Part shown: positions 1 to 64,000 of the stretch, one piece after another
Position numbering within the stretch: the first letter of the stretch is position 1
Layout: every line of letters begins with the position of its first letter
NCBI RefSeq assembly: GCF_007859865.1
Contig: NZ_SJPI01000002.1
Coordinates: 640,721 to 704,720 of the forward strand
Direction of reading: 5' to 3'
DNA from: Rubripirellula amarantea
Lineage (GTDB): Bacteria > Planctomycetota > Planctomycetia > Pirellulales > Pirellulaceae
DNA: 64,000 nucleotides
Program-made: the position numbers and the translations under genes
The notes under the pieces: model-generated
What the model saw: only the letters and a program-made list of their open reading frames with translations
Told to the model about the DNA's origin: nothing
The model's database searches: none

Positions 1-1439
1 CCACGGTGTTTGAGAGGGTTCCGTAGGTAGCGGCAAATGCCGCGGTCGGTGGGACTTGCTCCCAGATGCTGAGCTCCCGCAATCAAATAGATCCGCGTGT
101 TCGGATCCAGTTCCAAGTCTCGCGTACCTTCAACATCCGTGTGCAGCAGCGATGCCGCTCGCGACCAATACTCCGTCGACGTTTGCACGAAAAACAATTT
201 GGGCAGATCGTTCTTGCCACGCAGTCGCGCAAGCGAATCGCCGCTTTCACCGGTTAGTGGATCGACCTGCGGCGAGGTTGCGAAGGGAAAGAAGTCCGCG
301 GGGGATAGGTTGTTGCGAAGCTGAGTCCCGTAGACCGTCGCCATCGCAAACCGGCTGTTAAAGAGTCCCTTGCCTGCCCCCGCAACATGAATCACTGCGC
401 CGTCGAAAACGGTGCGGGCGCGTTCGTCAACATTGAACCCCTCGTACATGAAGTGATGAATCAGTCGGCCCGATTGAGATATCCCAAACACGATTGCGCG
501 ATCACACGCGCCGGCCAGAGGGTTAGAGAGGTTTTGATCGTTGGTGTTCTCGTGGTAGCGGAAAAAAGAAACTGCATCGCGCAATCCCGCCAATCCCAAG
601 CCTGAAACTCGAGGATCGCGAGCGGTGTAGACGAGCTCGTAGATCCAGCCCGGCTTCATCCCCCCTTGGACATACAGGGCCGCTGGGTTTTCAATCAGCT
701 TGCCATCGACGTAATCTGCAAACGCCCATTCGTTTCGCGGAATCACGATTGGATCAGCAGACCGACTCGATCGCATCGTCAACTTAGCGGAAGCGTCGTT
801 AGCATCGACCGTTGGATAGCCCGCCGACGTGCCCCAAGGACTAAAGTAAAACGCTTGGCTGTCGGTTGGCTCATCCACCAAGATCTCGACATAGTTGGGA
901 CCCGTGATAGGCGATCCATCCGAATTCTTCGCGATCGGAAGCCCTGCTAACAAGCGTCCGGTTCCATCATCGACGACGTCGCCATTCCATCCTGTCCAAA
1001 GAATGGAATAGCCTTCACGCATCAGAAAGCCGTTGCCCGCGTCGTCCAGCGAGGTCGGGTTTACCGAGATCTCGGCGTCGTTGAATGTCATTAGTGCGAG
1101 CTTGCTGCCGCGGTTATGGACATCGTATAGAAGGCATCCGTTGCCCTTTTCGGGATTGGCTGGCCGAAGCAAGAAAAAGTCAGCCCAGAACTCGACACGA
1201 CCGTGCTGATTCTTGGGGGCAAGCTTCAGGTCACACACGCGATCGTTGGCGTCTGCGTTAGGATCCACATCGAAGAACAGACGCCCCGACACGGACTCGT
1301 AAGCACCCGTCCGGCCAAACACGTGTCCGTTGGCGAAAGGAACCCGCTGCGAAACCTCCACACGTGTGACCTCGGCGTAAGCCGATGGCAAGCTCGCTAA
1401 TGCCAAGCCGATGGTGGCAACACATACACACAACTTCAT
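1..1439 (-). CDS. alpha/beta-hydrolase-domain secreted protein, 3' end beyond left edge
   Basis: The minus-strand frame is open from an ATG at 1439 to the window edge, about 479 codons, so the C-terminus is missing. The first 22 residues are a typical signal peptide ending in PSAYA, so the product should be exported. Around residue 322 the segment GISQSGRLIHHFMYEGFN forms a nucleophile elbow with the serine in G-x-S-x-S-G, followed by a VFDGAVIHVAG strand. This arrangement is what I know from the alpha/beta hydrolase domain family (Abhydrolase_10 type) common in planctomycetes and proteobacteria. Substrate is unknown; an esterase-like role is inferred. It stands alone, divergent from the island on its right. 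Confidence 0.8.
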   Translation of the reverse strand, partial: MKLCVCVATIGLALASLPSAYAEVTRVEVSQRVPFANGHVFGRTGAYESVSGRLFFDVDPNADANDRVCDLKLAPKNQHGRVEFWADFFLLRPANPEKGNGCLLYDVHNRGSKLALMTFNDAEISVNPTSLDDAGNGFLMREGYSILWTGWNGDVVDDGTGRLLAGLPIAKNSDGSPITGPNYVEILVDEPTDSQAFYFSPWGTSAGYPTVDANDASAKLTMRSSRSADPIVIPRNEWAFADYVDGKLIENPAALYVQGGMKPGWIYELVYTARDPRVSGLGLAGLRDAVSFFRYHENTNDQNLSNPLAGACDRAIVFGISQSGRLIHHFMYEGFNVDERARTVFDGAVIHVAGAGKGLFNSRFAMATVYGTQLRNNLSPADFFPFATSPQVDPLTGESGDSLARLRGKNDLPKLFFVQTSTEYWSRAASLLHTDVEGTRDLELDPNTRIYLIAGAQHLGASPTDRGICRYLRNPLKHR

Positions 1440-1951
1440 AACGGGTTCCAGTTGATAATCGGCAGGTTGAATAAGCCGTGGTACAGGACAAGTATCGCAA
1501 CGGTCGCGTAAGATACCACCGACTTGCACTGTCGTTCTTGCAACGAAGCTCTCGCAGGTAGCCGTCGTCTTAGACACGACACTGGTTCACCCAAAGCCGA
1601 GCTTTGCACGCGTGCCTACAACCGCGTTGAGGTGCTGCAAGCGAAGGACCCTGGAGCCCCGACTGGTTATCAACGGTAGTGCGATTGCACGGGATGATCC
1701 CACTCGAAGGCATTTGTCTCTCATTCGCGAAGCCATTTGTGCGCAGGACACTTTGTTTTGCTCAGGGCCCTAAATGAACGCGATCAAACATCTCCAGTTT
1801 GAAGCATAGCGTGGTGGCGTTGTGGAACGGTTGACAATATTAAAGCTGGAAAACAAAAAGGGAATTCACTGGACCACATGCCGCTGCACCGTAAGAATCA
1901 AACCCGATGGGTCGATTGTCGAACTAGTCGAAACCAAGGGGCAGGGGCATA
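1440..1951. other. intergenic region at left border of island
   Basis: There is no convincing gene in these 512 bases. The region contains the left direct repeat at 1574-1596. A GTG-initiated frame of 72 codons begins at 1822 and runs into the next gene, but it has no recognisable features. TTGACA at 1831-1836 has no matching -10 box at the right distance. I see nothing else. Confidence 0.5.
1574..1596 (+). repeat. left direct repeat of island (att-like)
   Basis: 23 bases that recur at 4892-4914 with two differences. The shared core is GACACTGG(T/C)TCACCCAAAG. The two copies are in the same orientation, 3.3 kb apart, and the right copy abuts a tyrosine-recombinase fragment, so an attachment-site origin is plausible but unproven. 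Confidence 0.55.
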
Positions 1952-3053
1952 ATGCTGTATCGACGCATTTTTCTGATTGCAATTTTGATTGCCATCTCGC
2001 TTCCGCAAATGCTGTTTGCAGAATCGGAGGGAACGGGTGACGCCTCAGAGCGGCTGCACGTCCAAGCCTCGATCCATCCGCAGCTCGGCCGTCCAGTACC
2101 CCAGGTTGTTTTCGACGTCGGTGAAGTTCTTACCGGAAAAGCGATTGAGGTCGAGATAACCCTCTTCAACAACCTGTCGGAAAAAATTGTCTTTGACGAC
2201 GTAGGGACCTCTTGTACTTGCCAACAGATTGAGCCCAAGAACGGTGTTATTCCTGTTGGAGGCAAGCTTACTTTCACGCTGAAGCTGAACGGCGTTGACC
2301 GTCCGCGTGAGACGAAAATGCTTGGCTTCCTACGATTCATCAAACAGGGACGTGAAGTGGTCAGTGCTCGCTTTTCGTGTAACTACTCTGCGTACTACGT
2401 ACTACGATTTTCTCGAATCTGTGACTGTAGTGCCCTACCGCGAGGAAATGGGCAAGCAACTCAAGTTTGACGTTCCGATTGCTCTTGGAGAGCGCCTTGA
2501 TCCAGGCAGCTTCGAATTTACGCTTGAGGGTCTCGATGGCGCGCAGGGTACATTTGAAATGGATGCGGACGCATCCGTTGTTCATGCGAGCGTAGATCTC
2601 AAAGAGCCACTTAAAACACAGCGTCAATTCGGCAAGATCTCAATGTTTTCTGATCAGACCGGACACCTCGCTTCGACGGACTTGATCGTCCAGCCAAGCC
2701 AAGCGATTCGTATCATGCCCGGCTTATTGACATTTAGCCAGGACGAAGATGGAGGCGACTACAAAGCACGAGCATTTGTCCGCGTTGAAAGTGATGACGA
2801 CGGATCTAGTGAGTCGCCGAAATCTGCGTTCATAACGCTCAGTGGCGAATCCTGCGAATTCAAGGTGGATTCCAAATCCTTATCAGGCGGAATTTGGCAA
2901 ACACATTTTTCCATTTCCGAGGAAAAACAAAAAACACTTTTTGAGAGCAACTCTGATCGTGGTTCACCGGTAAACCTTTCCATTCGCGTCGTGTGCGGTA
3001 AAGAAACACTGACGCGAGATATTTCTGCAACGTTTAAGGAGTTTGAGCGATGA
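1952..3053 (+). pseudogene. DUF1573-like secreted protein, frameshifted by 7-bp duplication
   Basis: The frame from 1952 encodes a signal peptide (LIAILIAISLPQMLFA) and a DUF1573-like immunoglobulin-type domain with the typical pattern FDVGEVLTGK...NNLSEKI...TSCTC. The frame breaks at 2393-2406, where TACTACG occurs twice in tandem. Removing one copy joins ...NYSAYY directly to DFLESVTVVPYREEMG in the second frame, which continues to the stop at 3051-3053. The restored protein would be about 364 residues. As written, translation from 1952 stops at 2470 with a nonsense tail. The next gene starts within ATGA at 3050. Either this is a recent inactivation, a sequencing error, or a slippage-prone switch. 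DUF1573 proteins are usually periplasmic and of unknown function. Confidence 0.8.
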
Positions 3054-3523
3054 AAACGATCTATCGGCTGTTTCTATTGGGCATTGTCGGTCTTGCTACT
3101 CCGGCGTACGCAATCGCCCAGGAGTGTTGGATGTATTATGATCTACCATGCCCGTAGTTTAATGAATCTTGTTCGACTAAGGGCTGTACCGTAACGCTGA
3201 TAGGCGGTGGAGGCCCGGGGCAAGGTCCGGTTCCAATCTATGTATGCACGGCAACCAGTGGACTCAGAGGCACTGGTAGAACAACTAAGGCTGCTACGCC
3301 TTGGGACGAGATCCATGCAGAGGGGCCAGGAGGTGAAACCGTTACCACGGACGCTTCATTCAAGTACTGCGAAGAATTACAATTCTGCAACACGAATGAA
3401 GTGTGCGCTGACGCTCAATCGAAATGTGGAGGAACGTTTTGGGTCGATGACTTTGCGAGCAAACGCTTCGATGTAAAGATTATGAATCCCGAGTGTCCAC
3501 CGGACCCGCCGGAAGGTCAGTAG
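3050..3523 (+). pseudogene. small Cys-rich secreted protein with internal stop codon
   Basis: ATG at 3050 overlaps the stop of the preceding gene (ATGA), showing translational coupling. The first 24 residues are a clear signal peptide (IYRLFLLGIVGLATPAYA). After ECWMYYDLPCP the frame meets TAG at 3155-3157, then continues open for 121 more codons to TAG at 3521, encoding a Cys-rich, Gly/Pro-rich sequence with about ten cysteines in all (e.g. NESCSTKGC, KYCEELQFC, NPECPPDPP). The even spacing of cysteines on both sides of the stop argues that the two parts were one protein of about 157 residues, disulfide-rich and exported. I do not recognise a named family. A single substitution giving TAG is the simplest explanation; readthrough cannot be excluded. 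Confidence 0.7.
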
Positions 3524-3571
3524 TCGAAACCGAGAGTTCCAGTCTATAAAAAAGCATTAAAGGCGTCATAA

Positions 3572-4492
3572 ATGGGTGTTTGCTTTAGATTTGTAAAATT
3601 GACGCTAGTCGCTGTTCTTGGTTCGCTTGTCGCGAATGCCGATCCTGGTCCCCATGTCGAAAGTGATGCTGGGGCGGCAGCAGACTTAGTCGACTCACTT
3701 GAAACATCTGTCGCTCTGATGCGATCGCTGTCGCCCTTTGATGTTGTCGGTGAACTTTCAGACATCCGCGTCTTTGAAGCTGGCGCTGATGGCGACGTGG
3801 CTATGAAATTTCGGCTTCAACTCGATCGTGAGCGTGAGACTGCTATATACGCGGCAGAACGTCATGACCATGGAAGGTTCATGATCAATGCCCTTGTGAT
3901 TGCCGAAAAGAAGATAAAGAAGTTTCCGATAGTTCCTGAGAACCGTGGCGGTGCTATTCTGGACTTTGAGGAAGCATTGTTGGAGTCTGGCGCACTGCTA
4001 CCGGATTTTTTCCCTGTTATAAGATTTCCCTACTACGACGACGGTAAGAAAGAACTCGCAGTTCTGAGTTCCGCCATTCTTTCCAAGACGTCTACCGTGA
4101 AACGCGAATCGGAAGGGAGCGACGTGCGTTACTCTGTGCGAGTGGATGCCAGCAATGGTGGATTCGACTTGCGCGAATGGGTCTTCAGTAAAGAAAAGGC
4201 TGTCCCCATTAAATACAGTGTTTCGAGAGCGATTGGAGACTATCCTCTCGTAAAGTACTTTACCCAGTCGATCACGTGGGGAGAGAAAGACGGGCACGAC
4301 GTACCGAGTCACATATCAGTTGAGGGACTAGCGGTCCGACCTGAAGCAAAAGGCGGTACGTATGAGCGGGGAGACGCAGTCAAGACACTTAACTTGAAAT
4401 GGTTGCGTGTTCGGCGAGCAGGAAGCAACAAGATACCAGAACTTCGATCTCCAAGCGATGTGTCTAACTTCATTGAAGAAGGACCACACTAG
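3572..4492 (+). CDS. secreted protein of unknown function (island gene 3)
   Basis: An intact 306-codon frame. Residues about 5-24 form a signal peptide (FVKLTLVAVLGSLVANA). The mature part is a soluble mixed alpha/beta sequence with no motif I can name; segments such as VRYSVRVDASNGGFDLREWVFSKEKAVPIKYSV suggest a beta-rich, LolA-like lipoprotein-carrier type fold, but that is only an impression. It follows the two damaged genes after 48 bp on the same strand and probably belonged to one unit with them. It ends tail-to-tail with the recombinase remnant, overlapping it by 4 bp. Being the only undamaged member of the set, it may persist by chance. Confidence 0.65.
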   Translation: MGVCFRFVKLTLVAVLGSLVANADPGPHVESDAGAAADLVDSLETSVALMRSLSPFDVVGELSDIRVFEAGADGDVAMKFRLQLDRERETAIYAAERHDHGRFMINALVIAEKKIKKFPIVPENRGGAILDFEEALLESGALLPDFFPVIRFPYYDDGKKELAVLSSAILSKTSTVKRESEGSDVRYSVRVDASNGGFDLREWVFSKEKAVPIKYSVSRAIGDYPLVKYFTQSITWGEKDGHDVPSHISVEGLAVRPEAKGGTYERGDAVKTLNLKWLRVRRAGSNKIPELRSPSDVSNFIEEGPH

Positions 4493-4887
4493 CCATAGCG
4501 GATCGTATAGGCAGGGCTGCGATCCAAATTCTCCGTCCCGCGAATGTAACGTAGTGTGGTTCGTGGGTCCTTGTGACCGAGCCAATGCTGAATGTCTATC
4601 AACGGAATGCCCGCTTTGTCCGCTTCGGTTGCAGCGGTCACGCGAAGTGAGTGAACGCTGACTTCCTCATCTATCCCGACTTGTGCGCAGTACTTCTTAA
4701 CGAGGCGTTGGATTGAACGAACCGTCATCCGATCTTCGGTAAAGCCGTCGCGACCCTGGCCGCGTGGCGTAAGTGTGGGTCGAAACAGTGGTTCTTTGCG
4801 CTTGCCTTCGAGACCCGCTAGTGCAATCCAAGCGTTTACGGCCGACGCAGGAATGGGTGGGATTACGCCACCAGGACACCAATTCAC
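4489..4887 (-). pseudogene. tyrosine recombinase (integrase) C-terminal fragment
   Basis: 132 codons covering only the second half of a tyrosine-recombinase catalytic domain. Visible active-site elements are the box-II HSLR (H79, R82), the LGH histidine (H105) in WLGHKDPRTTLRYI, and the nucleophile Tyr114. The N-terminal DNA-binding domain and the first catalytic arginine region are absent, while full family members have about 300-400 residues. Alignable sequence begins near IPPIPASAVNAWI; the few residues before it look like random extension. The start lies 5 bp from the right direct repeat. The fragment should be inactive and marks a decayed mobile element. Confidence 0.8.
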
Positions 4888-4891
4888 TCAA

Positions 4892-4914
4892 ACAAGACAC
4901 TGGCTCACCCAAAG
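4892..4914 (+). repeat. right direct repeat of island (att-like)
   Basis: Second copy of the 23-base repeat found at 1574-1596, two mismatches, same orientation. It lies directly upstream of the truncated recombinase, the position expected for an attachment site. Confidence 0.55.
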
Positions 4915-5099
4915 TAGGTCAATCCAGTTTGTGCTCCGCCGCCACGTTCCGCTTCGAACGCATCCGCCTCGGATGGCTGTCCGCCAGCGTCCACGCTTCG
5001 CACGACTGCGGCATACAATAGCAGCTTTCCCCCGCAGTCGCTTTCAATTTGATCGCGATGAGACCAAGTCTTCGAAACAACACCAACGATGGGCTGCCG

Positions 5100-7439
5100 A
5101 TGAGGAACCTCTGCTGGATCTATTTCGCGTTTGCGATGCTGACACCGCTTGTTGCTGTCGCCCAGGATGACCTTGCGTTCACGGTTGAACGCTCGATTGC
5201 GCATCATGGGTTTGATGGAACCCGGTGTTGGGTGCACGCTCGCGCGGGAGTGATCCCGGCCGGTCAACCGGGAAATAAGTCCCAGCAACCGCTTGTGGTC
5301 ATGACGATGCAACCGTTGATGCTTCATGGGGCGGACTTAGGGGCAGACTTGTTCGACGCATTGCATCAAACCAATTCTTACGACCGGGGAGAAACATGGA
5401 CTGATCCATCGTTACAAGACTCTTTTGCCAGACAAAGAGTCGTCGCGGGTTCAGATCGCTTGCCCACGGGTGCCGCGATGGCGCCGGAACTGCTTCACGC
5501 GGGTGACGAAACAACTGTCTGTGACTTTACTCCCGCTTGGCACGCGGCCAGCCAGCGATTGCTCGGCTTGGGGCATACGGTTTGGTATCGCAACGACCAT
5601 GTCCTTCCCGTGCGTCCGCGTGGAATCGCGTATGCGGTGTATGACACCTTGGGTAAACGGTGGTCAGCATGGGACACCGTGGACCTTCCCATGGAACCTA
5701 AGTTCGAGTGTGCCGGATCAGGGAGCGGTCAACGCGTGGATCTGCCGGGCGGTGACGTGCTGATTCCGATCTCTATGAAGGAACCGACGCAAAACCAATA
5801 CGCCGTGACAGTCTGCCGATGCCGATTTGATGGCCGAACGCTTGACTATGTTGAACATGGCAACGAATTGACCATTCCCATTAAACGCGGCCTTTACGAA
5901 CCCTCGTTGACGTTCTTTCAGGGACGCTACTTCTTGACGATGCGAAACGACGATCACGGCTACGTGAGCGTCAGCGACGATGGTCTTCACTTTGCAAAGC
6001 AACAACGCTGGACATTCGATGATGGAAGTGACCTGGGCAACTACAACACCCAGCAACACTGGGTAACGCATCGGGATGGGCTGTACTTGGTCTACACCAG
6101 GCGGTCGAAGGACAACAGCCACGTCTTTCGACATCGCGCTCCTTTGTATATCGCTCGCGTCGACCCCGACGAACTGCACGTCATTCGCTCTACCGAAAAG
6201 ATCCTGGTTCCTCAACGCGGTGCCAGGCTGGGTAACTTTGGGGTCACTGACGTGTCACCCGATGAAACATGGGTGACCGTTGCCGAGTGGATGCAACCTG
6301 ACGGAGTCGAAAAGCACGGTAGTGACAACAGCGTGTTCATCGCAAAATTGAAGTGGAATCGACCCAACGATATTGCCGTGGATTCAACTCCCGCCACCAC
6401 CATTGGGCCTTACTTTACGCCGCCGCGGCGTTGGCAAGGCGAAACCGGTCCTTATACGTCACCGCTTCAATTCGCGGATGGTTCTCGCGTGACCACGCCA
6501 GACGATTGGCGACGCCGCCGGGCGGAGATCGTTGACCAGTGGGAAGGCTTGATGGGGAAGTGGCCTCCTCTGATCAAACAACCGGAGGTAACGCTTCTAG
6601 AAACGAGTCATCGAGAAAGCTTCACTCAACACCACATTCAATTTCGCTGGACGCCTAACCAAACTACCAAGGGTTATCTATTGATTCCCGATGGCCCCGG
6701 ACCTCATCCAGGCGTCGTGACCGTGTACTACGAACCGGAAACCGCAATCGGGATGGGGAAAGCTGATCGCGATTTCGCACTGCAATTGGTGCGGCGAGGT
6801 TTTGTGACGCTATCCATCGGTACGACGCAGTCTACCCAGGCAAGAACCTACTCGATTCATTATCCAGATTTGGATGACGTGCAGGTGGAACCGCTTTCGA
6901 TGCTCGGTTACGCCGCGGCGAACGCCTGGTACGTTTTGGCGAGTCGTCCCGAGGTGGATTCGAAGCGGATCGGCATCGTAGGGCATTCCTATGGTGGCAA
7001 GTGGGCCATGTTTGCCGCCTGCCTGTTTCCCAACTATGCGTGTGCCGCTTGGTCGGACGCGGGCATCGTATTTGACGAAGATCAAGAAGACGTCAACTAT
7101 TGGGAACCGTGGTACCTGGGCTCTCATCCCCGACCCTGGCGCAAACGCGGGCTGATTACTAATGACAATCCAGCACGTGGGCTGTATCCCGAACTAATAG
7201 CCGCCGGTCGAGACTTGCATGAACTGCATGTTCTCATGGCCCCTCGGCCCTTCTTGGTTTCCGGCGGCGCAGTGGATCCGCCAAGTCGTTGGCAAGCGCT
7301 GAATCTTTCCATCGAAGTCAACCGAGTCTTAGGTCATCGCAATCGAGTCGCCATGACCAATCGACCCGACCACGCACCCAACGAAGATTCAAACGAAGTG
7401 ATCTACTCTTTCTTTCAGCACTTCCTCGGCGACGAATAG
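5100..7439 (+). CDS. secreted sialidase-like propeller fused to alpha/beta-hydrolase esterase
   Basis: Starting at ATG 5100 gives 779 residues with a good signal peptide (LCWIYFAFAMLTPLVAVAQ); an in-frame ATG at 5049 would put charged residues before it and is less likely. Residues about 20-430 have the beta-propeller, Asp-box-like pattern of exo-alpha-sialidase-type proteins (SYDRGETWTDPS, YVSVSDDGLHF). Residues about 440-779 are an alpha/beta hydrolase of the acetyl-xylan-esterase/dienelactone-hydrolase kind, with nucleophile elbow GHSYGGK (Ser630) and a late NRPDHAPN segment likely to hold the catalytic His. The combination suggests binding or cleaving a glycan and removing an ester group from it outside the cytoplasm; the propeller may only bind. 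Single gene, no partner. Confidence 0.75.
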   Translation: MRNLCWIYFAFAMLTPLVAVAQDDLAFTVERSIAHHGFDGTRCWVHARAGVIPAGQPGNKSQQPLVVMTMQPLMLHGADLGADLFDALHQTNSYDRGETWTDPSLQDSFARQRVVAGSDRLPTGAAMAPELLHAGDETTVCDFTPAWHAASQRLLGLGHTVWYRNDHVLPVRPRGIAYAVYDTLGKRWSAWDTVDLPMEPKFECAGSGSGQRVDLPGGDVLIPISMKEPTQNQYAVTVCRCRFDGRTLDYVEHGNELTIPIKRGLYEPSLTFFQGRYFLTMRNDDHGYVSVSDDGLHFAKQQRWTFDDGSDLGNYNTQQHWVTHRDGLYLVYTRRSKDNSHVFRHRAPLYIARVDPDELHVIRSTEKILVPQRGARLGNFGVTDVSPDETWVTVAEWMQPDGVEKHGSDNSVFIAKLKWNRPNDIAVDSTPATTIGPYFTPPRRWQGETGPYTSPLQFADGSRVTTPDDWRRRRAEIVDQWEGLMGKWPPLIKQPEVTLLETSHRESFTQHHIQFRWTPNQTTKGYLLIPDGPGPHPGVVTVYYEPETAIGMGKADRDFALQLVRRGFVTLSIGTTQSTQARTYSIHYPDLDDVQVEPLSMLGYAAANAWYVLASRPEVDSKRIGIVGHSYGGKWAMFAACLFPNYACAAWSDAGIVFDEDQEDVNYWEPWYLGSHPRPWRKRGLITNDNPARGLYPELIAAGRDLHELHVLMAPRPFLVSGGAVDPPSRWQALNLSIEVNRVLGHRNRVAMTNRPDHAPNEDSNEVIYSFFQHFLGDE

Positions 7440-7595
7440 AAATAGTGATCGATCTGCGAAACGTGTGTGTGGTCGATTGCTGATTTGACACCAGGACGAC
7501 GGACAACAATACACCAAAGAAATATACGCGATGGTTTCATGGAACGTGACAATCCTGCCACTGGAACCAATGCCGGTAAGCGTCGCCCACCAACG

Positions 7596-7636
7596 AAGGT
7601 GTGTCAAAGACCCAGCGTAAAAGCCATGCTAGGTAC
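7596..7636 (+). repeat. dispersed intergenic repeat, copy A
   Basis: Begins AAGGTGTG and contains AGCGTAAAAGCCATG; similar to copy B at 9691-9736. It overlaps the stop codon of the hydrolase gene that ends at 7629, on the 3' side of that gene. Confidence 0.45.
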
Positions 7637-8315
7637 CGGTGATTTGCGAGATGTGTTTGCGGAGAAATTCGTTTACCTGCGATCCGTGTGTCATCGAGAT
7701 AACGTGCCCACCACCGGCAACCACTTCGTCGGGTTCAACGCAGGAAATGGGAAAAACGTTGTCGCGATCACCGTGAATGTGGCGCACGTCAACATCTTCG
7801 TAGGATGAATCCCATGAAAGAATTTGCCGTGCGGACCAGCGGAGGACATCAGCATCGGCACGCGAGAATTGACGGGTAATACCCGCAAGGTGTTTTGCAC
7901 CAGCACTGCGGGCAGCAACTGCAGATAATGCCGCGGATTTCTGCAGTAACGTCAGTGGTGTGATATTGAGCGCGGCGGAGAATGGCCGAAGGATTCGAAT
8001 GCGTTGAGGGAGCTGATGCGGCCCGCGAATGCTACCGATCAGGATGCAAGCCATCGCATTGATATGTCGCGTCATCTCGAGCGCCACGATGCCACCGAAG
8101 GATGCTCCACCGACGATGCAGGGCCGGTCAACCGCGAGAGCGTCAGCAATCCGCACGCAATACGACCGCAAGTCATCACCATCGTTGGGGACCACCCACT
8201 CGGGAACAATCAAATTCGGAAATGCGACGGTTTGTGGAAGGAAGACGGACGCGTCGGCACCCATGCCTGAAAACAGGATCAGAGGAACGTCGGATGGGCT
8301 GGAAACACTATTCAT
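7629..8315 (-). CDS. alpha/beta hydrolase
   Basis: 228 residues, cytoplasmic (no signal peptide). The core motifs of the alpha/beta-hydrolase fold are visible: an early LILFSGMGAD oxyanion segment, nucleophile elbow GGASFGG (Ser72), acid in HIHGDRDNVFP and the terminal histidine in GGGHVISMTH. Length fits small esterase/lipase-like members. Substrate cannot be read from the sequence. The gene ends inside a dispersed repeat and is preceded by a 14-bp tandem array, so it is probably transcribed alone. Confidence 0.75.
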   Translation of the reverse strand: MNSVSSPSDVPLILFSGMGADASVFLPQTVAFPNLIVPEWVVPNDGDDLRSYCVRIADALAVDRPCIVGGASFGGIVALEMTRHINAMACILIGSIRGPHQLPQRIRILRPFSAALNITPLTLLQKSAALSAVAARSAGAKHLAGITRQFSRADADVLRWSARQILSWDSSYEDVDVRHIHGDRDNVFPISCVEPDEVVAGGGHVISMTHGSQVNEFLRKHISQITGT

Positions 8316-8356
8316 CGAGACCGACTAAACGGAAGAATCTCTTCACCGCCCCAAAC

Positions 8357-8437
8357 GAACATGTGACGACGAACATGTGACGACGAACATGTGACGACGG
8401 ACATGTGACGACGGACATGTGACGACGGACATGTGAC
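8357..8437. repeat. 14-bp tandem array, 5.8 units
   Basis: Units G(A/G)ACATGTGACGAC repeat head to tail: three with GAAC, then three with GGAC, the last incomplete. Each unit carries the palindrome ACATGT, so the array offers six regularly spaced dyads. It lies between the 5' end of the hydrolase gene (8315) and the 3' end of the GNAT gene (8515). Confidence 0.9.
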
Positions 8438-8514
8438 TTGAAGTAGGTGAACCGAAATCATCGCGAACGCAAACAGGCGAAGTTAAGCGTGGAGTGACTA
8501 ACGCTAAATGGATT

Positions 8515-8964
8515 CTAGGTATTCCGGTGCCAAACCAAAACGGTTCCGTCTTCCGGGTGATCCGTGGTGGAGTGGGCAACGAATCCCAGTTTCTCAAGAA
8601 TTCGGTGAGATGCATTACGTTGCACTAAGGTTTGAGCAGTAATCAGGATACCAGGAGCTTCAGATGCTGCGATTTGAACCAGTTCCCGCGCCATCGCAGT
8701 TGCAACGCCGTCACCTTCATGCCCCGGGAAAGTGAAGTATGCAATTTCTACCGAATTATTGTCCGGCGGAGACTTAAAGCCACAAGTGCCGACGATGGTC
8801 GAACTGCGCGCAGCCAAGTATCCGATCCATGGTCGTACAAACCCCGACTTGGCATACATCGCTGACGTGTATTCCGTGATCGAGACTGCCAGTCCGGGCA
8901 ATGCACCGGTAAAGTCTTCAGCCGAACCGTCAACCTGAATAGGAAAGAGAGTGACGCTCATCAT
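8515..8964 (-). CDS. GNAT-family N-acetyltransferase
   Basis: 149 residues with the acetyl-CoA-binding pattern of GNAT proteins: strand VEIAYFTFPGHEGDGVATAMARELVQIA, equivalent to motif A (here G-H-E-G-x-G-V-A-T), then VQRNASHRILEKLGF, the usual asparagine and GF ending of motif B. It resembles RimJ/RimL-type acetyltransferases in that last motif. The acceptor is unknown. No neighbour on the same transcript is obvious; 167 bp separate it from the next gene upstream. Confidence 0.75.
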   Translation of the reverse strand: MMSVTLFPIQVDGSAEDFTGALPGLAVSITEYTSAMYAKSGFVRPWIGYLAARSSTIVGTCGFKSPPDNNSVEIAYFTFPGHEGDGVATAMARELVQIAASEAPGILITAQTLVQRNASHRILEKLGFVAHSTTDHPEDGTVLVWHRNT

Positions 8965-9131
8965 TCACTGGTGCACCTAAGGAAAGATATTCTCGTCGCC
9001 GTTCTCCATCGAAGAGAACGATCTTGAACTACGAAACATTTTACCAACACCACGCCCGTCGCCAATCGGGAAAGGCTTGGCGCTGCGTCTGGGGACCGAA
9101 GGCACTCGCGCACTAACCAGGTGGCGTGACG

Positions 9132-9575
9132 CTACGCTACCGATTCGGCTGCAAGCAATTTGAAGAGTTGCTGGAGATGATCTGGAAGGACGGTTGAATC
9201 ACCATTCACAAAGTTTGCAAGTGACGCAAACGCCAAGTCGTGTTGACGCTTGCATCTGGCGGCGTCTTCATATCCATACTTGTCAACGTGATTCCATTTG
9301 AGTCGATCGAAACGCTCCGCAGCATCAATAACCGATTGAGCATCCTCCGGCATAAGGATGCGCAAGAGCATGAAGAACAATCGGCGGTGGTCTTGTTTGT
9401 GCAGGAGTCCTTCTTCGCGCGTGAACCCAGTGGTTGCGTGTTGTTTCGCGTCACCGGAAAGCGTGGAGAGCCAGTTAAGCGTTGAATCGGGGATGGAAAA
9501 GCGAAGGTGCGTCGCACTCGTGAGGTCGCTGAACACGAAGTTGAATGACGACATCGGGTATCGAAATGCCTGCAT
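9132..9575 (-). CDS. conserved-looking hypothetical protein
   Basis: 147 codons; an internal ATG at 9554 (MSSFNFVFSD) is an equally good start. The sequence is helix-rich and soluble, with TGFTREEGLLHKQDHRRLFFMLLRI and KRQHDLAFASLANFVNG. No signal peptide, no membrane segment, no known motif. The competing frame 9206-9598 has poor amino-acid composition, so this frame was preferred. Function unknown. Confidence 0.5.
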   Translation of the reverse strand: MQAFRYPMSSFNFVFSDLTSATHLRFSIPDSTLNWLSTLSGDAKQHATTGFTREEGLLHKQDHRRLFFMLLRILMPEDAQSVIDAAERFDRLKWNHVDKYGYEDAARCKRQHDLAFASLANFVNGDSTVLPDHLQQLFKLLAAESVA

Positions 9576-9690
9576 ACCGATGAACCTGCGTCACACAACG
9601 GAAGGTTTTTACGACACCGCCCTGAACGAAGCGGGGGACGCCTGAACTGCCGGATATTGTATCAAGGCTTTGGCCCGTTGCCAAAGAGCC

Positions 9691-9736
9691 AAGGTGTGCC
9701 CGAAGGGCCTAGCGTAAAAACCATGTTGGCAGACAT
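9691..9736 (+). repeat. dispersed intergenic repeat, copy B
   Basis: Begins AAGGTGTG, contains AGCGTAAAAACCATG and ends in TGTTGGCAGACAT (9724-9736). It lies 4 bp beyond the 3' end of the gene at 9741-10280. The last 13 bases recur inverted at 10292-10304, upstream of the same gene. Confidence 0.6.
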
Positions 9737-9740
9737 TGAA

Positions 9741-10280
9741 CTACGAGTGATCGTGCCAGTATATTTGTTTGTGGCCGTGCGACTCGAGTTCGGCAACCCA
9801 GCATTTCGCGTCCCGCTCGGTTGTCGGGTGCCCAACAGGCATTGCATTGCCATCATCTCCCTGACGCCACACTTGAAAAGACGTTAGCGCCCCAAGCGGA
9901 TGCGCCCACGGTTCCATCGTGGAAAACGCCTCGATCTCGCGTGAGTTTGCGTCGAGGGTGGACGCAGTCTGGATGGTTTTCGGAAAAGGCAGATGGCGGA
10001 TTGCGTGTTCGATTTCTGGCAAGTCGGCGAACACGTTAGCGATGCCAGTCATGCCAGCACCAAGTGGTTCGATGAATTCGTACAGGACGCGGAGTCCGCA
10101 AGGATAAGCGAATGCCCAGTAATCCGCGTCGCCGAGTCCATCCACCCAGTCGCGGTAGGGTGGATCGCCAAGGAGCGATTTGGCGAGACCGAGATCGTAC
10201 CGCAGGTTGGCGATATGAAACGGGAATGCGTGCTTCTCCGCGGGCGGCAATGCAATCGGTGTCGGTTGCGACGCTGTCAT
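9741..10280 (-). CDS. hypothetical protein bracketed by inverted repeats
   Basis: 179 codons, soluble, acidic, no signal peptide. Recognisable only as a probably folded protein with aromatic-rich stretches (DADYWAFAYPCGLRVLYEFIEPLG) and a C-terminal part beginning PLGALTSFQVWRQGDDGNAMPVGHP that looks like a small separate beta domain. I know no family for it. The perfect 13-base inverted repeat TGTTGGCAGACAT / ATGTCTGCCAACA encloses the gene with 4 and 11 bp of spacing. Confidence 0.5.
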   Translation of the reverse strand: MTASQPTPIALPPAEKHAFPFHIANLRYDLGLAKSLLGDPPYRDWVDGLGDADYWAFAYPCGLRVLYEFIEPLGAGMTGIANVFADLPEIEHAIRHLPFPKTIQTASTLDANSREIEAFSTMEPWAHPLGALTSFQVWRQGDDGNAMPVGHPTTERDAKCWVAELESHGHKQIYWHDHS

Positions 10281-10291
10281 CGTGAACGCCT

Positions 10292-10320
10292 ATGTCTGCC
10301 AACACACACTTTGGGCGACA
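10292..10320 (-). repeat. dispersed intergenic repeat, copy C (inverted)
   Basis: Read on the minus strand it runs TGTCGCCCAAAG...TGTTGGCAGACAT, matching the end of copy B. It sits 12 bp upstream of the start of the hypothetical gene. Confidence 0.5.
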
Positions 10321-10446
10321 CGCCCACTGGTGGTGGGGGAACGTGTTTGCCTGGAATACTTAGCTTAGCTCGTTCCCTGAGCGCTTGCAAAAGCGTTGCT
10401 GCGGGCATCCGATGTCCTCGCTAGCACCCGAACTCATTGCACTTAA

Positions 10447-10491
10447 GTCTCAGGTGCTCGAGTCTCAGGTGCTTAAGTCTCAGGTGCTCGC
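10447..10491. repeat. 15-bp tandem array, 3 units
   Basis: Three units GTCTCAGGTGCT followed by CGA, TAA and CGC. It lies 30 bp beyond the 3' end of the M16 protease gene. Confidence 0.85.
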
Positions 10492-10521
10492 GTGACGATC
10501 AGATCGAGAAATTCGCTTGAC

Positions 10522-13443
10522 CTAGTTGGCCGATGCGGCGGCCGCTTTCTGTTCCGACGACTCACTCGTACCGTCGTCCTTCGCGTTGGCTGCCTTCTCG
10601 CTGGCTTCCTTCGCGGCCGCTGCAAAGTCGCCCGCGACGGCAATCACAAGCTTCTCGGGGACGATGTACTTCTTGATCGCGCTGTTAACGCTCTCCACCG
10701 TGGCAGCCTCAATCTGCGATTCGTGCTCAGCCGCGGCAGCCATCGTCCGGCCATCAAACAACGTGCTTAGCAGGTCGCCCGCCACCGCCCCATCGTTGGT
10801 TCGACGAACCTTGGCCGCTTGCAGATAGGCGACTTTGGCTTGGGCAAGCTCCTCCTCCGTCACGCCCTGATCACGTATCAGATCGAGCTCTTCCATGATC
10901 ACTTCGAGCAACCGATCTTTGTTACCCGGATTGGTGATCGCGTAGAGCGTAAAGTCGACTCGCTTGTCACGCTCTTTGGATGACAAACCGCTACGGACAC
11001 CGTAGGACAAACCTTCTTGCTGGCGAACGCGGTTTCCCAGCCTACTGCTTAGCGATCCACCGCCAAGGATATAGTTGCCCAGAACTAGCGACGCGTATTC
11101 TGGATCGGTATCGGACAGCGAATATTGTTGGCTGCTGTAGAGCAACGCATTTGCTTTGTCTGGAGTCTCGATTGCGATTGTTTCGCCAGCGATCTCGGGA
11201 TGAGCCTCACGGTCCGCACGTACGAACTCGATGTCAGACTTCCAATCCGCAAACCGATCTTTCAGCAGCGACTTTACTTGATCGGCTTCGAAGTCGCCCA
11301 CCACCGCGAGCTCGCCCTGCTGGTTGCTCAGGAAATCCTCGTGCAGTGATCTGATTTCATCGACGGTAACGGATTCGTACATTGCGATTTCTTCGTCGAA
11401 CGTTTGCACGTATCGCACGTCGCCCTTGGGGTACGGCGAAAGCGCTCGGCGTACCGCACGCGGTGCAAGTGCTTGGGGTTCGACCGTGCTCTTCTGCAAG
11501 CCCGTGACGACTTGGCGTTTGATCACATCGAGTTCCGCCGCATCAAGTTTTGGATTTCGTGCAATGTCGGCGATCAATTCGATCACTTCGGGCAAGAACT
11601 CTCGCTTCGTTTTCACTGACATCTGCAGCACACCGGTGGTGGAGTTGATGGACAACTCGGTACGCAGCCGCGTCAATTCGTCTTGCAATTCGGTATTGTC
11701 CAATTTCTCGGTGCCCTTGGACATTAGCAGTCCCATCAATTCCATCGGGCCCACTTTGTCCGCCAGAGTTTCCGGGGTACCGAATCGCAACGTCATTAGA
11801 AGGTTGACCGTTTCGCCTCGAGTCTTCTTTGGCATCAGTGCGTACTCGATCCCGCCTACCAACGTGCCTCGCTCGGTACGTTCTTCGATGGCGAGCGGCG
11901 TTGGGTCAAATACTTCGCCAGCCGCCATCGCTTCGCGGCCTTTGTAGTCCTTCAACACTTGCTGCAAGTCAGGTGATTCGGGAATGATCGCTCGATCAGA
12001 CTTCTCACTGGGAATGAACAGGCCAACCGTTCGGTTGTTTTGCGTAAAGTATCGGTCGGCAACCCGTTGAACGTCATCGACTGTCAAAGCCTCGATTGCA
12101 TCGCGAAACAGGAAGTACAAACGCCAATCACCTTGGGCGGCCCAATCGCTTAACGAGATCGCCAGACGACCTGGGTCGGCCGATTCGAGTTCGCGACTCT
12201 TGAGCATTTGTTGCACGGCACGGTTGAGCTCTTTTTCGGTGATCGGGTTTTCTTCAAACCCATGTTCCATGATGTCGATCAGGGTTTGGCGTCCCTGTTC
12301 GAGCGAGTTTTCCATTGGGATTTCCGCAATCGTCATGAATAAACCCGGTTCGGTGAACGCGTACGCGATCGCGTAAACATTCGATGCCAATTTGGTTTCA
12401 ACCATGTTCTTGTAAAGCCGGCCGCTCGGTTCGTCACCCATGATGTACATCAGCGCTTTGGCGGCGGCGAAGTCAGGGTGGCTGCTGGCGGGAATGTGGT
12501 ACGCCGTTCCAGCAAACTGGACTTCACCGACGCGTCGCAGCACCACGGTTCGCTCACCGTCTTGCGCCGGTTCGGTCGTGTAAGTGTCGTCGATCGGGGT
12601 GTCGGGTTTCTTGAGCGAACCGAAGTATTGTTCGACGTGCTTGAGTGCTTCGGACGGTTCGAACTTACCGGCGACAACGACCATGACGTTATCCGGGCGG
12701 TAAAACTTCTTGTAGAACTTACGCAACCGAACCACAGGCACGCGTTCGATGTCGCTGCGGTTGCCAATCGTCGAACGGCCGTAGTTGTGCCAATCGAAAG
12801 CCGCGGACTGCATCCGCTGCATCAGGACACGGATCGGCGAATTTTCACCGCTCTCGAACTCGTTGCGAACCACGGTCATTTCGCTCTCGAGGTCTTCGCC
12901 CTTGATGAAGCTGTTGACCAACCGGTCAGCTTCCAGGCGGATCGCGAACTCAAGATTGTCGCCGCTAGCCGGCAAGGTCTCGTAGTAGTTGGTGCGGTCC
13001 ATCCACGTGGTGCCATTCATTGAATTACCAGCACCGCGATCCTTTAAGACCTTAGGAATATCGGGGTGACTAGGCGTACCTTTGAACAACATGTGTTCGA
13101 GCAGGTGAGCCATGCCGGCTTCGCCATAGCCTTCGTGACGAGAACCGACAAACACAGTCATGTTGACCGTGACGACTTCTTTGCTGGGGTCGGGGAACAA
13201 CAACACTCGCACGCCATTCTCGAGCTTGTATTCCGAAATTCCCTCGATCTCGGTGATCTTCTCTGGAAGTGAAGCAGCAGATTCAGTCACGGAGTCTTCC
13301 TTAGTGGGTTCGTCGGCGAAGGCGATGATCGGCAACCAAGCGGCGATCAGTCCTAAGGCTAGAATGCGGGGAATGAATGCGAGTCGAGAATCGCAAGAGA
13401 AAATTGGCGTAGCAGCCACAGCAAACTCCATCGTTGGTGGCAC
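10522..13443 (-). CDS. M16-family zinc metalloprotease, two-domain
   Basis: 973 residues with an N-terminal hydrophobic segment (ILALGLIAAWLPIIAFA) for export. The first M16 domain carries the inverted zinc motif HLLEH (H113, E116, H117) and, about 75 residues later, the glutamate-containing segment TVVRNEFESGENSP expected to supply the third ligand. A second M16 copy begins near residue 535 (GGIEYALMPKKTRGETVNLLMTLRFG) without HxxEH, as usual for the non-catalytic half. Length and layout match pitrilysin-like PqqL/YmxG-type proteases of the cell envelope. The C-terminus is Ala/Ser/Lys-rich. It is divergent from the Rieske gene. Confidence 0.9.
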   Translation of the reverse strand: MPPTMEFAVAATPIFSCDSRLAFIPRILALGLIAAWLPIIAFADEPTKEDSVTESAASLPEKITEIEGISEYKLENGVRVLLFPDPSKEVVTVNMTVFVGSRHEGYGEAGMAHLLEHMLFKGTPSHPDIPKVLKDRGAGNSMNGTTWMDRTNYYETLPASGDNLEFAIRLEADRLVNSFIKGEDLESEMTVVRNEFESGENSPIRVLMQRMQSAAFDWHNYGRSTIGNRSDIERVPVVRLRKFYKKFYRPDNVMVVVAGKFEPSEALKHVEQYFGSLKKPDTPIDDTYTTEPAQDGERTVVLRRVGEVQFAGTAYHIPASSHPDFAAAKALMYIMGDEPSGRLYKNMVETKLASNVYAIAYAFTEPGLFMTIAEIPMENSLEQGRQTLIDIMEHGFEENPITEKELNRAVQQMLKSRELESADPGRLAISLSDWAAQGDWRLYFLFRDAIEALTVDDVQRVADRYFTQNNRTVGLFIPSEKSDRAIIPESPDLQQVLKDYKGREAMAAGEVFDPTPLAIEERTERGTLVGGIEYALMPKKTRGETVNLLMTLRFGTPETLADKVGPMELMGLLMSKGTEKLDNTELQDELTRLRTELSINSTTGVLQMSVKTKREFLPEVIELIADIARNPKLDAAELDVIKRQVVTGLQKSTVEPQALAPRAVRRALSPYPKGDVRYVQTFDEEIAMYESVTVDEIRSLHEDFLSNQQGELAVVGDFEADQVKSLLKDRFADWKSDIEFVRADREAHPEIAGETIAIETPDKANALLYSSQQYSLSDTDPEYASLVLGNYILGGGSLSSRLGNRVRQQEGLSYGVRSGLSSKERDKRVDFTLYAITNPGNKDRLLEVIMEELDLIRDQGVTEEELAQAKVAYLQAAKVRRTNDGAVAGDLLSTLFDGRTMAAAAEHESQIEAATVESVNSAIKKYIVPEKLVIAVAGDFAAAAKEASEKAANAKDDGTSESSEQKAAAASAN

Positions 13444-13572
13444 GAAAATTGTCGGTTACACTGCCAAGAATTGTACCGGACGTGTCGACGTGGGATAGGT
13501 GTCGCAACGCTCCCGCAAGCTCGTTATCACCTCACGCCCTTCCCTTCAAACCGCTTTCGGACGAACCGTTCA

Positions 13573-13893
13573 ATGTCGCATGAAAACTGGATCCCCGTCG
13601 CTCAATCCAATGCGGTCTGCGATGACGCCGCGATCGAAGTGGTGGTCGGCCAGCAAATTATCGCGGTCTTCCGAAGCGACGGTGTCCTGTATGCGCTCGA
13701 TGGCATGTGTGCTCATCAAGGCGGACCGATTGCCGAGGGTACGGTGGCGCATGGATGCGTGACTTGTCCGTGGCACGGCTGGCAATACGAACTTGCTAGC
13801 GGTATCCAGACCATCAATCGCCAACCGTTGCAGCGAGTTTACGAGGTCCGCGAACGTGATGGCATGATCGAAGTGCTAGCTGAACCGAGCTAA
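13573..13893 (+). CDS. Rieske [2Fe-2S] ferredoxin-like protein
   Basis: 106 residues from ATG 13573; the longer upstream frame is not protein-like. The cluster motif is complete: C46-x-H48, 16 residues, C65-x-x-H68 in CAHQGG...CPWHGW. This is the size of stand-alone Rieske ferredoxins that feed electrons to oxygenases or of NirD-like small subunits; no oxygenase or nitrite reductase gene is nearby, so the partner is unknown. Cytoplasmic, no signal peptide. Confidence 0.9.
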   Translation: MSHENWIPVAQSNAVCDDAAIEVVVGQQIIAVFRSDGVLYALDGMCAHQGGPIAEGTVAHGCVTCPWHGWQYELASGIQTINRQPLQRVYEVRERDGMIEVLAEPS

Positions 13894-14358
13894 ATTCGAT
13901 TCGGGATAACCATCGTAGAAGCGTCGAATCCAATGTCGACCTTTCCAATCTTCCAGGTGACGTTGCCATCCCATTCGCTCGAGGAAGCGATCGGAAATCT
14001 TGCCATTGGAAACATGAGCAACGATGGCTTGAGCGCCGCGTATCTTGGCGATCTCGTGCAAGACATGAACGGCACCGCTGAACGAACGGTAACCGGCTTG
14101 TGAGCCACTGCGAACATAATCAAGGGTAAGAAACCCTGGCAATCCGCGAGGTTGGTGATAGTCGAGCCAGCAAATTGCGTCGTCGGTGCGTCCGTAATGA
14201 GCCTGCCACCAAACTTGAGCCATCGAGACATTGCCACACATCAGGCGTTTTTCAACGCGGACGAGCTTGCCGTGTTCCATCACAATGCGACCGTTTCGCC
14301 AACGACGTAACTTGTCGGCGTCGGCAATGATGTCGGTGGTGTGATCGAGGGTAAACAT
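13876..14358 (-). CDS. hypothetical protein, possibly GNAT-like
   Basis: The frame is open from 14511, but the stretch before ATG 14358 is low-complexity and the segment starting MFTLDHTTDIIADADKL is where a real protein appears, giving 160 residues. The C-terminal part (VLHEIAKIRGAQAIVAHVSNGKISDRFLERMGWQRH) looks like the end of an N-acetyltransferase fold, but no acetyl-CoA loop is clear. Its 3' end overlaps the Rieske gene by 18 bp in convergent orientation. Function unknown. Confidence 0.6.
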   Translation of the reverse strand: MFTLDHTTDIIADADKLRRWRNGRIVMEHGKLVRVEKRLMCGNVSMAQVWWQAHYGRTDDAICWLDYHQPRGLPGFLTLDYVRSGSQAGYRSFSGAVHVLHEIAKIRGAQAIVAHVSNGKISDRFLERMGWQRHLEDWKGRHWIRRFYDGYPESNLARFS

Positions 14359-14532
14359 GTTCAAAGATACCACGCGGCGGCGTTCCGATTGGTGGGGCGC
14401 CGCGTTTTGGCTTCGCTGCGGCTTGAAATTGTTTGGGTTGTTCCGGTCGTAGGCAATGACGCAGTCGATGGGACGGGCAATTGACGTCGATCTGGAACAC
14501 CGATGCCCCAAGACGCATAGCGGTTCGCTAAG

Positions 14533-15468
14533 ATGACGAGCATGTCTAACGCTAAGCCGTCCCCGCAGATGACGATCGACCAGAAGCCCAAGGCACCTTC
14601 GAGGTCAGTCAAACGCAAGAAGTACAGGCCCGTACGAAGCCTTCCGGTTCGGATTGTTCTGGGGATGGCCAAATTGGCATTGATGTTTTACGTGGGCTTG
14701 TTGATCGCAATGGTGTTGATGGAAGAGCGGATCGTGTACCCCGGCGCGTACATGAACTCGGCCGGCCGATCCGTAACGCCCGTGCCGGGTATTGAAACGG
14801 TGACGTACATCGCACCAGGCGAGGTCACGATTCATTCACGCTTGATCGAACGTGATGACGCCAGCGACGTGGTTTTGTTTCTGCATGGAAACGGAGTCAA
14901 AGCGGCTTGGTTGGACCAATGGACCAAAACGCTGTCTGATACTTTTCGAGCCAACGTGCTGACCGCCGAGTATCGAGGCTTTGAAGACGACATCAGGCCA
15001 ACCGAGCGAGGTGTCATCGAGGATTGCTTTGCCGCTCGCAACTTTTTATGCGATCGCTACGGTATCGAGCCAACGGACATCATTGTCTACGGGCAATCGC
15101 TCGGAGGAGGCTGTGCCGCGGCGTTGGCCTGTCGCGACGGTGCTAAAGCGTTGGTCCTCGAACGTACCTTTGACAGTCTTTACGCGGTGGGCGCAAAGAA
15201 GTACCCGTTCTTACCCGTCAAGTCATTGATGAAGAACCGCTACGATTCCGCAGCGAGGTTGACGGTTTACGAAGGGCCGTTGCTGCAAATCCATGGTACC
15301 CAAGACAAGATCGTACCGTTGGAACGTGCCAGATCGCTCTACGCTGCTGCGAGAACCGACATCAAGGAGTTCGTCGAGGTGCCGGGACTAGGTCACAACG
15401 AACCACTGAGTCCGACGGTTCTCAAGCAAGCCGCACAGTGGGTCAATCAATCCACTCGCACACAGTAG
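14533..15468 (+). CDS. membrane-anchored alpha/beta hydrolase (BEM46/ABHD17-like)
   Basis: 311 residues; ATG 14533 or 14542 are both possible starts. A basic N-terminus is followed by one membrane segment (residues about 40-62), then an alpha/beta-hydrolase domain: VVLFLHGNGVKAAWL oxyanion loop, nucleophile elbow YGQSLGGG (Ser189), acid in HGTQDKIVP and histidine in PGLGHNEP. This order and spacing are those of BEM46/ABHD12-17-like serine hydrolases. Expected to be an inner-membrane esterase or thioesterase facing the periplasm; substrate unknown. Confidence 0.8.
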   Translation: MTSMSNAKPSPQMTIDQKPKAPSRSVKRKKYRPVRSLPVRIVLGMAKLALMFYVGLLIAMVLMEERIVYPGAYMNSAGRSVTPVPGIETVTYIAPGEVTIHSRLIERDDASDVVLFLHGNGVKAAWLDQWTKTLSDTFRANVLTAEYRGFEDDIRPTERGVIEDCFAARNFLCDRYGIEPTDIIVYGQSLGGGCAAALACRDGAKALVLERTFDSLYAVGAKKYPFLPVKSLMKNRYDSAARLTVYEGPLLQIHGTQDKIVPLERARSLYAAARTDIKEFVEVPGLGHNEPLSPTVLKQAAQWVNQSTRTQ

Positions 15469-15493
15469 TTTGCACCCTGTAGTTTGCACCCTG
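15466..15493. repeat. 14-bp tandem duplication starting at a stop codon
   Basis: TAGTTTGCACCCTG occurs twice and a third TAG follows. The first TAG is the stop codon of the hydrolase gene. Confidence 0.85.
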
Positions 15494-15583
15494 TAGTGGG
15501 TTCAAGCAAACGCTGGGCATCAACGGGGGCCCAACGCGGACTCAATTAGAACGCTGCTGTTTCAAGGTGCGAATGAACCAGCT

Positions 15584-17464
15584 TTAACGTCGTTCGCGAC
15601 GTTGGCGTTCTTCCGCGGCTTTGATCTCGCCCCATTTGCGGTTGGCCTGTTCGCGAGTCAATTTGCCTGCGGCGACTTGGCTCTCGATTTCACGGTTCAT
15701 ATGTTCGTAGAACCGACGGCGGTTTTGTTCATCGCGGTCACGGCTTCGCGAATCGCCTCCCTCGGAGTCACCACGTTCTCGCCAATCACGCTGAGATCCA
15801 TCGCGTTGGAATCGATTGAAATTTGCCATCTCATTCGCTTCGCTGGCGAACACGGTTCCCATCGCGGCATTGCCGGTCGACAACGCGTCGCCATTGTCGG
15901 TCAACTCTTGCGGGCGAACCAACAGACTCCAATGATGAAGCATCCCGAACCGTTCGTTGCGAGTTCCACGGATCACGAGCTGCCAGACACCTTTGATGCT
16001 TTTACCCGTGAATGCACTCAGTCCAGCTTGTCCGCGCGACGCGCCTTCAGGGCGATACGACCCTTCAAACGGAGGCTTTCCTTTTTCGATTGGACGTTCG
16101 GCCTGATCGTCAAAGACCGTGTCTTGGAAATTGTCATCACCGCCACCGACTTCCGTGAACAATTCGATTCGTTCGCCATCGGGTCCGGTCAGGTAAGCGT
16201 CAAGATGCGAGACGTTGGAATGAGACAAGGAAAGTTGAAGATTCAAGTCACCGATCGGAAAGTCCTCGGCAACTTCAATCTCGGAAATGATCGTTCGACC
16301 GGGCGGCAGTGCTTCGGCAGTTCGGTTCGAATAGGTTCCGCCCACGATCGCCTTGGAAGCAATCATTTCGGTCTCGGTCAGCAACCCGTCTTCATTGGTG
16401 TCCCAAGACAGAAACTGGGCCATGATTTCGTCGGACCATTCCTCGGTGAACTCCGTCATCGAAACTTGTCCATCACCGTTAAGGTCTCGCTCAAAGAACC
16501 AACTCGGCAACCCCTTCGATTCGTCACCTAGTTCATCCTGCATCGTCGAAACGTGAGCGTGCAGTTCTTCGCGGGACAGCTCGCCATTGCGGTCGAGATC
16601 CATTTGCGAGATCGGCAACCCCATCGCGATCGTCTCGTTCGATTCGAGTCGCCCGTTTCGATTGCGATCGAATCGGCCCATCAAGGTCGCGGTTAACCAA
16701 GTGCTTTTTCCACCTCGTTGCCACCACTCATTCGGATTGCGCCGTTCTTCGCGTTCGGGATCCGACGATTCGATGCCGTTTCCAACACGTTTGGCGCGTT
16801 GTACCAATTCATCGGACTCATCAGCGATCATTCGTCGGCGAGCGTAACGCTGCGACAACTCGATCTTGCTAAGCCGGTTGTCCTTGTCCATATCCGCGTT
16901 GAATGGATCGCGATGCGTCCAACGTGCTCGATCGGCCTCGCGACGATCGATGTAACCATCCCGATTGCGATCGTACCGTCGCAGTGTTCGGGCGGCTTCG
17001 TCTAAATCGGATTGCGTGTACGGGTACTTCACTTCGCGCAGGCCAAACGCGGGAATCAGTTTGTCATCGTCATCGGGCATCAGCGACGCGACATGACCAT
17101 CAAGATTTGGTTCGACATCTTCCCCGGATACACCATTTTGCAGAGCGTAGTAGATTCGTGCGGCTTCCTGCAGTTTGTCGATGTCGTTGGGACGATCCAA
17201 CCGCATTCGTCGTGCTTTGGTGATACGTTCAAGGTACGGCCTCGCCAACGGCGTGATCTCTTCAGGTGATACCTTGCCATCTTCATCGGTGTCGAGGCGT
17301 TCAAGAGACTGACGCAGACCCGATTGAGCGTTGGCCGAGACGTTCAACAACACGACAGTCGCAAAGATCGCAGCGACGATTGCAATCCGGGGCACCCTCG
17401 TCAACCAACGATCCGATGAGTCGCCCGAGGTCGTGCCGGGATGACGGTAGCAAACGCGAATCAT
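15584..17464 (-). CDS. secreted EF-hand protein with P/Homo-B domain
   Basis: 626 residues. A hydrophobic segment (RIAIVAAIFATVVLLNVSANA, about 26-46) exports it. Seven calcium-binding EF-hand loops of D-x-[DN]-x-[DN]-G type begin near residues 58, 164, 190, 265, 289, 327 and 355. Residues about 385-517 are a proprotein-convertase P domain (TIISEIEVAEDFPIGDLNLQLSLSHS ... GVWQLVIRG). The tail is rich in Arg, Asp and Glu and ends in a basic helix. No protease domain is present, so it is likely a calcium-dependent binding or structural protein outside the inner membrane. Its ATG overlaps the stop of the secretin-N gene by 4 bp, so the two are translationally coupled and probably work together. 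Confidence 0.85.
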   Translation of the reverse strand: MIRVCYRHPGTTSGDSSDRWLTRVPRIAIVAAIFATVVLLNVSANAQSGLRQSLERLDTDEDGKVSPEEITPLARPYLERITKARRMRLDRPNDIDKLQEAARIYYALQNGVSGEDVEPNLDGHVASLMPDDDDKLIPAFGLREVKYPYTQSDLDEAARTLRRYDRNRDGYIDRREADRARWTHRDPFNADMDKDNRLSKIELSQRYARRRMIADESDELVQRAKRVGNGIESSDPEREERRNPNEWWQRGGKSTWLTATLMGRFDRNRNGRLESNETIAMGLPISQMDLDRNGELSREELHAHVSTMQDELGDESKGLPSWFFERDLNGDGQVSMTEFTEEWSDEIMAQFLSWDTNEDGLLTETEMIASKAIVGGTYSNRTAEALPPGRTIISEIEVAEDFPIGDLNLQLSLSHSNVSHLDAYLTGPDGERIELFTEVGGGDDNFQDTVFDDQAERPIEKGKPPFEGSYRPEGASRGQAGLSAFTGKSIKGVWQLVIRGTRNERFGMLHHWSLLVRPQELTDNGDALSTGNAAMGTVFASEANEMANFNRFQRDGSQRDWRERGDSEGGDSRSRDRDEQNRRRFYEHMNREIESQVAAGKLTREQANRKWGEIKAAEERQRRERR

Positions 17465-20016
17465 CGTCTCGCTCCGGTGCGATTTGTGGTCGATCGCGCG
17501 GGAGTCGACGGGCGACTTTGATTGGGACGAGAAGTTGCGCTGGGGTCGCCCAGTAACATTTGCTTCAACAACGCCTCCATTGCCTCACCATTGACGGGAC
17601 TGATCATCTGCACCGTCTGCTGAGCCTGGGAATCTATCTTGCGAGCAAGTGCTTCAACCTTCTCGAACAGGGCCGGTGGGGCCGTGACGATTAACGCATT
17701 GCTGGGTTCGTGAACCGAAACAATCAAGCGTGGTTCAAGGTCGCGTACTTTACCGGCCGCAGCCACGCGTGGTTCGTTCCGATCCTCGTCCTGGTCGTCG
17801 TCTCGGTCACGACGGCTTCGAGAATCCGAATCGTTGTCGCGATCATCATCGCCGCGATCGCGTCGCCGGTCGTTGGACTGACCGCCGGTGCCATCCTCGG
17901 GCTTACCAATGTAATTCGCAAACGCGCTGGTGATCGCGGCGGCAACCTCGGTGGCTCGGGTGTGTTGTAGCTCGATCACTCGCGACGCGCCATACGTTTC
18001 CACCGACGTGATGCTGCTATCGCGGTCGATGATTTTCAGATAGTTCTCGATCCGCTGGATGTCTGAAGCGGACCCCTGCGCGATCAAGCGATTGAGCCTC
18101 GAATCCGCAACGACCGTTAGCGAATCGTTGGTCATCGTCATCGTCCCATCGCGAGCCATCAGAATGCTGCCAAGAAAATTACTGCTGTAGGACACGAAAC
18201 CATTGACCAGACCGCCCGAGTCGCTTCGAGAAGCGGTTTCGCCACCGTCGAGCAATTCCGCCAACATTCGCATCCCGTCGTGCGCCTTGGTGTACTTCAA
18301 GTAAAACACCGTTGGCGGTGCGGACGCGGTGTCCGTGGGTCCCGCGATCATCTGCAAGTGTTGTTCAAACGAATCAAGAGCCGTTGTATCAGAGCTTTGA
18401 AACAACAATCCTCGCGTGGTCAATTGGCAACGAATGGTTGCGGAGGGTGACTTGCTATTCCCAGCAAGCCAAACGACTTGATCGGTATCGCCGGCCAGCG
18501 TCGAAGTTGCCGCGAGCATCAATTCGCCATCGGATGTTCGCGAATCGCTGTCGCCGATCGATTGATCTTCACCAACCACACGTTCTTGGTAGCTAGAGCT
18601 TGGTGGAACAAGCGGCTCGTACAAAACGATGGGGTTGTCTTCGGACCAGAACTTCGCGGCCGTGCGAAGCACACGTTTTGCTAAGTCGCCTCGAAGTGGC
18701 ACCATGCGGATTTCGGAATTCACTTCGGTGTTGGTGCTGACGTCGAGTCCTTCGACAATCTTCTTGATCTGATCGATCTGGTGCCGTTTGCCGCGAACAA
18801 ACAACCGTCGTCGCTCGGGATCGGCATCGATCTTAGGGGGAAGGAAGTCAAAATCGTCTTCGTCGACATCATCCATTGGGCCGGGCAAGTCAAGCATCTG
18901 CTCGATCAATGTCACGGCATAGTAAGGATCGACCCAAGTGAGCGTGATGACCTCGAAGTCAGCGTCATCCGCCTTGAGTTTTGAAATCGTTTCCGAGATC
19001 TCGGCTTGCACCTGGGCATTCGCCAATGCGACGATTGCGTTGGTTTTATCATCCATCGACAAACGCACGACGCGATCGGCCATTAGCGTTTGCAAGACTC
19101 CGTAGACCGTTTCGACGTTTCCTGATTCGATAACGTACGACTTCAGGATGTTGTCGCTGTCGGTGGGGGAAAGACTTTCTTTCGGTGTATCAACCGCTTC
19201 GATCAGTCGCTCGATGACCTTTACCTTGTCTTCGACTCCCGTGACAAAGATGTTCTTGCCCAAAGGATCCGCCGAAATGCTGACGTCGATCCCAATCATT
19301 TCGCCCGTTGCCAGCCCCAGGTGCGGACGCGCGACGACAAGGACGTCTTCGGCGTCGACGTGCTCGAGCGTAAAGCTGGCAACGATCGTTCCGTTGTCCA
19401 TCGCATCGGGTTGGAAGGCGCCTATGATCGCGCGGACATTCTTCAGCTTGCCCACCGAATCAGTGATGAGAATGCGTTTGGTCTTTTCAAAAACTGCCGG
19501 CGTCGTCATCAATTGCAATGCCGTCAGTTCAGCGATCGCGTCTTCGGGCTTCAGTTCTCCCAACGGGAAAATGCACTTGACGACGTCATGATCGGGTTGC
19601 GAATCGAGTTCATCTGGTTCAACCAGCTTGGCGAGTGCGTCGAGCTGTTGCATGCTTCGCGGGTCTGCCAGATTCACAACCGACATCAGCTTGCCCGACC
19701 GAACGATGGTGAAGCCTTGGGGCAAGAGAAACAGGTTCACTCGGTCGATCGCGGTTTGCGGAGTGAACGCGTTCGAGTCTTGATAGGTGAAGCTGCCAGT
19801 AGGAAGATCGCTGATGTGCAGCGCCGAACCGGATTGTTCAGCCAACCATTCAATCACGTCTCGCCAAGCGGTGCCTTGAAACGAGAACCGAATCTCGGGT
19901 TCGTCGGCGCGAGCGGGTGAACAAAACACGAGTGAAGCGAATAACGCGAGGGCGGTTAGCGTCGTGAAATGACGAAATCGCGAGGGGGTTCCAAGGGACA
20001 TGCCGGCGAGAACCAA
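17461..20016 (-). CDS. secretin N-domain array protein (GspD-like without pore)
   Basis: 851 residues with a signal peptide (LTALALFASLVFCSPARA). Residues about 40-113 resemble the STN/N0 domain; then several secretin N1-type repeats follow, each with the VxFPL...A...L pattern and a closing VxxGVEDKVKVIERLIEAVD-like helix. An Asp/Arg-rich insert (about 715-760) interrupts a late repeat. The C-terminus is Ser/Pro/Arg-rich and there is no secretin beta-barrel domain, so it cannot form the usual outer-membrane pore alone. Type II secretion genes are not next to it. Its stop overlaps the start of the EF-hand gene. Role inferred: periplasmic or cell-surface scaffold. Confidence 0.75.
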   Translation of the reverse strand: MVLAGMSLGTPSRFRHFTTLTALALFASLVFCSPARADEPEIRFSFQGTAWRDVIEWLAEQSGSALHISDLPTGSFTYQDSNAFTPQTAIDRVNLFLLPQGFTIVRSGKLMSVVNLADPRSMQQLDALAKLVEPDELDSQPDHDVVKCIFPLGELKPEDAIAELTALQLMTTPAVFEKTKRILITDSVGKLKNVRAIIGAFQPDAMDNGTIVASFTLEHVDAEDVLVVARPHLGLATGEMIGIDVSISADPLGKNIFVTGVEDKVKVIERLIEAVDTPKESLSPTDSDNILKSYVIESGNVETVYGVLQTLMADRVVRLSMDDKTNAIVALANAQVQAEISETISKLKADDADFEVITLTWVDPYYAVTLIEQMLDLPGPMDDVDEDDFDFLPPKIDADPERRRLFVRGKRHQIDQIKKIVEGLDVSTNTEVNSEIRMVPLRGDLAKRVLRTAAKFWSEDNPIVLYEPLVPPSSSYQERVVGEDQSIGDSDSRTSDGELMLAATSTLAGDTDQVVWLAGNSKSPSATIRCQLTTRGLLFQSSDTTALDSFEQHLQMIAGPTDTASAPPTVFYLKYTKAHDGMRMLAELLDGGETASRSDSGGLVNGFVSYSSNFLGSILMARDGTMTMTNDSLTVVADSRLNRLIAQGSASDIQRIENYLKIIDRDSSITSVETYGASRVIELQHTRATEVAAAITSAFANYIGKPEDGTGGQSNDRRRDRGDDDRDNDSDSRSRRDRDDDQDEDRNEPRVAAAGKVRDLEPRLIVSVHEPSNALIVTAPPALFEKVEALARKIDSQAQQTVQMISPVNGEAMEALLKQMLLGDPSATSRPNQSRPSTPARSTTNRTGARR

Positions 20017-20166
20017 TTCGAAGGAGGGATTTATGGCGGGGGCGGCCTCGAACGACCGCTCAGACAGTATGATCGATTAGCCAGTCGTGTGCAGAGCTGT
20101 TTTGTTACAAATTGTCACCTTCCCAGACGCAAAACCTTCCGTTTTCTCATACCCACAAAGCTATCG

Positions 20167-21108
20167 ATGTTGAACCGACGAAACTTCTTCACGGCAACCG
20201 CTGCATCCGCCACGGCGGCCACCTTGCTATCGAACGATACCGCTGAAGCCGATTCGTCGCGGCCTTTCCCTGTAACGTTTGCCCTGAACACAAGCACTCT
20301 ACGTGGCCAGCAACTTTCGGTGCCTGAGCAGATCGATGTTGCTGCGGACGCAGGTTACGACGGAATCGAACCGTGGATTCGTGATGTCCGCGGATTCGTC
20401 GAAGGTGGTGGCAAGGTTTCAGATTTGAAGAAGCAACTCGATGATCGCAAATTGAAGGTGGTTAGCGCGATAGGGTTTGCGAATTGGATTGTGGATGACG
20501 ACAAGGCTCGCGCAGCGGGACTCGACGAGGCTCGTCGCGATATGCAATTGGTGCGAGAGCTTGGGGGGAACCATATCGCGGCTCCACCGATCGGCGCCCA
20601 TCAACCAGGTCTGCCTCAACCATCGCTGCCGGTGATCGCCCAGCGGTATCGCGCCTTGTGCGAAGTGGGCGACGAGATGGCTGTGTATCCGCAATTGGAA
20701 CTTTGGGGCTTTTCACCAACACTGCACACGTTGGGTGAACTTGCTTACGTTTCAACTGCGGCGGCCCACGCGAAAGCTTGTGTGCTGCCCGACTTCTATC
20801 ACATCTACAAAGGCGGAAACGATTTTGAATCGTTAGGCATGATCGAAGCGTCCAAGATGCATTGCTTTCACATCAACGATTATCCAGCGGAACCGGGACT
20901 CGATACGATCGCCGATAAAGACCGGGTGTTTCCCGGCGATGGCGTTTGTGACTTGCCCAACATTATCCAGCGATTGGTCAACAACGGCTTTCAAGGCGTG
21001 TTCTCGTTGGAGCTGTTCAATCCCGAGTATTGGAAACGCGACGCGTTGGAAGTCGCCACCGAAGGATTGAATAAATCCAAAGCGGTGGTGCTTAAGGCAA
21101 TTAGCTGA
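20167..21108 (+). CDS. Tat-type TIM-barrel protein, sugar-phosphate isomerase/epimerase family
   Basis: 313 residues from ATG 20167; the upstream open frame contains no protein-like sequence. It opens with LNRRNFFTATAASATAATLL, a twin-arginine-like signal. The rest is a xylose-isomerase-like TIM barrel (AP_endonuc_2 type): FALNTSTLRGQ, VAADAGYDGIEPWIRD, and metal-ligand-type acidic residues in CHFHINDYPAEPG and FSLELFNPEYW. Such exported family members are abundant in planctomycetes and mostly uncharacterised; hexulose isomerase or 3-keto-sugar chemistry is possible. Divergent from the secretin-N gene. Confidence 0.85.
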   Translation: MLNRRNFFTATAASATAATLLSNDTAEADSSRPFPVTFALNTSTLRGQQLSVPEQIDVAADAGYDGIEPWIRDVRGFVEGGGKVSDLKKQLDDRKLKVVSAIGFANWIVDDDKARAAGLDEARRDMQLVRELGGNHIAAPPIGAHQPGLPQPSLPVIAQRYRALCEVGDEMAVYPQLELWGFSPTLHTLGELAYVSTAAAHAKACVLPDFYHIYKGGNDFESLGMIEASKMHCFHINDYPAEPGLDTIADKDRVFPGDGVCDLPNIIQRLVNNGFQGVFSLELFNPEYWKRDALEVATEGLNKSKAVVLKAIS

Positions 21109-21480
21109 CAATTGTCAAAATGATCTGGTCAAAGTCGCTGGCGTAACGCCCTTGCCAACGGCGTCATCGTCATGATCGGTCGATGTGAAACCTTGCGCGG
21201 ACGAACAAAAACCATTCGCGTGGACCAAGCCGCACAAACGGTACGGCTTACCGCGAATTGGTTCAGAGCAGCTTGAGACTTTTTTCAGGTGCTAATTTTG
21301 GCGTGGGACCGGGCCGATACCGTAGCAGCCTGAGGGATCCATCACCGGTTCGAGCGACAAACCACACGTCACTTTTGCCACAGTCCAACCTGCTGGACTC
21401 ACCGGAACGTCCCCCCTCATGGTCTTTCTTAACGCGAGTCGTCCTGGGTCGCATAACAAACCATACAGTTGACGGTACCT
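21109..21480. other. intergenic region
   Basis: 372 bases with no gene I can support. Open frames here are short and have unnatural composition. TTGACGGTACC lies 15 bp before the next start and could be part of a promoter, but no -10 follows. No tandem array is visible. Confidence 0.4.
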
Positions 21481-21780
21481 ATGATTGGTCTGACGCCAAA
21501 GTCGATGGACTTCGCCACCCTATGCGTTCAAATCGAAGAACGTTTGTGCGAGATTGGATCTTTGATCTCTGGGCAGTTTCCGATGACTCAGCGAGAAGTG
21601 ATCCGAGCTGGCAAGGTTGCGGGAGTCTACTTTTGCGTCCATGGACCTCGAAGCGTGAAACTAACCGCGATCTGCGACTTCCATAAAAAGCAGGTCATCT
21701 TCTACGGCAGCGACGGAATTCGCCGCGAAAGCATGCCGACGTCATTTCGCCCCAACTCGATGATGACTCCAGCGGCATAG
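21481..21780 (+). CDS. small conserved-type planctomycete protein
   Basis: 99 residues from ATG 21481 (an in-frame ATG at 21469 adds four). Compact alpha/beta sequence: MDFATLCVQIEERLCEIGSLISG, then QREVIRAGKVAGVYFCVHGPRSVKLTAICD, then KKQVIFYGSDGIR. The central strand pair is what I associate with a small protein family that is frequent in Pirellulales, without known function; this is from memory. Cytoplasmic. Confidence 0.65.
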   Translation: MIGLTPKSMDFATLCVQIEERLCEIGSLISGQFPMTQREVIRAGKVAGVYFCVHGPRSVKLTAICDFHKKQVIFYGSDGIRRESMPTSFRPNSMMTPAA

Positions 21781-22113
21781 CCAGGGAAATCACGGTAGAG
21801 CGTCGGATCTCGATATAGATTCGTATCTGCGGCATCGCCCGAATTCACTGAGCTGGCTCGAAAAGCGATCACAACGGCCCGGTGGCTCGGGTGCCTTGAT
21901 GATCCAAGCGGTGCTTTTTTCCCGACCCAACGCATGTCGCCGGTACAGGCCGAAATAGCCTCAGCCGGCAACGCAATTCGTTCGCTTTCACGAACGGCTC
22001 AAGGCCGATGGCGAATGTGCCGATTATTCCGTCTGGAGGGCGGAGGACGCGTGCGCTCGGTGGAATCAGCGCTGCGATCTCCTGAACATTCATTGGACAG
22101 GAATTGGATAAAC
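21781..22113. other. intergenic region
   Basis: 333 bases. An open frame running into the next gene from 21934 has no protein features before ATG 22114. I see no array, hairpin or promoter that I would defend. Confidence 0.4.
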
Positions 22114-23124
22114 ATGCGCAGGTCGTTGAAAAGCATATTCGTCGTTGTAGGCAGTCTCACCATTGCCGCCACCGTAGCCCAGAACGCATCCGCGCAGCGC
22201 CCGGTCGTGCCCGGTACTGGATCCGAAATTGTCGGCGTTGCGGATGACTTCGAGGATCCCAATTGGGCCTACGTCCCTCGCGACCCCAAGAGCAGCGAAG
22301 AGATCGACGAGAATCAGCGTAGCCCGCTTGGTCGCAGCACCAATGGTCGCTGGTACGAAGGGATCAAACGCGGTCACCCCGATGTTGTTAAACGCGTCCC
22401 CACTCCCAAGGGCGGACTCGAAGGCAGCGAAGGCGCTCTGTTGCTTAAGACGCTCAACACCGGCATACCCGGTCGAATCAGCAACAAGATGCAACAGGAT
22501 GACTTTGTTGCCAACGTTCAATATCGCTTGAAGCGAACGATCAACGTCAGCGAAGTTCCTAGCGTGACGACTCGCGTTTTCTTCCCACCTGTGGAGACCT
22601 GGGAAAACCGCAGCGGACCTCACTTTGGTTTCCGACTTGCACTTGAAACCACTGCAATGGTCGACAAGGAAGTTGGCGTCGGGATCTTCAAACGCACCAA
22701 ACGCGAAATGGGCAACGAAGTTTACTGGCCCGGCATGTTCGTCGAGTTCGAAAGCAAGAGCCAAACCAAGAAAGATGCTGACTACGCCTACTTGCGAATT
22801 CGCAGCAACCAACGCGGCGGCGATTTCCGTGGCCCTCAAATCACGACGACCGGATGGTGGACGTTGGGCATGAGTGTCACGCCTGATGGAATGGTTCACT
22901 ACTACGCATCGCCCGGCGTGGATGATTTGACCGAGGACGATTACATCACCAGCCAATTTCCCTACGACTATCGCTGTGAACGATTCCGAACGTTCTTCTA
23001 CAACGTGTGCAGTGCGGATGATGGTCGCCGCTGGAGCACCGAGTTCATCGTCGATGATCCCAAAGTGTTCGTCGTGAAGCCTATCAACCAGAAAGTCGCA
23101 ACGCGTCAGACTCGCAAGCGATAG
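22114..23124 (+). CDS. secreted protein, laminin-G/concanavalin-like by appearance
   Basis: 336 residues from ATG 22114, chosen because a signal peptide (LKSIFVVVGSLTIAATVAQNASAQ) follows at once. The mature part starts GSEIVGVADDFEDPNWAYVPRDPKS and continues with alternating beta strands (GPHFGFRLALETT, GWWTLGMSVTPDGMVHYYASPGVD), the look of a jelly-roll carbohydrate-binding or lectin-like domain. No catalytic motif is visible. I believe it is conserved in planctomycetes but cannot name it. No operon partner. Confidence 0.75.
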   Translation: MRRSLKSIFVVVGSLTIAATVAQNASAQRPVVPGTGSEIVGVADDFEDPNWAYVPRDPKSSEEIDENQRSPLGRSTNGRWYEGIKRGHPDVVKRVPTPKGGLEGSEGALLLKTLNTGIPGRISNKMQQDDFVANVQYRLKRTINVSEVPSVTTRVFFPPVETWENRSGPHFGFRLALETTAMVDKEVGVGIFKRTKREMGNEVYWPGMFVEFESKSQTKKDADYAYLRIRSNQRGGDFRGPQITTTGWWTLGMSVTPDGMVHYYASPGVDDLTEDDYITSQFPYDYRCERFRTFFYNVCSADDGRRWSTEFIVDDPKVFVVKPINQKVATRQTRKR

Positions 23125-23148
23125 TGGTTCGCTGAACCTGGCTGGATG

Positions 23149-23250
23149 TGATTGAGCCCCAACGCGATTGAGGTCTAACGCGATTGAGGCTCGGCGTTAC
23201 TTGAGGCCCAGCATTACTTGGGCTCAGCGTGATTAAGCTCAGCGTGATAT
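23149..23250. repeat. degenerate tandem array, about 17-18 bp period
   Basis: Several diverged copies built around (G/C)CGATTGAGG(C/T)(C/T) and CAGC(A/G)T(T/G)A. It lies 25 bp after the stop of the secreted-protein gene. Confidence 0.6.
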
Positions 23251-23343
23251 ACACCAAAGCCGCCGCCCTCGCGATCGTTCGGTTTTCTGCGTTCGCCAAG
23301 ATTCGCTCGGTTCCCGATGCCAGTGAATTGAGAAGGTTCGATT

Positions 23344-24498
23344 TCAAGAAGCCTTCGCGGGTGAGACGGCTTTTTCTTTTAGCTCGGACTTGTTCTTGCG
23401 GAACCATGACGCCACCACTGGTAAGGTGTGCGCAAAGGGGCCATGGCCGCGAGTCAGTTGAGTCTGCATGAGTTTCTCCCAGCGTTTCATCGTGGGTCTC
23501 AGCGAGCGTCGATCGGCTTCGTTGCGAGGTGCCGCGATCACGTCCGCCACCTCGCCGCTGTGAATCAAGTACCAGATTCCACACCCGTCGTAACCGGCGA
23601 CCGGATAAACGAACGAGTACTTTCGGCGAGCGCTGTTGAGCATCGTGAGCTTGCGTTCGACGTACTCCAGAGATTCGATCATCGTATGATTGCGACCGGC
23701 CAGTTCGTATTGCCGGTTCTTCATCGCTTTGTCGAACTGATCTCGCAAGGTCGTAAGGGGTTCGTTGTTAAAGCCATCCATGAAGCTTTCGGCGGCGCTT
23801 ACGGCAACGTCGTATTCGCGGTGAGTGCAAGCTGCAGCGCACGGACCCAAGCACGTTCCCACCTCGACTCGCAAACAACCCGGGCGATGATCGAGTTCGA
23901 ACAACTGCAATTGCTCGGCAAAGCGAAACACTTGCTTTTGTCCACAATCACGTAGCTTGAAAACGTTGTTCAACGAATCGACGGCGACCTTCATCCGACC
24001 GACGCCAAAGAACGGCCCTTCGGCGGCGATGCAGCCTTCCGGTGGTAACGGTGCCAGGAAGAATGTTGCTGGCGAACGGCCCAAGCATAAATAGACGGGG
24101 CGTTGGCGTTTAGGCACACCCTGCACGTTCCAACGCGGCGAGAACTGGCGAATCAATTGCATCTCGCGTAACAACGATGCGAACTCGCTGGGTTGCGTTT
24201 CCCACTGGATCGCGCGAGCGGCGCTGATGATCCGGCCGCCCTTTTCCTTCTTGTTGGATTCGGCAAAGTAGCTGAGCAATCGCGATCGTAGCGACTTGCT
24301 TTTGCCAACGTAGATCAATTCGCCCTTGCGATCGAGCATCCCGTAGACACCCGGCACCCGCGGACAGGATTCGGTCACACGGTCCTTCAAACGACGCGTC
24401 GACTTCGCTCCCACGGCTTCGAGAGGCCGGGGCGAATACGGGTTGAGCGGATCTCGGCCGAAGCCGATCATCGGCTCGCCGCGCAGAATCGCGTCCAT
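23344..24498 (-). CDS. UvrC-related GIY-YIG nuclease lacking the C-terminal half
   Basis: 384 residues. The GIY-YIG endonuclease domain spans about 45-125: GVY (Tyr52), YVGKSKSLRSRL (Tyr63 and the arginine of the helix) and a glutamate in LLREMQLIRQF (about 112). As in UvrC, a cysteine cluster follows (C208, C216, C220, C224 in GCLRVEVGTCLGPC...C), then a UVR helix pair at about 249-282 (LRDQFDKAMKNRQYELA), the UvrB contact. The RNase-H-like second nuclease and helix-hairpin-helix of UvrC (normally 600 residues) are absent. It could make only the 3' incision, like Cho, but unlike Cho keeps the UVR motif. Likely an accessory repair nuclease. Confidence 0.8.
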   Translation of the reverse strand: MDAILRGEPMIGFGRDPLNPYSPRPLEAVGAKSTRRLKDRVTESCPRVPGVYGMLDRKGELIYVGKSKSLRSRLLSYFAESNKKEKGGRIISAARAIQWETQPSEFASLLREMQLIRQFSPRWNVQGVPKRQRPVYLCLGRSPATFFLAPLPPEGCIAAEGPFFGVGRMKVAVDSLNNVFKLRDCGQKQVFRFAEQLQLFELDHRPGCLRVEVGTCLGPCAAACTHREYDVAVSAAESFMDGFNNEPLTTLRDQFDKAMKNRQYELAGRNHTMIESLEYVERKLTMLNSARRKYSFVYPVAGYDGCGIWYLIHSGEVADVIAAPRNEADRRSLRPTMKRWEKLMQTQLTRGHGPFAHTLPVVASWFRKNKSELKEKAVSPAKAS

Positions 24499-24891
24499 GC
24501 TGTACCATCCCTGAATTGGTCAACGGAAAGCCAACCAATATGCGCGATCGTGAGCGAAATCCCAACTGCAGAACTCGCCGTTTTGAAAAGCGAGCCAGTG
24601 AAAGCATCGCCATCAAAGGTGATCAATGGCGAGCTGGGTAAGGTGGGTCGAACGGGAGGTTTTGTCGGCGGTCTAGTTGGTGCCGAAATAGGGGTGTTCG
24701 GTGCAAGAAAAGAGCATTCGACGCGGCGATAGCAATGCGTCTTACGCGTCGAACTTCTCAGTCATGCACCAATCCAGTGTCTCCTCAATTCGAACCCACT
24801 TGTCCGAAGCCCACTTGTCCGAAGCCCACTTGTCCAAAGCCCACTGGTCCCAAACCCACCGGTTCGAAGCCCGCTGACTACATTCCGCTGG
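24499..24891. other. intergenic region with tandem array
   Basis: 393 bases between the UvrC-like gene and the epimerase gene. The left 280 bases show no gene; the right part is the 15-bp array at 24800-24902. Confidence 0.5.
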
Positions 24892-24902
24892 CTACATTCC
24901 GC
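24800..24902. repeat. 15-bp tandem array running into the epimerase stop codon
   Basis: Five units of TTGTCCGAAGCCCAC type with rising divergence, then two 14-bp units TG(A/G)CTACATTCCGC. The last unit overlaps the final codons and the stop (24892-24894) of the epimerase gene. Confidence 0.85.
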
Positions 24903-26160
24903 TGCGGAGTGCGTCGAGGTGGCGGCCGAAGTGATCGTCCAGAACTTCGATGTAAGTATCCGGATGAGCCTTCAAGCAGTCGTGAACGATCTTGCCGTAC
25001 TTGTCGTGGGTCAGGACGGAACCGAACGTGCAGTGCAAGATCTGACGACCGGGTTTGGTGAAGCCTTTGCCAACGGGAACGTCAGCCCACATTTCAAGGT
25101 ACTCTGATTCAAGCGTCTTATCGTCGGCTTGGTCTGTGGTCGGAGCGTCCGCCAGGGTGGCTGAAACGTGGTACGTGGCCTTGTCGGTGTCGTAACGTTC
25201 TCGCGAGAAATCAATGATCTCGCGGAACGCGGCACTGTCGTGGCGAGCCACCACTCGAAGGGCTTCAAGGTAGCTGGTGCCCGCTGTCTTGACGTGGAAA
25301 CAACCGCCGGTGGCCTTGGCCAACAAACCGTACATCGAAACCTTGTCGCTGCCACTGTGCAGGCTGATCTTGTAGGGTCCGAGCGACTTTGCGATCGCAG
25401 CGTGATCGTTCAACGATGCTTCGAGTGCGTTGAGGTCGCCCTTGAAATCGACACCCTTTTCGAAGTGTCCAATGAAACGAGGCGCCAGCGAAACCAGCTT
25501 CATGCCGCCACTAAGAACTTGATCGGCGATGATGTAGTGTTCCGCCAAGGTGGTGGGCTGATCGGTTTCGTCGACCGACAATTCGATTTCATAATCGTTG
25601 CCAGCCTTCTCGTTCACTTGCTTGATGTAGTCGCCCAGTTCAAGAGCTCGCGAGATCGCTTTGCCATACTTCACGGCCGCTCTCATGCAGGCTTCTTCGT
25701 TGATGTCGATGACCGTGCCGGTGTCCAGCTTGATCGACTTGCCCAAGTACTTGTCGTACCAACTGGCATCGCTCTTGGACGACGCAAACTTCTCTCGAAG
25801 CGTGGCTTCGTCGTAATCGTCCGCCTTTTGGTCAACGTCGTCGGACGGGTCAATCGTGAAAAAGGTGAATCCTACCGCTGCGGTAACGTCCACATCGTTG
25901 GGGACCTTCAAGTGATCGGCATCGGCGCCGATGGGACCAGTCCAACCGGCCGCTTCCGCCGCGTTCATAGCGTCGTCCATGACCTCAGTCGGCGTGCGCT
26001 GGGTGCGAGTCATCTCGCGGATAGATTGTTGAGGATAGATCGCGGCAATGCCTTCGCCACAACGCTTCATCGAAGCCACGTGGCCGGGGGTTGCCAGTCC
26101 AGTGCGGTCGCCGAATCCAAAGCTGGGTTGCATTCCCAGTGCTACGCATTTCTTAGTCAT
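24892..26160 (-). CDS. uxaE: UxaE-type tagaturonate 3-epimerase
   Basis: 422 residues, cytoplasmic. Family assignment rests on the whole sequence: opening MTKKCVALGMQPSFGFGDRTGLATPGH, the GWTGPIGADADHLK segment and the HSGSDK motif at 268-273, all typical of the tagaturonate/fructuronate epimerase family (UxaE, first described in Thermotoga). The enzyme interconverts D-tagaturonate and D-fructuronate using a metal ion. It is the last gene of a three-gene set transcribed after the lactonase and dehydrogenase, 192 bp downstream of the latter, and would use the product of that dehydrogenase. The 3' end lies in a tandem array. Activity on a related ketouronate or deoxy sugar acid is possible. Confidence 0.8.
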   Translation of the reverse strand: MTKKCVALGMQPSFGFGDRTGLATPGHVASMKRCGEGIAAIYPQQSIREMTRTQRTPTEVMDDAMNAAEAAGWTGPIGADADHLKVPNDVDVTAAVGFTFFTIDPSDDVDQKADDYDEATLREKFASSKSDASWYDKYLGKSIKLDTGTVIDINEEACMRAAVKYGKAISRALELGDYIKQVNEKAGNDYEIELSVDETDQPTTLAEHYIIADQVLSGGMKLVSLAPRFIGHFEKGVDFKGDLNALEASLNDHAAIAKSLGPYKISLHSGSDKVSMYGLLAKATGGCFHVKTAGTSYLEALRVVARHDSAAFREIIDFSRERYDTDKATYHVSATLADAPTTDQADDKTLESEYLEMWADVPVGKGFTKPGRQILHCTFGSVLTHDKYGKIVHDCLKAHPDTYIEVLDDHFGRHLDALRSGM

Positions 26161-26289
26161 AAGGAGAGGTTTCTTTGTCTGAGAGGAGAGTGGGAGGGTG
26201 AAAGCGAGATAAAGAAGCGAATGAAGCGAGGCAGGAACCGCATCGCGTTCGCAAGGGATAGGTCAATATCGAGTCGGCGGCAGCGGATT

Positions 26290-26331
26290 GTTACCAGTGG
26301 ATGGTCACCAGTGGACAGCCACCAGCGGGCG
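26290..26331. repeat. 14-bp tandem array, 3 units
   Basis: G(T/C)(T/C)ACCAG(T/C)GG followed by ATG, ACA or GCG, three times, about 20 bp beyond the 3' end of the dehydrogenase gene. Confidence 0.8.
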
Positions 26332-26352
26332 ATCATTCCGTCGTTAGCGCCG

Positions 26353-27378
26353 TTAGCTGACTTCGATGATGGCCTTGATGACGCCGGTTTCTGGTTTGGT
26401 AAAGGATTCGAAGTCCTTCAACACATCCGTGAAGCTCGTGCGATGCGTGATCCAGGTATCCGTGTTGATCGTGCCGTCTTCGATCAGCCCAATGATGCGA
26501 GTGAAGTCACCCGGCATGGCATTGCGCGACGCCAAGATCGAAGCTTCTGGACGGTGCATCACTGGATGCTTGAACGACAATTCTTCGGTCGTGATCCCGA
26601 CATAAACCAGTGATCCGGTTGGCGCGAGATAGGCGAGGGCTCCCGACATCGAATGTTTGTTGCCGGTCGCGTCTGTAATGACTTGGTACATGTCGCCGTC
26701 GGTAATTTCTTTCATCCGCTCGACTTCGCTGCCGTCGCCCTTGAACAACACCGTGTTGGTGATGCCATAGTTCTTTTCGACGAATGCTAAACGATCGGGA
26801 TTCATGTCCATGACGCTGATGGACGCACCGGTCAAACGTGCAAATTCTAATGTCGCCAAACCGATCGGCCCGGTTCCGATGATCATCGCGTGGTCACCCG
26901 TGGTTGGGTTGCCTCGGTCGTTGGCGTGGCATCCGATCGCCAATGTCTCGACGAGAGCGAGTTGGTCGTAGTTAAGCTTCGTCGAGGTATGCAATTTGTC
27001 TGCACGGACCAGAAACGACTCGCACAAACCACCATCGGTCATCACACCGATCACCTTAAGGTTCTGGCAGCAGTTGATGGCGCCTCGTCGACACGCATAA
27101 CACGTCCCGCAGTTCATGTAGGGTTCGACGCTGCACTTATCGCCGGCTTTCACATTCGTTACGCCATCGCCCACGGCAATCACTTCGACACCGAGTTCGT
27201 GTCCTGGAATCCGCGGGAAATCAAAGAACGGGAACTTGCCGAGGTAACAACTGACGTCGGTTCCGCACACGCCCATGCGGTGCGTTCGCACTAGCGCCTG
27301 GCCAGCGCCGGGAGCACTGGGCTCGTCTATTTCGATGGACCGGAGAGTTTTGACGTCCGAGATTTGGATGGCACGCAT
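26353..27378 (-). CDS. Zn-dependent dehydrogenase, L-galactonate 5-dehydrogenase-like (YjjN/LgoD)
   Basis: 341 residues of the medium-chain dehydrogenase family. Catalytic zinc ligands are Cys38 (GVCGTD), His60 and Glu61 (PGHE); structural zinc cysteines are C90, C93, C96 and C104. The Rossmann fold has GTGPIGLAT, with aspartate in VMDMN favouring NAD. From memory, several blocks closely match E. coli YjjN/LgoD: the FPFFDFPRIPGHE loop, LKVIGVMTDGG, and DATGNKHSM...SRNAMPGDF. YjjN oxidises L-galactonate to D-tagaturonate. That is exactly the substrate of the UxaE-type enzyme encoded next, and the lactonase gene just upstream would supply the acid. Alternative: another L-sugar acid such as L-fuconate or L-gulonate. 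Confidence 0.8.
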   Translation of the reverse strand: MRAIQISDVKTLRSIEIDEPSAPGAGQALVRTHRMGVCGTDVSCYLGKFPFFDFPRIPGHELGVEVIAVGDGVTNVKAGDKCSVEPYMNCGTCYACRRGAINCCQNLKVIGVMTDGGLCESFLVRADKLHTSTKLNYDQLALVETLAIGCHANDRGNPTTGDHAMIIGTGPIGLATLEFARLTGASISVMDMNPDRLAFVEKNYGITNTVLFKGDGSEVERMKEITDGDMYQVITDATGNKHSMSGALAYLAPTGSLVYVGITTEELSFKHPVMHRPEASILASRNAMPGDFTRIIGLIEDGTINTDTWITHRTSFTDVLKDFESFTKPETGVIKAIIEVS

Positions 27379-27515
27379 GAGTTACGTTTAAAGGTTGAAG
27401 GTGTGAGATGAATCAGGAGGGACAGTCCGAGCCAATCGTTGGCAAACGACGATTGGAAAATCAGACGCTCGGGCCAGCGCGAAAACCCTGGCCGGCGGTC
27501 AAATGCAAATACAGC

Positions 27516-28355
27516 TTAAGCTAAGTTGTAAGCCCGAGTGGCGTTGCCAGCGAACAGTTTCTGTTGTTCGTCGGCGGAAAGATCCGCCGCAAGCTCGCGG
27601 ACGGTCGCGAGCCAACGGTCGTAGCCGGTCTTCAACAAACACACCGGCCAATCGCTGCCAAACATGAGGCGATCGATGCCAAAAGCATCAAGCGCGATGG
27701 CGAAGTAAGGTTTGATGGTTTCGATCGACCAGGTTGCATCTTTGACTTCCGTTGCCACACCCGAGAACTTGCACATCAGGTGCTGTTCCTTGGCGAGCTC
27801 GCGAAAGCCTTGTTCCCACTCGGTATCGAGCTTGCCGCTCTTAATGGTTGGCTTGCCGATATGGTCAAGGACCATGGGAATGCCTGCGTGATGGCGAACA
27901 AACTCGATCGTGGCGGGAAGTTGGTTGGCAAAGATCAAGACGTCGTACACCAAACCTCGGTCTGCCAACTGGGCAACACCGCGATTGAAGTCCTTGTTCA
28001 GCAACTGGGCTTCAACAGGTTCGCCTTGGATCACATGACGCACCCCTTTAAGAATCTTCGACTTCGAATCCGCGAAACGGTCCAGCACCTCGCCAACGTT
28101 TGCTTCGGCAAGCGGAACCCATCCGACAACACCTTTAATCAACGGCTCGTTGGCTGCGATTTCAATCAGTGCGGTCGTTTCTTCGATGACTTGGCGAGCT
28201 TGAACCGAAACAAATCCGGTCACGCCATTGGCGGCTGATACCTCGCGGAGCTCTGCTGCCAAAAAATCTTTTTGCAGCACTTCCATGCCCGGGCCAATCC
28301 AGCCGTATTCTTCGACGGAGTACTTCCATAGGTGGTGATGGGAATCAATCAGCAT
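27516..28355 (-). CDS. COG3618 amidohydrolase, sugar-acid lactonase
   Basis: 279 residues. Signature of the amidohydrolase-2 family used by L-fucono-, L-rhamnono- and L-galactono-lactonases: N-terminal DSHHHLW (metal histidines), VLDHIGKP in the middle, LMFGSDWPVCLL near the end with the catalytic aspartate. It is a cytoplasmic TIM-barrel hydrolase opening a 1,5- or 1,4-lactone to the free acid. It is the first gene of the set reading to 24892 and is separated by 137 bp from the dehydrogenase. With those neighbours L-galactono-1,5-lactone is the best-fitting substrate; L-fuconolactone is the main alternative. Confidence 0.85.
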   Translation of the reverse strand: MLIDSHHHLWKYSVEEYGWIGPGMEVLQKDFLAAELREVSAANGVTGFVSVQARQVIEETTALIEIAANEPLIKGVVGWVPLAEANVGEVLDRFADSKSKILKGVRHVIQGEPVEAQLLNKDFNRGVAQLADRGLVYDVLIFANQLPATIEFVRHHAGIPMVLDHIGKPTIKSGKLDTEWEQGFRELAKEQHLMCKFSGVATEVKDATWSIETIKPYFAIALDAFGIDRLMFGSDWPVCLLKTGYDRWLATVRELAADLSADEQQKLFAGNATRAYNLA

Positions 28356-28543
28356 TCAGCGCTTACCCGGTTAAGGTCATCATGTAGGACATCTTGGGCA
28401 CGCGTTGGGTTAAATACCGTCAGCTCCCAGATGCATTTGAAGGCTCAACAGCCTAGCGATGGAGACTTTACGAGGCAAGATGCTAAACAAAAGCTATTTC
28501 GGACAGGCGTTCGCCGGTCAGCGGCCAAGGTTAATAAAGTGCA

Positions 28544-28570
28544 TGACAGGAATGTTAACATTTGCTGTCA
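28544..28570. promoter_or_regulatory. 27-bp near-perfect palindrome, probable operator
   Basis: Outer arms TGACAG and CTGTCA enclose the perfect inner palindrome AATGTTAACATT, with one extra base between arm and core on the left and two on the right. It lies 189 bp upstream of the lactonase start and 221 bp upstream of lexA. It has the symmetry of a dimeric regulator's site. Which direction it controls cannot be told. Confidence 0.55.
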
Positions 28571-28712
28571 TAACTGTACTATCTAGATCCACTTGTATAT
28601 GATTGTTACCTATGTGCCGCGATGTCACGTTTCTGTGTAACAGTTTGTCTGCGAATGTGCGGATTTTGAGACATCACCTGTCTTTGCATACACGAAACTA
28701 CTCAATTGGGTA

Positions 28713-28740
28713 TGGACGTGTGTTTAGCGTGTGGTACAAT
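28713..28740 (+). promoter_or_regulatory. possible lexA promoter
   Basis: TGGACG (28713-28718) and TACAAT (28735-28740) are 16 bp apart and lie 51 bp before the lexA start. The -10 box matches five of six consensus bases, the -35 box four. Weak evidence. Confidence 0.35.
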
Positions 28741-28790
28741 CGACGGCACCGAACCGGTGATGGCCGCCCCCCACTCGTAGGAACGAACCT

Positions 28791-29390
28791 ATGTCCAGCC
28801 AACTGACCGACCGACAGCAAAACGTGTACGACATGATTAGGGGCTTGATCGTCAAGCGCGGTTATGGACCTACCGTTCGAGAGATCGGAGAGCACTTCGG
28901 CATTAAAAGTCCTAATGGTGTGATGTGTCACTTGCGAGCATTAGAGCGCAAGGGACTGATTACCCGCAGTCCTAACAAGTCACGCGCGATTGAGTTGACG
29001 CACGCTGCGGACCGCAACGGACATTCGTTGCCAATGGCAGGTGTCGTCGCTGCCGGCCCAACCACGTTGGCGCTTGAACAAAATGAACTGATGGATTTCA
29101 GTGAAATGTTGTTCAAGGATGACCGGTTTATCTTGCAAGTCTCTGGCGATTCGATGATCGATGCGCACATCACCGACGGTGATTATGTCGTGATTCAAAA
29201 GCAAGATCACGCCGAGGTTGGCCAAATGGTGGTCGCCCAGACGGACGAGGGTGAAGCGACGTTGAAGTTTTGGTACCCCGAAGGTGAATACATTCGCCTG
29301 CAACCGGCTAATTCGACGATGGAACCGATCTTCGTTCGCAACGCTCACGTGATCGGCGTTGCCGTTGGAGTCGTCCGCTCAGGAATCTGA
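28791..29390 (+). CDS. lexA: LexA repressor
   Basis: 199 residues, the usual LexA length. The N-terminal winged helix reads TDRQQNVYDMIRGLIVKRGYGPTVREIGEHFGIKSPNGV; the C-terminal peptidase domain has the Ala88-Gly89 self-cleavage site in VVAAGPT, nucleophile Ser121 in SGDSM and Lys159 in EATLKFW. It represses SOS genes until RecA triggers self-cleavage. No typical E. coli or Gram-positive SOS box was recognised upstream, so the binding site in this lineage may differ. Divergent from the sugar-acid operon. Confidence 0.95.
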   Translation: MSSQLTDRQQNVYDMIRGLIVKRGYGPTVREIGEHFGIKSPNGVMCHLRALERKGLITRSPNKSRAIELTHAADRNGHSLPMAGVVAAGPTTLALEQNELMDFSEMLFKDDRFILQVSGDSMIDAHITDGDYVVIQKQDHAEVGQMVVAQTDEGEATLKFWYPEGEYIRLQPANSTMEPIFVRNAHVIGVAVGVVRSGI

Positions 29391-29501
29391 GCTGGCGGCA
29401 AACGAGCTGGCGGTATTCTGAACGAGAGCCGTCGGCTGCTACCGGGGGCGATCGCCGCGGTATCACGTTGGGGCGGTCCTATAGTCGACGGGTCGGTCAC
29501 A

Positions 29502-29540
29502 CAGTGCTGTTAGCCGATTCAGTGCCGGTAGCCGATTCAG
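29502..29540. repeat. 18-bp tandem duplication
   Basis: CAGTGC(T/C)G(T/G)TAGCCGATT twice, then a third partial CAGTGC. Confidence 0.8.
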
Positions 29541-29630
29541 TGCATTGACTCGACCCAAGACCTTCACCCGATCGGGGCCGGGGAACCTACGACTGACGTG
29601 TGTACGTTGCGACGGGATCGCATCTACCAC

Positions 29631-29700
29631 TGTGTCAGCAACCATTGTGTCAGTAACCGTTGTTTCAGTAACCATTGTTTCAGCAACCGTCGTTTCGAGG
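29631..29700. repeat. 15-bp tandem array, 4.5 units
   Basis: TGT(G/T)TCAG(C/T)AACC(A/G)T repeated four times with a partial fifth unit. Confidence 0.9.
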
Positions 29701-29911
29701 CATCCTCTTGTGCCGCTGGGTCATCACTCGTCGCAACTCTTGCCGCGATGACTCGCCCACTGTTCCTCAATGACCTCGTTCGCAACGAGAAGTTGGTCGC
29801 AATGACAACGAATGAGGCGGCGCAGCTAAGTCGCCTATGACACAGCACGCGGACGGTGATAAACTGCGGTAGCATTCTGCTTATCGGTCCTCGAAATCGC
29901 GCTGGCCTTCG

Positions 29912-32434
29912 TTGTTTCTTTATCCCGCTCTCACCATCGGCTTCCTGTTCGTCGCCGTGCCGCTGTTGGTTCACCTGATCAACATGCTTCGACACCGACG
30001 TCGACAATGGGCGGCGATGGATTTTTTGCTGCAAAGCTATCGCAAGCAAAAAAAATGGATCCGTCTGCGTCAACTGTTGCTCCTGTTGTCTCGCATCGCT
30101 GTTGCGGCCCTCCTGGTGGCGATGTTGTGCGGTTGGACCGGTGGTGGGCGAGCGCTGCAAATGCTCGGAGGCACCACGACGCATCACGTTGTGATTCTCG
30201 ATGACAGCTACTCGATGGGCGATTCAAGTTTCGCGTCGACTCCGATGGTCGACAACACTGGCTTAGCTGCGACTGCTTACGGTCGTTCGCTGGGTGCCTT
30301 GCAAGACCTAACACGGCGATTGGTGGCAGACGAAGGCAATCATCAATTGACGGTGATGCGGGCGAGTCGGGCGGCGATGACGGTCCGCGCCGGAAGCGAA
30401 TCGGGTGATACCGCAGCCGACTTATCAGCCCAGACCATTTCCGGCGATGGCAAGTTGATCAACCGAGTGATGTCGACGAGCGTATCGCCGATTCGCACTG
30501 ACATCGGCGCGGCGCTAGACTTGGCAAGCGAACTGATTTCGTCGACACCGGCCGATACCACTTACCTTTACATCGCCAGCGATTTTCGCGAGCGTGATTG
30601 GGGATCTGCCGAACGTCTCGCCGCATCGCTGCGAAAAATGCCTGCTGGGGTTGCGATACGAATGATCGACTGTGCTGCGACCCCATCGGCAAATTTAGCA
30701 GTCACCGACCTTACGCCAGTTCAGGACGTTTGGGTGGCCGGTGTTCCCGTGGTGGTGAACGCGACGGTCAAGAACTTTTCGGCGTCACCAGCGAAGAACG
30801 TCCCGCTGCAAACTCGAGTGATTCGATACGGTGATGACGTCATCGGCGTCGATGCGACTCGCAAGTACAGCGGCACGGTGGAGTCGTTGCCGACGATGAT
30901 GATCGAATCATTGCCGCCGGGCGGTCAAGTCACCAAGAGCTTCCAAGTTTTCATTACGCAAACCGGCACGCATGCGGTGGAAGTATCGTTGCCGGAAGAT
31001 TCGTTGAAGATCGACAATACGCGTTCATGTACCCTGCCGCTCACCGATGCCGAGAAGGTGCTGATCGTCAGCAACGAATCCGGCGGGGACTTACAAGGAC
31101 GTAGTGCCTATCACGTTGCCAGTGTTCTAAATCCTGGGTCGCAAGTTCGCATCGGCGCCGTTCCTGACGTCAAGCCGCCCTCCTTTTTACGATCCGCCAC
31201 CTGGGAAACGTTGGCTGCCTATCGCGCGATCTACTTAGTGGATTTACCTGAGATCAATCGAAACACAGCCGAAGCGTTACAGCGGTACGTCCAACGCGGC
31301 GGTGGCTTGGCGATGTTCTTGGGAAGCGAGGTCAGCGCGACGTCGTACAATGAATCATTGCTGGGCGATCAGCGGACATTGTTGCCAGGCTTACTCACCG
31401 AGATCGTTCCTGTCGGTAATGACGGGGCGGTGAAAAATAAGGCCGACCTTCAACTGGGCGAAGCTTCGCAAACGCTTTTGTCACCGTTGCAATCTGCGGG
31501 CGAAGCAGCATTCGCGTTGGTTGGACTGACTCAATCGTGGGACTTGGATCTTGAAGCCGAGCTAGATGCCGACCCGAATGCTGGAACTAATCTCGAAAAC
31601 TCGGCTGAAGCAACGGCGGACGAAGAATCGAACGTCTCGGCAAGTGCGGGGACTCGCGGAACAAGTAACTCAGGTAACAAAGGACCGATTCGTAGAGTAC
31701 TCGATCGTGCCGACGGGCTGCCGTTTGTCATTCAACACGACGTTGGACGCGGACGCGTGGTCACGGTGTTGGCGGGACTCGATGGACAATGGACAAACTG
31801 GCCCGGCGATCCCACCTTTGTTGTTTTCCTGCTTCAGACCAATGCGATGTTGTGGAGCGGCGCGTCACCTCCGACAGGCCGCTACGTTGACGAGCCGCTC
31901 ACGAGAGTCGTTTCGGTGCGTCAGTACACCGGCGACGCTGCCTATGTGCCACCCACCGACGAACCGCCTCGCGTTTCGATCGACATCAACGCGGTTGAAA
32001 CGCAGTCCGAAGGAGCATCCGAACCGACGCTGCGATTTGAAATTGCCCCCGAGGAAATGGTCATCGAAGGCGAATCGAACGTCGACGACTGGCTGCGTCC
32101 GGGCATTTCGGAATGGTCATTGATCCGCAGCGATGGGTCGACGGAGGTATCGCCGACGGTCGGTGTCATCCGCATTGGCGAAAGCGATTTAAAACGTGCT
32201 AGTTCCGCTGAGATATCACAAAGCCTTTTGCCCACGGAGGTCAAGTTCGTGAGCAGTGATGCTTGGAGCGACGAAAATCAGGTCGCCGGATCGTCAACGT
32301 TAATGCTGTTCTTGCTGGGGTTGCTAGGCCTAATGTTGGCCGCTGAGCAAGCGTTGGCGTACTGGGCAAGTTATCACAGCAAGCCTGCTGTCGCGTCGTC
32401 ACCTACGGTTTCCACACGAGGATCCGCACTATGA
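29912..32434 (+). CDS. BatA-like membrane protein with VWA-type domain
   Basis: 840 residues. The N-terminal 65 residues are the BatA domain (LFLYPALTIGFLFVAVPLLVHLINMLRHRR, AAMDFLLQSYRKQKKWIRLRQLLLLLSRI) with two membrane segments; a VWA-like region follows with the D-x-S-x-S metal-site motif in LDDSYSMGDSS. One more membrane segment lies near the end (LMLFLLGLLGLMLAAEQAL). The likely start is TTG at 29912, since no ATG precedes the conserved N-terminus. Such proteins are normally encoded with a MoxR ATPase and a DUF58 protein; neither is present upstream here. It overlaps the next gene by 4 bp (ATGA), so both act together, probably in envelope assembly or chaperoning. Confidence 0.8.
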   Translation: MFLYPALTIGFLFVAVPLLVHLINMLRHRRRQWAAMDFLLQSYRKQKKWIRLRQLLLLLSRIAVAALLVAMLCGWTGGGRALQMLGGTTTHHVVILDDSYSMGDSSFASTPMVDNTGLAATAYGRSLGALQDLTRRLVADEGNHQLTVMRASRAAMTVRAGSESGDTAADLSAQTISGDGKLINRVMSTSVSPIRTDIGAALDLASELISSTPADTTYLYIASDFRERDWGSAERLAASLRKMPAGVAIRMIDCAATPSANLAVTDLTPVQDVWVAGVPVVVNATVKNFSASPAKNVPLQTRVIRYGDDVIGVDATRKYSGTVESLPTMMIESLPPGGQVTKSFQVFITQTGTHAVEVSLPEDSLKIDNTRSCTLPLTDAEKVLIVSNESGGDLQGRSAYHVASVLNPGSQVRIGAVPDVKPPSFLRSATWETLAAYRAIYLVDLPEINRNTAEALQRYVQRGGGLAMFLGSEVSATSYNESLLGDQRTLLPGLLTEIVPVGNDGAVKNKADLQLGEASQTLLSPLQSAGEAAFALVGLTQSWDLDLEAELDADPNAGTNLENSAEATADEESNVSASAGTRGTSNSGNKGPIRRVLDRADGLPFVIQHDVGRGRVVTVLAGLDGQWTNWPGDPTFVVFLLQTNAMLWSGASPPTGRYVDEPLTRVVSVRQYTGDAAYVPPTDEPPRVSIDINAVETQSEGASEPTLRFEIAPEEMVIEGESNVDDWLRPGISEWSLIRSDGSTEVSPTVGVIRIGESDLKRASSAEISQSLLPTEVKFVSSDAWSDENQVAGSSTLMLFLLGLLGLMLAAEQALAYWASYHSKPAVASSPTVSTRGSAL

Positions 32435-35187
32435 GCGAACGACAAGTGGTTTATGAATTTGCTCGAGCGGCAACCTTGGAAGGTTGGTGGTTGTGGGCAA
32501 CGTTGGTCGGCTCGCTCGCGGCGCTGTTGTTTGTTTGCGTGCGTTATTATCGTCGCGACGTCAGCGAGTTGTCGCGTCCCGTTCGCGCAGCATTGTTGTT
32601 GCTGCGTTTGACGACGATCGTGGCTTTGGTGTTCTTCTTCTTTGAATTGCAGCGACGCACCCAACGACTGATCACGCGGCCGAGCGAGGTCGCGGTTTTG
32701 GTCGACACGAGCCAAAGTATGTCGCTGCCGTCGTCAAGCAACTTGACCAGCCAGAGTCGAGCCGAGCGAGCTGAAACGATCCTCGCACAAACCGATTGGC
32801 TCGATACGCTTAAGGAACAGCATCGCGTGTCGATCTACACCTTTGGCGGTGAAGCGGAACCGACCATCATCGAGTCTATCGGCGGCTCGCAAACAACGGA
32901 CCAGGACCAGACGGAAGAATCGGTGCCCGAAGGATCCTCGCTCGCCATTTTCGCGGCCTCGTTAATTGCCTTAGGGGTGATCCTGGCCGTCTTGTCGTTG
33001 CTAATCGGCGCGGTCTCAAAGAGTTCAAGTTCGAATTCGAGTTCGAGTTCACAGCCGGCCGCTTCGACGTTGGGTTGGTGGATTCTCGGGTCAGCCGTTT
33101 GCCTGATCATCGGAATCACCATTCTTGGCGGCGTAGCCTCGGTCCGTTCACAACAATCCTTAGCCGAAATCTTCGGCGGTGCATCGCTCGCCTCGACGGA
33201 CGAACCGGACGAAGAAGACCTCGACGCGACTTTGCCGGAAACGATCCAGGTTGATGATTGGTCCGACGCAATCGCGGCTACGGATCCACAGAGCCGCATC
33301 GGTGACGCCATTCGCGGGATTTTAACTGATCACGATCCGGCGACCTTGGCGGGGATCGTATTGCTGAGTGATGGCCAGGCCAATGGTGGCAGCGATGCAG
33401 CGGCGGCGGTTGCAGCGGCCCGTCGAAGTGAGGTAGCGATCTACACGGTCGGATTGGGAAGCAGCGACGCACCAACCAATGTTCGGGTTGTCGACCTCGA
33501 CGCTCCGCGACGCGTTTACCCGGGCGACCGATTTGCCGTAACCGGAGTGTTACAAGCTAGTGGGGCGAAGCCTCTGGATGTCGAAGTGCAATTGATCGAC
33601 GGTTTGGATTCGGGCACGGGTGACGAAAATGACGATGCCGAATCGGGAAAGGTCGTCGATTCGCAACGAGTGACCATTAGCAATGATGGAACGTTGTCGG
33701 GGGTCAGGTTCGAGATTGAACCCGAATCCGTTGGCCGTCGTCGTTTGTCGATACGAGTGGTTGCGCCAGCAGAAGACCGCAACCAACGCGATGACCAGCG
33801 CAGCGCACGCTATGAAGTGGTTTCCCGAAAGCTGCGTGTTTTGGCGATCGCGGGTGGACCCACTCGAGAGTACCGTTTCGTTCGAAACTTGTTGTACCGG
33901 GATCCATCCATTGAGCTGAGTGCGTGGCTGCAAACTGGCCAACCCGGAATGAGTCAGGATGCTGATGCCTTGGTTGCTGAGTTTCCAGCGACGGCGGAAG
34001 AACTATTTGAGTACGACGTGATCGCGATGTTCGATCCGGATTGGTCAGCCTTGAAGATCGAAGAACTCGATCTGCTTGAACGTTGGTTGGCTCAACAGGC
34101 CGGCGGTTTAATCTTGGTCGCGGGCCCGGTGTACCACCCTCAATGGATTCGCAAACGAACCGATCCGCGAGTCGCCAAGATCGCAAGTTTTTTTCCCGTC
34201 AGCTTGTCGACTCAATCTCCGCTGCTTTCCGGTGGACGGCAAGGCGGCGAGAATGCGTGGCCGATAAAGTTAACGCCGGAATCTCAGAGAGCCGAATTTT
34301 TATGGATCGCTCCTTCACCCGAAGAAAGCTTCGAGGTCTGGGAAGATTTCAGCGGTGTCTTTGACTTCGTCGATGCTAAGTCACCTAAGCCCGGCGCGAA
34401 GGTCTACGGTTATTTCTCGGATCCGACCACCGAACTCAACGGGTCGCTACCGATCTATATGGCGTCTCAGTTCTATGGTGCTGGACGCGTTTATTTTCAA
34501 GGCAGTGGCGAAATGTGGCGACTACGCGGCGTTAGCGACGCGTACTTCGATTCGTACTACACGAAGCTGGTTCGGTGGGTCAGTGAGGGGCGTTTGCTTC
34601 GCGACAGCAACCGAGGTGTGTTGTTGGTCGACTCCTCGCGAGCGATGGTTGGCGACACGATTACGGTTCGCGCGGTGCTCACCGACGAGCAATTTGAGCC
34701 GTTGGATGTGCCAGAAGTCCAAGCCAAAGTGCTGGGCCCCGGCGGTCGAATCGACGATGTGATGCTGACGCCGCTTAAGGGGGAACCGCGTGCTGGCACC
34801 TATGGTGGTCGCTTCTTGGTACGCGAGGCTGGCAGCTACGAAATTCGCTTGACGCTTGGCGACGCCTTGGACGAACAGGTGTTGCGGCAAAGCGTTCAGG
34901 TGCGATTGCCGACCATCGAATTGGAACGCCCACGACGAAACGACATCGAGTTGCAGCAGTTTGCCAACGTCACTGGTGGCGAGTACTTGCCGGTTAACGA
35001 TGACGTGACCGACGAATCGCTGACTGGGCAACTCAGCAATTGGTTGCGGCCTCAACCGCAAACGACCATCCTGCCCGGCACTCCGGACTTGGATTTCAAC
35101 ACCCGGCGAAACGCTGCGTTGTTGTGGTTGATCGCCACGGTGTTGACGATGGAATGGGTGACTCGCCGGTTGCACCGACTGGCGTGA
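32431..35187 (+). CDS. membrane VWA-domain protein
   Basis: 918 residues. Two N-terminal membrane segments (about 20-38 and 50-70), then a VWA start with DTSQSMSLPSS (metal site), interrupted by an inserted membrane region with SLAIFAASLIALGVILAVLSLLIG and a Ser/Asn run, then a second VWA stretch ending LLSDGQANGG. A glutamine-amidotransferase-like region (RVLAIAGGPTREYRFVRNLLYRD) and a C-terminal membrane segment (LLWLIATVLTMEW) follow. This is the usual large partner of BatA-type proteins in planctomycetes. Its ATG sits in the stop of the preceding gene. The membrane insert splitting the VWA domain is unusual. Confidence 0.8.
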   Translation: MSERQVVYEFARAATLEGWWLWATLVGSLAALLFVCVRYYRRDVSELSRPVRAALLLLRLTTIVALVFFFFELQRRTQRLITRPSEVAVLVDTSQSMSLPSSSNLTSQSRAERAETILAQTDWLDTLKEQHRVSIYTFGGEAEPTIIESIGGSQTTDQDQTEESVPEGSSLAIFAASLIALGVILAVLSLLIGAVSKSSSSNSSSSSQPAASTLGWWILGSAVCLIIGITILGGVASVRSQQSLAEIFGGASLASTDEPDEEDLDATLPETIQVDDWSDAIAATDPQSRIGDAIRGILTDHDPATLAGIVLLSDGQANGGSDAAAAVAAARRSEVAIYTVGLGSSDAPTNVRVVDLDAPRRVYPGDRFAVTGVLQASGAKPLDVEVQLIDGLDSGTGDENDDAESGKVVDSQRVTISNDGTLSGVRFEIEPESVGRRRLSIRVVAPAEDRNQRDDQRSARYEVVSRKLRVLAIAGGPTREYRFVRNLLYRDPSIELSAWLQTGQPGMSQDADALVAEFPATAEELFEYDVIAMFDPDWSALKIEELDLLERWLAQQAGGLILVAGPVYHPQWIRKRTDPRVAKIASFFPVSLSTQSPLLSGGRQGGENAWPIKLTPESQRAEFLWIAPSPEESFEVWEDFSGVFDFVDAKSPKPGAKVYGYFSDPTTELNGSLPIYMASQFYGAGRVYFQGSGEMWRLRGVSDAYFDSYYTKLVRWVSEGRLLRDSNRGVLLVDSSRAMVGDTITVRAVLTDEQFEPLDVPEVQAKVLGPGGRIDDVMLTPLKGEPRAGTYGGRFLVREAGSYEIRLTLGDALDEQVLRQSVQVRLPTIELERPRRNDIELQQFANVTGGEYLPVNDDVTDESLTGQLSNWLRPQPQTTILPGTPDLDFNTRRNAALLWLIATVLTMEWVTRRLHRLA

Positions 35188-35265
35188 TAGCGATCAAGTG
35201 AGTTTCCAACTCACTATCACGAGCGCTAGTTGTCTTTGCAAAAAGCGATGCGGAAACGCTTGGCG

Positions 35266-35307
35266 ACGAAGCATTGCTGGAACGCATTGCAGTAACGCAT
35301 TGCTGGG
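35266..35307. repeat. short tandem duplication around ACGCATTGC
   Basis: ACGCATTGC(A/T)G(T/G)(A/G) twice with a diverged third copy before it, between the convergent VWA and gmd genes. Confidence 0.5.
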
Positions 35308-35388
35308 ATTCTAGGCACACTGCACCGGTGCCTTACGCTTGGCGTTCCAATGCAACGCTCGGTCGTTGCGCGATAGACAAGCCTTCGG

Positions 35389-36405
35389 TCAGCTTGGGAC
35401 AAAACTCTTGGCGTGAGCTTCGCGTTGGGCTAGTTCCAGGTCGTGCTGGGTCATGATGCGAGCGAGTTCTTCCAGGTCGGTCGCCGGTGTCCATCCCAGT
35501 TTTTCTTTAGCCTTGGAAGCATCGCCGAGCAACAAATCCACTTCGGCCGGACGGAAGTATCGTGGGTCAATTTCGACAAAGTCTTGATAGTCAAGATCGA
35601 GTTGTTCGAACACGAGCCGACAAAAATCTCGGACCGATTCGGTGCGTCCGGTCGCTAGCACAAAGTCGTCTGGTTCGCTGTGTTGCAGGATGCGCCACAT
35701 GCCTTCGACGTAATCCTTGGCGTAACCCCAATCGCGTTTGGCATCAAGATTTCCAAGATACAGCTTCTTTTGCATGCCGACCTTGATGCGGCCTGCGGCG
35801 CGAGTGATTTTTCGTGTGACGAAAGTTTCACCACGACGCTCTGATTCATGATTGAACAGAATACCGTTGCTGGCGAACATGTCGTAACCGCGTCGGTAGT
35901 TCACGGTTTGGTGGAATGCGTAAACCTTGGCACACGCGTAGGGCGATTGAGGGTTGAACGGCGTGGTTTCTTTTTGAGGCGTTTCAAGAACGTCGCCGTA
36001 CATCTCACTACTACTGGCCTGGTAAACCTTCGTTTGCTTTTTCTTGTTCAGCAGGCGTGCGGCTTCGAGCACATTCAACGCACCTACTCCAACCGTTTGC
36101 AAAGTGTAAACCGGTTGGTCGTACGAAACGCGGACGTGGCTTTGGGCACCGAGGTTGTAGATTTCATCGGGTTCGATGTCCAACACCAAGTTGCTTAGCG
36201 CCTGGCCATCAGTCAGGTCACCGTAGTGCAACATCATGTTTCCCTTCTCGTGCACGTCTTGGTAGATATGCTCGATTCGCTCAGTCGCAAAGGTGCTGCT
36301 ACGTCGGACGAGTCCGTGGACAAGGTATCCCTTGGAAAGCAGTAACTCGGCGAGGTAACTTCCGTCTTGGCCGGTGATGCCAGTGATGAGTGCGGATTTA
36401 GACAT
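35389..36405 (-). CDS. gmd: GDP-mannose 4,6-dehydratase
   Basis: 338 residues of the extended short-chain dehydrogenase family. NAD(P)-binding [15 protein letters not shown] at the N-terminus, SSSEMYG before the active site, and the Y-x-x-x-K pair in [13 protein letters not shown]. The sequence [17 protein letters not shown] and the late [16 protein letters not shown] are typical of Gmd. It converts GDP-D-mannose to GDP-4-keto-6-deoxymannose, the first step toward GDP-L-fucose. It is the second gene of an fcl-gmd pair, 43 bp after fcl, so both steps are cotranscribed. Confidence 0.95.
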
Positions 36406-36448
36406 GTCGTTGGGATTTTAGGAGCAAGATGAAAAGAAATGAACAACG

Positions 36449-37402
36449 CTAAACAGAACGCAGTTCGCCGGCTTGAGTTTCAGCCAAGAAACATTGATAG
36501 GTCCGACGTAAGCCTTCTTCCAAAGCGACTTGGTGTTTCCACCCGGTGGCATGGAGTTTCGTCGCATCGGTGCATTTGACGGGTGTACCGTCTGGACGCG
36601 AAGGGTCGGTCTCGATAGCGCCATCGTAGCCAACCGTCTTGGCGACCAATTTTGCTACCTCAAGAATTGTCACGTCAACGCCCGTGCCGACGTTGACCCA
36701 GTTGGGCGGATTATCGAGTGATGCAAGGTGAACCAGCGCATCGGCCAAATCGTCAACGTACAAAAACTCGCGACGCGGCGATCCGGTTCCCCAAATCGTC
36801 ACGCTGGGGTCACCGTTGATCTTGGCTTCATGAAAGCGACGAATCAACGCGGGTAATACGTGTGAGTGTTCGGGGTGATAATTGTCACCGGGACCGTACA
36901 AGTTGGTCGGCATCGCACTATGGAACAACACTCCATATTGGCGTCGATAGTACTCGCACAATTTCAGCCCCGAGATTTTCGCCAGCGCGTAGGCCTCGTT
37001 GGTGGATTCAAGTGGACCGGTCAGTAGCGATTCTTCAACGATTGGTTGAGCGCAATCGCGCGGATAGATGCACGTGCTACCTAGAAACAAGAACCGCTTC
37101 ACGCCGGTTTCGTGGGCGGCTCGGATGGCCGAAACCGACATCAGCACGTTGTCAGCCAAAAACTCAACCGGAAAGGTGTTGTTAGCCACGATTCCGCCAA
37201 CTTTGGCTGCGGCGAAAATGACGGCGTCGAACTTGTGATCGGCAAAGAACGCACTGGTGGCCGCCGGATCCGTCAGGTCCAGCTCATTTCGGGTCGCCGT
37301 TACGATTTCGCCGTCGATTCCTTCAAGACGCCGGCACAGCGCCGATCCAACCATTCCACGATGGCCGGCGACGAAAATCTTTCCTGATAATGCTGAGTTC
37401 AT
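36449..37402 (-). CDS. fcl: GDP-L-fucose synthase
   Basis: 317 residues. Rossmann motif [16 protein letters not shown], active-site segments GSTCIYP and [11 protein letters not shown], and the [13 protein letters not shown] helix all fit GDP-4-keto-6-deoxy-D-mannose 3,5-epimerase-4-reductase (WcaG/Fcl). It completes GDP-L-fucose for polysaccharide or glycoprotein synthesis in the cytoplasm. First gene of the pair with gmd; the 393 bp before it should contain the promoter. Confidence 0.95.
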
Positions 37403-37795
37403 GGGGGAAGAATAGTTACTCAGACGGATTTCAGGGAGACTAGCGTTGGCAATTTTACCAGCGTTCTGTTGCGAATAACGCGATCAAGCGATCTGTGACG
37501 GCTTGGATACGCCAAAGGGTCCGGGCCCCCCGCCGGGCTGCACGGGTAATAACGGTCAGAGAACTTCGCGCGATCAAAGAACTTCTGGCGGTCGGGGGAA
37601 GCTAATCGTCTGCATTCGATACTGATGGCTGTTCGACCGATCACTATGAAAGCAACCCGCGTGGTCATCGCTCAGGAACGGTTTTCCTTGGCTCTCTCCG
37701 CGTCGAACGGTGGGCAAACGCCTCTTCACTCCGGGGGCGAACGTTTGTTTCGGGATGCACAAATTCCCTCTCATATTCATGGAAGAAGTTGTAGG
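37403..37795. other. divergent intergenic region upstream of fcl
   Basis: 393 bases. The plus-strand open frame from 37625 lacks protein character before ATG 37796. A GC-rich segment (GGGTCCGGGCCCCCCGCC near 37519) is notable, but I see no clear promoter or hairpin. Confidence 0.4.
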
Positions 37796-40618
37796 ATGCG
37801 TAAGGAAATCAAACGCAAGTTGTTGGTCTGGCCGTTGATAGCGTCTGCTTCGATCACCGCGATCAGTTTTATCCAGATCCATACACCGCGAATCGGTGCG
37901 TTTGCGGGCACCAGCGGATTGTCGGCATGGCTCGCTCAGCGTCGCAGCGATCTGCTGGGCGACCAACCGCTGGTCAACGCATGGGCGGCCAACAAGACCT
38001 GCTCTCATGATGACACCTTCATTGGGGCGGACCATCGTATCCTAGCGCCAATACGGAACGAGAACTACGAACTCGCCGGAATGGTCAACGCTCCGCTCGC
38101 GTCGAACACGTTGACGCAAGTCAATGACGAGTCCGCGTCCACCATCGATCGTCTGTTGATCAACTTGCTTGGTCAAGAATGGGCCGGCGGAGTGATTGGT
38201 GAAACCACGTTCGGTTCACCCATGCGTCAACACGCAGGATTCTTGGATCTGACCGGATCGCACTCGGACAACGTCGGCGCCGGCAAGGTTTCGGTCAACA
38301 GCAATGCGATTGGCACTCGTGCCTTGGCGCACCTTCGCCGTCGAGAACCAACGCTAGTCGTCGAGCCTGCAACGCTGGCGTCGCTAAACACCGAGATTCC
38401 TGAAGGTGTGATTGAGCTGTTGCCGCAAAACGTGAGGAACCAAAAATCGGTGTTGGAAACGACAACGCCGCGTAGGTCGATGTTGCCCAAGTCCGTGCAA
38501 GTGCTCGCCAAACCCGCCCCATCGGAAACACCAACGGCGACCTCACCCGCCGGTTGGCCGCAGACGCCTCGCTTGATGGAACAGATCGACACGTTGCGCC
38601 AAACGGTTCAGTACACCGCTGGCGACGATGTCAGTGCGATCGCTCGCTGGACGGATCGCATCGTTACGTCGGTTGAGTCATTGCAGTTGCTAACACGTCT
38701 CGGAGATCCTGCCGCGGCTGAACTGATTGAACAGCTCGAAACTTATGCTCTCGACGGACTTCGTTCTGCGGAATTGGTGAAGGATCGCGACACGCAGATG
38801 AACATGCTGCGAGTCGCACACGCCCTGAATCGTCGCGTTTCCGTATGGAAACCGATTAGCGAACTTAATCAAGCGAGCGATTCGAACCGGCACGGTATCG
38901 TTTGGAAAAGCAGCGAAGCGTCCCCATCGTCGGTTCACGCAGCGATCGCCGCAGTGCGTCGCGACGTGGCTGCTAGCGAGGATCGTCAAACGTGGGCGGA
39001 TTACCTGCTGTTGGAAGACCTCGACCGTGCCGCATTGAATGCCACGATGGACCGTTCGGTGGTTGCCCAGCGAGTGCTTTCGCGACTCGATTGGCACGCC
39101 CTTGATAGCGACCAATTGCTCTGGCTCAGCCGTCCGTCCGTGCAACGTCTCGCCGATGCGATTCGGCCGTGGACTGCGCAAGCGATCGACTACGCCGAGT
39201 TGCTGCGACAAATCGAACGTCAGGAATCCGACGCCATCGACCTGGCCGCCATCGACATCGCTGGAAGTGTGCAAACGCTTCGATTTGCCGATCGCGACCA
39301 CGCTCGCAATGTCGCCGGTTCACTCAACACGCACTATCGCAACGCGAACGTTCGGCTGGCGATGAGTGAAGCAATGCTCAATCGCTTATTGCCAAGCGTT
39401 GAACCAAAGACCGTTCCGGTTCGCACCCAAGTTCTGGGCAGCCAAGTACGTGGGATTTCACAAATCAAAAGTGACCTGCAAGTTTCGCTCAATCCAACAG
39501 CCCAACACTGGTCGCTCAATCTGCAAACGTTGGGCAACGTCAGTTCGTTGACGACGGGAAAGAGCGGTCCGGTAGCCATTCGAACCAGTGGGTCGAGTGA
39601 CTTTGTCGCCAACGCACCCATTTTGGTGACTCGTGAAGGAGTTACCCTGGGCAATGTTGCCGTCGATGTTCGAGGTCGCACCAAGCTGCGAGGAATTCGT
39701 TCGCAGTACGATGGTTGGCCGCTCGTGGGTGCATTGGTTCGCAGCTATGCGAACAACAAGTTCGATTCTATGAAACCCGCATCCAGCCGGATCGTTAGCA
39801 ATCAAATTCGTAGCCAAGTTGCAAGCGAAGTTGACACCAAGTTGGACGAACAGGTGGACATCGCTAGCGAGAAGCTTAGCAAGATGGTCCTCGGACCGTT
39901 GGGTCGTATGAAGCTTGATCCCCAAGTCATCGACATGCAAACGACCGAGCAGCGATTGGTCGCACGCTATCGCCTTGCCGGAGATTGGCAACTCGCAGCG
40001 TTCACTCCGCGGCCTCGCGCTCCACGTACTAGTTTGATGAGTGTCCAGGCTCATCAATCCGCCATCAATAACACGCTTGAACAGCTTGTTCCTCGTGAAG
40101 AACCGATGTCGATCAGCGATGTGGCGGTTCATGCGGCCGACATGTTCGGACAATCCATTGAGATACCTGCTGATGTCCCCGATGATGTGGTGATCCAGTT
40201 CGCTCGGACTCGTCCGATCACCGTCGAAGTAGAAGATGGAAAAATGTGGATCACGCTTCGAGTGACCAAGCTGAAGCGAGGTGAGAGCCTTCGTTTGACC
40301 AACTTCATCGTGCGAGCCCTGTATCGTCCCGAGGCGAACGGATTGCAAGCGTCGCTGGTCCGCGATGGACATCTGCGAATTAGCGGTCCCAACATGTCGA
40401 TGCGAGAACGACTTCCCGTGCGAGCAATCTTCAATAAGGTGCTTTCGGCTGACCGACCGCTACCGTTAACGCTGCCCGCACTGGTTCAGCATCCGTCAAT
40501 GGAAGGTCTCGCGATCAGCCAGATGGAACTTCGCGACGGTTGGATCGCCATCGCGGTCAGCGAGCATAACGAGCCGAAGGTAGCATGGAACACGGTGCGA
40601 GATGTCTCGACCAAGTGA
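37796..40618 (+). CDS. large secreted/anchored protein of unknown function
   Basis: 940 residues from ATG 37796, chosen because a basic, hydrophobic N-terminus (RKEIKRKLLVWPLIASASITAISFI) follows and the region before it is not coding-like. The middle is helix-rich (many Arg/Leu/Ala stretches), the second half (about 520-930) is more beta-rich, with RVRTQVLGSQVRGISQIKSD-like strands and a tandem look. No enzyme motif found. Long proteins of this sort are frequent in Pirellulales; function unknown. A tandem array lies just after its stop. Confidence 0.7.
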   Translation: MRKEIKRKLLVWPLIASASITAISFIQIHTPRIGAFAGTSGLSAWLAQRRSDLLGDQPLVNAWAANKTCSHDDTFIGADHRILAPIRNENYELAGMVNAPLASNTLTQVNDESASTIDRLLINLLGQEWAGGVIGETTFGSPMRQHAGFLDLTGSHSDNVGAGKVSVNSNAIGTRALAHLRRREPTLVVEPATLASLNTEIPEGVIELLPQNVRNQKSVLETTTPRRSMLPKSVQVLAKPAPSETPTATSPAGWPQTPRLMEQIDTLRQTVQYTAGDDVSAIARWTDRIVTSVESLQLLTRLGDPAAAELIEQLETYALDGLRSAELVKDRDTQMNMLRVAHALNRRVSVWKPISELNQASDSNRHGIVWKSSEASPSSVHAAIAAVRRDVAASEDRQTWADYLLLEDLDRAALNATMDRSVVAQRVLSRLDWHALDSDQLLWLSRPSVQRLADAIRPWTAQAIDYAELLRQIERQESDAIDLAAIDIAGSVQTLRFADRDHARNVAGSLNTHYRNANVRLAMSEAMLNRLLPSVEPKTVPVRTQVLGSQVRGISQIKSDLQVSLNPTAQHWSLNLQTLGNVSSLTTGKSGPVAIRTSGSSDFVANAPILVTREGVTLGNVAVDVRGRTKLRGIRSQYDGWPLVGALVRSYANNKFDSMKPASSRIVSNQIRSQVASEVDTKLDEQVDIASEKLSKMVLGPLGRMKLDPQVIDMQTTEQRLVARYRLAGDWQLAAFTPRPRAPRTSLMSVQAHQSAINNTLEQLVPREEPMSISDVAVHAADMFGQSIEIPADVPDDVVIQFARTRPITVEVEDGKMWITLRVTKLKRGESLRLTNFIVRALYRPEANGLQASLVRDGHLRISGPNMSMRERLPVRAIFNKVLSADRPLPLTLPALVQHPSMEGLAISQMELRDGWIAIAVSEHNEPKVAWNTVRDVSTK

Positions 40619-40680
40619 CCGACGCTACGTGCGAGGTCAACGACGCTTGGTATGGGAAGCTATGCCATTGATACTAGGTT

Positions 40681-40764
40681 GTCGACACTAAGTTATCGAC
40701 GCTGAGTGATCGACGTTGAGTTCTAGACGCTAAGTGATCGCCGTTAAGTTCTAGCAGCTAAGTG
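40681..40764. repeat. 14-bp degenerate tandem array, 6 units
   Basis: Units of ATCGACGCTGAGTG type alternating with CTAGACGCTAAGTG, period exactly 14, with diverged copies on both flanks. It lies in the 280-bp gap between the large secreted gene and rsmH. Confidence 0.85.
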
Positions 40765-40898
40765 CTAGAAGCAATGTTGGTGAAGCTAAGCGTTGGCCAA
40801 CGGCGGCCAGGAAGTCAGCGTCCAACCATTCACCGTCAGCCCTTCGCCATCAGTTTTCGCCGCCGGTCTTCGTTCTGATGACGAAGACTGGCCGGCAG

Positions 40899-41801
40899 TT
40901 AAACTCGCTCGGCGACTCGCAGTTTGGCGCTTCTGGCTCGCGGGTTCGCTGCGACCTCTGCATCGGTTGGACGCAGCGGTTTCTTCGTCAAAATGTTCCA
41001 GCGTTCGTCGTCACGAAACGCGTTCTTGACGATCCGATCTTCGAGCGAATGAAAGCTGATCACGACCATGCGACCGCCGGGGCGAAGCCAATCCGGCGCC
41101 GCCGCAAGCGTACGCGTCAGGATTCCGAGTTCATCGTTGACCACGATACGTAGCGCTTGAAACGTTCGAGTCGCCGGATGGATGTCGTGGTTCTTGCTTC
41201 GTGGCACACACCGTCGACAAACATCAACAAGTTGATCGACGGTCTTGACTGGATCTTCCTTACGACGTCGCGCGATGATCTCTCGAGCGATTCGGCGGCT
41301 GTAGCGTTCCTCACCAAATTGATAGATCGCGTTGGCAATCTCTTCTTCTTTCTTCCATGCCAACCAATCATACGCGGGATGCCCGTTTTCCGGGTCGAAA
41401 CGCAAATCAAGCGGTCCATCCTCGGTGTAGCTGAACCCTCGCGAACGGTCCGCCAATTGGTCGCTCGAAAGTCCCAGGTCCAACACCATCGCGTCGATCG
41501 AATCGGCGTCCATCGCCGCCATGGCTTTCGGCGTTGCTTCGTAGCTGCCTAGGAAAACAGTCAATCGCTTATCGTGCGGTTGCGAATCAACGCGTTCGCT
41601 CACTTCGGGGTCACGGTCAAGCCCAAAGATGCGCACGTCGTCATCAGGCAACTTCTTCAGCAGTAAGTCGGAGTGCCCGCCACCACCATAAGTGCCATCG
41701 ACGATCGTCTTGGGATCAATCTCGCTGACCCAGTGCACGATCTCATCTGGCATGACCGAAACATGAACAGAGTCACTAACGGGCACTGGCGATAACCTCA
41801 T
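40899..41801 (-). CDS. rsmH: 16S rRNA (cytosine1402-N4)-methyltransferase
   Basis: 300 residues. Characteristic motifs are VHVSVMPDEIVHW at the start, VDGTYGGGGHSDLLL (SAM-binding), GLDRDP, DLGLSSDQL and the late GGRMVVISFHSLEDRIVK. It methylates C1402 of 16S rRNA. The ATG at 41801 is preferred over 41753 because the HVSVM block belongs to the conserved start; this makes it overlap the preceding gene by 26 bp. In most bacteria rsmH opens the dcw division cluster; here no mra, fts or mur gene is near, in line with the reduced division machinery of planctomycetes. Confidence 0.95.
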   Translation of the reverse strand: MRLSPVPVSDSVHVSVMPDEIVHWVSEIDPKTIVDGTYGGGGHSDLLLKKLPDDDVRIFGLDRDPEVSERVDSQPHDKRLTVFLGSYEATPKAMAAMDADSIDAMVLDLGLSSDQLADRSRGFSYTEDGPLDLRFDPENGHPAYDWLAWKKEEEIANAIYQFGEERYSRRIAREIIARRRKEDPVKTVDQLVDVCRRCVPRSKNHDIHPATRTFQALRIVVNDELGILTRTLAAAPDWLRPGGRMVVISFHSLEDRIVKNAFRDDERWNILTKKPLRPTDAEVAANPRARSAKLRVAERV

Positions 41802-42687
41802 CGCAGTGCAACGCCGCGTTCATGTTGTTCACCACTTCCTTCAAACGTTGCAGGTCTCCACCCTGAACCTCCGCCGCCAACCAGCCTTGAAACTGGATGT
41901 CATGCAGCGCGGTTTCGACGGATGCCCAATCGATGTCTCCTTCGCCGATCTTGGTGAACTGACCGCTTCCTCGCGAGAATCCTTTGATGTCGAGTTTTTG
42001 AATGCGTGAGCCCAATGTGCGAATCCACGCGGCCGGATCGCCGTACTTCCAGTGGTTGCCGATGTCGAATTGAACGCCCACCAGTGGCGAATCAAAGTGG
42101 TCAATGAACTTGGCAAGATCCTCCGCAGTTTGGTCGCTACCGCCATCGTGATCGTACAGGAAGTGATTCCAAACGTTCTCGATCAGGATCGCTACTTTGT
42201 TCTCTTCGGCAACCGGAAGAGCAGCTTCGACGGCGGCGACCGCGCGTGAATAGACTTCTTCGGCGGTACCGTCTTTGCCATGACCGGGAACCAACAGCAT
42301 CGTGTCAGCACCCATCGCACGAGTCTCCCGGATACCGGCTTTAAGTTTCGTGAGCGCATCAGCGCGAACCGCGTCGTCCGGATCGGTGTGTCGTACTTCC
42401 CAGTGATATCCGCCGACGGTGCCGTCAATGATAAGACCAGTCTTTTCCGCCGCCGCATTGGCTGACTCAACATCCGTGCCCGGAACGTTCATCTCGACAC
42501 CTTCGAAGCCGGCTTCGAGTGCGATCGTGAACTTTTCTTCAAGGCTACCTTTTCCGCCGATCATGCCGATCTTGAGGGTGCGTCGTAACCACGGTGTTTC
42601 CGTGCGATCGGCAAACGCGTGCGATCGCGTAAAGGCAAGACCAGTGCCAATCGCAGCGGCTTGAAGGAAGGAGCGTCGACTTTGCAT
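41776..42687 (-). CDS. Tat-type TIM-barrel protein, sugar-phosphate isomerase/epimerase family
   Basis: 303 residues from ATG 42687, where a classic twin-arginine signal begins (MQSRRSFLQAAAIGTGLA). The longer frame to 42846 is rejected. TIM-barrel landmarks: LKIGMIGGKGSLEEKF, GFEGVEMNVPG, LLVPGHGKDG, LIENVWNHFLY, VGVQFDIGNHWKYGDP and KLDIKGFSRG, with the Glu/Asp/His set of xylose-isomerase-like metal sites. Exported, substrate unknown. Its 3' end overlaps rsmH, so it may drive rsmH transcription. Confidence 0.85.
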   Translation of the reverse strand: MQSRRSFLQAAAIGTGLAFTRSHAFADRTETPWLRRTLKIGMIGGKGSLEEKFTIALEAGFEGVEMNVPGTDVESANAAAEKTGLIIDGTVGGYHWEVRHTDPDDAVRADALTKLKAGIRETRAMGADTMLLVPGHGKDGTAEEVYSRAVAAVEAALPVAEENKVAILIENVWNHFLYDHDGGSDQTAEDLAKFIDHFDSPLVGVQFDIGNHWKYGDPAAWIRTLGSRIQKLDIKGFSRGSGQFTKIGEGDIDWASVETALHDIQFQGWLAAEVQGGDLQRLKEVVNNMNAALHCDEVIASAR

Positions 42688-43051
42688 GGTGCCATCAGCG
42701 TAGAAGGAAGGAATGGAGGTGATCCCGAACCAGTTTAACACGCCACCGCAATCGCGTGCAGGGATCATCGACAATACCGCAACAATCGCAACCGTCGTGG
42801 TCATTCGCGAGCCCTTTCCTAAGCCCTTAGGTAAGCTCAAACGCAACTGTCGCCGATAGCCAACTATGTCCCCTGGCCGACTTCACTTGCCTGACCGGCA
42901 ACGTTTCGCACTCATTCGCTCGAACAGCACGAAGCTCGTTCGAGTACGGCCGATCGGGACCCCCGCCAAAACACCGACCTGCCACAGTTGCAACCGCGAC
43001 CGCTCAACGCACATGCCGTCGCTTGCTACTGAGTCAAAGGATTGATCACGA
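42688..43051. other. divergent intergenic region
   Basis: 364 bases without a supportable gene. The only structure noticed is the small palindrome CCTAAG-CC-CTTAGG at 42818-42831. Confidence 0.4.
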
Positions 43052-44623
43052 ATGACTCGTTTCACGCTTCGCCAGCATTGGTCTGCAAAGATTGCCAGTC
43101 TCGTTCTATCACTCGTGCCGTTGAACGCTGTTGTCTCAGCCGCCGACGTCTCTGGTCTAGAGACCGCTGCCACAGTGATGACGCCCGTCATCGACTTTCC
43201 AATGCTTAACGGCCACGACATCGTGGATCGCATCGTGGATCGCATCACCGATCGCGACCAGCCAAGCAACGACGTAAGTCTCGACGACAATCCTAGTTTC
43301 CGGGATACGTGTAGCTGGGGAACTCATGATTCGTGTCCGCTGCCAACGATGGCCGCCGAACGAATTTCCAATCACTCGACCTCGGCGTTTGCCAGTGCAG
43401 TGCTGGGCACAGTCGGCATCCGAGTGCAACAGATCGTCGAGCCGTTCGCGATGATTGAACCCCAGGTCAGCCTGGACGCCGCCACGACTCAGCTCGCTCG
43501 CGTGGATGGTTTCCTGTCGTGGTGGCAGCGGCACTTGGCGCCGAAACCGCAGTCCACTCCGTTGGTCGACCAATGGGTCAGCTCGATCGACGAGCGATTA
43601 AAGCAGATCGCGACAATGGAACCACTCGATGTGGAACCGATTGCTGCGGATTTGGTCGACCGTGGTGAGGTTGAAGTCAGCGAGGCAATGCCGGTGGGTT
43701 CGAGCGACCACTTTGAAGCCAGCTTCGGGCCCAGCGTCGTCATGACAGAACCCAGCGTCGTCATGACAGAAAGCAGCGTCGTCATGACAAACGCTGACGT
43801 GGTTACGCCCTCATCCGAACCGAGCAAGCCCGCCGCATCCCAACCGGCAGACGGCGAAGTCGGCATTGAGGTCGTGCGAATTGATCCGCGTGTGGGTGGC
43901 GGTCCAGTGATCGCAACCATCGCTGACGACTATCTGCCCTACGATCTGACTCAACAGGATCGCAAACTATGGAGCTACTTTGCCAGCACGCGGCGTCCTT
44001 TCTGTAATCGACAATCACGACTGGTTGAATCGCCCATCGCGGATTCAATGTCCCAGTACATCGCTTGGACTGGTAAGGAAGTCTTCAGCGACCAAGGCCA
44101 AGACGTCGCAACGCCCGTTGCCCCCAACGGCGCGGAACCGGTCGATGCCCTAGCCTTCGTCGAACCGCAACAACCCGTGAACGCGAAGGCGTTTGTCGAG
44201 CCCAAGACCAGCGAGCAACAACTCGAAGACGCAAAGATCGCCCTCGCGTTTGAAACGATCAGCCGCTGGGCAAACCGAGTTCCACCGGCGATGGACCTGA
44301 GCGTCCTCGGTAGCGGGTTGGCTGAGATCGTTAACCAAGGCCAAACCGTGATCGGACAAGCTGCGATCTCGATCGCCGAATCTCTGCCAGTCGAAGCGAA
44401 GAAAGAGAAGATCGCATCGGCAGGTGAAAAACTGCTCGCCCGAGCCGAAGCAGTGGAAGCGGCCGCCGATCCAATCAACGCCCTTTCGAATCCCGTCGCC
44501 AACCCATTCGACTTCACCGAGATCGTGGACATCGCCAAAGCATGGCAAGCCGATCAACCAGTCGTTTTCGTGGGACCCACCGTTGAGATCGCAACCGCGC
44601 CAGCGACAAAGAGCATTCGCTAA
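43052..44623 (+). CDS. secreted protein with in-frame short repeats, unknown function
   Basis: 523 residues. A signal peptide (SAKIASLVLSLVPLNAVVSA) is followed by low-complexity and repeat stretches: IVDRIVDRITDRD near residue 57 and PSVVMTE/PSVVMTE/SSVVMTN near 230, coded by 21-bp units at 43732-43794. Later parts are Ala/Glu/Val-rich helices. No domain is recognisable. The repeats and biased composition suggest a fast-evolving exported protein. The gene is followed by tandem arrays and convergent with the FemAB-like gene. Confidence 0.65.
   Translation: MTRFTLRQHWSAKIASLVLSLVPLNAVVSAADVSGLETAATVMTPVIDFPMLNGHDIVDRIVDRITDRDQPSNDVSLDDNPSFRDTCSWGTHDSCPLPTMAAERISNHSTSAFASAVLGTVGIRVQQIVEPFAMIEPQVSLDAATTQLARVDGFLSWWQRHLAPKPQSTPLVDQWVSSIDERLKQIATMEPLDVEPIAADLVDRGEVEVSEAMPVGSSDHFEASFGPSVVMTEPSVVMTESSVVMTNADVVTPSSEPSKPAASQPADGEVGIEVVRIDPRVGGGPVIATIADDYLPYDLTQQDRKLWSYFASTRRPFCNRQSRLVESPIADSMSQYIAWTGKEVFSDQGQDVATPVAPNGAEPVDALAFVEPQQPVNAKAFVEPKTSEQQLEDAKIALAFETISRWANRVPPAMDLSVLGSGLAEIVNQGQTVIGQAAISIAESLPVEAKKEKIASAGEKLLARAEAVEAAADPINALSNPVANPFDFTEIVDIAKAWQADQPVVFVGPTVEIATAPATKSIR
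43732..43794. repeat. 21-bp tandem repeat inside a coding region, 3 units
   Basis: CCCAGCGTCGTCATGACAGA-type unit, two identical copies and one altered, in frame, encoding (P/S)SVVMT(E/N). Confidence 0.85.
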
Positions 44624-44677
44624 TCGCATTCGCCAACACCGCGTTTGCGTTCACGCTATGTCGTTAGAAGCCTGATC

Positions 44678-44733
44678 GTGAAGCAAGGTGCCCGTTCATC
44701 GGCGCGTGAAGCAGGGGGCCCGTTCATCAGCGC
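44678..44733. repeat. 28-bp tandem duplication
   Basis: Two copies beginning GTGAAGCA and ending GTTCATC(G/A)GCGC, three differences, 54 bp after the stop of the secreted-protein gene. Confidence 0.85.
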
Positions 44734-44815
44734 GAGTGAAGATCGACTTCTCGCCGTCGCATGCCCAGGCGTCTTCTCCTGCTCATTCGTCTGCGATTAC
44801 TCATTCGTCTCTGAT

Positions 44816-44977
44816 CACCCAGGCGTCTACAGTCACCCAGGCGTATACAGTCACCCCGGCGTATACAGGCAACCAGTCGTCTTCGATCAACCAGGCGTCT
44901 TCGCTTGCTCTAGCGGCGGTGCTTGTTCAAGCGGCGGTGCTTGCCCAAGAGTAGGGGCTTGCCCGAGAGAAGTCGGG
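44816..44977. repeat. 18-bp tandem array crossing a stop codon, about 9 units
   Basis: Five units of CACCCAGGCGTATACAGT type are followed in the same 18-bp register by four units of TG(C/T)(T/C)C(A/T)AGCGGCGGTGCT type. The stop codon of the FemAB/GNAT-like gene (44887-44889) falls within the array, so half is untranslated and half encodes the C-terminal hexapeptide repeats. Confidence 0.85.
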
Positions 44978-46101
44978 TCTTGGACCGCAATCTCGACCCG
45001 GCCAGTGCGTCGACGCATCCATTGTTTGACTTCAAACCCCGTCGACCATACCGCATGCTTCAAACGCGGGAACATGGTCGGTGCGATGGCACGCACGCGG
45101 AACAGTCGACGCTGCTCGGTCGCAAAACGTTCCTTGTACTTCTCATCGCCGCGAAGGTAATCCAAGCCCACGAGATCCCGGCGATAAAGCTCGTGCAGAG
45201 CATCGATACACAACAACCGGCCTGGTTCCTGTGCCTCATAGTCGGTGTCGAAACCAGCGCTGTAGCTGTACATGATGCGGTTGGTGCCAACGATGTTCAG
45301 TTCACCACCGATCACCGTGTCCTGGTACCGTAGGTTGGCAACGTACAATTGGCCATCGGCAAAAAACTTTTGAGCCGCTTCGTGGATGAACGTTTGAAAC
45401 TTCAAGTTCGCAAAGCTGCCGGGCTGACCCGCTTCGTTCCAACGACGCTGATGCATGCGGATCACGTGATTCAAGAACACTTCGACCTCGGCCGGATTCG
45501 AAGCCACTCGCTTTTCGTACTCGTCGTTCTGTTGAAGTAGCTCGATCGAGCGACGCATCTTTCGTCGCTGAGTCTTCCCGTAATGTTTCAGATGTTCATC
45601 CCACGATGCATCGGCTGGTTTGTACCAGATGCTCATGCGTGAACTTGCGTGCAAAGCCGAACCGCCGTCTTTCAAGCCGCTCGCAAAGGCGGACATGACC
45701 GCGTCGCCTTCGACCACCCCGTCGATATCCAGAACGCTCCAACCGAACTGGGGACATGTCGCTCGCGATGCAAGCTCAAGACCCATTTGGTAGGCGATCG
45801 CTTCGCAGTGCGGGCCCGACGCCAACACCGAAACATGGTCGCTGCAGGCTTCGCCATCGCCGATCATCGAAAGCGTGCCCGTTCCGGAATCCGGGGTGCG
45901 ATAGAGTGGCAAAATGCCTTGAAGTTCGCCCTTTTCATCATGGGCGACCACGACATTGGCTTGCAAATCTTCGCCAAACGTGTCCCACCAAGCACCCAAC
46001 CAAGCAGCCTGCCGAAACGGTACTCCGCCAGCGAGTCGATCCCAGGTCACCTTATCAGCGAGCAGGGCGGCAAGATCATCGGTGATCGAAATTTGGAACA
46101 T
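44887..46101 (-). CDS. FemAB/CelD-like acyltransferase (GNAT type) with repeat-derived tail
   Basis: 404 residues, cytoplasmic. The middle shows the pattern of the CelD/FemAB-like acetyltransferase family: YGKTQRRKMRRSIELLQQ, then FADGQLYVANLRYQDTVIGGELNIVG, then MYSYSAGFDTDYEAQEPGRLLCIDALHELYRRDLVGLDYLRGDEKYKERF. Relatives act in exopolysaccharide or peptidoglycan bridge synthesis. The last 30 residues are four hexapeptide repeats of L-x-Q-A-P-x type, coded by the 18-bp array; this tail is likely recent and dispensable. Divergent from the PQQ-propeller gene. Confidence 0.8.
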   Translation of the reverse strand: MFQISITDDLAALLADKVTWDRLAGGVPFRQAAWLGAWWDTFGEDLQANVVVAHDEKGELQGILPLYRTPDSGTGTLSMIGDGEACSDHVSVLASGPHCEAIAYQMGLELASRATCPQFGWSVLDIDGVVEGDAVMSAFASGLKDGGSALHASSRMSIWYKPADASWDEHLKHYGKTQRRKMRRSIELLQQNDEYEKRVASNPAEVEVFLNHVIRMHQRRWNEAGQPGSFANLKFQTFIHEAAQKFFADGQLYVANLRYQDTVIGGELNIVGTNRIMYSYSAGFDTDYEAQEPGRLLCIDALHELYRRDLVGLDYLRGDEKYKERFATEQRRLFRVRAIAPTMFPRLKHAVWSTGFEVKQWMRRRTGRVEIAVQDPTSLGQAPTLGQAPPLEQAPPLEQAKTPG

Positions 46102-46197
46102 GTTGTGTTTTCAGGGGGACACGATCGGGGAAGCGAACTTCATCCTGAAACCTACTTTGGCCCTAAGAACGGTAACGCGTCATCTTTCATTTCCCGC

Positions 46198-46203
46198 TAT
46201 AAT
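46198..46203 (+). promoter_or_regulatory. possible -10 box
   Basis: A perfect TATAAT lies 160 bp upstream of the PQQ-propeller gene in the divergent gap. No good -35 box was found at the proper distance. Confidence 0.25.
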
Positions 46204-46363
46204 GCGAGCCCCCCGTGCTGCCCATCGCCCGCACAACCCTCACGCTCCCACCAACCTGAAGCAGCCCCCGACGTCTGTTCGCCCCCGCAGCACCCCTGAA
46301 GTGCTTGGCGGTCGGGTGAGAGGCGAATCAAGGGCCGCTCATGCCGCCTTCCCCGAGATCCCG

Positions 46364-47653
46364 ATGACGCGTTTCCCCGTTACTTTTCGATGTTCAATCG
46401 TCATCCTTGTCGCCACCGTTTCGGCGGTAATGGTGTCGAAGGTCGATGCTGACGATTCGTCCTGGACACGCTTTCATGGTCCCGAAGGCTTGGGCTATGT
46501 CGCCGGTGAATCGTTGCCCGAGGCCTTTCCCAGCGGTAAGCCAAAATGGCGAGTCGACTTAGGCAGCACCGATGTCGGATCGCCCGTCGTGTACGGGCAT
46601 TCGGTTTACTTGCTCAGCACGGACTCGGCCGCCAAAACGATTTCGCTGCAATCTCGCGACCTGGCGACCGGCCAGCAAAATTGGATCACTCGGCACGACC
46701 AAATGCCTTCGCGAACTCATTCTCGAAACACACTGGGATCCTGTACCCCGGCCGTGGACGATCAACACGTCTACTTCGCTTACGCATCGGTCGAACATAC
46801 CTGGTTGATCTGCGTGGACCACGATGGCAATGAGGTATGGAAACGAGATTTCGGCAGTTGGGTGTCCTCGCACGGCTTCGGCACCTCACCCCGTTTGATC
46901 ACCCAGGCGGACGGAACGTCGGCAGTGGTCATCCTGCTGTCGCAACAAGCCGCTGAAATGGATCCCGGTCAAACTCCAGGAACCAGCAACTTAGTCGCAG
47001 TGTCGTCGACGAGCGGCGAAACGATCTGGAACACCAAGCTCACCGCCACGCGATCATGCTACGGCACCCCCGCGACGTTTCACGATGGGCAAACCCAGCA
47101 ACTCATTGGATCCAATACAGGAGACGGGATTTTCGGAATCGACTCGGCTAACGGCAAGATGCTGTGGAATAAGAAAGTGTTCGACAAGCGATGTTGCAGC
47201 ACACCCATCGTGTTTGGTGACATCGCAATCGCCACGACCGGCAGCGGCGGTGGCGGGAATGCGTTGGTAGCCGTTCGGATTCCCAAGCAAGAAGGCGAAT
47301 CGCCGCAGCAGATCTACCGAATCGACCGCAATGCTCCTTATGTGCCCACCCCGGTGTTGAAGGAAGGACGGTTATTCATGATCGACGACAAGGGCATCGC
47401 GTCATGCGTCAGCGCCAGTGACGGTGAAGTATTTTGGAAACAGCGGATCGGTGGCAACTACAGCGCTTCGCCGATCGTCGTTGGCGACACCATGATCACG
47501 ACGAGTCTGGACGGCACGATCAGCCTGATATCCGCCAGCGAGCGATTCGAGTTACTAGGTCAACACAGCCTCGACGCCCCCATCGCCGCCACCCCCGCCT
47601 ACACCCAAGGCAACCTCCTCATCCGATCCGGCCAAGAACTCTATTGCTGGTAA
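46364..47653 (+). CDS. secreted PQQ-like beta-propeller protein (BamB-like repeats)
   Basis: 429 residues from ATG 46364, where a signal peptide starts (FPVTFRCSIVILVATVSAVMVSKVDA); the longer frame to 45956 overlaps the divergent gene and is not coding-like. Repeated propeller blades end in the typical W-x-x-x-x/LYCW pattern: LVAVSSTSGETIWNTKL, FGIDSANGKMLWNKKV, ASDGEVFWKQRIGG. No quinoprotein catalytic residues are evident, so it is probably a structural or binding protein rather than an alcohol dehydrogenase; these are very common in planctomycetes. Confidence 0.85.
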   Translation: MTRFPVTFRCSIVILVATVSAVMVSKVDADDSSWTRFHGPEGLGYVAGESLPEAFPSGKPKWRVDLGSTDVGSPVVYGHSVYLLSTDSAAKTISLQSRDLATGQQNWITRHDQMPSRTHSRNTLGSCTPAVDDQHVYFAYASVEHTWLICVDHDGNEVWKRDFGSWVSSHGFGTSPRLITQADGTSAVVILLSQQAAEMDPGQTPGTSNLVAVSSTSGETIWNTKLTATRSCYGTPATFHDGQTQQLIGSNTGDGIFGIDSANGKMLWNKKVFDKRCCSTPIVFGDIAIATTGSGGGGNALVAVRIPKQEGESPQQIYRIDRNAPYVPTPVLKEGRLFMIDDKGIASCVSASDGEVFWKQRIGGNYSASPIVVGDTMITTSLDGTISLISASERFELLGQHSLDAPIAATPAYTQGNLLIRSGQELYCW

Positions 47654-48175
47654 GGCATAAGCCAAATTCATCCCGTTTCTCCAGCCGATTCGTTGCGTAC
47701 TAGCTACACATTTGCCTCGTGACTAACCAACACTCGGATACACTCGAACCGCTGCTCCGCGACGTTCTTATAGTTGTCCGCAGCATTCGTTCGTAGCTAC
47801 CGATGACGGCAAGGCAGGGGCAGCCGAATCTGGTTCGAAGCACTGCTTCATTTTCTGTTTGCAGTTCAATCTCAGCCGGGTGTCGTGGACGAGGCTACGA
47901 GTCCCTTGTCTCCGCCAACGCTGACGGCCTTGTTGCCTTGTCCACTACCCCAAAGCTCGGTGAGGTTCAAGCTTAAGGCGTTCAGGCCGATGACGCTGCA
48001 CGGGGATTGCGCTGCCATTACCGCGGCCAGCGAGGTCGAATCGCTGGGTTAAGACATTCCTCGTTTGGGACCAACAAGCAGCACGCGGTTGCGGGATTTG
48101 CTTTAGGATGGGCGGGCGGCTTGCGGTTGGGTGAGTCGTTGTTGGGGGCCGCTTTCTTTCATGCGTTGAAATCCT
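47654..48175. other. intergenic region
   Basis: 522 bases without gene. The right third reads GCTTAAGGCGTTCAGGCC...ATTACCGCGGCC and looks like a dispersed intergenic element rather than unique sequence, but a second copy is not present in this window. No promoter identified. Confidence 0.4.
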
Positions 48176-49558
48176 ATGAATCGTTTCCTGGTTGCTGCGT
48201 TTTGCAGTGTCTTTCTGGTTGTCACGTCGGCGGCTGGTGAGGTACCGCGACGGCCGGATGTGATTGTTTATCTGGCGGACGATTTGTCGGCGGCGGACCT
48301 TTCGATCTATGGCGGAACGAGGATTGAGACTCCGGCGATCGATCGTCTGGCGGCGGATGGATTGACGTTCGATCGAGCGTTCGTTGCGAGCCCGTCTTGC
48401 GCGGTTAGCCGGGCGGCGTTGCTTACCGGGTTGATGCCAGCTCGAAACGGCGCTGAAGAAAACCACAGTTGCCCGCGGGAAGACGTTCTGCGGTTGCCAT
48501 ACGTCTTGAGCGAGCTCGGTTATCAAACTGCAGCATTTGGCAAAGTTGCTCACCGAAGTTGCGCGTCGGGATATAAGTTCGACGTGACTGATTTGAAGCA
48601 GGACATTCCTGATGTGCAGATCCGCGTGAAGAGGTTTCTTGAAAAGCGTAACGACCCGCGACCGCTGGCGTTGTTCGTCGGTGTCTCGAACCCTCATGTT
48701 CCGTGGCCTCGCGAGTCGACCGTGGATCCGGAAACGATGTCCATGCCGCCTCAATTGCTCGACACACCACGTACCCGAGTCCAGCGTTCACGTTACCTGC
48801 AGGAGGTCAAAGACCTGGACGCTTACTTGAGTGAACTTCGCGAGTTGACGGACAAGTACCTTTCAAAAGATCAGGTGTTCGTCTTTTCGAGCGATCATGG
48901 AGCTCAATTTCCGTTTGGGAAATGGACGCTGTATGACGAGGGGATTCGAGTGCCGTTGATCGTGGCCCGCGCGGGCGAGGTCAAGGCTGGATCGCGAACC
49001 GATGCGATGGTGAGTTGGATTGATCTGTTGCCGACGTTGATCGACATCGGTGGCGGTCACGTTCCCGAGAAGTTGGACGGACGATCGTTCAAAGCGGTTC
49101 TAGACGGTGAATCCGATTCTCATCGCGATCGAATCTTTACCGTGCACAGCGGTGACCGAATGATGAACGTCTATCTGAGTCGCAGTGTTCGCACGGACCG
49201 TTACAAACTGATTTGGAATCCTCACCCCGAGTTCGCATTCACGACCCACATCGATCTGCTGCGGCGAACGACTTCCGGTGACTACTTCGAAGAATGGACA
49301 CAGGCGGCGAAGACGGATGAGCACGCCGCGAAAGTGCTTGCCAGATACTACGGTCGTCCGGAATTCGAGCTGTTCGATCTGAAAAGCGATCCACACGAAC
49401 TCAACAACCTCGCAGGCAATTCCGATCTGGCTGACGTGCAGCAAAGTTTGACGTCGGAGTTAAACGCGTGGATCCAAGAGCAGGGAGATCAGCTAACCGT
49501 CTTTCACGAGCCACTGATGTTGGACTCGCCGGAAACATGGGTCGCTCGAAAACGGTAA
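48176..49558 (+). CDS. secreted sulfatase with altered formylglycine motif
   Basis: 460 residues with a signal peptide (NRFLVAAFCSVFLVVTSAAG). Metal-binding aspartates D35-D36 in LADDLSAADLSIYGG, the active-site block SPSCAVSRAALLTG (Cys75, Arg79), GKVAH, and SSDHG near residue 240 are all in the type-I sulfatase order. The motif reads C-A-V-S-R where C-x-P-x-R is the norm, so the proline that helps recognition by the formylglycine-generating enzyme is a valine. It may still be matured, or may be weak. The target should be a sulfated polysaccharide. No anaerobic maturase gene is nearby. Confidence 0.9.
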   Translation: MNRFLVAAFCSVFLVVTSAAGEVPRRPDVIVYLADDLSAADLSIYGGTRIETPAIDRLAADGLTFDRAFVASPSCAVSRAALLTGLMPARNGAEENHSCPREDVLRLPYVLSELGYQTAAFGKVAHRSCASGYKFDVTDLKQDIPDVQIRVKRFLEKRNDPRPLALFVGVSNPHVPWPRESTVDPETMSMPPQLLDTPRTRVQRSRYLQEVKDLDAYLSELRELTDKYLSKDQVFVFSSDHGAQFPFGKWTLYDEGIRVPLIVARAGEVKAGSRTDAMVSWIDLLPTLIDIGGGHVPEKLDGRSFKAVLDGESDSHRDRIFTVHSGDRMMNVYLSRSVRTDRYKLIWNPHPEFAFTTHIDLLRRTTSGDYFEEWTQAAKTDEHAAKVLARYYGRPEFELFDLKSDPHELNNLAGNSDLADVQQSLTSELNAWIQEQGDQLTVFHEPLMLDSPETWVARKR

Positions 49559-49572
49559 TGGTGTCCTTGCCG

Positions 49573-50226
49573 CTAGGACTCGTCGTCTTGGTCTAGGTTA
49601 TCGTCGATATCCTGGTCATCGAGAGGTTGTGGTATCGCCGGGTCTTCGGGGGCTCGTTTGCGAAGTTTGCGTTGCAGCGAGCGGCGGTGAATGCCCAACC
49701 GCCGAGCGGCTTCGGAGATGTTGTTGCCGCAGTCGGATAGGACTCGGTGAATGTGTTCCCACTCGTTGCGTGCCAAGCTGGGTGCCGGAAAGGCGAGTGC
49801 TCCATCGGGCACGGTGGGTTCTTCGCCTCGCACGAAGGCACCCAGGATGTCGTCGGTATCGGAAGGCTTGCTCAGGAAATTCACCGCGCCCGCACGGATC
49901 GCATCAATCGACGCCGGGATACTGCCGAAACCCGACAGCATAATGATCCGCGTGTCAGGCTTCATTTGCAGCAAACGACGCAACAGGTCCAAGCCGCTGC
50001 GGCCGGGCATTCGCAAATCAAGCACCGCCAAGTCGGTCGGACGGTGACGAAAGACCTCCACCGCTTCATCGAACGTGCCAGCGGTTTCAACGCGGAAGCC
50101 CCGTTGTTGCATTGCCAGGGCAAGACGCTCACGAAGGACGAACGTATCGTCGACCAACAGTATACTGTCGGCACCCACCATGGTGGCGTCGTAAACAGTC
50201 GTCGAAGCGTTGGTGTCGTTGTCCAC
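49573..50226 (-). CDS. RegA/ActR-like response regulator
   Basis: 217 residues. Receiver domain about 20-135 with acidic pocket D26/D27, phospho-acceptor Asp70 (AVLDLRMPG), Ser98 and Lys120. A Fis-type helix-turn-helix follows at about 168-190 (ISEAARRLGIHRRSLQRKLRKRAP), the layout of RegA/PrrA/ActR regulators. The tail is acidic (DDQDIDDNLDQDDES). It lies 286 bp downstream of the RegB-like kinase on the same strand and is its evident partner. ATG 50226 or 50181 are possible starts. Confidence 0.85.
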   Translation of the reverse strand: MDNDTNASTTVYDATMVGADSILLVDDTFVLRERLALAMQQRGFRVETAGTFDEAVEVFRHRPTDLAVLDLRMPGRSGLDLLRRLLQMKPDTRIIMLSGFGSIPASIDAIRAGAVNFLSKPSDTDDILGAFVRGEEPTVPDGALAFPAPSLARNEWEHIHRVLSDCGNNISEAARRLGIHRRSLQRKLRKRAPEDPAIPQPLDDQDIDDNLDQDDES

Positions 50227-50390
50227 TTGCAGAGCTCCTCGTCATTGGAATCGTGATCCATGACAGTCTACACGATCGGTAAGTCAAACGGAATCTATTG
50301 CGGCCGATACGAGCCAACAACGAGGCAATCGGCGGCTGGATTTCGCGAAAGTTCACGCAGACGTTCACGACCTAGCCAGCGAAGAAGCTC

Positions 50391-50470
50391 ACTGCGATGT
50401 GCGTGATGATGTTCACGGCGATACTCGTGACGATCTTCGCAACGATGCTTACGGCGATGTGGCTGACAAT
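50391..50470. repeat. 12-bp degenerate tandem array, about 6 units
   Basis: Units end in CGAT or TGAT with a conserved spacing of 12 (for example GTTCACGGCGAT, ACTCGTGACGAT, GCTTACGGCGAT). It lies between the kinase and regulator genes, 43 bp beyond the kinase stop. Confidence 0.75.
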
Positions 50471-50512
50471 CCAGGTCGTGCGGTGGCAAGTCGGTCGGAC
50501 CCACCGACATGG

Positions 50513-51874
50513 CTAGTCGTGCGATTGCGAATCTGGATCGCGTTTGAGCGGAATGGTTACCGTGGCGGTGGTGCCTTGTCCAACTTTGGAATTGAAGTTT
50601 AAGGTTCCGCCGAGTTGCGAGATCACATTGCGGGTGAGAAAGAGTCCCAGCCCGATCCCGCGACCAGGTTCTTTGGTGGTAAAGAACGGATCGCTGGCCC
50701 GATGGAGCACTTCACTGCTCATTCCGTCGCCAGAATCGACCACCGTCAACTGCAATGTCTCGTCACTGACTTGCGAGGATAGCAGCACACGGCCTTCATT
50801 GCCGCTGGCGTCTAAACCATTGTGGATCAGATTGCGAACGGCCTGGGCGACGGCTTCTTGCGGAACCCAAAGGGCGGTTGATTCAACCGCCTCGGTCCCA
50901 TCGGTGACATCCACGCGGTGGGGATCACGAATGCCTTCAAGCGTTGTATCGATCAGGTCGCCGACCGTCGTGCGGTCCCATCGCTGGGCCATCGAATCAC
51001 CGGCCGCCGATCGCATCCGCTGCAGGATTTGACGGCACATGTCCAATTGAGCGTCGATCAATCGCAGATCAGTATCGACCGATTCGGGCTTGGCAACGTC
51101 TTCGAGGTGACGCGAAAGTTCTCGCACGATGACATCAATCGTCGAAAGTGGTGTCGCGAGTTCGTGCGCGGCTCCGGCGGCCAACGTTGTTAATCCCTCG
51201 AGTCGATGCGAAGCGGCCTGTTCAGCTTGGGCGATCAGCAGTTGCCGTTCGCGTGCACGAAGTTCACCGGCGGTCCGCGTGACGAAGTACGTCACCACAC
51301 TGGCGCAAGTGGTGAACGCAAACAGCAATCCGACCCGCTGCAGATGGCTAATCGCACTGGGCATGGTTTCCACATCTAAGGGAAAGCTGAGTGCTGGGAT
51401 GGATCGAGAAAGAAACAGCAAGCACGTGTAGCCGATGACCGCGGTCGCCGTCAGAATCCAAGCAGCTCGAGGGCGGATCATCACACCGCCAACGGCGAGG
51501 TTCACGAAGTAGAAGAACGTGAACGGGTTGCCCGCGCCGCCGCTAAGGTGCAACATCAACGTCAGGGTGATCAAATCCAGGACCATCAACCCCAAAGCAA
51601 GACCGTGCCGAACGCCCGAGGATTGATCGTCTTGAAACCGGGCGTGTCGCTGGGTGGGCCAACGCAGGGTGAACCCGTAGGCCACGTTCGTGACCGCTGT
51701 TAACAACACCAACAGAAACAGCGACTGGTACGGTAGTTCCACGTCGGTGAAAACGCGAGCGGCGATGATCGTTGCGAGTTGGCCCGCAACGGCAAAGGTC
51801 CGTAGATTCAGCAGCCACGTCGACGAACCCAACGGGGCGGGGGTGATCAGCGAGAAGCGTGATGGATCAGGCAA
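50513..51874 (-). CDS. RegB/PrrB-like redox sensor histidine kinase
   Basis: 453 residues, about six membrane segments in the first 200. The loop GGAGNPF at 112-118 is the GGxxNPF quinone-binding heptapeptide of RegB. The H-box AAGAAHELATPLSTI has His237; Cys280 in DMCRQILQRM lies 43 residues further, corresponding well to the redox-active cysteine of Rhodobacter RegB. ATP-binding N (NLIHNGLDASG), G1 (DSGDGMSSEVL) and G2 (GRGIGLGLFLT) boxes follow. It should sense the quinone pool or thiol state and phosphorylate the RegA-like regulator encoded next. It has the same orientation as the upstream UVR-motif gene (109 bp gap). Confidence 0.9.
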   Translation of the reverse strand: MPDPSRFSLITPAPLGSSTWLLNLRTFAVAGQLATIIAARVFTDVELPYQSLFLLVLLTAVTNVAYGFTLRWPTQRHARFQDDQSSGVRHGLALGLMVLDLITLTLMLHLSGGAGNPFTFFYFVNLAVGGVMIRPRAAWILTATAVIGYTCLLFLSRSIPALSFPLDVETMPSAISHLQRVGLLFAFTTCASVVTYFVTRTAGELRARERQLLIAQAEQAASHRLEGLTTLAAGAAHELATPLSTIDVIVRELSRHLEDVAKPESVDTDLRLIDAQLDMCRQILQRMRSAAGDSMAQRWDRTTVGDLIDTTLEGIRDPHRVDVTDGTEAVESTALWVPQEAVAQAVRNLIHNGLDASGNEGRVLLSSQVSDETLQLTVVDSGDGMSSEVLHRASDPFFTTKEPGRGIGLGLFLTRNVISQLGGTLNFNSKVGQGTTATVTIPLKRDPDSQSHD

Positions 51875-51983
51875 GAGCAGCGACTAGGGGGAAGGGCTAC
51901 GAAGAGCGAGACCGCAGCAAATCAGTACGGCAAACCAATACGGCGAATCATTACAGCAAAGCGAACCGCGATGCCCGCGCCGA

Positions 51984-52730
51984 CTAGTTTTCGTGCCGAC
52001 GGCTAAGTTCGTCGCGAAGTTGGGCGGCGAGTTCGTATTGTTCGTGCTCGACCGCTTCGGCGAGTTTTTCCTTTAGCGTTTGCCCGACGTGGTATTCGGT
52101 TCGCAGCGATTCGCGAAGGTCGACCAAACGCGTGACCAGTTCGTCTTCGTCGAAGTGTTCTTCGGCTTCGTGTTTGATGAAAAACGCGCGCATGATTTCC
52201 AGTCCAGCGTTAATCGCTTGAACGGCATCTTCGGCGGTCTCGCCGTCTTCCTCTTCCAAGTGCCCGAGCGCATCGGCTTGCGTACGATGGAACAGCACAA
52301 ATGGTCGATATTGTTCGTGCGATTGAGACCATTCTTCGTCGGGACTCATGACACTCGATAAGTCCATCAAGCGAAGCGTGTGATCGGCGTCCATCACCGC
52401 GCGGTTGTAATACTGGAGCCGCAACCAGCAAATTCGTCGGTGGTAGAACTGCATGAATTCGCGATCGACTTCGCCGCACTCGTCTTCGGTCAAGACGTAA
52501 GCGGGATCGTTCAGGTGAACGTGTTGCAGTTTCTCGAGCATCGATTCATGCTCGTCGATCGATTCCCCGTCGGGACGCCCGGTCGTTTCAAGTTGCAGGA
52601 TTCCCATGTCGACTCGCATCTGCAAGACGTCTCGACCATCTTTGCCCTTGGTCATGCGGACATTCAGGGTTTCGGGGTCGAACTTCCACTTTGCCAGCAA
52701 GTCGTCGATATGGGGATGTCGTTTCATCAA
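51984..52730 (-). CDS. UVR-motif protein of unknown function
   Basis: 248 residues, soluble and acidic. Residues about 215-246 form a UVR helix pair (LKEKLAEAVEHEQYELAAQLRDEL), the motif by which UvrB and UvrC meet and which also occurs in McsA and Clp proteins. The rest is not recognisable; an early block reads DPETLNVRMTKGKDGRDVLQMRVDMGILQLE. It is conserved in planctomycetes as far as I recall. Upstream of the RegB-like kinase and possibly cotranscribed. Its function could be a stress-linked adaptor; this is a guess. Confidence 0.7.
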   Translation of the reverse strand: MMKRHPHIDDLLAKWKFDPETLNVRMTKGKDGRDVLQMRVDMGILQLETTGRPDGESIDEHESMLEKLQHVHLNDPAYVLTEDECGEVDREFMQFYHRRICWLRLQYYNRAVMDADHTLRLMDLSSVMSPDEEWSQSHEQYRPFVLFHRTQADALGHLEEEDGETAEDAVQAINAGLEIMRAFFIKHEAEEHFDEDELVTRLVDLRESLRTEYHVGQTLKEKLAEAVEHEQYELAAQLRDELSRRHEN

Positions 52731-53139
52731 TCCGTTCGTCTGCTATGAAAAGATAAGTCAGGAAATAGTTTGCTCGTCCTGAGCGAAAAACAACTCAGCT
52801 ATCCGCGCTGTCCGGTTCGCTAGGCTGCTGTGTTCGTCAAATCAAAGTTCGTTTCGTTCACCCGCCGGATAAGTTCACCTAGTTCACCCGCGTATCAAAG
52901 TCACTTGGGTATCAAGTTCACCCGCGTATCAAGTTCGCCAGCGAGCCTTGGTCCGATTCGTACGAGCATTCAATCGCACTCACCCCAATCTAAAGGTACT
53001 TTGCCGAGCGACTTGGTGTGAACAGGATTCCAAAAAACGGCTGACAGGTTACGAGCAGTTTTGCCAAAGGCAGCGATTCCAAGGAGTATAACAACCAATT
53101 ATAGCAGCCACGAATTGAACGTGAAGCATTGGCAATTCC
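52731..53139. other. intergenic region with tandem array
   Basis: 409 bases between the UVR-motif gene and arfB. Apart from the array at 52846-52940 there is nothing I can name; no arfB terminator was identified. Confidence 0.5.
52846..52940. repeat. 17-bp degenerate tandem array
   Basis: GTTCACCCGCGTATCAA-type units, two of them complete and several shortened or diverged. Confidence 0.75.
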
Positions 53140-53568
53140 TCACTCGCTTTTCCACGAACCGCCTCGGCCTTGCTTCTTTTGGCTGTTCTGTTTTTTTTGG
53201 TCCAAACGCCGCCGCTGACTTCCCTTGGTGGGACGAGTTTTCTTGCGTTTGATGGGTGCCGATTGGCACTCTAGCAACAAGTCAACGAGTTTTTGACGAA
53301 CGTCCGCCAAATTGCGAACTTGATCCCGATACTTTTCGCTCTGCAGCACGACCTCGCCGGCTTTGTTGATGCGATTGGAATGGCGAGACAAAAAGCGACG
53401 TCGCCAATGTTCGTCCATTTCTTCGCATTGCTCGACGGACCACTTCAGCGTGACTTTGGAGTTCACCTTGTTAACGTTTTGACCGCCCGGGCCTCCGCTG
53501 CGTGCCGCGGACCAAGAAAGTTGTGCCGCCGGAATGGTCAGTCGCGAATTGATGAAGAGATCTTCCAT
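53140..53568 (-). CDS. arfB: ArfB-like alternative ribosome-rescue hydrolase
   Basis: 142 residues. The release-factor catalytic motif GGQ (28-30) is in SAARSGGPGGQNVNKVNSKV, and the C-terminal tail is strongly basic (RKKTRPTKGSQRRRLDQKKQNSQKKQGR), which in ArfB (YaeJ) enters the empty mRNA channel. Size and lack of a codon-recognition domain separate it from RF1/RF2. It frees nascent chains from stalled ribosomes. It follows the glycosyltransferase gene by 51 bp on the same strand. Confidence 0.9.
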   Translation of the reverse strand: MEDLFINSRLTIPAAQLSWSAARSGGPGGQNVNKVNSKVTLKWSVEQCEEMDEHWRRRFLSRHSNRINKAGEVVLQSEKYRDQVRNLADVRQKLVDLLLECQSAPIKRKKTRPTKGSQRRRLDQKKQNSQKKQGRGGSWKSE

Positions 53569-53619
53569 GATGCTTCGTGAACGTCAGTCGTGCCGGTGGG
53601 TTGTGATTGAGACGCGGCG

Positions 53620-54666
53620 CTACACGTCAGCAGTGGTTTCAATGGAACTAGAAGGCGAATGGTCGAACGCCGGTGCGAACGTCTTCACGGGCGACGGGGT
53701 TGTGGGGACAGGTGAACGTGCCCCCGGGGTTTCCGCACGATGTATTTTTTTAGCGGCCATATTGCCCAATCGACGCAGCGTACGACCGGGCGACATCATC
53801 AAAGCACATGCCAAGCGAACCGATCCACGGATCTTGCGACGACCATAAAGTTCAGCGATCGCTTTTCGGTACTGACCGATAGAAAGGCAATCGACCACAA
53901 ACATCCACGATGACGGCCAACGATTGCAACGATGGGATTGCAGGAATTCTTCGAACGTACTTTCCGTTTCGTGTCGTTCTCGCTGCCACGACGTCGCTGC
54001 AGCATACTCGTTATAAAGCTGAGCCTCGACGATACGGCGGCCGTTGATACTGCCGGTATGGAATCGATAAGACAATAAAATCGTGTCCAGGTTCGCCAAT
54101 CGCGAAACTTCGCCCATCCTTAGGAACATGTCCCAATCTTCCGCGATGTCATGCTTCCAATAACCGCCGATGGAATCAAACAGCGACTTGCGAAACAGGA
54201 TCGTCGGATTGCAGATCGCGTGGTGATTTTTGCGAAGTGCCGCGACGATGGAATCATGATCGAGCGGAAAGTTCGATGCCAACCCCGCACTACGTTCACC
54301 GAGGCGTCGAATCTGGCCGCCCACTAATCCCACTTCGGGATGCCTTTTCAGATAAGCCACTTGCAAGGCTAGGCGATCCGGTTCGCAAATGTCGTCGGCA
54401 TCCATGCGAGCGATCAGCGGTGCGGATGCGGCGGCAATGCCAGCGTTGGCGGCCGCTTGTTGGCCTTGGTTTTCTTGTTCGATCAGGATGATGCGAGAAT
54501 CAGTCTGGGCAAGCTCGCGAAGGTACGATCCTGAGCCATCGGTGGAACCATCGTTGACGACGATTAGTTCCCAATCAGCGAACGTTTGGTGAATGATCGA
54601 ATCCATCGCCTGCGCCACGAAAGGCTGCGCGTTGTAGCACGCGACGACGATGGATACTTCAGGCAT
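53620..54666 (-). CDS. family-2 glycosyltransferase
   Basis: 348 residues. GT-A fold motifs: VSIVVACYNAQPFVAQAMDSI, the VNDGSTDGS loop, and the metal-binding D-x-D in RMDADDICEPDR (about 88-92). The acceptor-side acidic pair is in DIAEDWDMFLRM. Cytoplasmic, inverting GT2 enzymes like this build surface polysaccharides. The C-terminal 35 residues are Pro/Ser/Thr-rich and unlikely to be structured. The neighbouring arfB is not related in function. Confidence 0.9.
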   Translation of the reverse strand: MPEVSIVVACYNAQPFVAQAMDSIIHQTFADWELIVVNDGSTDGSGSYLRELAQTDSRIILIEQENQGQQAAANAGIAAASAPLIARMDADDICEPDRLALQVAYLKRHPEVGLVGGQIRRLGERSAGLASNFPLDHDSIVAALRKNHHAICNPTILFRKSLFDSIGGYWKHDIAEDWDMFLRMGEVSRLANLDTILLSYRFHTGSINGRRIVEAQLYNEYAAATSWQRERHETESTFEEFLQSHRCNRWPSSWMFVVDCLSIGQYRKAIAELYGRRKIRGSVRLACALMMSPGRTLRRLGNMAAKKIHRAETPGARSPVPTTPSPVKTFAPAFDHSPSSSIETTADV

Positions 54667-55005
54667 AGGAACGGTGCGTCAATGATCAGAGGAACGCTGC
54701 ATCCGAAAGTGATGTTAAGGAATCCATTTATCGTTGTCGCCAACGGTGTTGGATTCAACGAAATTCTGGTCCTTGAACGTCGAAAACGATAGCGGTTTTA
54801 AGGATTTTATCGCCAAATGGCCGATGAAACCCACCGTATTGTAGGGTTCTTTCCGAATACGCGTCCCTTAACGGTTAGAACCGCGAATAATTCTATGGCT
54901 GTCCCCGGCTTCGCAGGTAAGAAGTCGTTTGTTAAGTTATCTTGTTGTCGCCACCGCGGAAGGGTGGCCGTTTCTACTTGAACCCTCTCAAACCCACAAC
55001 TGCTC
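54667..55005. other. divergent intergenic region
   Basis: 339 bases, AT-richer than the neighbours, between the glycosyltransferase and the small basic protein. No gene, array or clear promoter was seen. Confidence 0.4.
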
Positions 55006-55296
55006 ATGGCCCGTCAGGTCGTCAGTCGCAAAGCAAAAGCAGCCGAGGCCGAAGCTGCCGAACGACTCGTCGCGGAAGCGAAAGCGAAGAAAAAGTCCGG
55101 CAAACGCAAAGCCAAGAGCGCAGCGGATGTCCGCTTGCGTCTCTATTGGGGCGTCTTCAGCCAAAATCTCAAACGCGTTGCTGTGTTTGAATTTGATCAA
55201 GAAAGCGAAGCTCGCAAGCGAGCAACGGAGTTGAGCAAGGGCGGGAAATCGCCGCACTTCGTTCAACGCGTCAAAGAAGAAATCAAGCCTGAGTAG
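55006..55296 (+). CDS. small basic planctomycete protein
   Basis: 96 residues. The first 40 are a Lys/Ala/Glu-rich helix (KAKAAEAEAAERLVAEAKAKKK), the last 55 a compact domain: LRLYWGVFSQNLKRVAVFEFDQESEARKRATELSKGGKSPHFVQRVKEEI. The domain looks like a conserved small fold, function unknown. The basic tail suggests nucleic-acid or ribosome binding. A hairpin follows 45 bp after the stop. Confidence 0.7.
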   Translation: MARQVVSRKAKAAEAEAAERLVAEAKAKKKSGKRKAKSAADVRLRLYWGVFSQNLKRVAVFEFDQESEARKRATELSKGGKSPHFVQRVKEEIKPE

Positions 55297-55341
55297 GCTG
55301 GGTGGTCGGTTGCGCTTCAGCCGGACGACGTTAAACCCTCC

Positions 55342-55363
55342 CCAGCCGAACTATCTCGGCTGG
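55342..55363 (+). terminator. hairpin, possible terminator
   Basis: Perfect 8-bp stem CCAGCCGA/TCGGCTGG with a 6-base loop, followed by TCTATT. It lies 45 bp after the small basic protein gene and 83 bp before the agmatine-deiminase gene. Confidence 0.5.
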
Positions 55364-55445
55364 TCTATTCACGCTGAACCTTTCGAGATGGACGTTCCGG
55401 CTTGGTCGCAACGCGATCGGGCGAGTATTCACAGGTCAGGCATCC

Positions 55446-56489
55446 ATGCCATCTTCTGTTGACAATCGAGTCCCCGCGGACTGGGAACCGGTGGAGCGCG
55501 TTTGGTTGGCTTGGCCTCACAACCGTGATACTTGGCCCGGCAGCGAGAACGGAACGCCGCGGTTCGATCGGATTGAATTGGTTTACTTGGATCTGATCCG
55601 CAAAATCGCTCCCCACGCGCGCGTCGGAGTTCTGGCCAGCGGCAATGTCGCTCAGCGCGCCGCCGAGATGACGCAAGGCATCGACGCGGTCGATCTATTC
55701 AACGTGCCGACCAACGATGCGTGGATGCGAGACTACGGTCCCACCTTTGTCGCCTCGCGTTCCACGGGTGAACTGCACGCGGTCAATTGGCGTTACAACG
55801 CTTGGGGTGGGAAGTATCCGCCCTGGGACGACGACGACAAGGCAGCCGCAAGGATTGCCGAACGACTTGGAATGAAGTGCGTGTCGAGTCGATTGACACT
55901 CGAAGGCGGTAGCGTTGATTTCGATGGCGATCACCGCATGCTCACGACGCCCGGATGCCTGTTGGTCGATTCCCGCAATCCGGGTTGGACCAAAGAACAG
56001 GTTTGTCGCGAAATATACGAGCAACTCGGCGTCACCGAAATTGTTTGGGTTGATGGCGGCGGACTCGATGGCGACGACACCGACGGACACATCGACCAGG
56101 TCGCTCGCTTCATCGATAAACGCAATCTGGTGGTCGCGGTGGCTGACGAAGATGATCCCAACCACGATGGACTGCGACAAAACTTGAAGCAGCTTGAATT
56201 GTGGGGCGCGTCAACGTACCCCCAGGTCACGGTCCACCCTTTGCGCATTCCGCCACCTCGTTTCATTGATTCAACGCGAGTGCCCGAAAGTTATTGCAAC
56301 TACTTGCGACTTGGTCGCGACCAAATCTTGATGCCGTCGTTTGGTGCGAGTACCGACGATGAGGCAGCCGAAGTTTTGGCTGACGTGTCGGGTGCTCAGA
56401 TCACTCGCGTGGATTGTCGAGACTTAGTGTGGGGCCTCGGTTCGTTGCATTGTTGCTCCCGTGAACAACCCGCTGTGAGACCAAAATGA
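55446..56489 (+). CDS. aguA: agmatine deiminase (peptidyl-arginine-deiminase family)
   Basis: 347 residues. Guanidino-group-modifying enzyme with RDYGP (substrate Asp), GGSVDFDG, DTDGHID (catalytic His) and the nucleophile Cys336 in GSLHCCSREQP. It hydrolyses agmatine to N-carbamoylputrescine and ammonia in polyamine synthesis. No N-carbamoylputrescine amidase gene is in this window. The stop overlaps the start of the nucleoside-phosphorylase gene by 4 bp (ATGA), so the two are cotranscribed. Confidence 0.9.
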   Translation: MPSSVDNRVPADWEPVERVWLAWPHNRDTWPGSENGTPRFDRIELVYLDLIRKIAPHARVGVLASGNVAQRAAEMTQGIDAVDLFNVPTNDAWMRDYGPTFVASRSTGELHAVNWRYNAWGGKYPPWDDDDKAAARIAERLGMKCVSSRLTLEGGSVDFDGDHRMLTTPGCLLVDSRNPGWTKEQVCREIYEQLGVTEIVWVDGGGLDGDDTDGHIDQVARFIDKRNLVVAVADEDDPNHDGLRQNLKQLELWGASTYPQVTVHPLRIPPPRFIDSTRVPESYCNYLRLGRDQILMPSFGASTDDEAAEVLADVSGAQITRVDCRDLVWGLGSLHCCSREQPAVRPK

Positions 56490-57289
56490 AACTGACGCAC
56501 GCTGTCGATTATCTAAACGGACTTCTCGGCGATAGACGTTCCCCGGAAGTGGCGATCATTTTGGGCAGTGGGCTCGGTGGTTTGGCTGATCTGATCGAAG
56601 ATCCTCTTGCGGTCGACTATCACGACATTCCGGACTTCGTACGTTCCACCGCCGGCGGACATCGCGGGCAAATGATCTTTGGATCGCTTGGGTCGGTTTC
56701 GGTCGTCGCAATGGCGGGACGCTTTCATCGATACGAAGGATGGTCCAATGACGAGACCGCGTATCCGGTCCGCGTGATGCAGGCCTTGGGCGCGACTCGG
56801 ATGATCGTTTCCAACGCTGCTGGTGGTGTAAATCCCAAGCTAAAGGTCGGCGACATCATGATCATCCGCGATCACATCAACTTGATGGGCGGAACCTTTG
56901 CGTTCAATGCCAGCGGCCGATCGAGGTTGGGTCAATCGAGTCGCCACCCGATCTATGACGAAAGCATGATGGAAGCTGCTCGTGTTGCAGCCATGCGAGC
57001 CGATTTCAGCGTCATGTTTGGATGTTACCTGGCAACCTTGGGACCGACCTACGAAACGCGGGCTGAGTACCGAATGATGCGAAAGATCGGCGGCGATGTC
57101 GTCGGGATGAGTACGGTGCCAGAGGTGTTGGCGGCTGGTGAATTGGGCATGAAAGTGCTGGGTTTATCGATGGTGAGCAATGTGGCGGACCCCGATCGCC
57201 CGAATGTGGCCGACCACCAGGAAGTTCTCGCCGCAGGGCAGGACGCAGCGGTTAGAATGGAAGCCATCGTCCGGGGCGTGCTGGCATAG
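56486..57289 (+). CDS. punA: purine nucleoside phosphorylase, trimeric type
   Basis: 267 residues. Motifs of the PNP-I/MTAP family are GSGLGGLADL (phosphate site), AGRFHRYEGW, SNAAGGVNPKLKVGDIMIIRDHINL, GPTYETRAEYRM and the base-binding VVGMSTVPEVLAA...GLSMVSNVAD. It cleaves purine (deoxy)nucleosides with phosphate. The glutamate of AEYRM and Asn of SNVAD would bind guanine/hypoxanthine. Coupled to the agmatine-deiminase gene by a 4-bp overlap. Confidence 0.95.
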   Translation: MKLTHAVDYLNGLLGDRRSPEVAIILGSGLGGLADLIEDPLAVDYHDIPDFVRSTAGGHRGQMIFGSLGSVSVVAMAGRFHRYEGWSNDETAYPVRVMQALGATRMIVSNAAGGVNPKLKVGDIMIIRDHINLMGGTFAFNASGRSRLGQSSRHPIYDESMMEAARVAAMRADFSVMFGCYLATLGPTYETRAEYRMMRKIGGDVVGMSTVPEVLAAGELGMKVLGLSMVSNVADPDRPNVADHQEVLAAGQDAAVRMEAIVRGVLA

Positions 57290-57401
57290 CCCGCAATCTC
57301 CTGGCGACCTACTTCTGCCCTCGTCTATTCTTCCTTTCCTCGTCTCTGGATCGCAGGTCTACTGCAATGCGATCGGTGGTGAGGGGAATCAAAGCACTAA
57401 G

Positions 57402-58181
57402 ATGTCGTCATCTGAATCGAGCAAATCCGCAACGAAGATCAGCGGATCGTCACTGGGTGATTTGTTAGCTTCGGTGCAACATCAGTTCGCCATGGACAAG
57501 ATGAGTCTGGCTGAACTGCGCGAAGCGATTCATGAGATTCCCGCGTCGGCCGACGACCAAGATCTGGTCAACGTTGCGATCACGGGAGCCAACGGGCAAC
57601 ACAACGCACTGATGCGTTTAGATCATCCGGTGCGTTTGCAAGTGGAAGGCTCGCTCGGTGATTACGCATTCGCGTTTAGTAGCCAAGCCGATGTTCGTAC
57701 CACCGGCGGAGTCGGACACGGAGTCGCCGAAGGAATGATTGGCGGAACGATTCGCGTTCGTGGTGATGCCGGTGATGGAGCGGGGGCTGCGATGAGTGGC
57801 GGAACGTTGGCCGTCTATGGCAACGCCGGTCACCGTTGTGGCGGAGCGATGCGAGGCGGTGGTATCTTCGTTCGCGGCGATGTGGGTGATGAATGTGGCA
57901 TCGGTGCATTGGGAGGCATGTTGGTGATTGGCGGAAACGCGGGACACAACTTAGGCGACGCGATGAACAATGTGACGGTGTTTGTTCGCGGTAAGTACAA
58001 GAGTCTGGCACCGGGCGTCACCGAGGCTCCGCTGCGGAAACGCGAAACACTGCGGTTGGGGTTGCTGCTGATCAACGCTTCCATTCGAGGCGACTCCAAA
58101 GACTTCCGACGAATCGTTCCCGAAGCAATGTTGGCGGCCGAGATGGCTGGCCGGGGGGAAGTGAACCCGCATTGGCGCTGA
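57402..58181 (+). CDS. GXGXG (glutamate-synthase C-terminal) domain protein, GlxC-like
   Basis: 259 residues from ATG 57402; the frame upstream overlaps the phosphorylase gene and is not coding-like. From about residue 80 it is a right-handed beta helix made of repeated G-x-x-G-x-G turns (GTIRVRGDAGDGAGAAMSGGTLAVYGNAG...RGGGIFVRGDVGD), the GltB C-terminal fold. The C-terminal APLRKRETLRLGLLLINASIRGDSKDFRRIVPE segment fits. As a stand-alone protein it resembles GlxC/MgsC, subunits of N-methylglutamate synthase and related systems. The next gene encodes an FMN-type partner; no amidotransferase subunit is in the window. Confidence 0.8.
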   Translation: MSSSESSKSATKISGSSLGDLLASVQHQFAMDKMSLAELREAIHEIPASADDQDLVNVAITGANGQHNALMRLDHPVRLQVEGSLGDYAFAFSSQADVRTTGGVGHGVAEGMIGGTIRVRGDAGDGAGAAMSGGTLAVYGNAGHRCGGAMRGGGIFVRGDVGDECGIGALGGMLVIGGNAGHNLGDAMNNVTVFVRGKYKSLAPGVTEAPLRKRETLRLGLLLINASIRGDSKDFRRIVPEAMLAAEMAGRGEVNPHWR

Positions 58182-58341
58182 TCAAAGTTCGCATGTCTAA
58201 CCACACCCGAAAATGCTCGCCAACATTCATGGCAACGCGGACTCAGCAAGTTGCCATGGTTTCCATTCGTCTATTTCTGGTGGCCTCGCCGTTCCGTTCA
58301 CTTTCTTCTTCCATTGAATTCTTTCCGACTTATCTGCTTTG

Positions 58342-59430
58342 ATGAATGATCGACTCGCACCACTGATTTTCATGCCGCCTCCCACGGGCAAGTTGTGGAC
58401 GGGGACTTCGGCTGATGCTGGCACAGGCACCGCGGTCACGATCCGACGCAGTGATGAATCGGTGGTGAATCTGCCTTTGCCGGCGTTTTGGTTGGATCCA
58501 CCTTGGCATCGCATTCCCGCGGTGGTTGCGGATGTTGTCGCCGGCATCATCGCTGACATGGGAGTGGTTGTCTCGGCGCTATTGCGTGATTTGTCCGAAG
58601 AGAGTTCACCGGCCTCGTTTCATTCAGCGGAAGTTCAGGTTCCACGCCACCGCATGATTCCCTATCGTCCCGAACGATACGGATTGTTGGCGGACGACTT
58701 TGATCACGTTTCGGTGGTGGACTTGCGATTGGCTACCACACGCGACGAGAACGGACGGTTCGCTTATTCGCCAAAGCAGATTCAACGTTGGGAAGCGACA
58801 GCCGACGATGCTCCGCTGGCTGGCGGTGGTTGGGTGCCAGCGGCGACGTTCCCGCCCGACGTCCCTTCGTTAGATCACTTGAATGCCAAGATTGATCAAC
58901 TGCACGCGCTGGCGCCGAAGGCGGCGGTGATGGTGTCCATGAATCCGCATCGAATCGCGGCTGAATTGCCTCTGGTGTTGTCGCAGAACCCAGACGGTGT
59001 GATCTTGCGATGTGATGACGTTGGCTTCGACGGGCTGATGATGGCCGCAGCAACGCGTTTCGCCTCCCGTGCAATCGCCAAATCGGGCAACGTGATTCCG
59101 CTGTGGATCCATGGAGGTGACTTAACGCCTTCGGACGCCGCCAAGTTGGTCCAGCTTGGCGCTAGCGCCGTGTCGATGGATAGTTGGTGCAATCAAGTGA
59201 TTTACCGAATCGAGGCAACGCTCGTTCAATCATCCGCAGCACGTTTGGGTTACAACGTTCTGCGAGATATCACGCCAGCGACGATTAACGCTCTGGTGCA
59301 GGAAGAAGTTCAGGACGAACTCAACGAGTACCTGGGACTCTGCGAAGCCGCTGGTGCAAACGGAAACGACGAGCGTTTGATTGCCAAAGACGGACACTGG
59401 GCCAAAACGTTGGGCTTAAAGCAGGTTTAA
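58342..59430 (+). CDS. divergent FMN-type glutamate-synthase-like protein
   Basis: 362 residues from ATG 58342 (a TTG precedes it). The C-terminal two thirds resemble the FMN TIM barrel of glutamate synthase: HLNAKIDQLHALAPKAAVMVSMNP, then VIPLWIHGGDLTPSDAAKLVQLGASAVSMDSW, which corresponds to the GGIRTGxDVAKAxxLGAxAV phosphate-binding region. The usual cysteine cluster for the 3Fe-4S centre is absent and the N-terminus has no known domain, so it may not transfer electrons in the standard way. It follows the GXGXG gene after 160 bp on the same strand; the two likely form one enzyme. Confidence 0.6.
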   Translation: MNDRLAPLIFMPPPTGKLWTGTSADAGTGTAVTIRRSDESVVNLPLPAFWLDPPWHRIPAVVADVVAGIIADMGVVVSALLRDLSEESSPASFHSAEVQVPRHRMIPYRPERYGLLADDFDHVSVVDLRLATTRDENGRFAYSPKQIQRWEATADDAPLAGGGWVPAATFPPDVPSLDHLNAKIDQLHALAPKAAVMVSMNPHRIAAELPLVLSQNPDGVILRCDDVGFDGLMMAAATRFASRAIAKSGNVIPLWIHGGDLTPSDAAKLVQLGASAVSMDSWCNQVIYRIEATLVQSSAARLGYNVLRDITPATINALVQEEVQDELNEYLGLCEAAGANGNDERLIAKDGHWAKTLGLKQV

Positions 59431-59567
59431 TCGCACCAATACGCTGGTTGCGACTGGGGTTAGAACGAGTCGCCAGTTCGTTATGCGTTGGCTGGGCACT
59501 GGCCGGAGACGTTGCGTATCGTTGCGAGCGGTTTAATGATCAAAAACGCTCGCCTTCGGCATCAACT

Positions 59568-59616
59568 CAAGTGACGTAGGTGAGCGCAAGTGTTCTAGGT
59601 CAGCCCAAGTGAAGTG
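59568..59616. repeat. 19-bp tandem array across the mfd stop codon
   Basis: CAAGTGACGTAGGTGAGCG and CAAGTGTTCTAGGTCAGCC, then a third CAAGTGAAGTG. The stop codon of mfd (59600-59602) is inside the second unit. Confidence 0.8.
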
Positions 59617-62600
59617 CTGCGCGAGCAAGTTGCAGCCAACTGGTGCCGGCTTCATCGACACTCATGTTGTACGCTTGAGTTGGAATGTACGCCTTGGCAT
59701 GGTCAACAATGCGGATCGGAATCGAGCTAGACTTTGCCAACTGTTCCATGCGTTGCCGATTGGTGTAATGCAAAACGATGAACCGGTCGTTGTTGGTGAT
59801 TGATGCGATCAACCACGCGGCAGCATCGAGACGCAATTCTGCAAGTTCTAACATCCGTTGCACCGGAGGCGGTAAAGCACCGAAACGGTCGACTAGCTCT
59901 TCGCGAACGTCCCCAATTTCTTTGGCGTTGTTTATCTTTGCGATCCGGCGATAAAGGTCGATCTTGTGTCGCAAGTCCGGAACATAGCCTTCGGGTAAAT
60001 ACGCTTCGACCGGCAAATCAATATCAACATCCGCCGACAACTTGGGCGGTAGCTTTTGCAATTGGCGAACGGCGTCTTCGAGAAGGTGACAATACAACTC
60101 GTAACCGACCGCTGCGATGTGTCCACTTTGCTGGCTTCCGAGCAAATTGCCGGCACCACGGATTTCCAAGTCGCGCATCGAAATTGCGAAACCCGCACCC
60201 ATTTGCGAAAACTCTTCAATCGCCCGCAACCGCTTCGTTGCCTCGGGCGAAAGGTGCTTGTGTTCATCGACGAGCAGGTAGCAATACGCTTGATGTTTGT
60301 AGCGACCGACTCGACCCCGCAGTTGGTGCAGGTCACTGAGCCCGTACCGATCACCATCGTCAATGAAAATCGTGTTGGCGTTAGGGATGTCCAAGCCGCT
60401 CTCGATGATCGTGGTCGCAAGCAGCAAATCGAACTTATGCTCGATGAAGTCCACCATGACTTGTTCGAGTTCGCCTTCGCCCATTTGTCCGTGCCCACAC
60501 TGAATGCGAACTTCGGGAACGATCGACTTGATTCTGGCGGCAACGCTATCCATGTCGCCGATACGATTGTGAACGAAGAAGATTTGTCCGCCTCGGTTGA
60601 GTTCACGCACGATCGCCATGCGTATTAACTCGTCGTCCCAGCGAGCTACGACGGTTTCCACGCTTCGTCGTTCGGCGGGAGGCGTTTCCAAATTGCTAAT
60701 ATCGCGAACGCCAACCAAAGCCATGTGCAGGGTGCGAGGAATCGGAGTCGCCGATAGCGTGAGCACGTCGACGTTCGAGTGCAGTGTCTTGAGTCGCTCT
60801 TTAACAGCCACACCGAAACGCTGTTCTTCGTCGACGATAACTAGGCCAAGGCGACTGAAGTCGACGTCTTGGCTAGCCAGACGATGTGTACCGACAACAA
60901 TGTCGACCTTGCCACGCCGGAGCTCTTTGACCGTTTGCCGTTGCTGAGACGCTGTGCAAAAACGGCTTAGCTTGGCGATATCAACCGGGAACTCTGCCAT
61001 GCGTTCGCGGAAGTTGTGATAGTGTTGCTCGGCCAAAACAGTGGTGGGCACGAGCACGGCGACTTGGTAACCGCTGGTCACTGCTTTGAATGCCGCCCGC
61101 ATCGCGACTTCCGTTTTGCCAAAGCCGACGTCACCGCATATCAATCGATCCATCGGTCGATTGGATTCCATGTCAACCTTTAGCGTCGCGATCGCGGTCG
61201 CTTGGTCAGGCGTTTCGACGTATGGGAAACTCGCATCGAACTGACGTTGCCATTCATTGTCGACATCGAACGAGATGCCTCGAAGCGATGAACGTTGGGC
61301 CTGCATTTCGATCAACTCAACGGCCATGTCCGTGACTGCCGATTCCGCCGCCTTCTTCTGACGTTCCCAGGACTGACCGCCGATCTTGGCGAGTTTAGGT
61401 TGAGTTTTTGTCCCACCGACATAGCGTTGCAGCAACCCAATTCGGGACGCGGGCACATAGATCTTCGTGCCGCCGTCGAACTCAATGGTCAAGTGTTCGA
61501 GGTGTTGACCGTTCTTTTCGATGTGCTTAAGACCGCGGTAAAGCCCGATGCCGTAGGACAGGTGAACGACCAGGTCGCCCGGATCGAGCTGCATCAAGCT
61601 GCCGATCGGTTTCCCGCGTGAACGCGATCGTCCGCGCCGCACGGGGGAGCGATGGAAGAGCTCTGCGCCGGTAAGCACAAGCACATTGGCTTTGGTGAGT
61701 CGGAAACCGCCGCTGATCTGGGCGATATCGAGGTGAATTCGACCTTGCCGTGATGCTTCGGTGTCGTGCAGCAGTTCCGTTAAACGTTCGCCATCGGCGG
61801 GCGTGTCGCCGACCAAGATCACTTCATGTCCCGCCGCGACCGTGTCGATTCGGGTGCGGGTTTCATCTAGCGAAGCGGCAAACGCATCGGCGCCGGTGGA
61901 ATTGAGATCGACCATCTTCTTGCGAGGGCCGCCCGCGAGCATGGTTGCCGTGACGATGCGATGCTTGGCAAATGACTTGAGTAGCTTGTTGTGCGGAATC
62001 AGGTTGCCGCGCTCGCCACTTCGGCGCACCAAATCATCGGCGGCTTTCTTAACATCGTCGGCGTCGACAATCACCACCAAAGTATCGTCGGGCAAGTAAT
62101 CGGCAATCGAACCGAGCGATTCATCGTCGACATGAGCGTCTTCGTCATCCGAATCTGACACTCCCACCGCTGCGATCTCAACGTGACTGATCGCTTCGAT
62201 GCTGCGTTGGGAACCGATGTCGAACCGCCGAATCGACTCGATCTCATCACCAAACCATTCAATTCGAATGGGCAGCGGTTGATCGGCGGAATAGATATCC
62301 AGAAGGCCGCCGCGCGTCGCGAACTCACCGGGCATTTGAACCGCGGTCGTGGAAGCGAACCCAGCTTCGGCAAGCCAGCGACGGATTTCTTCGGGGTCGA
62401 CTTCGTCGCCAACCGCGATACGCCGGGTAGAGTCTTCGAGTGTTTTGGGAGTCGGCACCCTCTGCATGGCACCACCGATGAAGGCTGTTACCAACAAAGG
62501 ACTCGGAGAGCCCGATGGGTGCGAGGCCCAACGCTGAAGCACCTGCAAACGCTCGGCGTAGTCTTCGTCGCGGATGGCGGCCGCGGTAATATCGGCGGCG

Positions 62601-62875
62601 GAAAGAGGCAGCGAGATTGCATCTTCAACGCCAAAAGCAATCGCATCACCGGCGACGATGTCGGCATCCGCGGCGTGCGGGACGATCATCAAGATGCTGG
62701 AATTCTGGCGGGCTGCTGCCGCTGCGAAGACTCCGCGAAGGCATCCCCAAACACCAGAGAACGCGAGCGTTTCGCCCGGCGAAATCTCGGCTAATCGCGC
62801 GCAGATGCCCGCCGACTCGTCAATCAGTGCGGGTAGGTGATGGAGCTTCGATGGTGTCGAAAGGGCGCTTGGCAT
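59600..62875 (-). CDS. mfd: transcription-repair coupling factor Mfd
   Basis: 1091 residues. The N-terminal third is the UvrB-homology region (e.g. FATRGGLLDIYSADQPLPIRIEWFGDEIESIRRFD). The RNA-polymerase-interacting domain begins near LDPGDLVVHLSYGIGLYRGLKHI. The RecG-type translocase has Walker A GDVGFGKTEVAMRAA (about 583-597), DEEQRFG (about 680), TIIESGLDIPNANT and QLRGRVGR. The C-terminal TRCF domain ends the protein. It removes stalled RNA polymerase and recruits UvrA. Length is near the usual 1150. It ends inside a tandem array. Confidence 0.97.
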   Translation of the reverse strand: MPSALSTPSKLHHLPALIDESAGICARLAEISPGETLAFSGVWGCLRGVFAAAAARQNSSILMIVPHAADADIVAGDAIAFGVEDAISLPLSAADITAAAIRDEDYAERLQVLQRWASHPSGSPSPLLVTAFIGGAMQRVPTPKTLEDSTRRIAVGDEVDPEEIRRWLAEAGFASTTAVQMPGEFATRGGLLDIYSADQPLPIRIEWFGDEIESIRRFDIGSQRSIEAISHVEIAAVGVSDSDDEDAHVDDESLGSIADYLPDDTLVVIVDADDVKKAADDLVRRSGERGNLIPHNKLLKSFAKHRIVTATMLAGGPRKKMVDLNSTGADAFAASLDETRTRIDTVAAGHEVILVGDTPADGERLTELLHDTEASRQGRIHLDIAQISGGFRLTKANVLVLTGAELFHRSPVRRGRSRSRGKPIGSLMQLDPGDLVVHLSYGIGLYRGLKHIEKNGQHLEHLTIEFDGGTKIYVPASRIGLLQRYVGGTKTQPKLAKIGGQSWERQKKAAESAVTDMAVELIEMQAQRSSLRGISFDVDNEWQRQFDASFPYVETPDQATAIATLKVDMESNRPMDRLICGDVGFGKTEVAMRAAFKAVTSGYQVAVLVPTTVLAEQHYHNFRERMAEFPVDIAKLSRFCTASQQRQTVKELRRGKVDIVVGTHRLASQDVDFSRLGLVIVDEEQRFGVAVKERLKTLHSNVDVLTLSATPIPRTLHMALVGVRDISNLETPPAERRSVETVVARWDDELIRMAIVRELNRGGQIFFVHNRIGDMDSVAARIKSIVPEVRIQCGHGQMGEGELEQVMVDFIEHKFDLLLATTIIESGLDIPNANTIFIDDGDRYGLSDLHQLRGRVGRYKHQAYCYLLVDEHKHLSPEATKRLRAIEEFSQMGAGFAISMRDLEIRGAGNLLGSQQSGHIAAVGYELYCHLLEDAVRQLQKLPPKLSADVDIDLPVEAYLPEGYVPDLRHKIDLYRRIAKINNAKEIGDVREELVDRFGALPPPVQRMLELAELRLDAAAWLIASITNNDRFIVLHYTNRQRMEQLAKSSSIPIRIVDHAKAYIPTQAYNMSVDEAGTSWLQLARAALHLG

Positions 62876-63022
62876 CCTGGGCGACGGAAATCATTCCGCT
62901 TGCTGCCTGACTCCGTTAGGACGTGCATTCAGATCGTGCAAATCGGGCTAGCTAAACGCCCGCATGCTCACTCGAACCGCAGTCCGCAGCGAGCATTAAC
63001 CGCACAACACTTTGATGAATGG

Positions 63023-63442
63023 TTAACCCACGCACCATTTGTTTTGGAACCACTCCACGCGATCAGATCGACGGGGACTGTAGTTCGCGGTAGCCTTGAA
63101 CTTTTGGTTTTCCATGTAGCTACGGAACGCCAAGAACGGCACTTCCGCGTGCTGAGCGACGACGTCGACCATCTCGCTATCAGGTTTCCATTGATACAAG
63201 ATCTTGTTGTCTTTTTCGAACCAATTGTCCAAGTACTCAGCGCCTGAGGTGCTGGTCACGACAAAGTCACATTCCTTTTTGCACAAGAATCCTAGGAACG
63301 CCGAAGCCAAAGCTCGGGTAAGTTCCTGATCACCGTCGCACGAAGCCGAGGCAATGTTCCAAAGCGTGGCAAAGCCGTCCTCATCAAGATCGTCCTTGGA
63401 TACCTTGATTTCAACGTTCTCTAAACCTTCTCCGACTGACAT
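63023..63442 (-). CDS. hypothetical protein
   Basis: 139 residues from ATG 63442, favoured over 63490 because MSVGEGLENVEIKVSKDDLDEDG looks like a real start of a soluble protein. Acidic and Asp/Glu-rich at the beginning, with two aromatic blocks (YLDNWFEKDNKILYQWKPD, VEWFQNKWCVG). No signal peptide or known motif. Alone, same strand as mfd and 148 bp before it. Confidence 0.6.
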   Translation of the reverse strand: MSVGEGLENVEIKVSKDDLDEDGFATLWNIASASCDGDQELTRALASAFLGFLCKKECDFVVTSTSGAEYLDNWFEKDNKILYQWKPDSEMVDVVAQHAEVPFLAFRSYMENQKFKATANYSPRRSDRVEWFQNKWCVG

Positions 63443-63598
63443 GGATGTCCCTTCGACAAATGGAAAATGCGGATTTTGGGTGTGTTTCACTTCATTATAT
63501 CGCTCAGCAGCTAACCCGACTAGGCAGCCTTGAACAGGTAGATGCCTTGGCCGGTGGGCTGGGCGTAGGCCCCTCGAAATGGCCTCAGGTGATGCAAT

Positions 63599-63646
63599 CC
63601 CATTGATTGGCGAACTGGTCGCCCCATTGATCGGCGAACTGGTCGC
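63599..63646. repeat. 24-bp tandem duplication
   Basis: CCCATTGAT(T/C)GGCGAACTGG plus TCGC, two copies with one difference, in the gap between the hypothetical gene and the membrane protein. Confidence 0.9.
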
Positions 63647-63695
63647 ATCGGTTGAGCTGGAGTGACCCGCCGTACCAGCTCGCGGCGCCGCTTGG

Positions 63696-64000
63696 TTAAG
63701 CGAGTCGTTTTTTCAGGTTCCACCGTTGAGGCAGTTGGCAAACCGCGACGGCAACGAAGATCGCTAGGCAGGGTGTGGCGGGAGCTCGCATGCGAGCATT
63801 GGTCCAATACACCGAATGGACGATGGTTAGCGCCAGCACCAACGCGAAGCTGGTCCAAGCAATCGGATGTCGATAACGATGCCTCATCGCTTTGACACCC
63901 ACAATCACCGCAACAAAGAACGCGACGTAGTACAGCCCCGCGATGAGGCTCAAAAGAACAGATCGTCCCGCGACTAAGTGCGGAAACGGAGCCCACAAAC
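63696..64000 (-). CDS. C-terminal end of a polytopic membrane protein, cut by right edge
   Basis: About 101 codons open to the right edge. Three hydrophobic segments (LLSLIAGLYYVAFFVAVIVGV, AWTSFALVLALTIVHSVYW, APATPCLAIFVAVAVCQL) and the closing SVYWTNARMRAPATPCLAIF block resemble the C-terminal end of family-39-type glycosyltransferases (dolichyl-phosphate-mannose-like). The start is outside the window, so this is only a tentative assignment. Confidence 0.6.
   Translation of the reverse strand, partial: LWAPFPHLVAGRSVLLSLIAGLYYVAFFVAVIVGVKAMRHRYRHPIAWTSFALVLALTIVHSVYWTNARMRAPATPCLAIFVAVAVCQLPQRWNLKKRLA

Follow-up and report, generated by a model that had tools for sequence, protein, structure and literature searches.

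What does the gene trio encoding a COG3618-type lactonase (LAC), a zinc MDR dehydrogenase (DH), and a short UxaE-type epimerase do in the planctomycete Rubripirellula amarantea, and on which sugar would it act? The trio lies in a stretch of 64,000 nucleotides of contig NZ_SJPI01000002.1 (hereafter the window; Table 1). The answer that we consider quite probable is that the three enzymes form the middle of an oxidation pathway for L-galactose and, probably, L-glucose. We infer every reaction in R. amarantea from gene content, conservation, co-occurrence, and residue conservation.

Table 1. Coordinates of the gene trio in the window and of two partner genes elsewhere in the R. amarantea genome
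Feature	Coordinates	Strand	Length	Likely function or location
COG3618-type lactonase (LAC)	27516-28355	minus	279 aa	likely L-galactono/L-glucono-1,5-lactonase
Zinc MDR dehydrogenase (DH)	26353-27378	minus	341 aa	likely L-galactonate (L-gluconate) 5-dehydrogenase
Short UxaE-type epimerase	24892-26160	minus	422 aa	likely D-tagaturonate/D-fructuronate epimerase
L-galactose-dehydrogenase-type AKR	G000:C1:1599598-1600530 (= L081:9599-10534)			R. amarantea genome
IolO-type 5-keto-L-gluconate epimerase	L081:10612-11427			R. amarantea genome, directly after AKR

The gene trio and its enzyme families

The original prediction of three same-strand genes was borne out, as all three minus-strand open reading frames were recovered and their families match the respective profiles. 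A longer antisense open reading frame (25168-26613, 481 aa) that overlaps two of the trio genes was rejected as a gene, since codon scoring and homology favor the minus strand. Gaps of 137 and 192 bp separate the genes, more than is usual within an operon, and the counts from scans for promoters and terminators lie near those of shuffled sequences (3 vs. a shuffle mean of 1.8, and 4 vs. 4.3, respectively), so that co-transcription of the three genes is only likely.

LAC matches Amidohydro_2 (PF04909, 162 bits). Against the L-fucono-1,5-lactonase model NF052480 it reaches 267 bits, under the curated equivalog cut-off of 400, and is thus classed as a lactonase-like superfamily member and not as a fuconolactonase. 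Its nearest solved structure by sequence is 4dlf (192 bits), with which HxH, DHxGKP, and GSDWPV stretches align. The epimerase scores 385 bits against the UxaE family PF16257 (cut-off 27.1) and covers the catalytic domain (profile positions 79-475 of 475); among solved structures, 9lhu (273 bits) and Cohnella UxaE 6il9 (233 bits) were matched. The catalytic residues Glu126 and Asp159 that PMC11194214 gives for the Cohnella enzyme correspond to E49 and D82 in the R. amarantea epimerase, provided that the chain numbering is offset by one residue, as it appears to be. Both residues are invariant across an alignment of eight sequences and are also aligned in the set C protein of L061. In comparison to the solved enzymes (about 490-507 aa), the R. 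amarantea protein with its 422 aa lacks some 80-100 N-terminal residues.

DH consists of ADH_N and ADH_zinc_N domains, and its top NCBIfam model is PRK10083 (171 bits, missing the cut-off of 376). Its predicted likeness to YjjN/LgoD holds insofar as LgoD is the top match (201 bits) among seven E. coli superfamily enzymes, followed by RspB (140 bits), YdjJ (107), GatD (95), Tdh (86), IdnD (72), and Ahr (45); the identity to LgoD is 33 % over 317 residues, and tree support is borderline. In the tree, DH and LgoD are grouped with a support of 94/95, slightly short of the starred level; LgoD sits on a long branch, and RspB, Tdh, GatD, IdnD, and YdjJ fall outside. The planctomycete DH group itself is supported by 85/77. 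A search for DH relatives beyond planctomycetes in a phage collection gave 52 records below 60 % identity.

Conserved neighborhoods and the exchange of UxaE and UxaB

Chance adjacency of the three genes was rejected in view of the conserved neighborhoods in relatives. The order LAC-DH-UxaE is repeated in genome G055 (L035) and in G131 of the same genus (L036), and is shared by five of 80 named loci, including one from a Verrucomicrobiales MAG; many of these 80 are short contigs, and L140, one of the five, equals the G131 contig in length and is probably the same record. The short UxaE form is found at 66-86 % identity across the 80 named genome loci. LAC adjoins DH without UxaE in four genomes (G148, G086, G036, and G013; L090-L093) and adjoins UxaE with DH missing there in G077 (L038), and DH neighbors either UxaE or UxaB in many loci. 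Some relatives combine the pathway genes more fully: L045 has AKR, DH, IolO, UxaE, a FucU-like mutarotase, SDR, and a lactonase on one strand; L042 harbors a similar same-strand cluster, but without AKR there.

Of the partner genes expected elsewhere in the R. amarantea genome, those for an L-galactose-dehydrogenase-type enzyme, a UxuB-type SDR, and a protein resembling KDG kinase were found, and uxuA (UxuA, PF03786) is absent. A relative of the AKR in L045 (65 % identical) has solved L-galactose dehydrogenases among its matches (9w6y at 302 bits), and the IolO-type gene scores 213 bits against the IolO model, under the cut-off of 300. The SDR surpasses the D-mannonate oxidoreductase cut-off (333 vs. 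281 bits) and adjoins the KDG-kinase-like gene, and the KDPG aldolase family is represented by two copies. A UxaB-type planctomycete query gave no match in this genome at an E value of 1e-20. No convincing candidate for a D-mannonate dehydratase emerged from the UxuA, ManD, UxaA-like, and IlvD/EDD families. The best ManD-type hit (NF011654) has an E value of 7.8e-19 and misses the cut-off, which is reached by 3 of 149 genomes, and three enolase-superfamily matches lie below it. The UxaA-like protein has a sub-threshold galactarate dehydratase score (349 vs. 731) and belongs to a family that is unlinked to AKR (67/90 genomes with vs. 43/59 without AKR, p 0.85), and IlvD/EDD gives three matches.

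Co-occurrence was assessed in 149 genomes of the same family, 90 with and 59 without AKR. UxaE genomes mostly possess AKR (77/88) and DH (83/88); DH is present in 83 of the 90 AKR genomes, and 83 of 93 DH genomes encode AKR. IolO occurs in 86/90 AKR genomes and in 0/59 genomes without AKR, all 86 IolO genomes thus having AKR. Eleven UxaE genomes, including four of the six with the set B form, and ten DH genomes are devoid of AKR.

The strongest evidence for the role of the trio in this pathway is a natural swap of UxaE and UxaB. UxaB is present in 10 of 13 AKR genomes that lack UxaE and in none of the 77 that possess it (Fisher p 5e-11); counted by genus, the exchange retains a p of 1e-5, with a switch even within genus g39. 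UxaB furthermore takes its place inside the same operon in L100 (AKR-DH-UxaB-IolO-FucU-LACb) and adjoins DH in L114 and L119, although the UxaB-type proteins scanned stay below the subfamily cut-off of 359 (345, 343, and 297 bits). The SDR, at an identity of at least 63 %, co-occurs with UxaE, being found in 56/77 UxaE-containing vs. 1/10 UxaB-containing AKR genomes. UxaE had been proposed to act in place of "uxaB/uxaC"; UxaC is not known to take part in the L-galactonate route, so UxaE stands in for UxaB alone. The final gene of the UxaB-type operon (L100:13497-14423) has neither an NCBIfam match at 1e-20 nor a Pfam match.

The proposed route and competing substrates

L-Galactose would be oxidized to L-galactono-1,5-lactone by the AKR encoded away from the window, and LAC would open the lactone to L-galactonate. 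DH is predicted to oxidize the latter at C5 to D-tagaturonate, which UxaE may convert into D-fructuronate by retro-aldol/aldol epimerization. Reduction to D-mannonate by the SDR mannonate oxidoreductase, dehydration to KDG by a putative dehydratase, and the action of KDG kinase and then KDPG aldolase would finally provide pyruvate and glyceraldehyde-3-phosphate. L-Glucose could enter via L-gluconate and 5-keto-L-gluconate, which the IolO-type epimerase next to the AKR would turn into D-tagaturonate. The originally proposed sequence of lactonase, L-galactonate dehydrogenase, and tagaturonate epimerase is well supported by the conserved neighborhoods and the UxaE/UxaB exchange, and the pathway as reconstructed here extends beyond these three steps.

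An unlikely alternative is the oxidation of L-fucose (6-deoxy-L-galactose), in which a fuconolactonase and a fuconate dehydrogenase would work together with an epimerase that has taken on deoxy substrates. L-Fucono-1,5-lactonase is indeed the best model of LAC, the mutarotase of the set B locus L055 exceeds the L-fucose mutarotase cut-off (174 bits) and that of L045 matches the same model weakly (39 bits vs. a cut-off of 141), and the three enolase-superfamily matches below the ManD cut-off make a fuconate dehydratase possible. Against this, UxaE, UxaB, IolO, SDR mannonate oxidoreductase, and KDG kinase are families known for C6-hydroxylated acids, and UxaB takes the place of UxaE across genomes. 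Moreover, LguA, the AKR of an otherwise matching pathway, is inactive on L-fucose (PMC12632266).

Even less probable is a scenario in which UxaE serves D-galacturonate breakdown and its neighbors handle a different sugar acid, for instance by converting L-gulonate into D-fructuronate. The MDR dehydrogenases near the DH group include L-gulonate dehydrogenases; such an enzyme, however, would give fructuronate directly, which would leave the UxaB exchange unexplained, and UxaE goes with AKR and DH across genomes, even if canonical UxaE was reportedly described in a hexuronate network (Rodionova 2012, as cited in PMC5673643). In an inositol pathway of the Thermotoga type, DH would be a scyllo-inosose 3-dehydrogenase (IolM) and the amidohydrolase would open the ring, with IolO and UxaE acting downstream. 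This reading is highly improbable despite the IolO-type epimerase in the gene set and the 157 bits of DH to the IolM model, because this score is far under the cut-off of 450, slightly below that of PRK10083, and unspecific given that LgoD itself reaches 193 bits, while AKR and mutarotase indicate an aldose.

The L-galactose route would assign a likely pathway to the short UxaE form and offer a genetic explanation, open to experiment, of how planctomycetes, a large bacterial group known for polysaccharide degradation, may use L-galactose. UxaE and UxaB-type enzymes would trade places at a single metabolic node. It is conceivable, though rather doubtful, that a dual pathway for L-galactose and L-glucose is widespread in the family and comes in two interchangeable UxaE/mannonate and UxaB/altronate forms.

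Relation to known L-galactose pathways

The dual L-glucose/L-galactose pathway LguA-H of Luteolibacter sp. LG18, established by assays and knockouts, is a close match to the planctomycete set and shares with it the AKR, the 5-dehydrogenase, the IolO-type C-4 epimerase, the D-tagaturonate branch point, and KDG kinase plus KDPG aldolase downstream (PMC12632266). Its IolO-type gene adjoins an rbsD-annotated gene, and the Lgu sequence clusters include Planctomycetota (PMC12632266). In LG18, however, LguC reduces D-tagaturonate and LguB dehydrates D-altronate, whereas R. amarantea would employ UxaE and the SDR mannonate oxidoreductase; lactonase, UxaE, and fructuronate are nowhere mentioned in the main text of that study (PMC12632266). 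The LguA- and LguG-type calls in R. amarantea denote family resemblance; a back-translated pattern of the printed LguA N-terminus occurs in 0 places of the genome contig collection. Since the IolO-matching gene of LG18 is required for L-glucose only (PMC12632266), the near-obligatory retention of an IolO-type epimerase bears on L-glucose-type sugars or on a new role of the epimerase, and raises the question of whether such sugars occur in nature. If the dual pathway is indeed common in the family, L-gluco-configured sugars, presumed absent from nature, would be a real substrate in planctomycete habitats; alternatively, the epimerase would have an unrecognized role in L-galactose use.

The claim of a new arrangement accordingly stands for the UxaE variant but not for the core, as the conversion of L-galactose into D-tagaturonate is known from LG18 and, as cited in PMC12632266, from Bacteroides vulgatus (Hobbs 2014). 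The pathway type is thus already known, and UxaE instead of LguC is what is new. Among the matches listed for open-license PMC texts, none was seen to place UxaE in a pathway for L-galactose or L-galactonate, and for such a pathway in planctomycetes these gave only the Planctomycetota sentence of PMC12632266. In the one paper among them containing both LgoD and UxaE (PMC5507952), the latter appears in the reference list only. In Thermotoga maritima, UxaE is reportedly likewise paired with an SDR-type mannonate oxidoreductase (UxaD) but serves hexuronates there (Rodionova 2012; UxaD as described in PMC5673643); the planctomycete form has fewer residues and goes together with L-galactose-type genes.

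The E. coli lgo system (LgoD/YjjN, UxaB, and UxaA) supplies the nearest relative of DH among the E. coli enzymes compared; its locus contains a symporter and a regulator, with lactonase and UxaE absent. E. coli takes up L-galactonate and degrades it via D-altronate. In Bacteroides (Phocaeicola) vulgatus, BVU_0219, 0220, and 0222 reportedly constitute the L-galactose pathway, with an AKR, an amidohydrolase-type lactonase, and a zinc dehydrogenase giving D-tagaturonate as in the planctomycete set. A 6.2 kb faecal contig (L101) devoid of UxaE shows the corresponding order of AKR, amidohydrolase, MFS, and DH. Its amidohydrolase is just 19 % identical to LAC, and its Bacteroides-type dehydrogenase scores 188 bits against DH (31 % identity), near the value of LgoD.

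The gene cluster and its UxaE-family protein

Minus-strand genes for a COG3618-type lactonase, a zinc MDR dehydrogenase and a UxaE-family protein are indeed present in the window (see the table), separated by gaps of 137 and 192 bp and adjoined there by neither a sugar transporter nor a sugar regulator. The original prediction read them as a consecutive route from L-galactonolactone to D-fructuronate, which the evidence below makes probable.

Genes of the cluster, its surroundings and related genes elsewhere in the genome (window coordinates unless C1, a contig of the same genome G000, is named)
Feature	Position	Strand	Remarks
GIY-YIG gene	23344-24498	-	3' of the UxaE gene; domain 28 bits, in N-terminal third of protein
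UxaE-family protein	24892-26160	-	
Antisense ORF	25168-26613	+	481 aa
Zinc MDR dehydrogenase	26353-27378	-	
COG3618-type amidohydrolase (lactonase)	27516-28355	-	
LexA gene	28791-29390	divergent	flanks the cluster
GDP-mannose 4,6-dehydratase and NAD-dependent epimerase	35389-36405 and 36449-37402	-	~7 kb from the cluster
L-galactose-dehydrogenase-type aldo/keto reductase (AKR)	G000:C1:1599598-1600530		IolO-type gene follows
D-mannonate oxidoreductase-type protein (SDR)	C1:1661064-1661867		model score 333, cut-off 281

The antisense reading frame covers the UxaE gene and part of the dehydrogenase gene; the codon score favours the minus strand. The dehydratase and epimerase genes look like a pair for the synthesis of GDP-L-fucose or a related GDP-sugar.

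The UxaE-family protein matches PF16257 with 385 bits and, in alignment, lacks the N-terminal ~80-100 residues of the solved enzymes. According to a review, Glu126 and Asp159 are the acid/base residues of Cohnella UxaE in a retro-aldol mechanism (PMC11194214). Assuming a one-residue offset in chain numbering, these align with E49 and D82, which are invariant among the 8 aligned sequences, and a distant relative (L061, set C below) likewise retains both. The closest named relatives are from Rubripirellula and Rhodopirellula MAGs (84-86 % identity), which marks the genome as planctomycete. Of 149 genomes belonging to this family, 88 encode UxaE-like proteins. These were divided, according to their identity to the query, into set A (at least 63 %; 40 genomes, own included), set B (51-55 %; 6 genomes) and set C (~29-36 %, apart from one fragment; 45 genomes), the totals exceeding 88 as G003 was counted in two sets and G019 in three.

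Flanks were examined for 40 of the UxaE-like places found in this search. A number of relatives carry a larger set comprising AKR, dehydrogenase, IolO-type (5-keto-L-gluconate) epimerase, UxaE, FucU-like mutarotase and a second lactonase type (35 % identical to that of the window), in some cases together with an SDR of the D-mannonate oxidoreductase subfamily; in others UxaE stands alone. Among 80 named loci, many of them short contigs, we counted the dehydrogenase in 39, IolO in 32, AKR in 21, FucU in 16, the second lactonase in 12, an SDR match in 10 and the window-type lactonase in 5. As the window lactonase is unlike that of most larger operons, its role rests on adjacency. Lactonase and dehydrogenase adjoin each other without UxaE in four genomes (G148, G086, G036, and G013), and G077 has lactonase and UxaE with neither dehydrogenase nor AKR. 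In three set B loci of one genus (L055, L057, and L058), which have a 14-gene block in common, UxaE overlaps a dehydrogenase ~43 % identical to that of the window. Since AKR is absent from four of the six set B genomes and the L055 block encodes a mutarotase that exceeds the equivalog cut-off for L-fucose mutarotase, not every such UxaE need serve L-galactose, and this block possibly serves another substrate.

Co-occurrence and the exchange of UxaE for UxaB

Of the 149 genomes, 90 carry AKR (E 1e-40), 93 the dehydrogenase (1e-60), 86 IolO (1e-50) and 10 a UxaB-type (tagaturonate reductase) protein (1e-20), the latter named by best match because the three scanned proteins (345, 343, and 297) score below the subfamily cut-off of 359. 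The biggest surprise, absent from the original prediction, is the near-obligatory IolO-type epimerase: all 86 IolO genomes have AKR, and just four AKR genomes lack it. The dehydrogenase occurs without AKR in 10 genomes and is missing at threshold from G116, a member of the window's genus with AKR, IolO and a set C UxaE. UxaE and AKR occur together in 77 genomes, UxaE alone in 11, AKR alone in 13 and neither in 48 (p 1e-16; as the genomes are related, all p values are indicative).

UxaB is confined to AKR genomes and found in 10 of the 13 without UxaE as compared to none of the 77 with it (p 5e-11); three have neither (G037, G065, and G133). Of the 41 genera with AKR, 33 have UxaE only, six UxaB only, one neither and one (g39) both, in different genomes (p 1e-5). 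UxaB lies between the dehydrogenase and IolO in L100, follows the dehydrogenase in L114 and L119, is divergent from AKR and the second lactonase in L112 and L120, and adjoins a UxaA-family gene in L113 and L117. SDR matches at E 1e-65 occur in 87 genomes, of which the 71 with a minimum of 63 % identity were counted; these include 56 of the 77 UxaE-positive and one of the 10 UxaB-positive AKR genomes. Going by the reactions known for these protein families, D-tagaturonate is common to UxaE and UxaB, SDR acts on the UxaE product, and IolO converts 5-keto-L-gluconate into D-tagaturonate. Together with the exchange pattern, these reactions imply that the dehydrogenase should make D-tagaturonate, or 5-keto-L-gluconate for IolO to convert, and its reaction should accordingly be the 5-oxidation of L-galactonate or L-gluconate.

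The own genome holds further pathway genes. A relative (L045) 65 % identical to its AKR matches solved L-galactose dehydrogenases with 302 to 246 bits, well above the other AKRs (the next at 106 bits). The L045 IolO-type protein best matches TM_0416 among solved structures; it and the own protein score 232 and 213 bits, both below the IolO equivalog cut-off of 300. A PfkB kinase adjoins SDR (best solved match KDG kinase 2afb, 117 bits), and two PF01081 aldolases are present. The own genome has neither a PF03786 mannonate dehydratase nor a ManD-type match over cut-off; its UxaA-like protein is closest to galactarate dehydratase, and that family does not track AKR.

The dehydrogenase and published pathways

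In a tree of 28 proteins, planctomycete dehydrogenases beside UxaE (sets A, B, and C) or UxaB form one group (support 85/77), joined by E. coli LgoD (YjjN; 33-40 % identity) at 94/95 and then by a Bacteroides-type dehydrogenase at 87/56; RspB, Tdh, GatD, IdnD and YdjJ fall outside. The Bacteroides-type protein stems from a faecal contig (L101) with the order AKR, amidohydrolase, MFS, dehydrogenase, which fits the reported B. vulgatus cluster. G142, of the window's genus, has a dehydrogenase 53 % identical to it beside a lactonase 46 % identical to that of the window, as well as UxaE, with neither AKR nor IolO of the L-galactose-type set.

A close counterpart is the pathway of Luteolibacter LG18, in which LguA is inactive on L-fucose and, in terms of kcat/Km, prefers L-galactose over L-glucose 40-fold (PMC12632266). 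LguD there oxidises both L-gluconate and L-galactonate, to a similar extent (PMC12632266). LguG, identified by IolO homology and adjoining an rbsD-annotated gene, converts 5-keto-L-gluconate into D-tagaturonate and is required for L-glucose only; LguC, LguB, LguH and LguE complete the route (PMC12632266). In the authors' KEGG and NCBI searches, all seven orthologues were found only in Luteolibacter species, and no species had six as if without lguG (PMC12632266). The present gene set, from a different phylum, corresponds to this pathway with UxaE and SDR replacing LguC and LguB. The arrangement, originally predicted to be new, is a variation on pathways already published in 2014 and 2025.

The Bacteroides-type dehydrogenase of G142 (L070, G142:C221:16000-32000) lies near a lactonase, a gene of the RbsD/FucU type and a further aldo/keto reductase; this may be an L-fucose/L-galactose operon that was acquired separately. 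L101, L102 and L103 (MT837805.1, MT836791.1, and MT839387.1), faecal records labelled Bacteriophage sp. that contain dehydrogenase genes, look like bacterial DNA.
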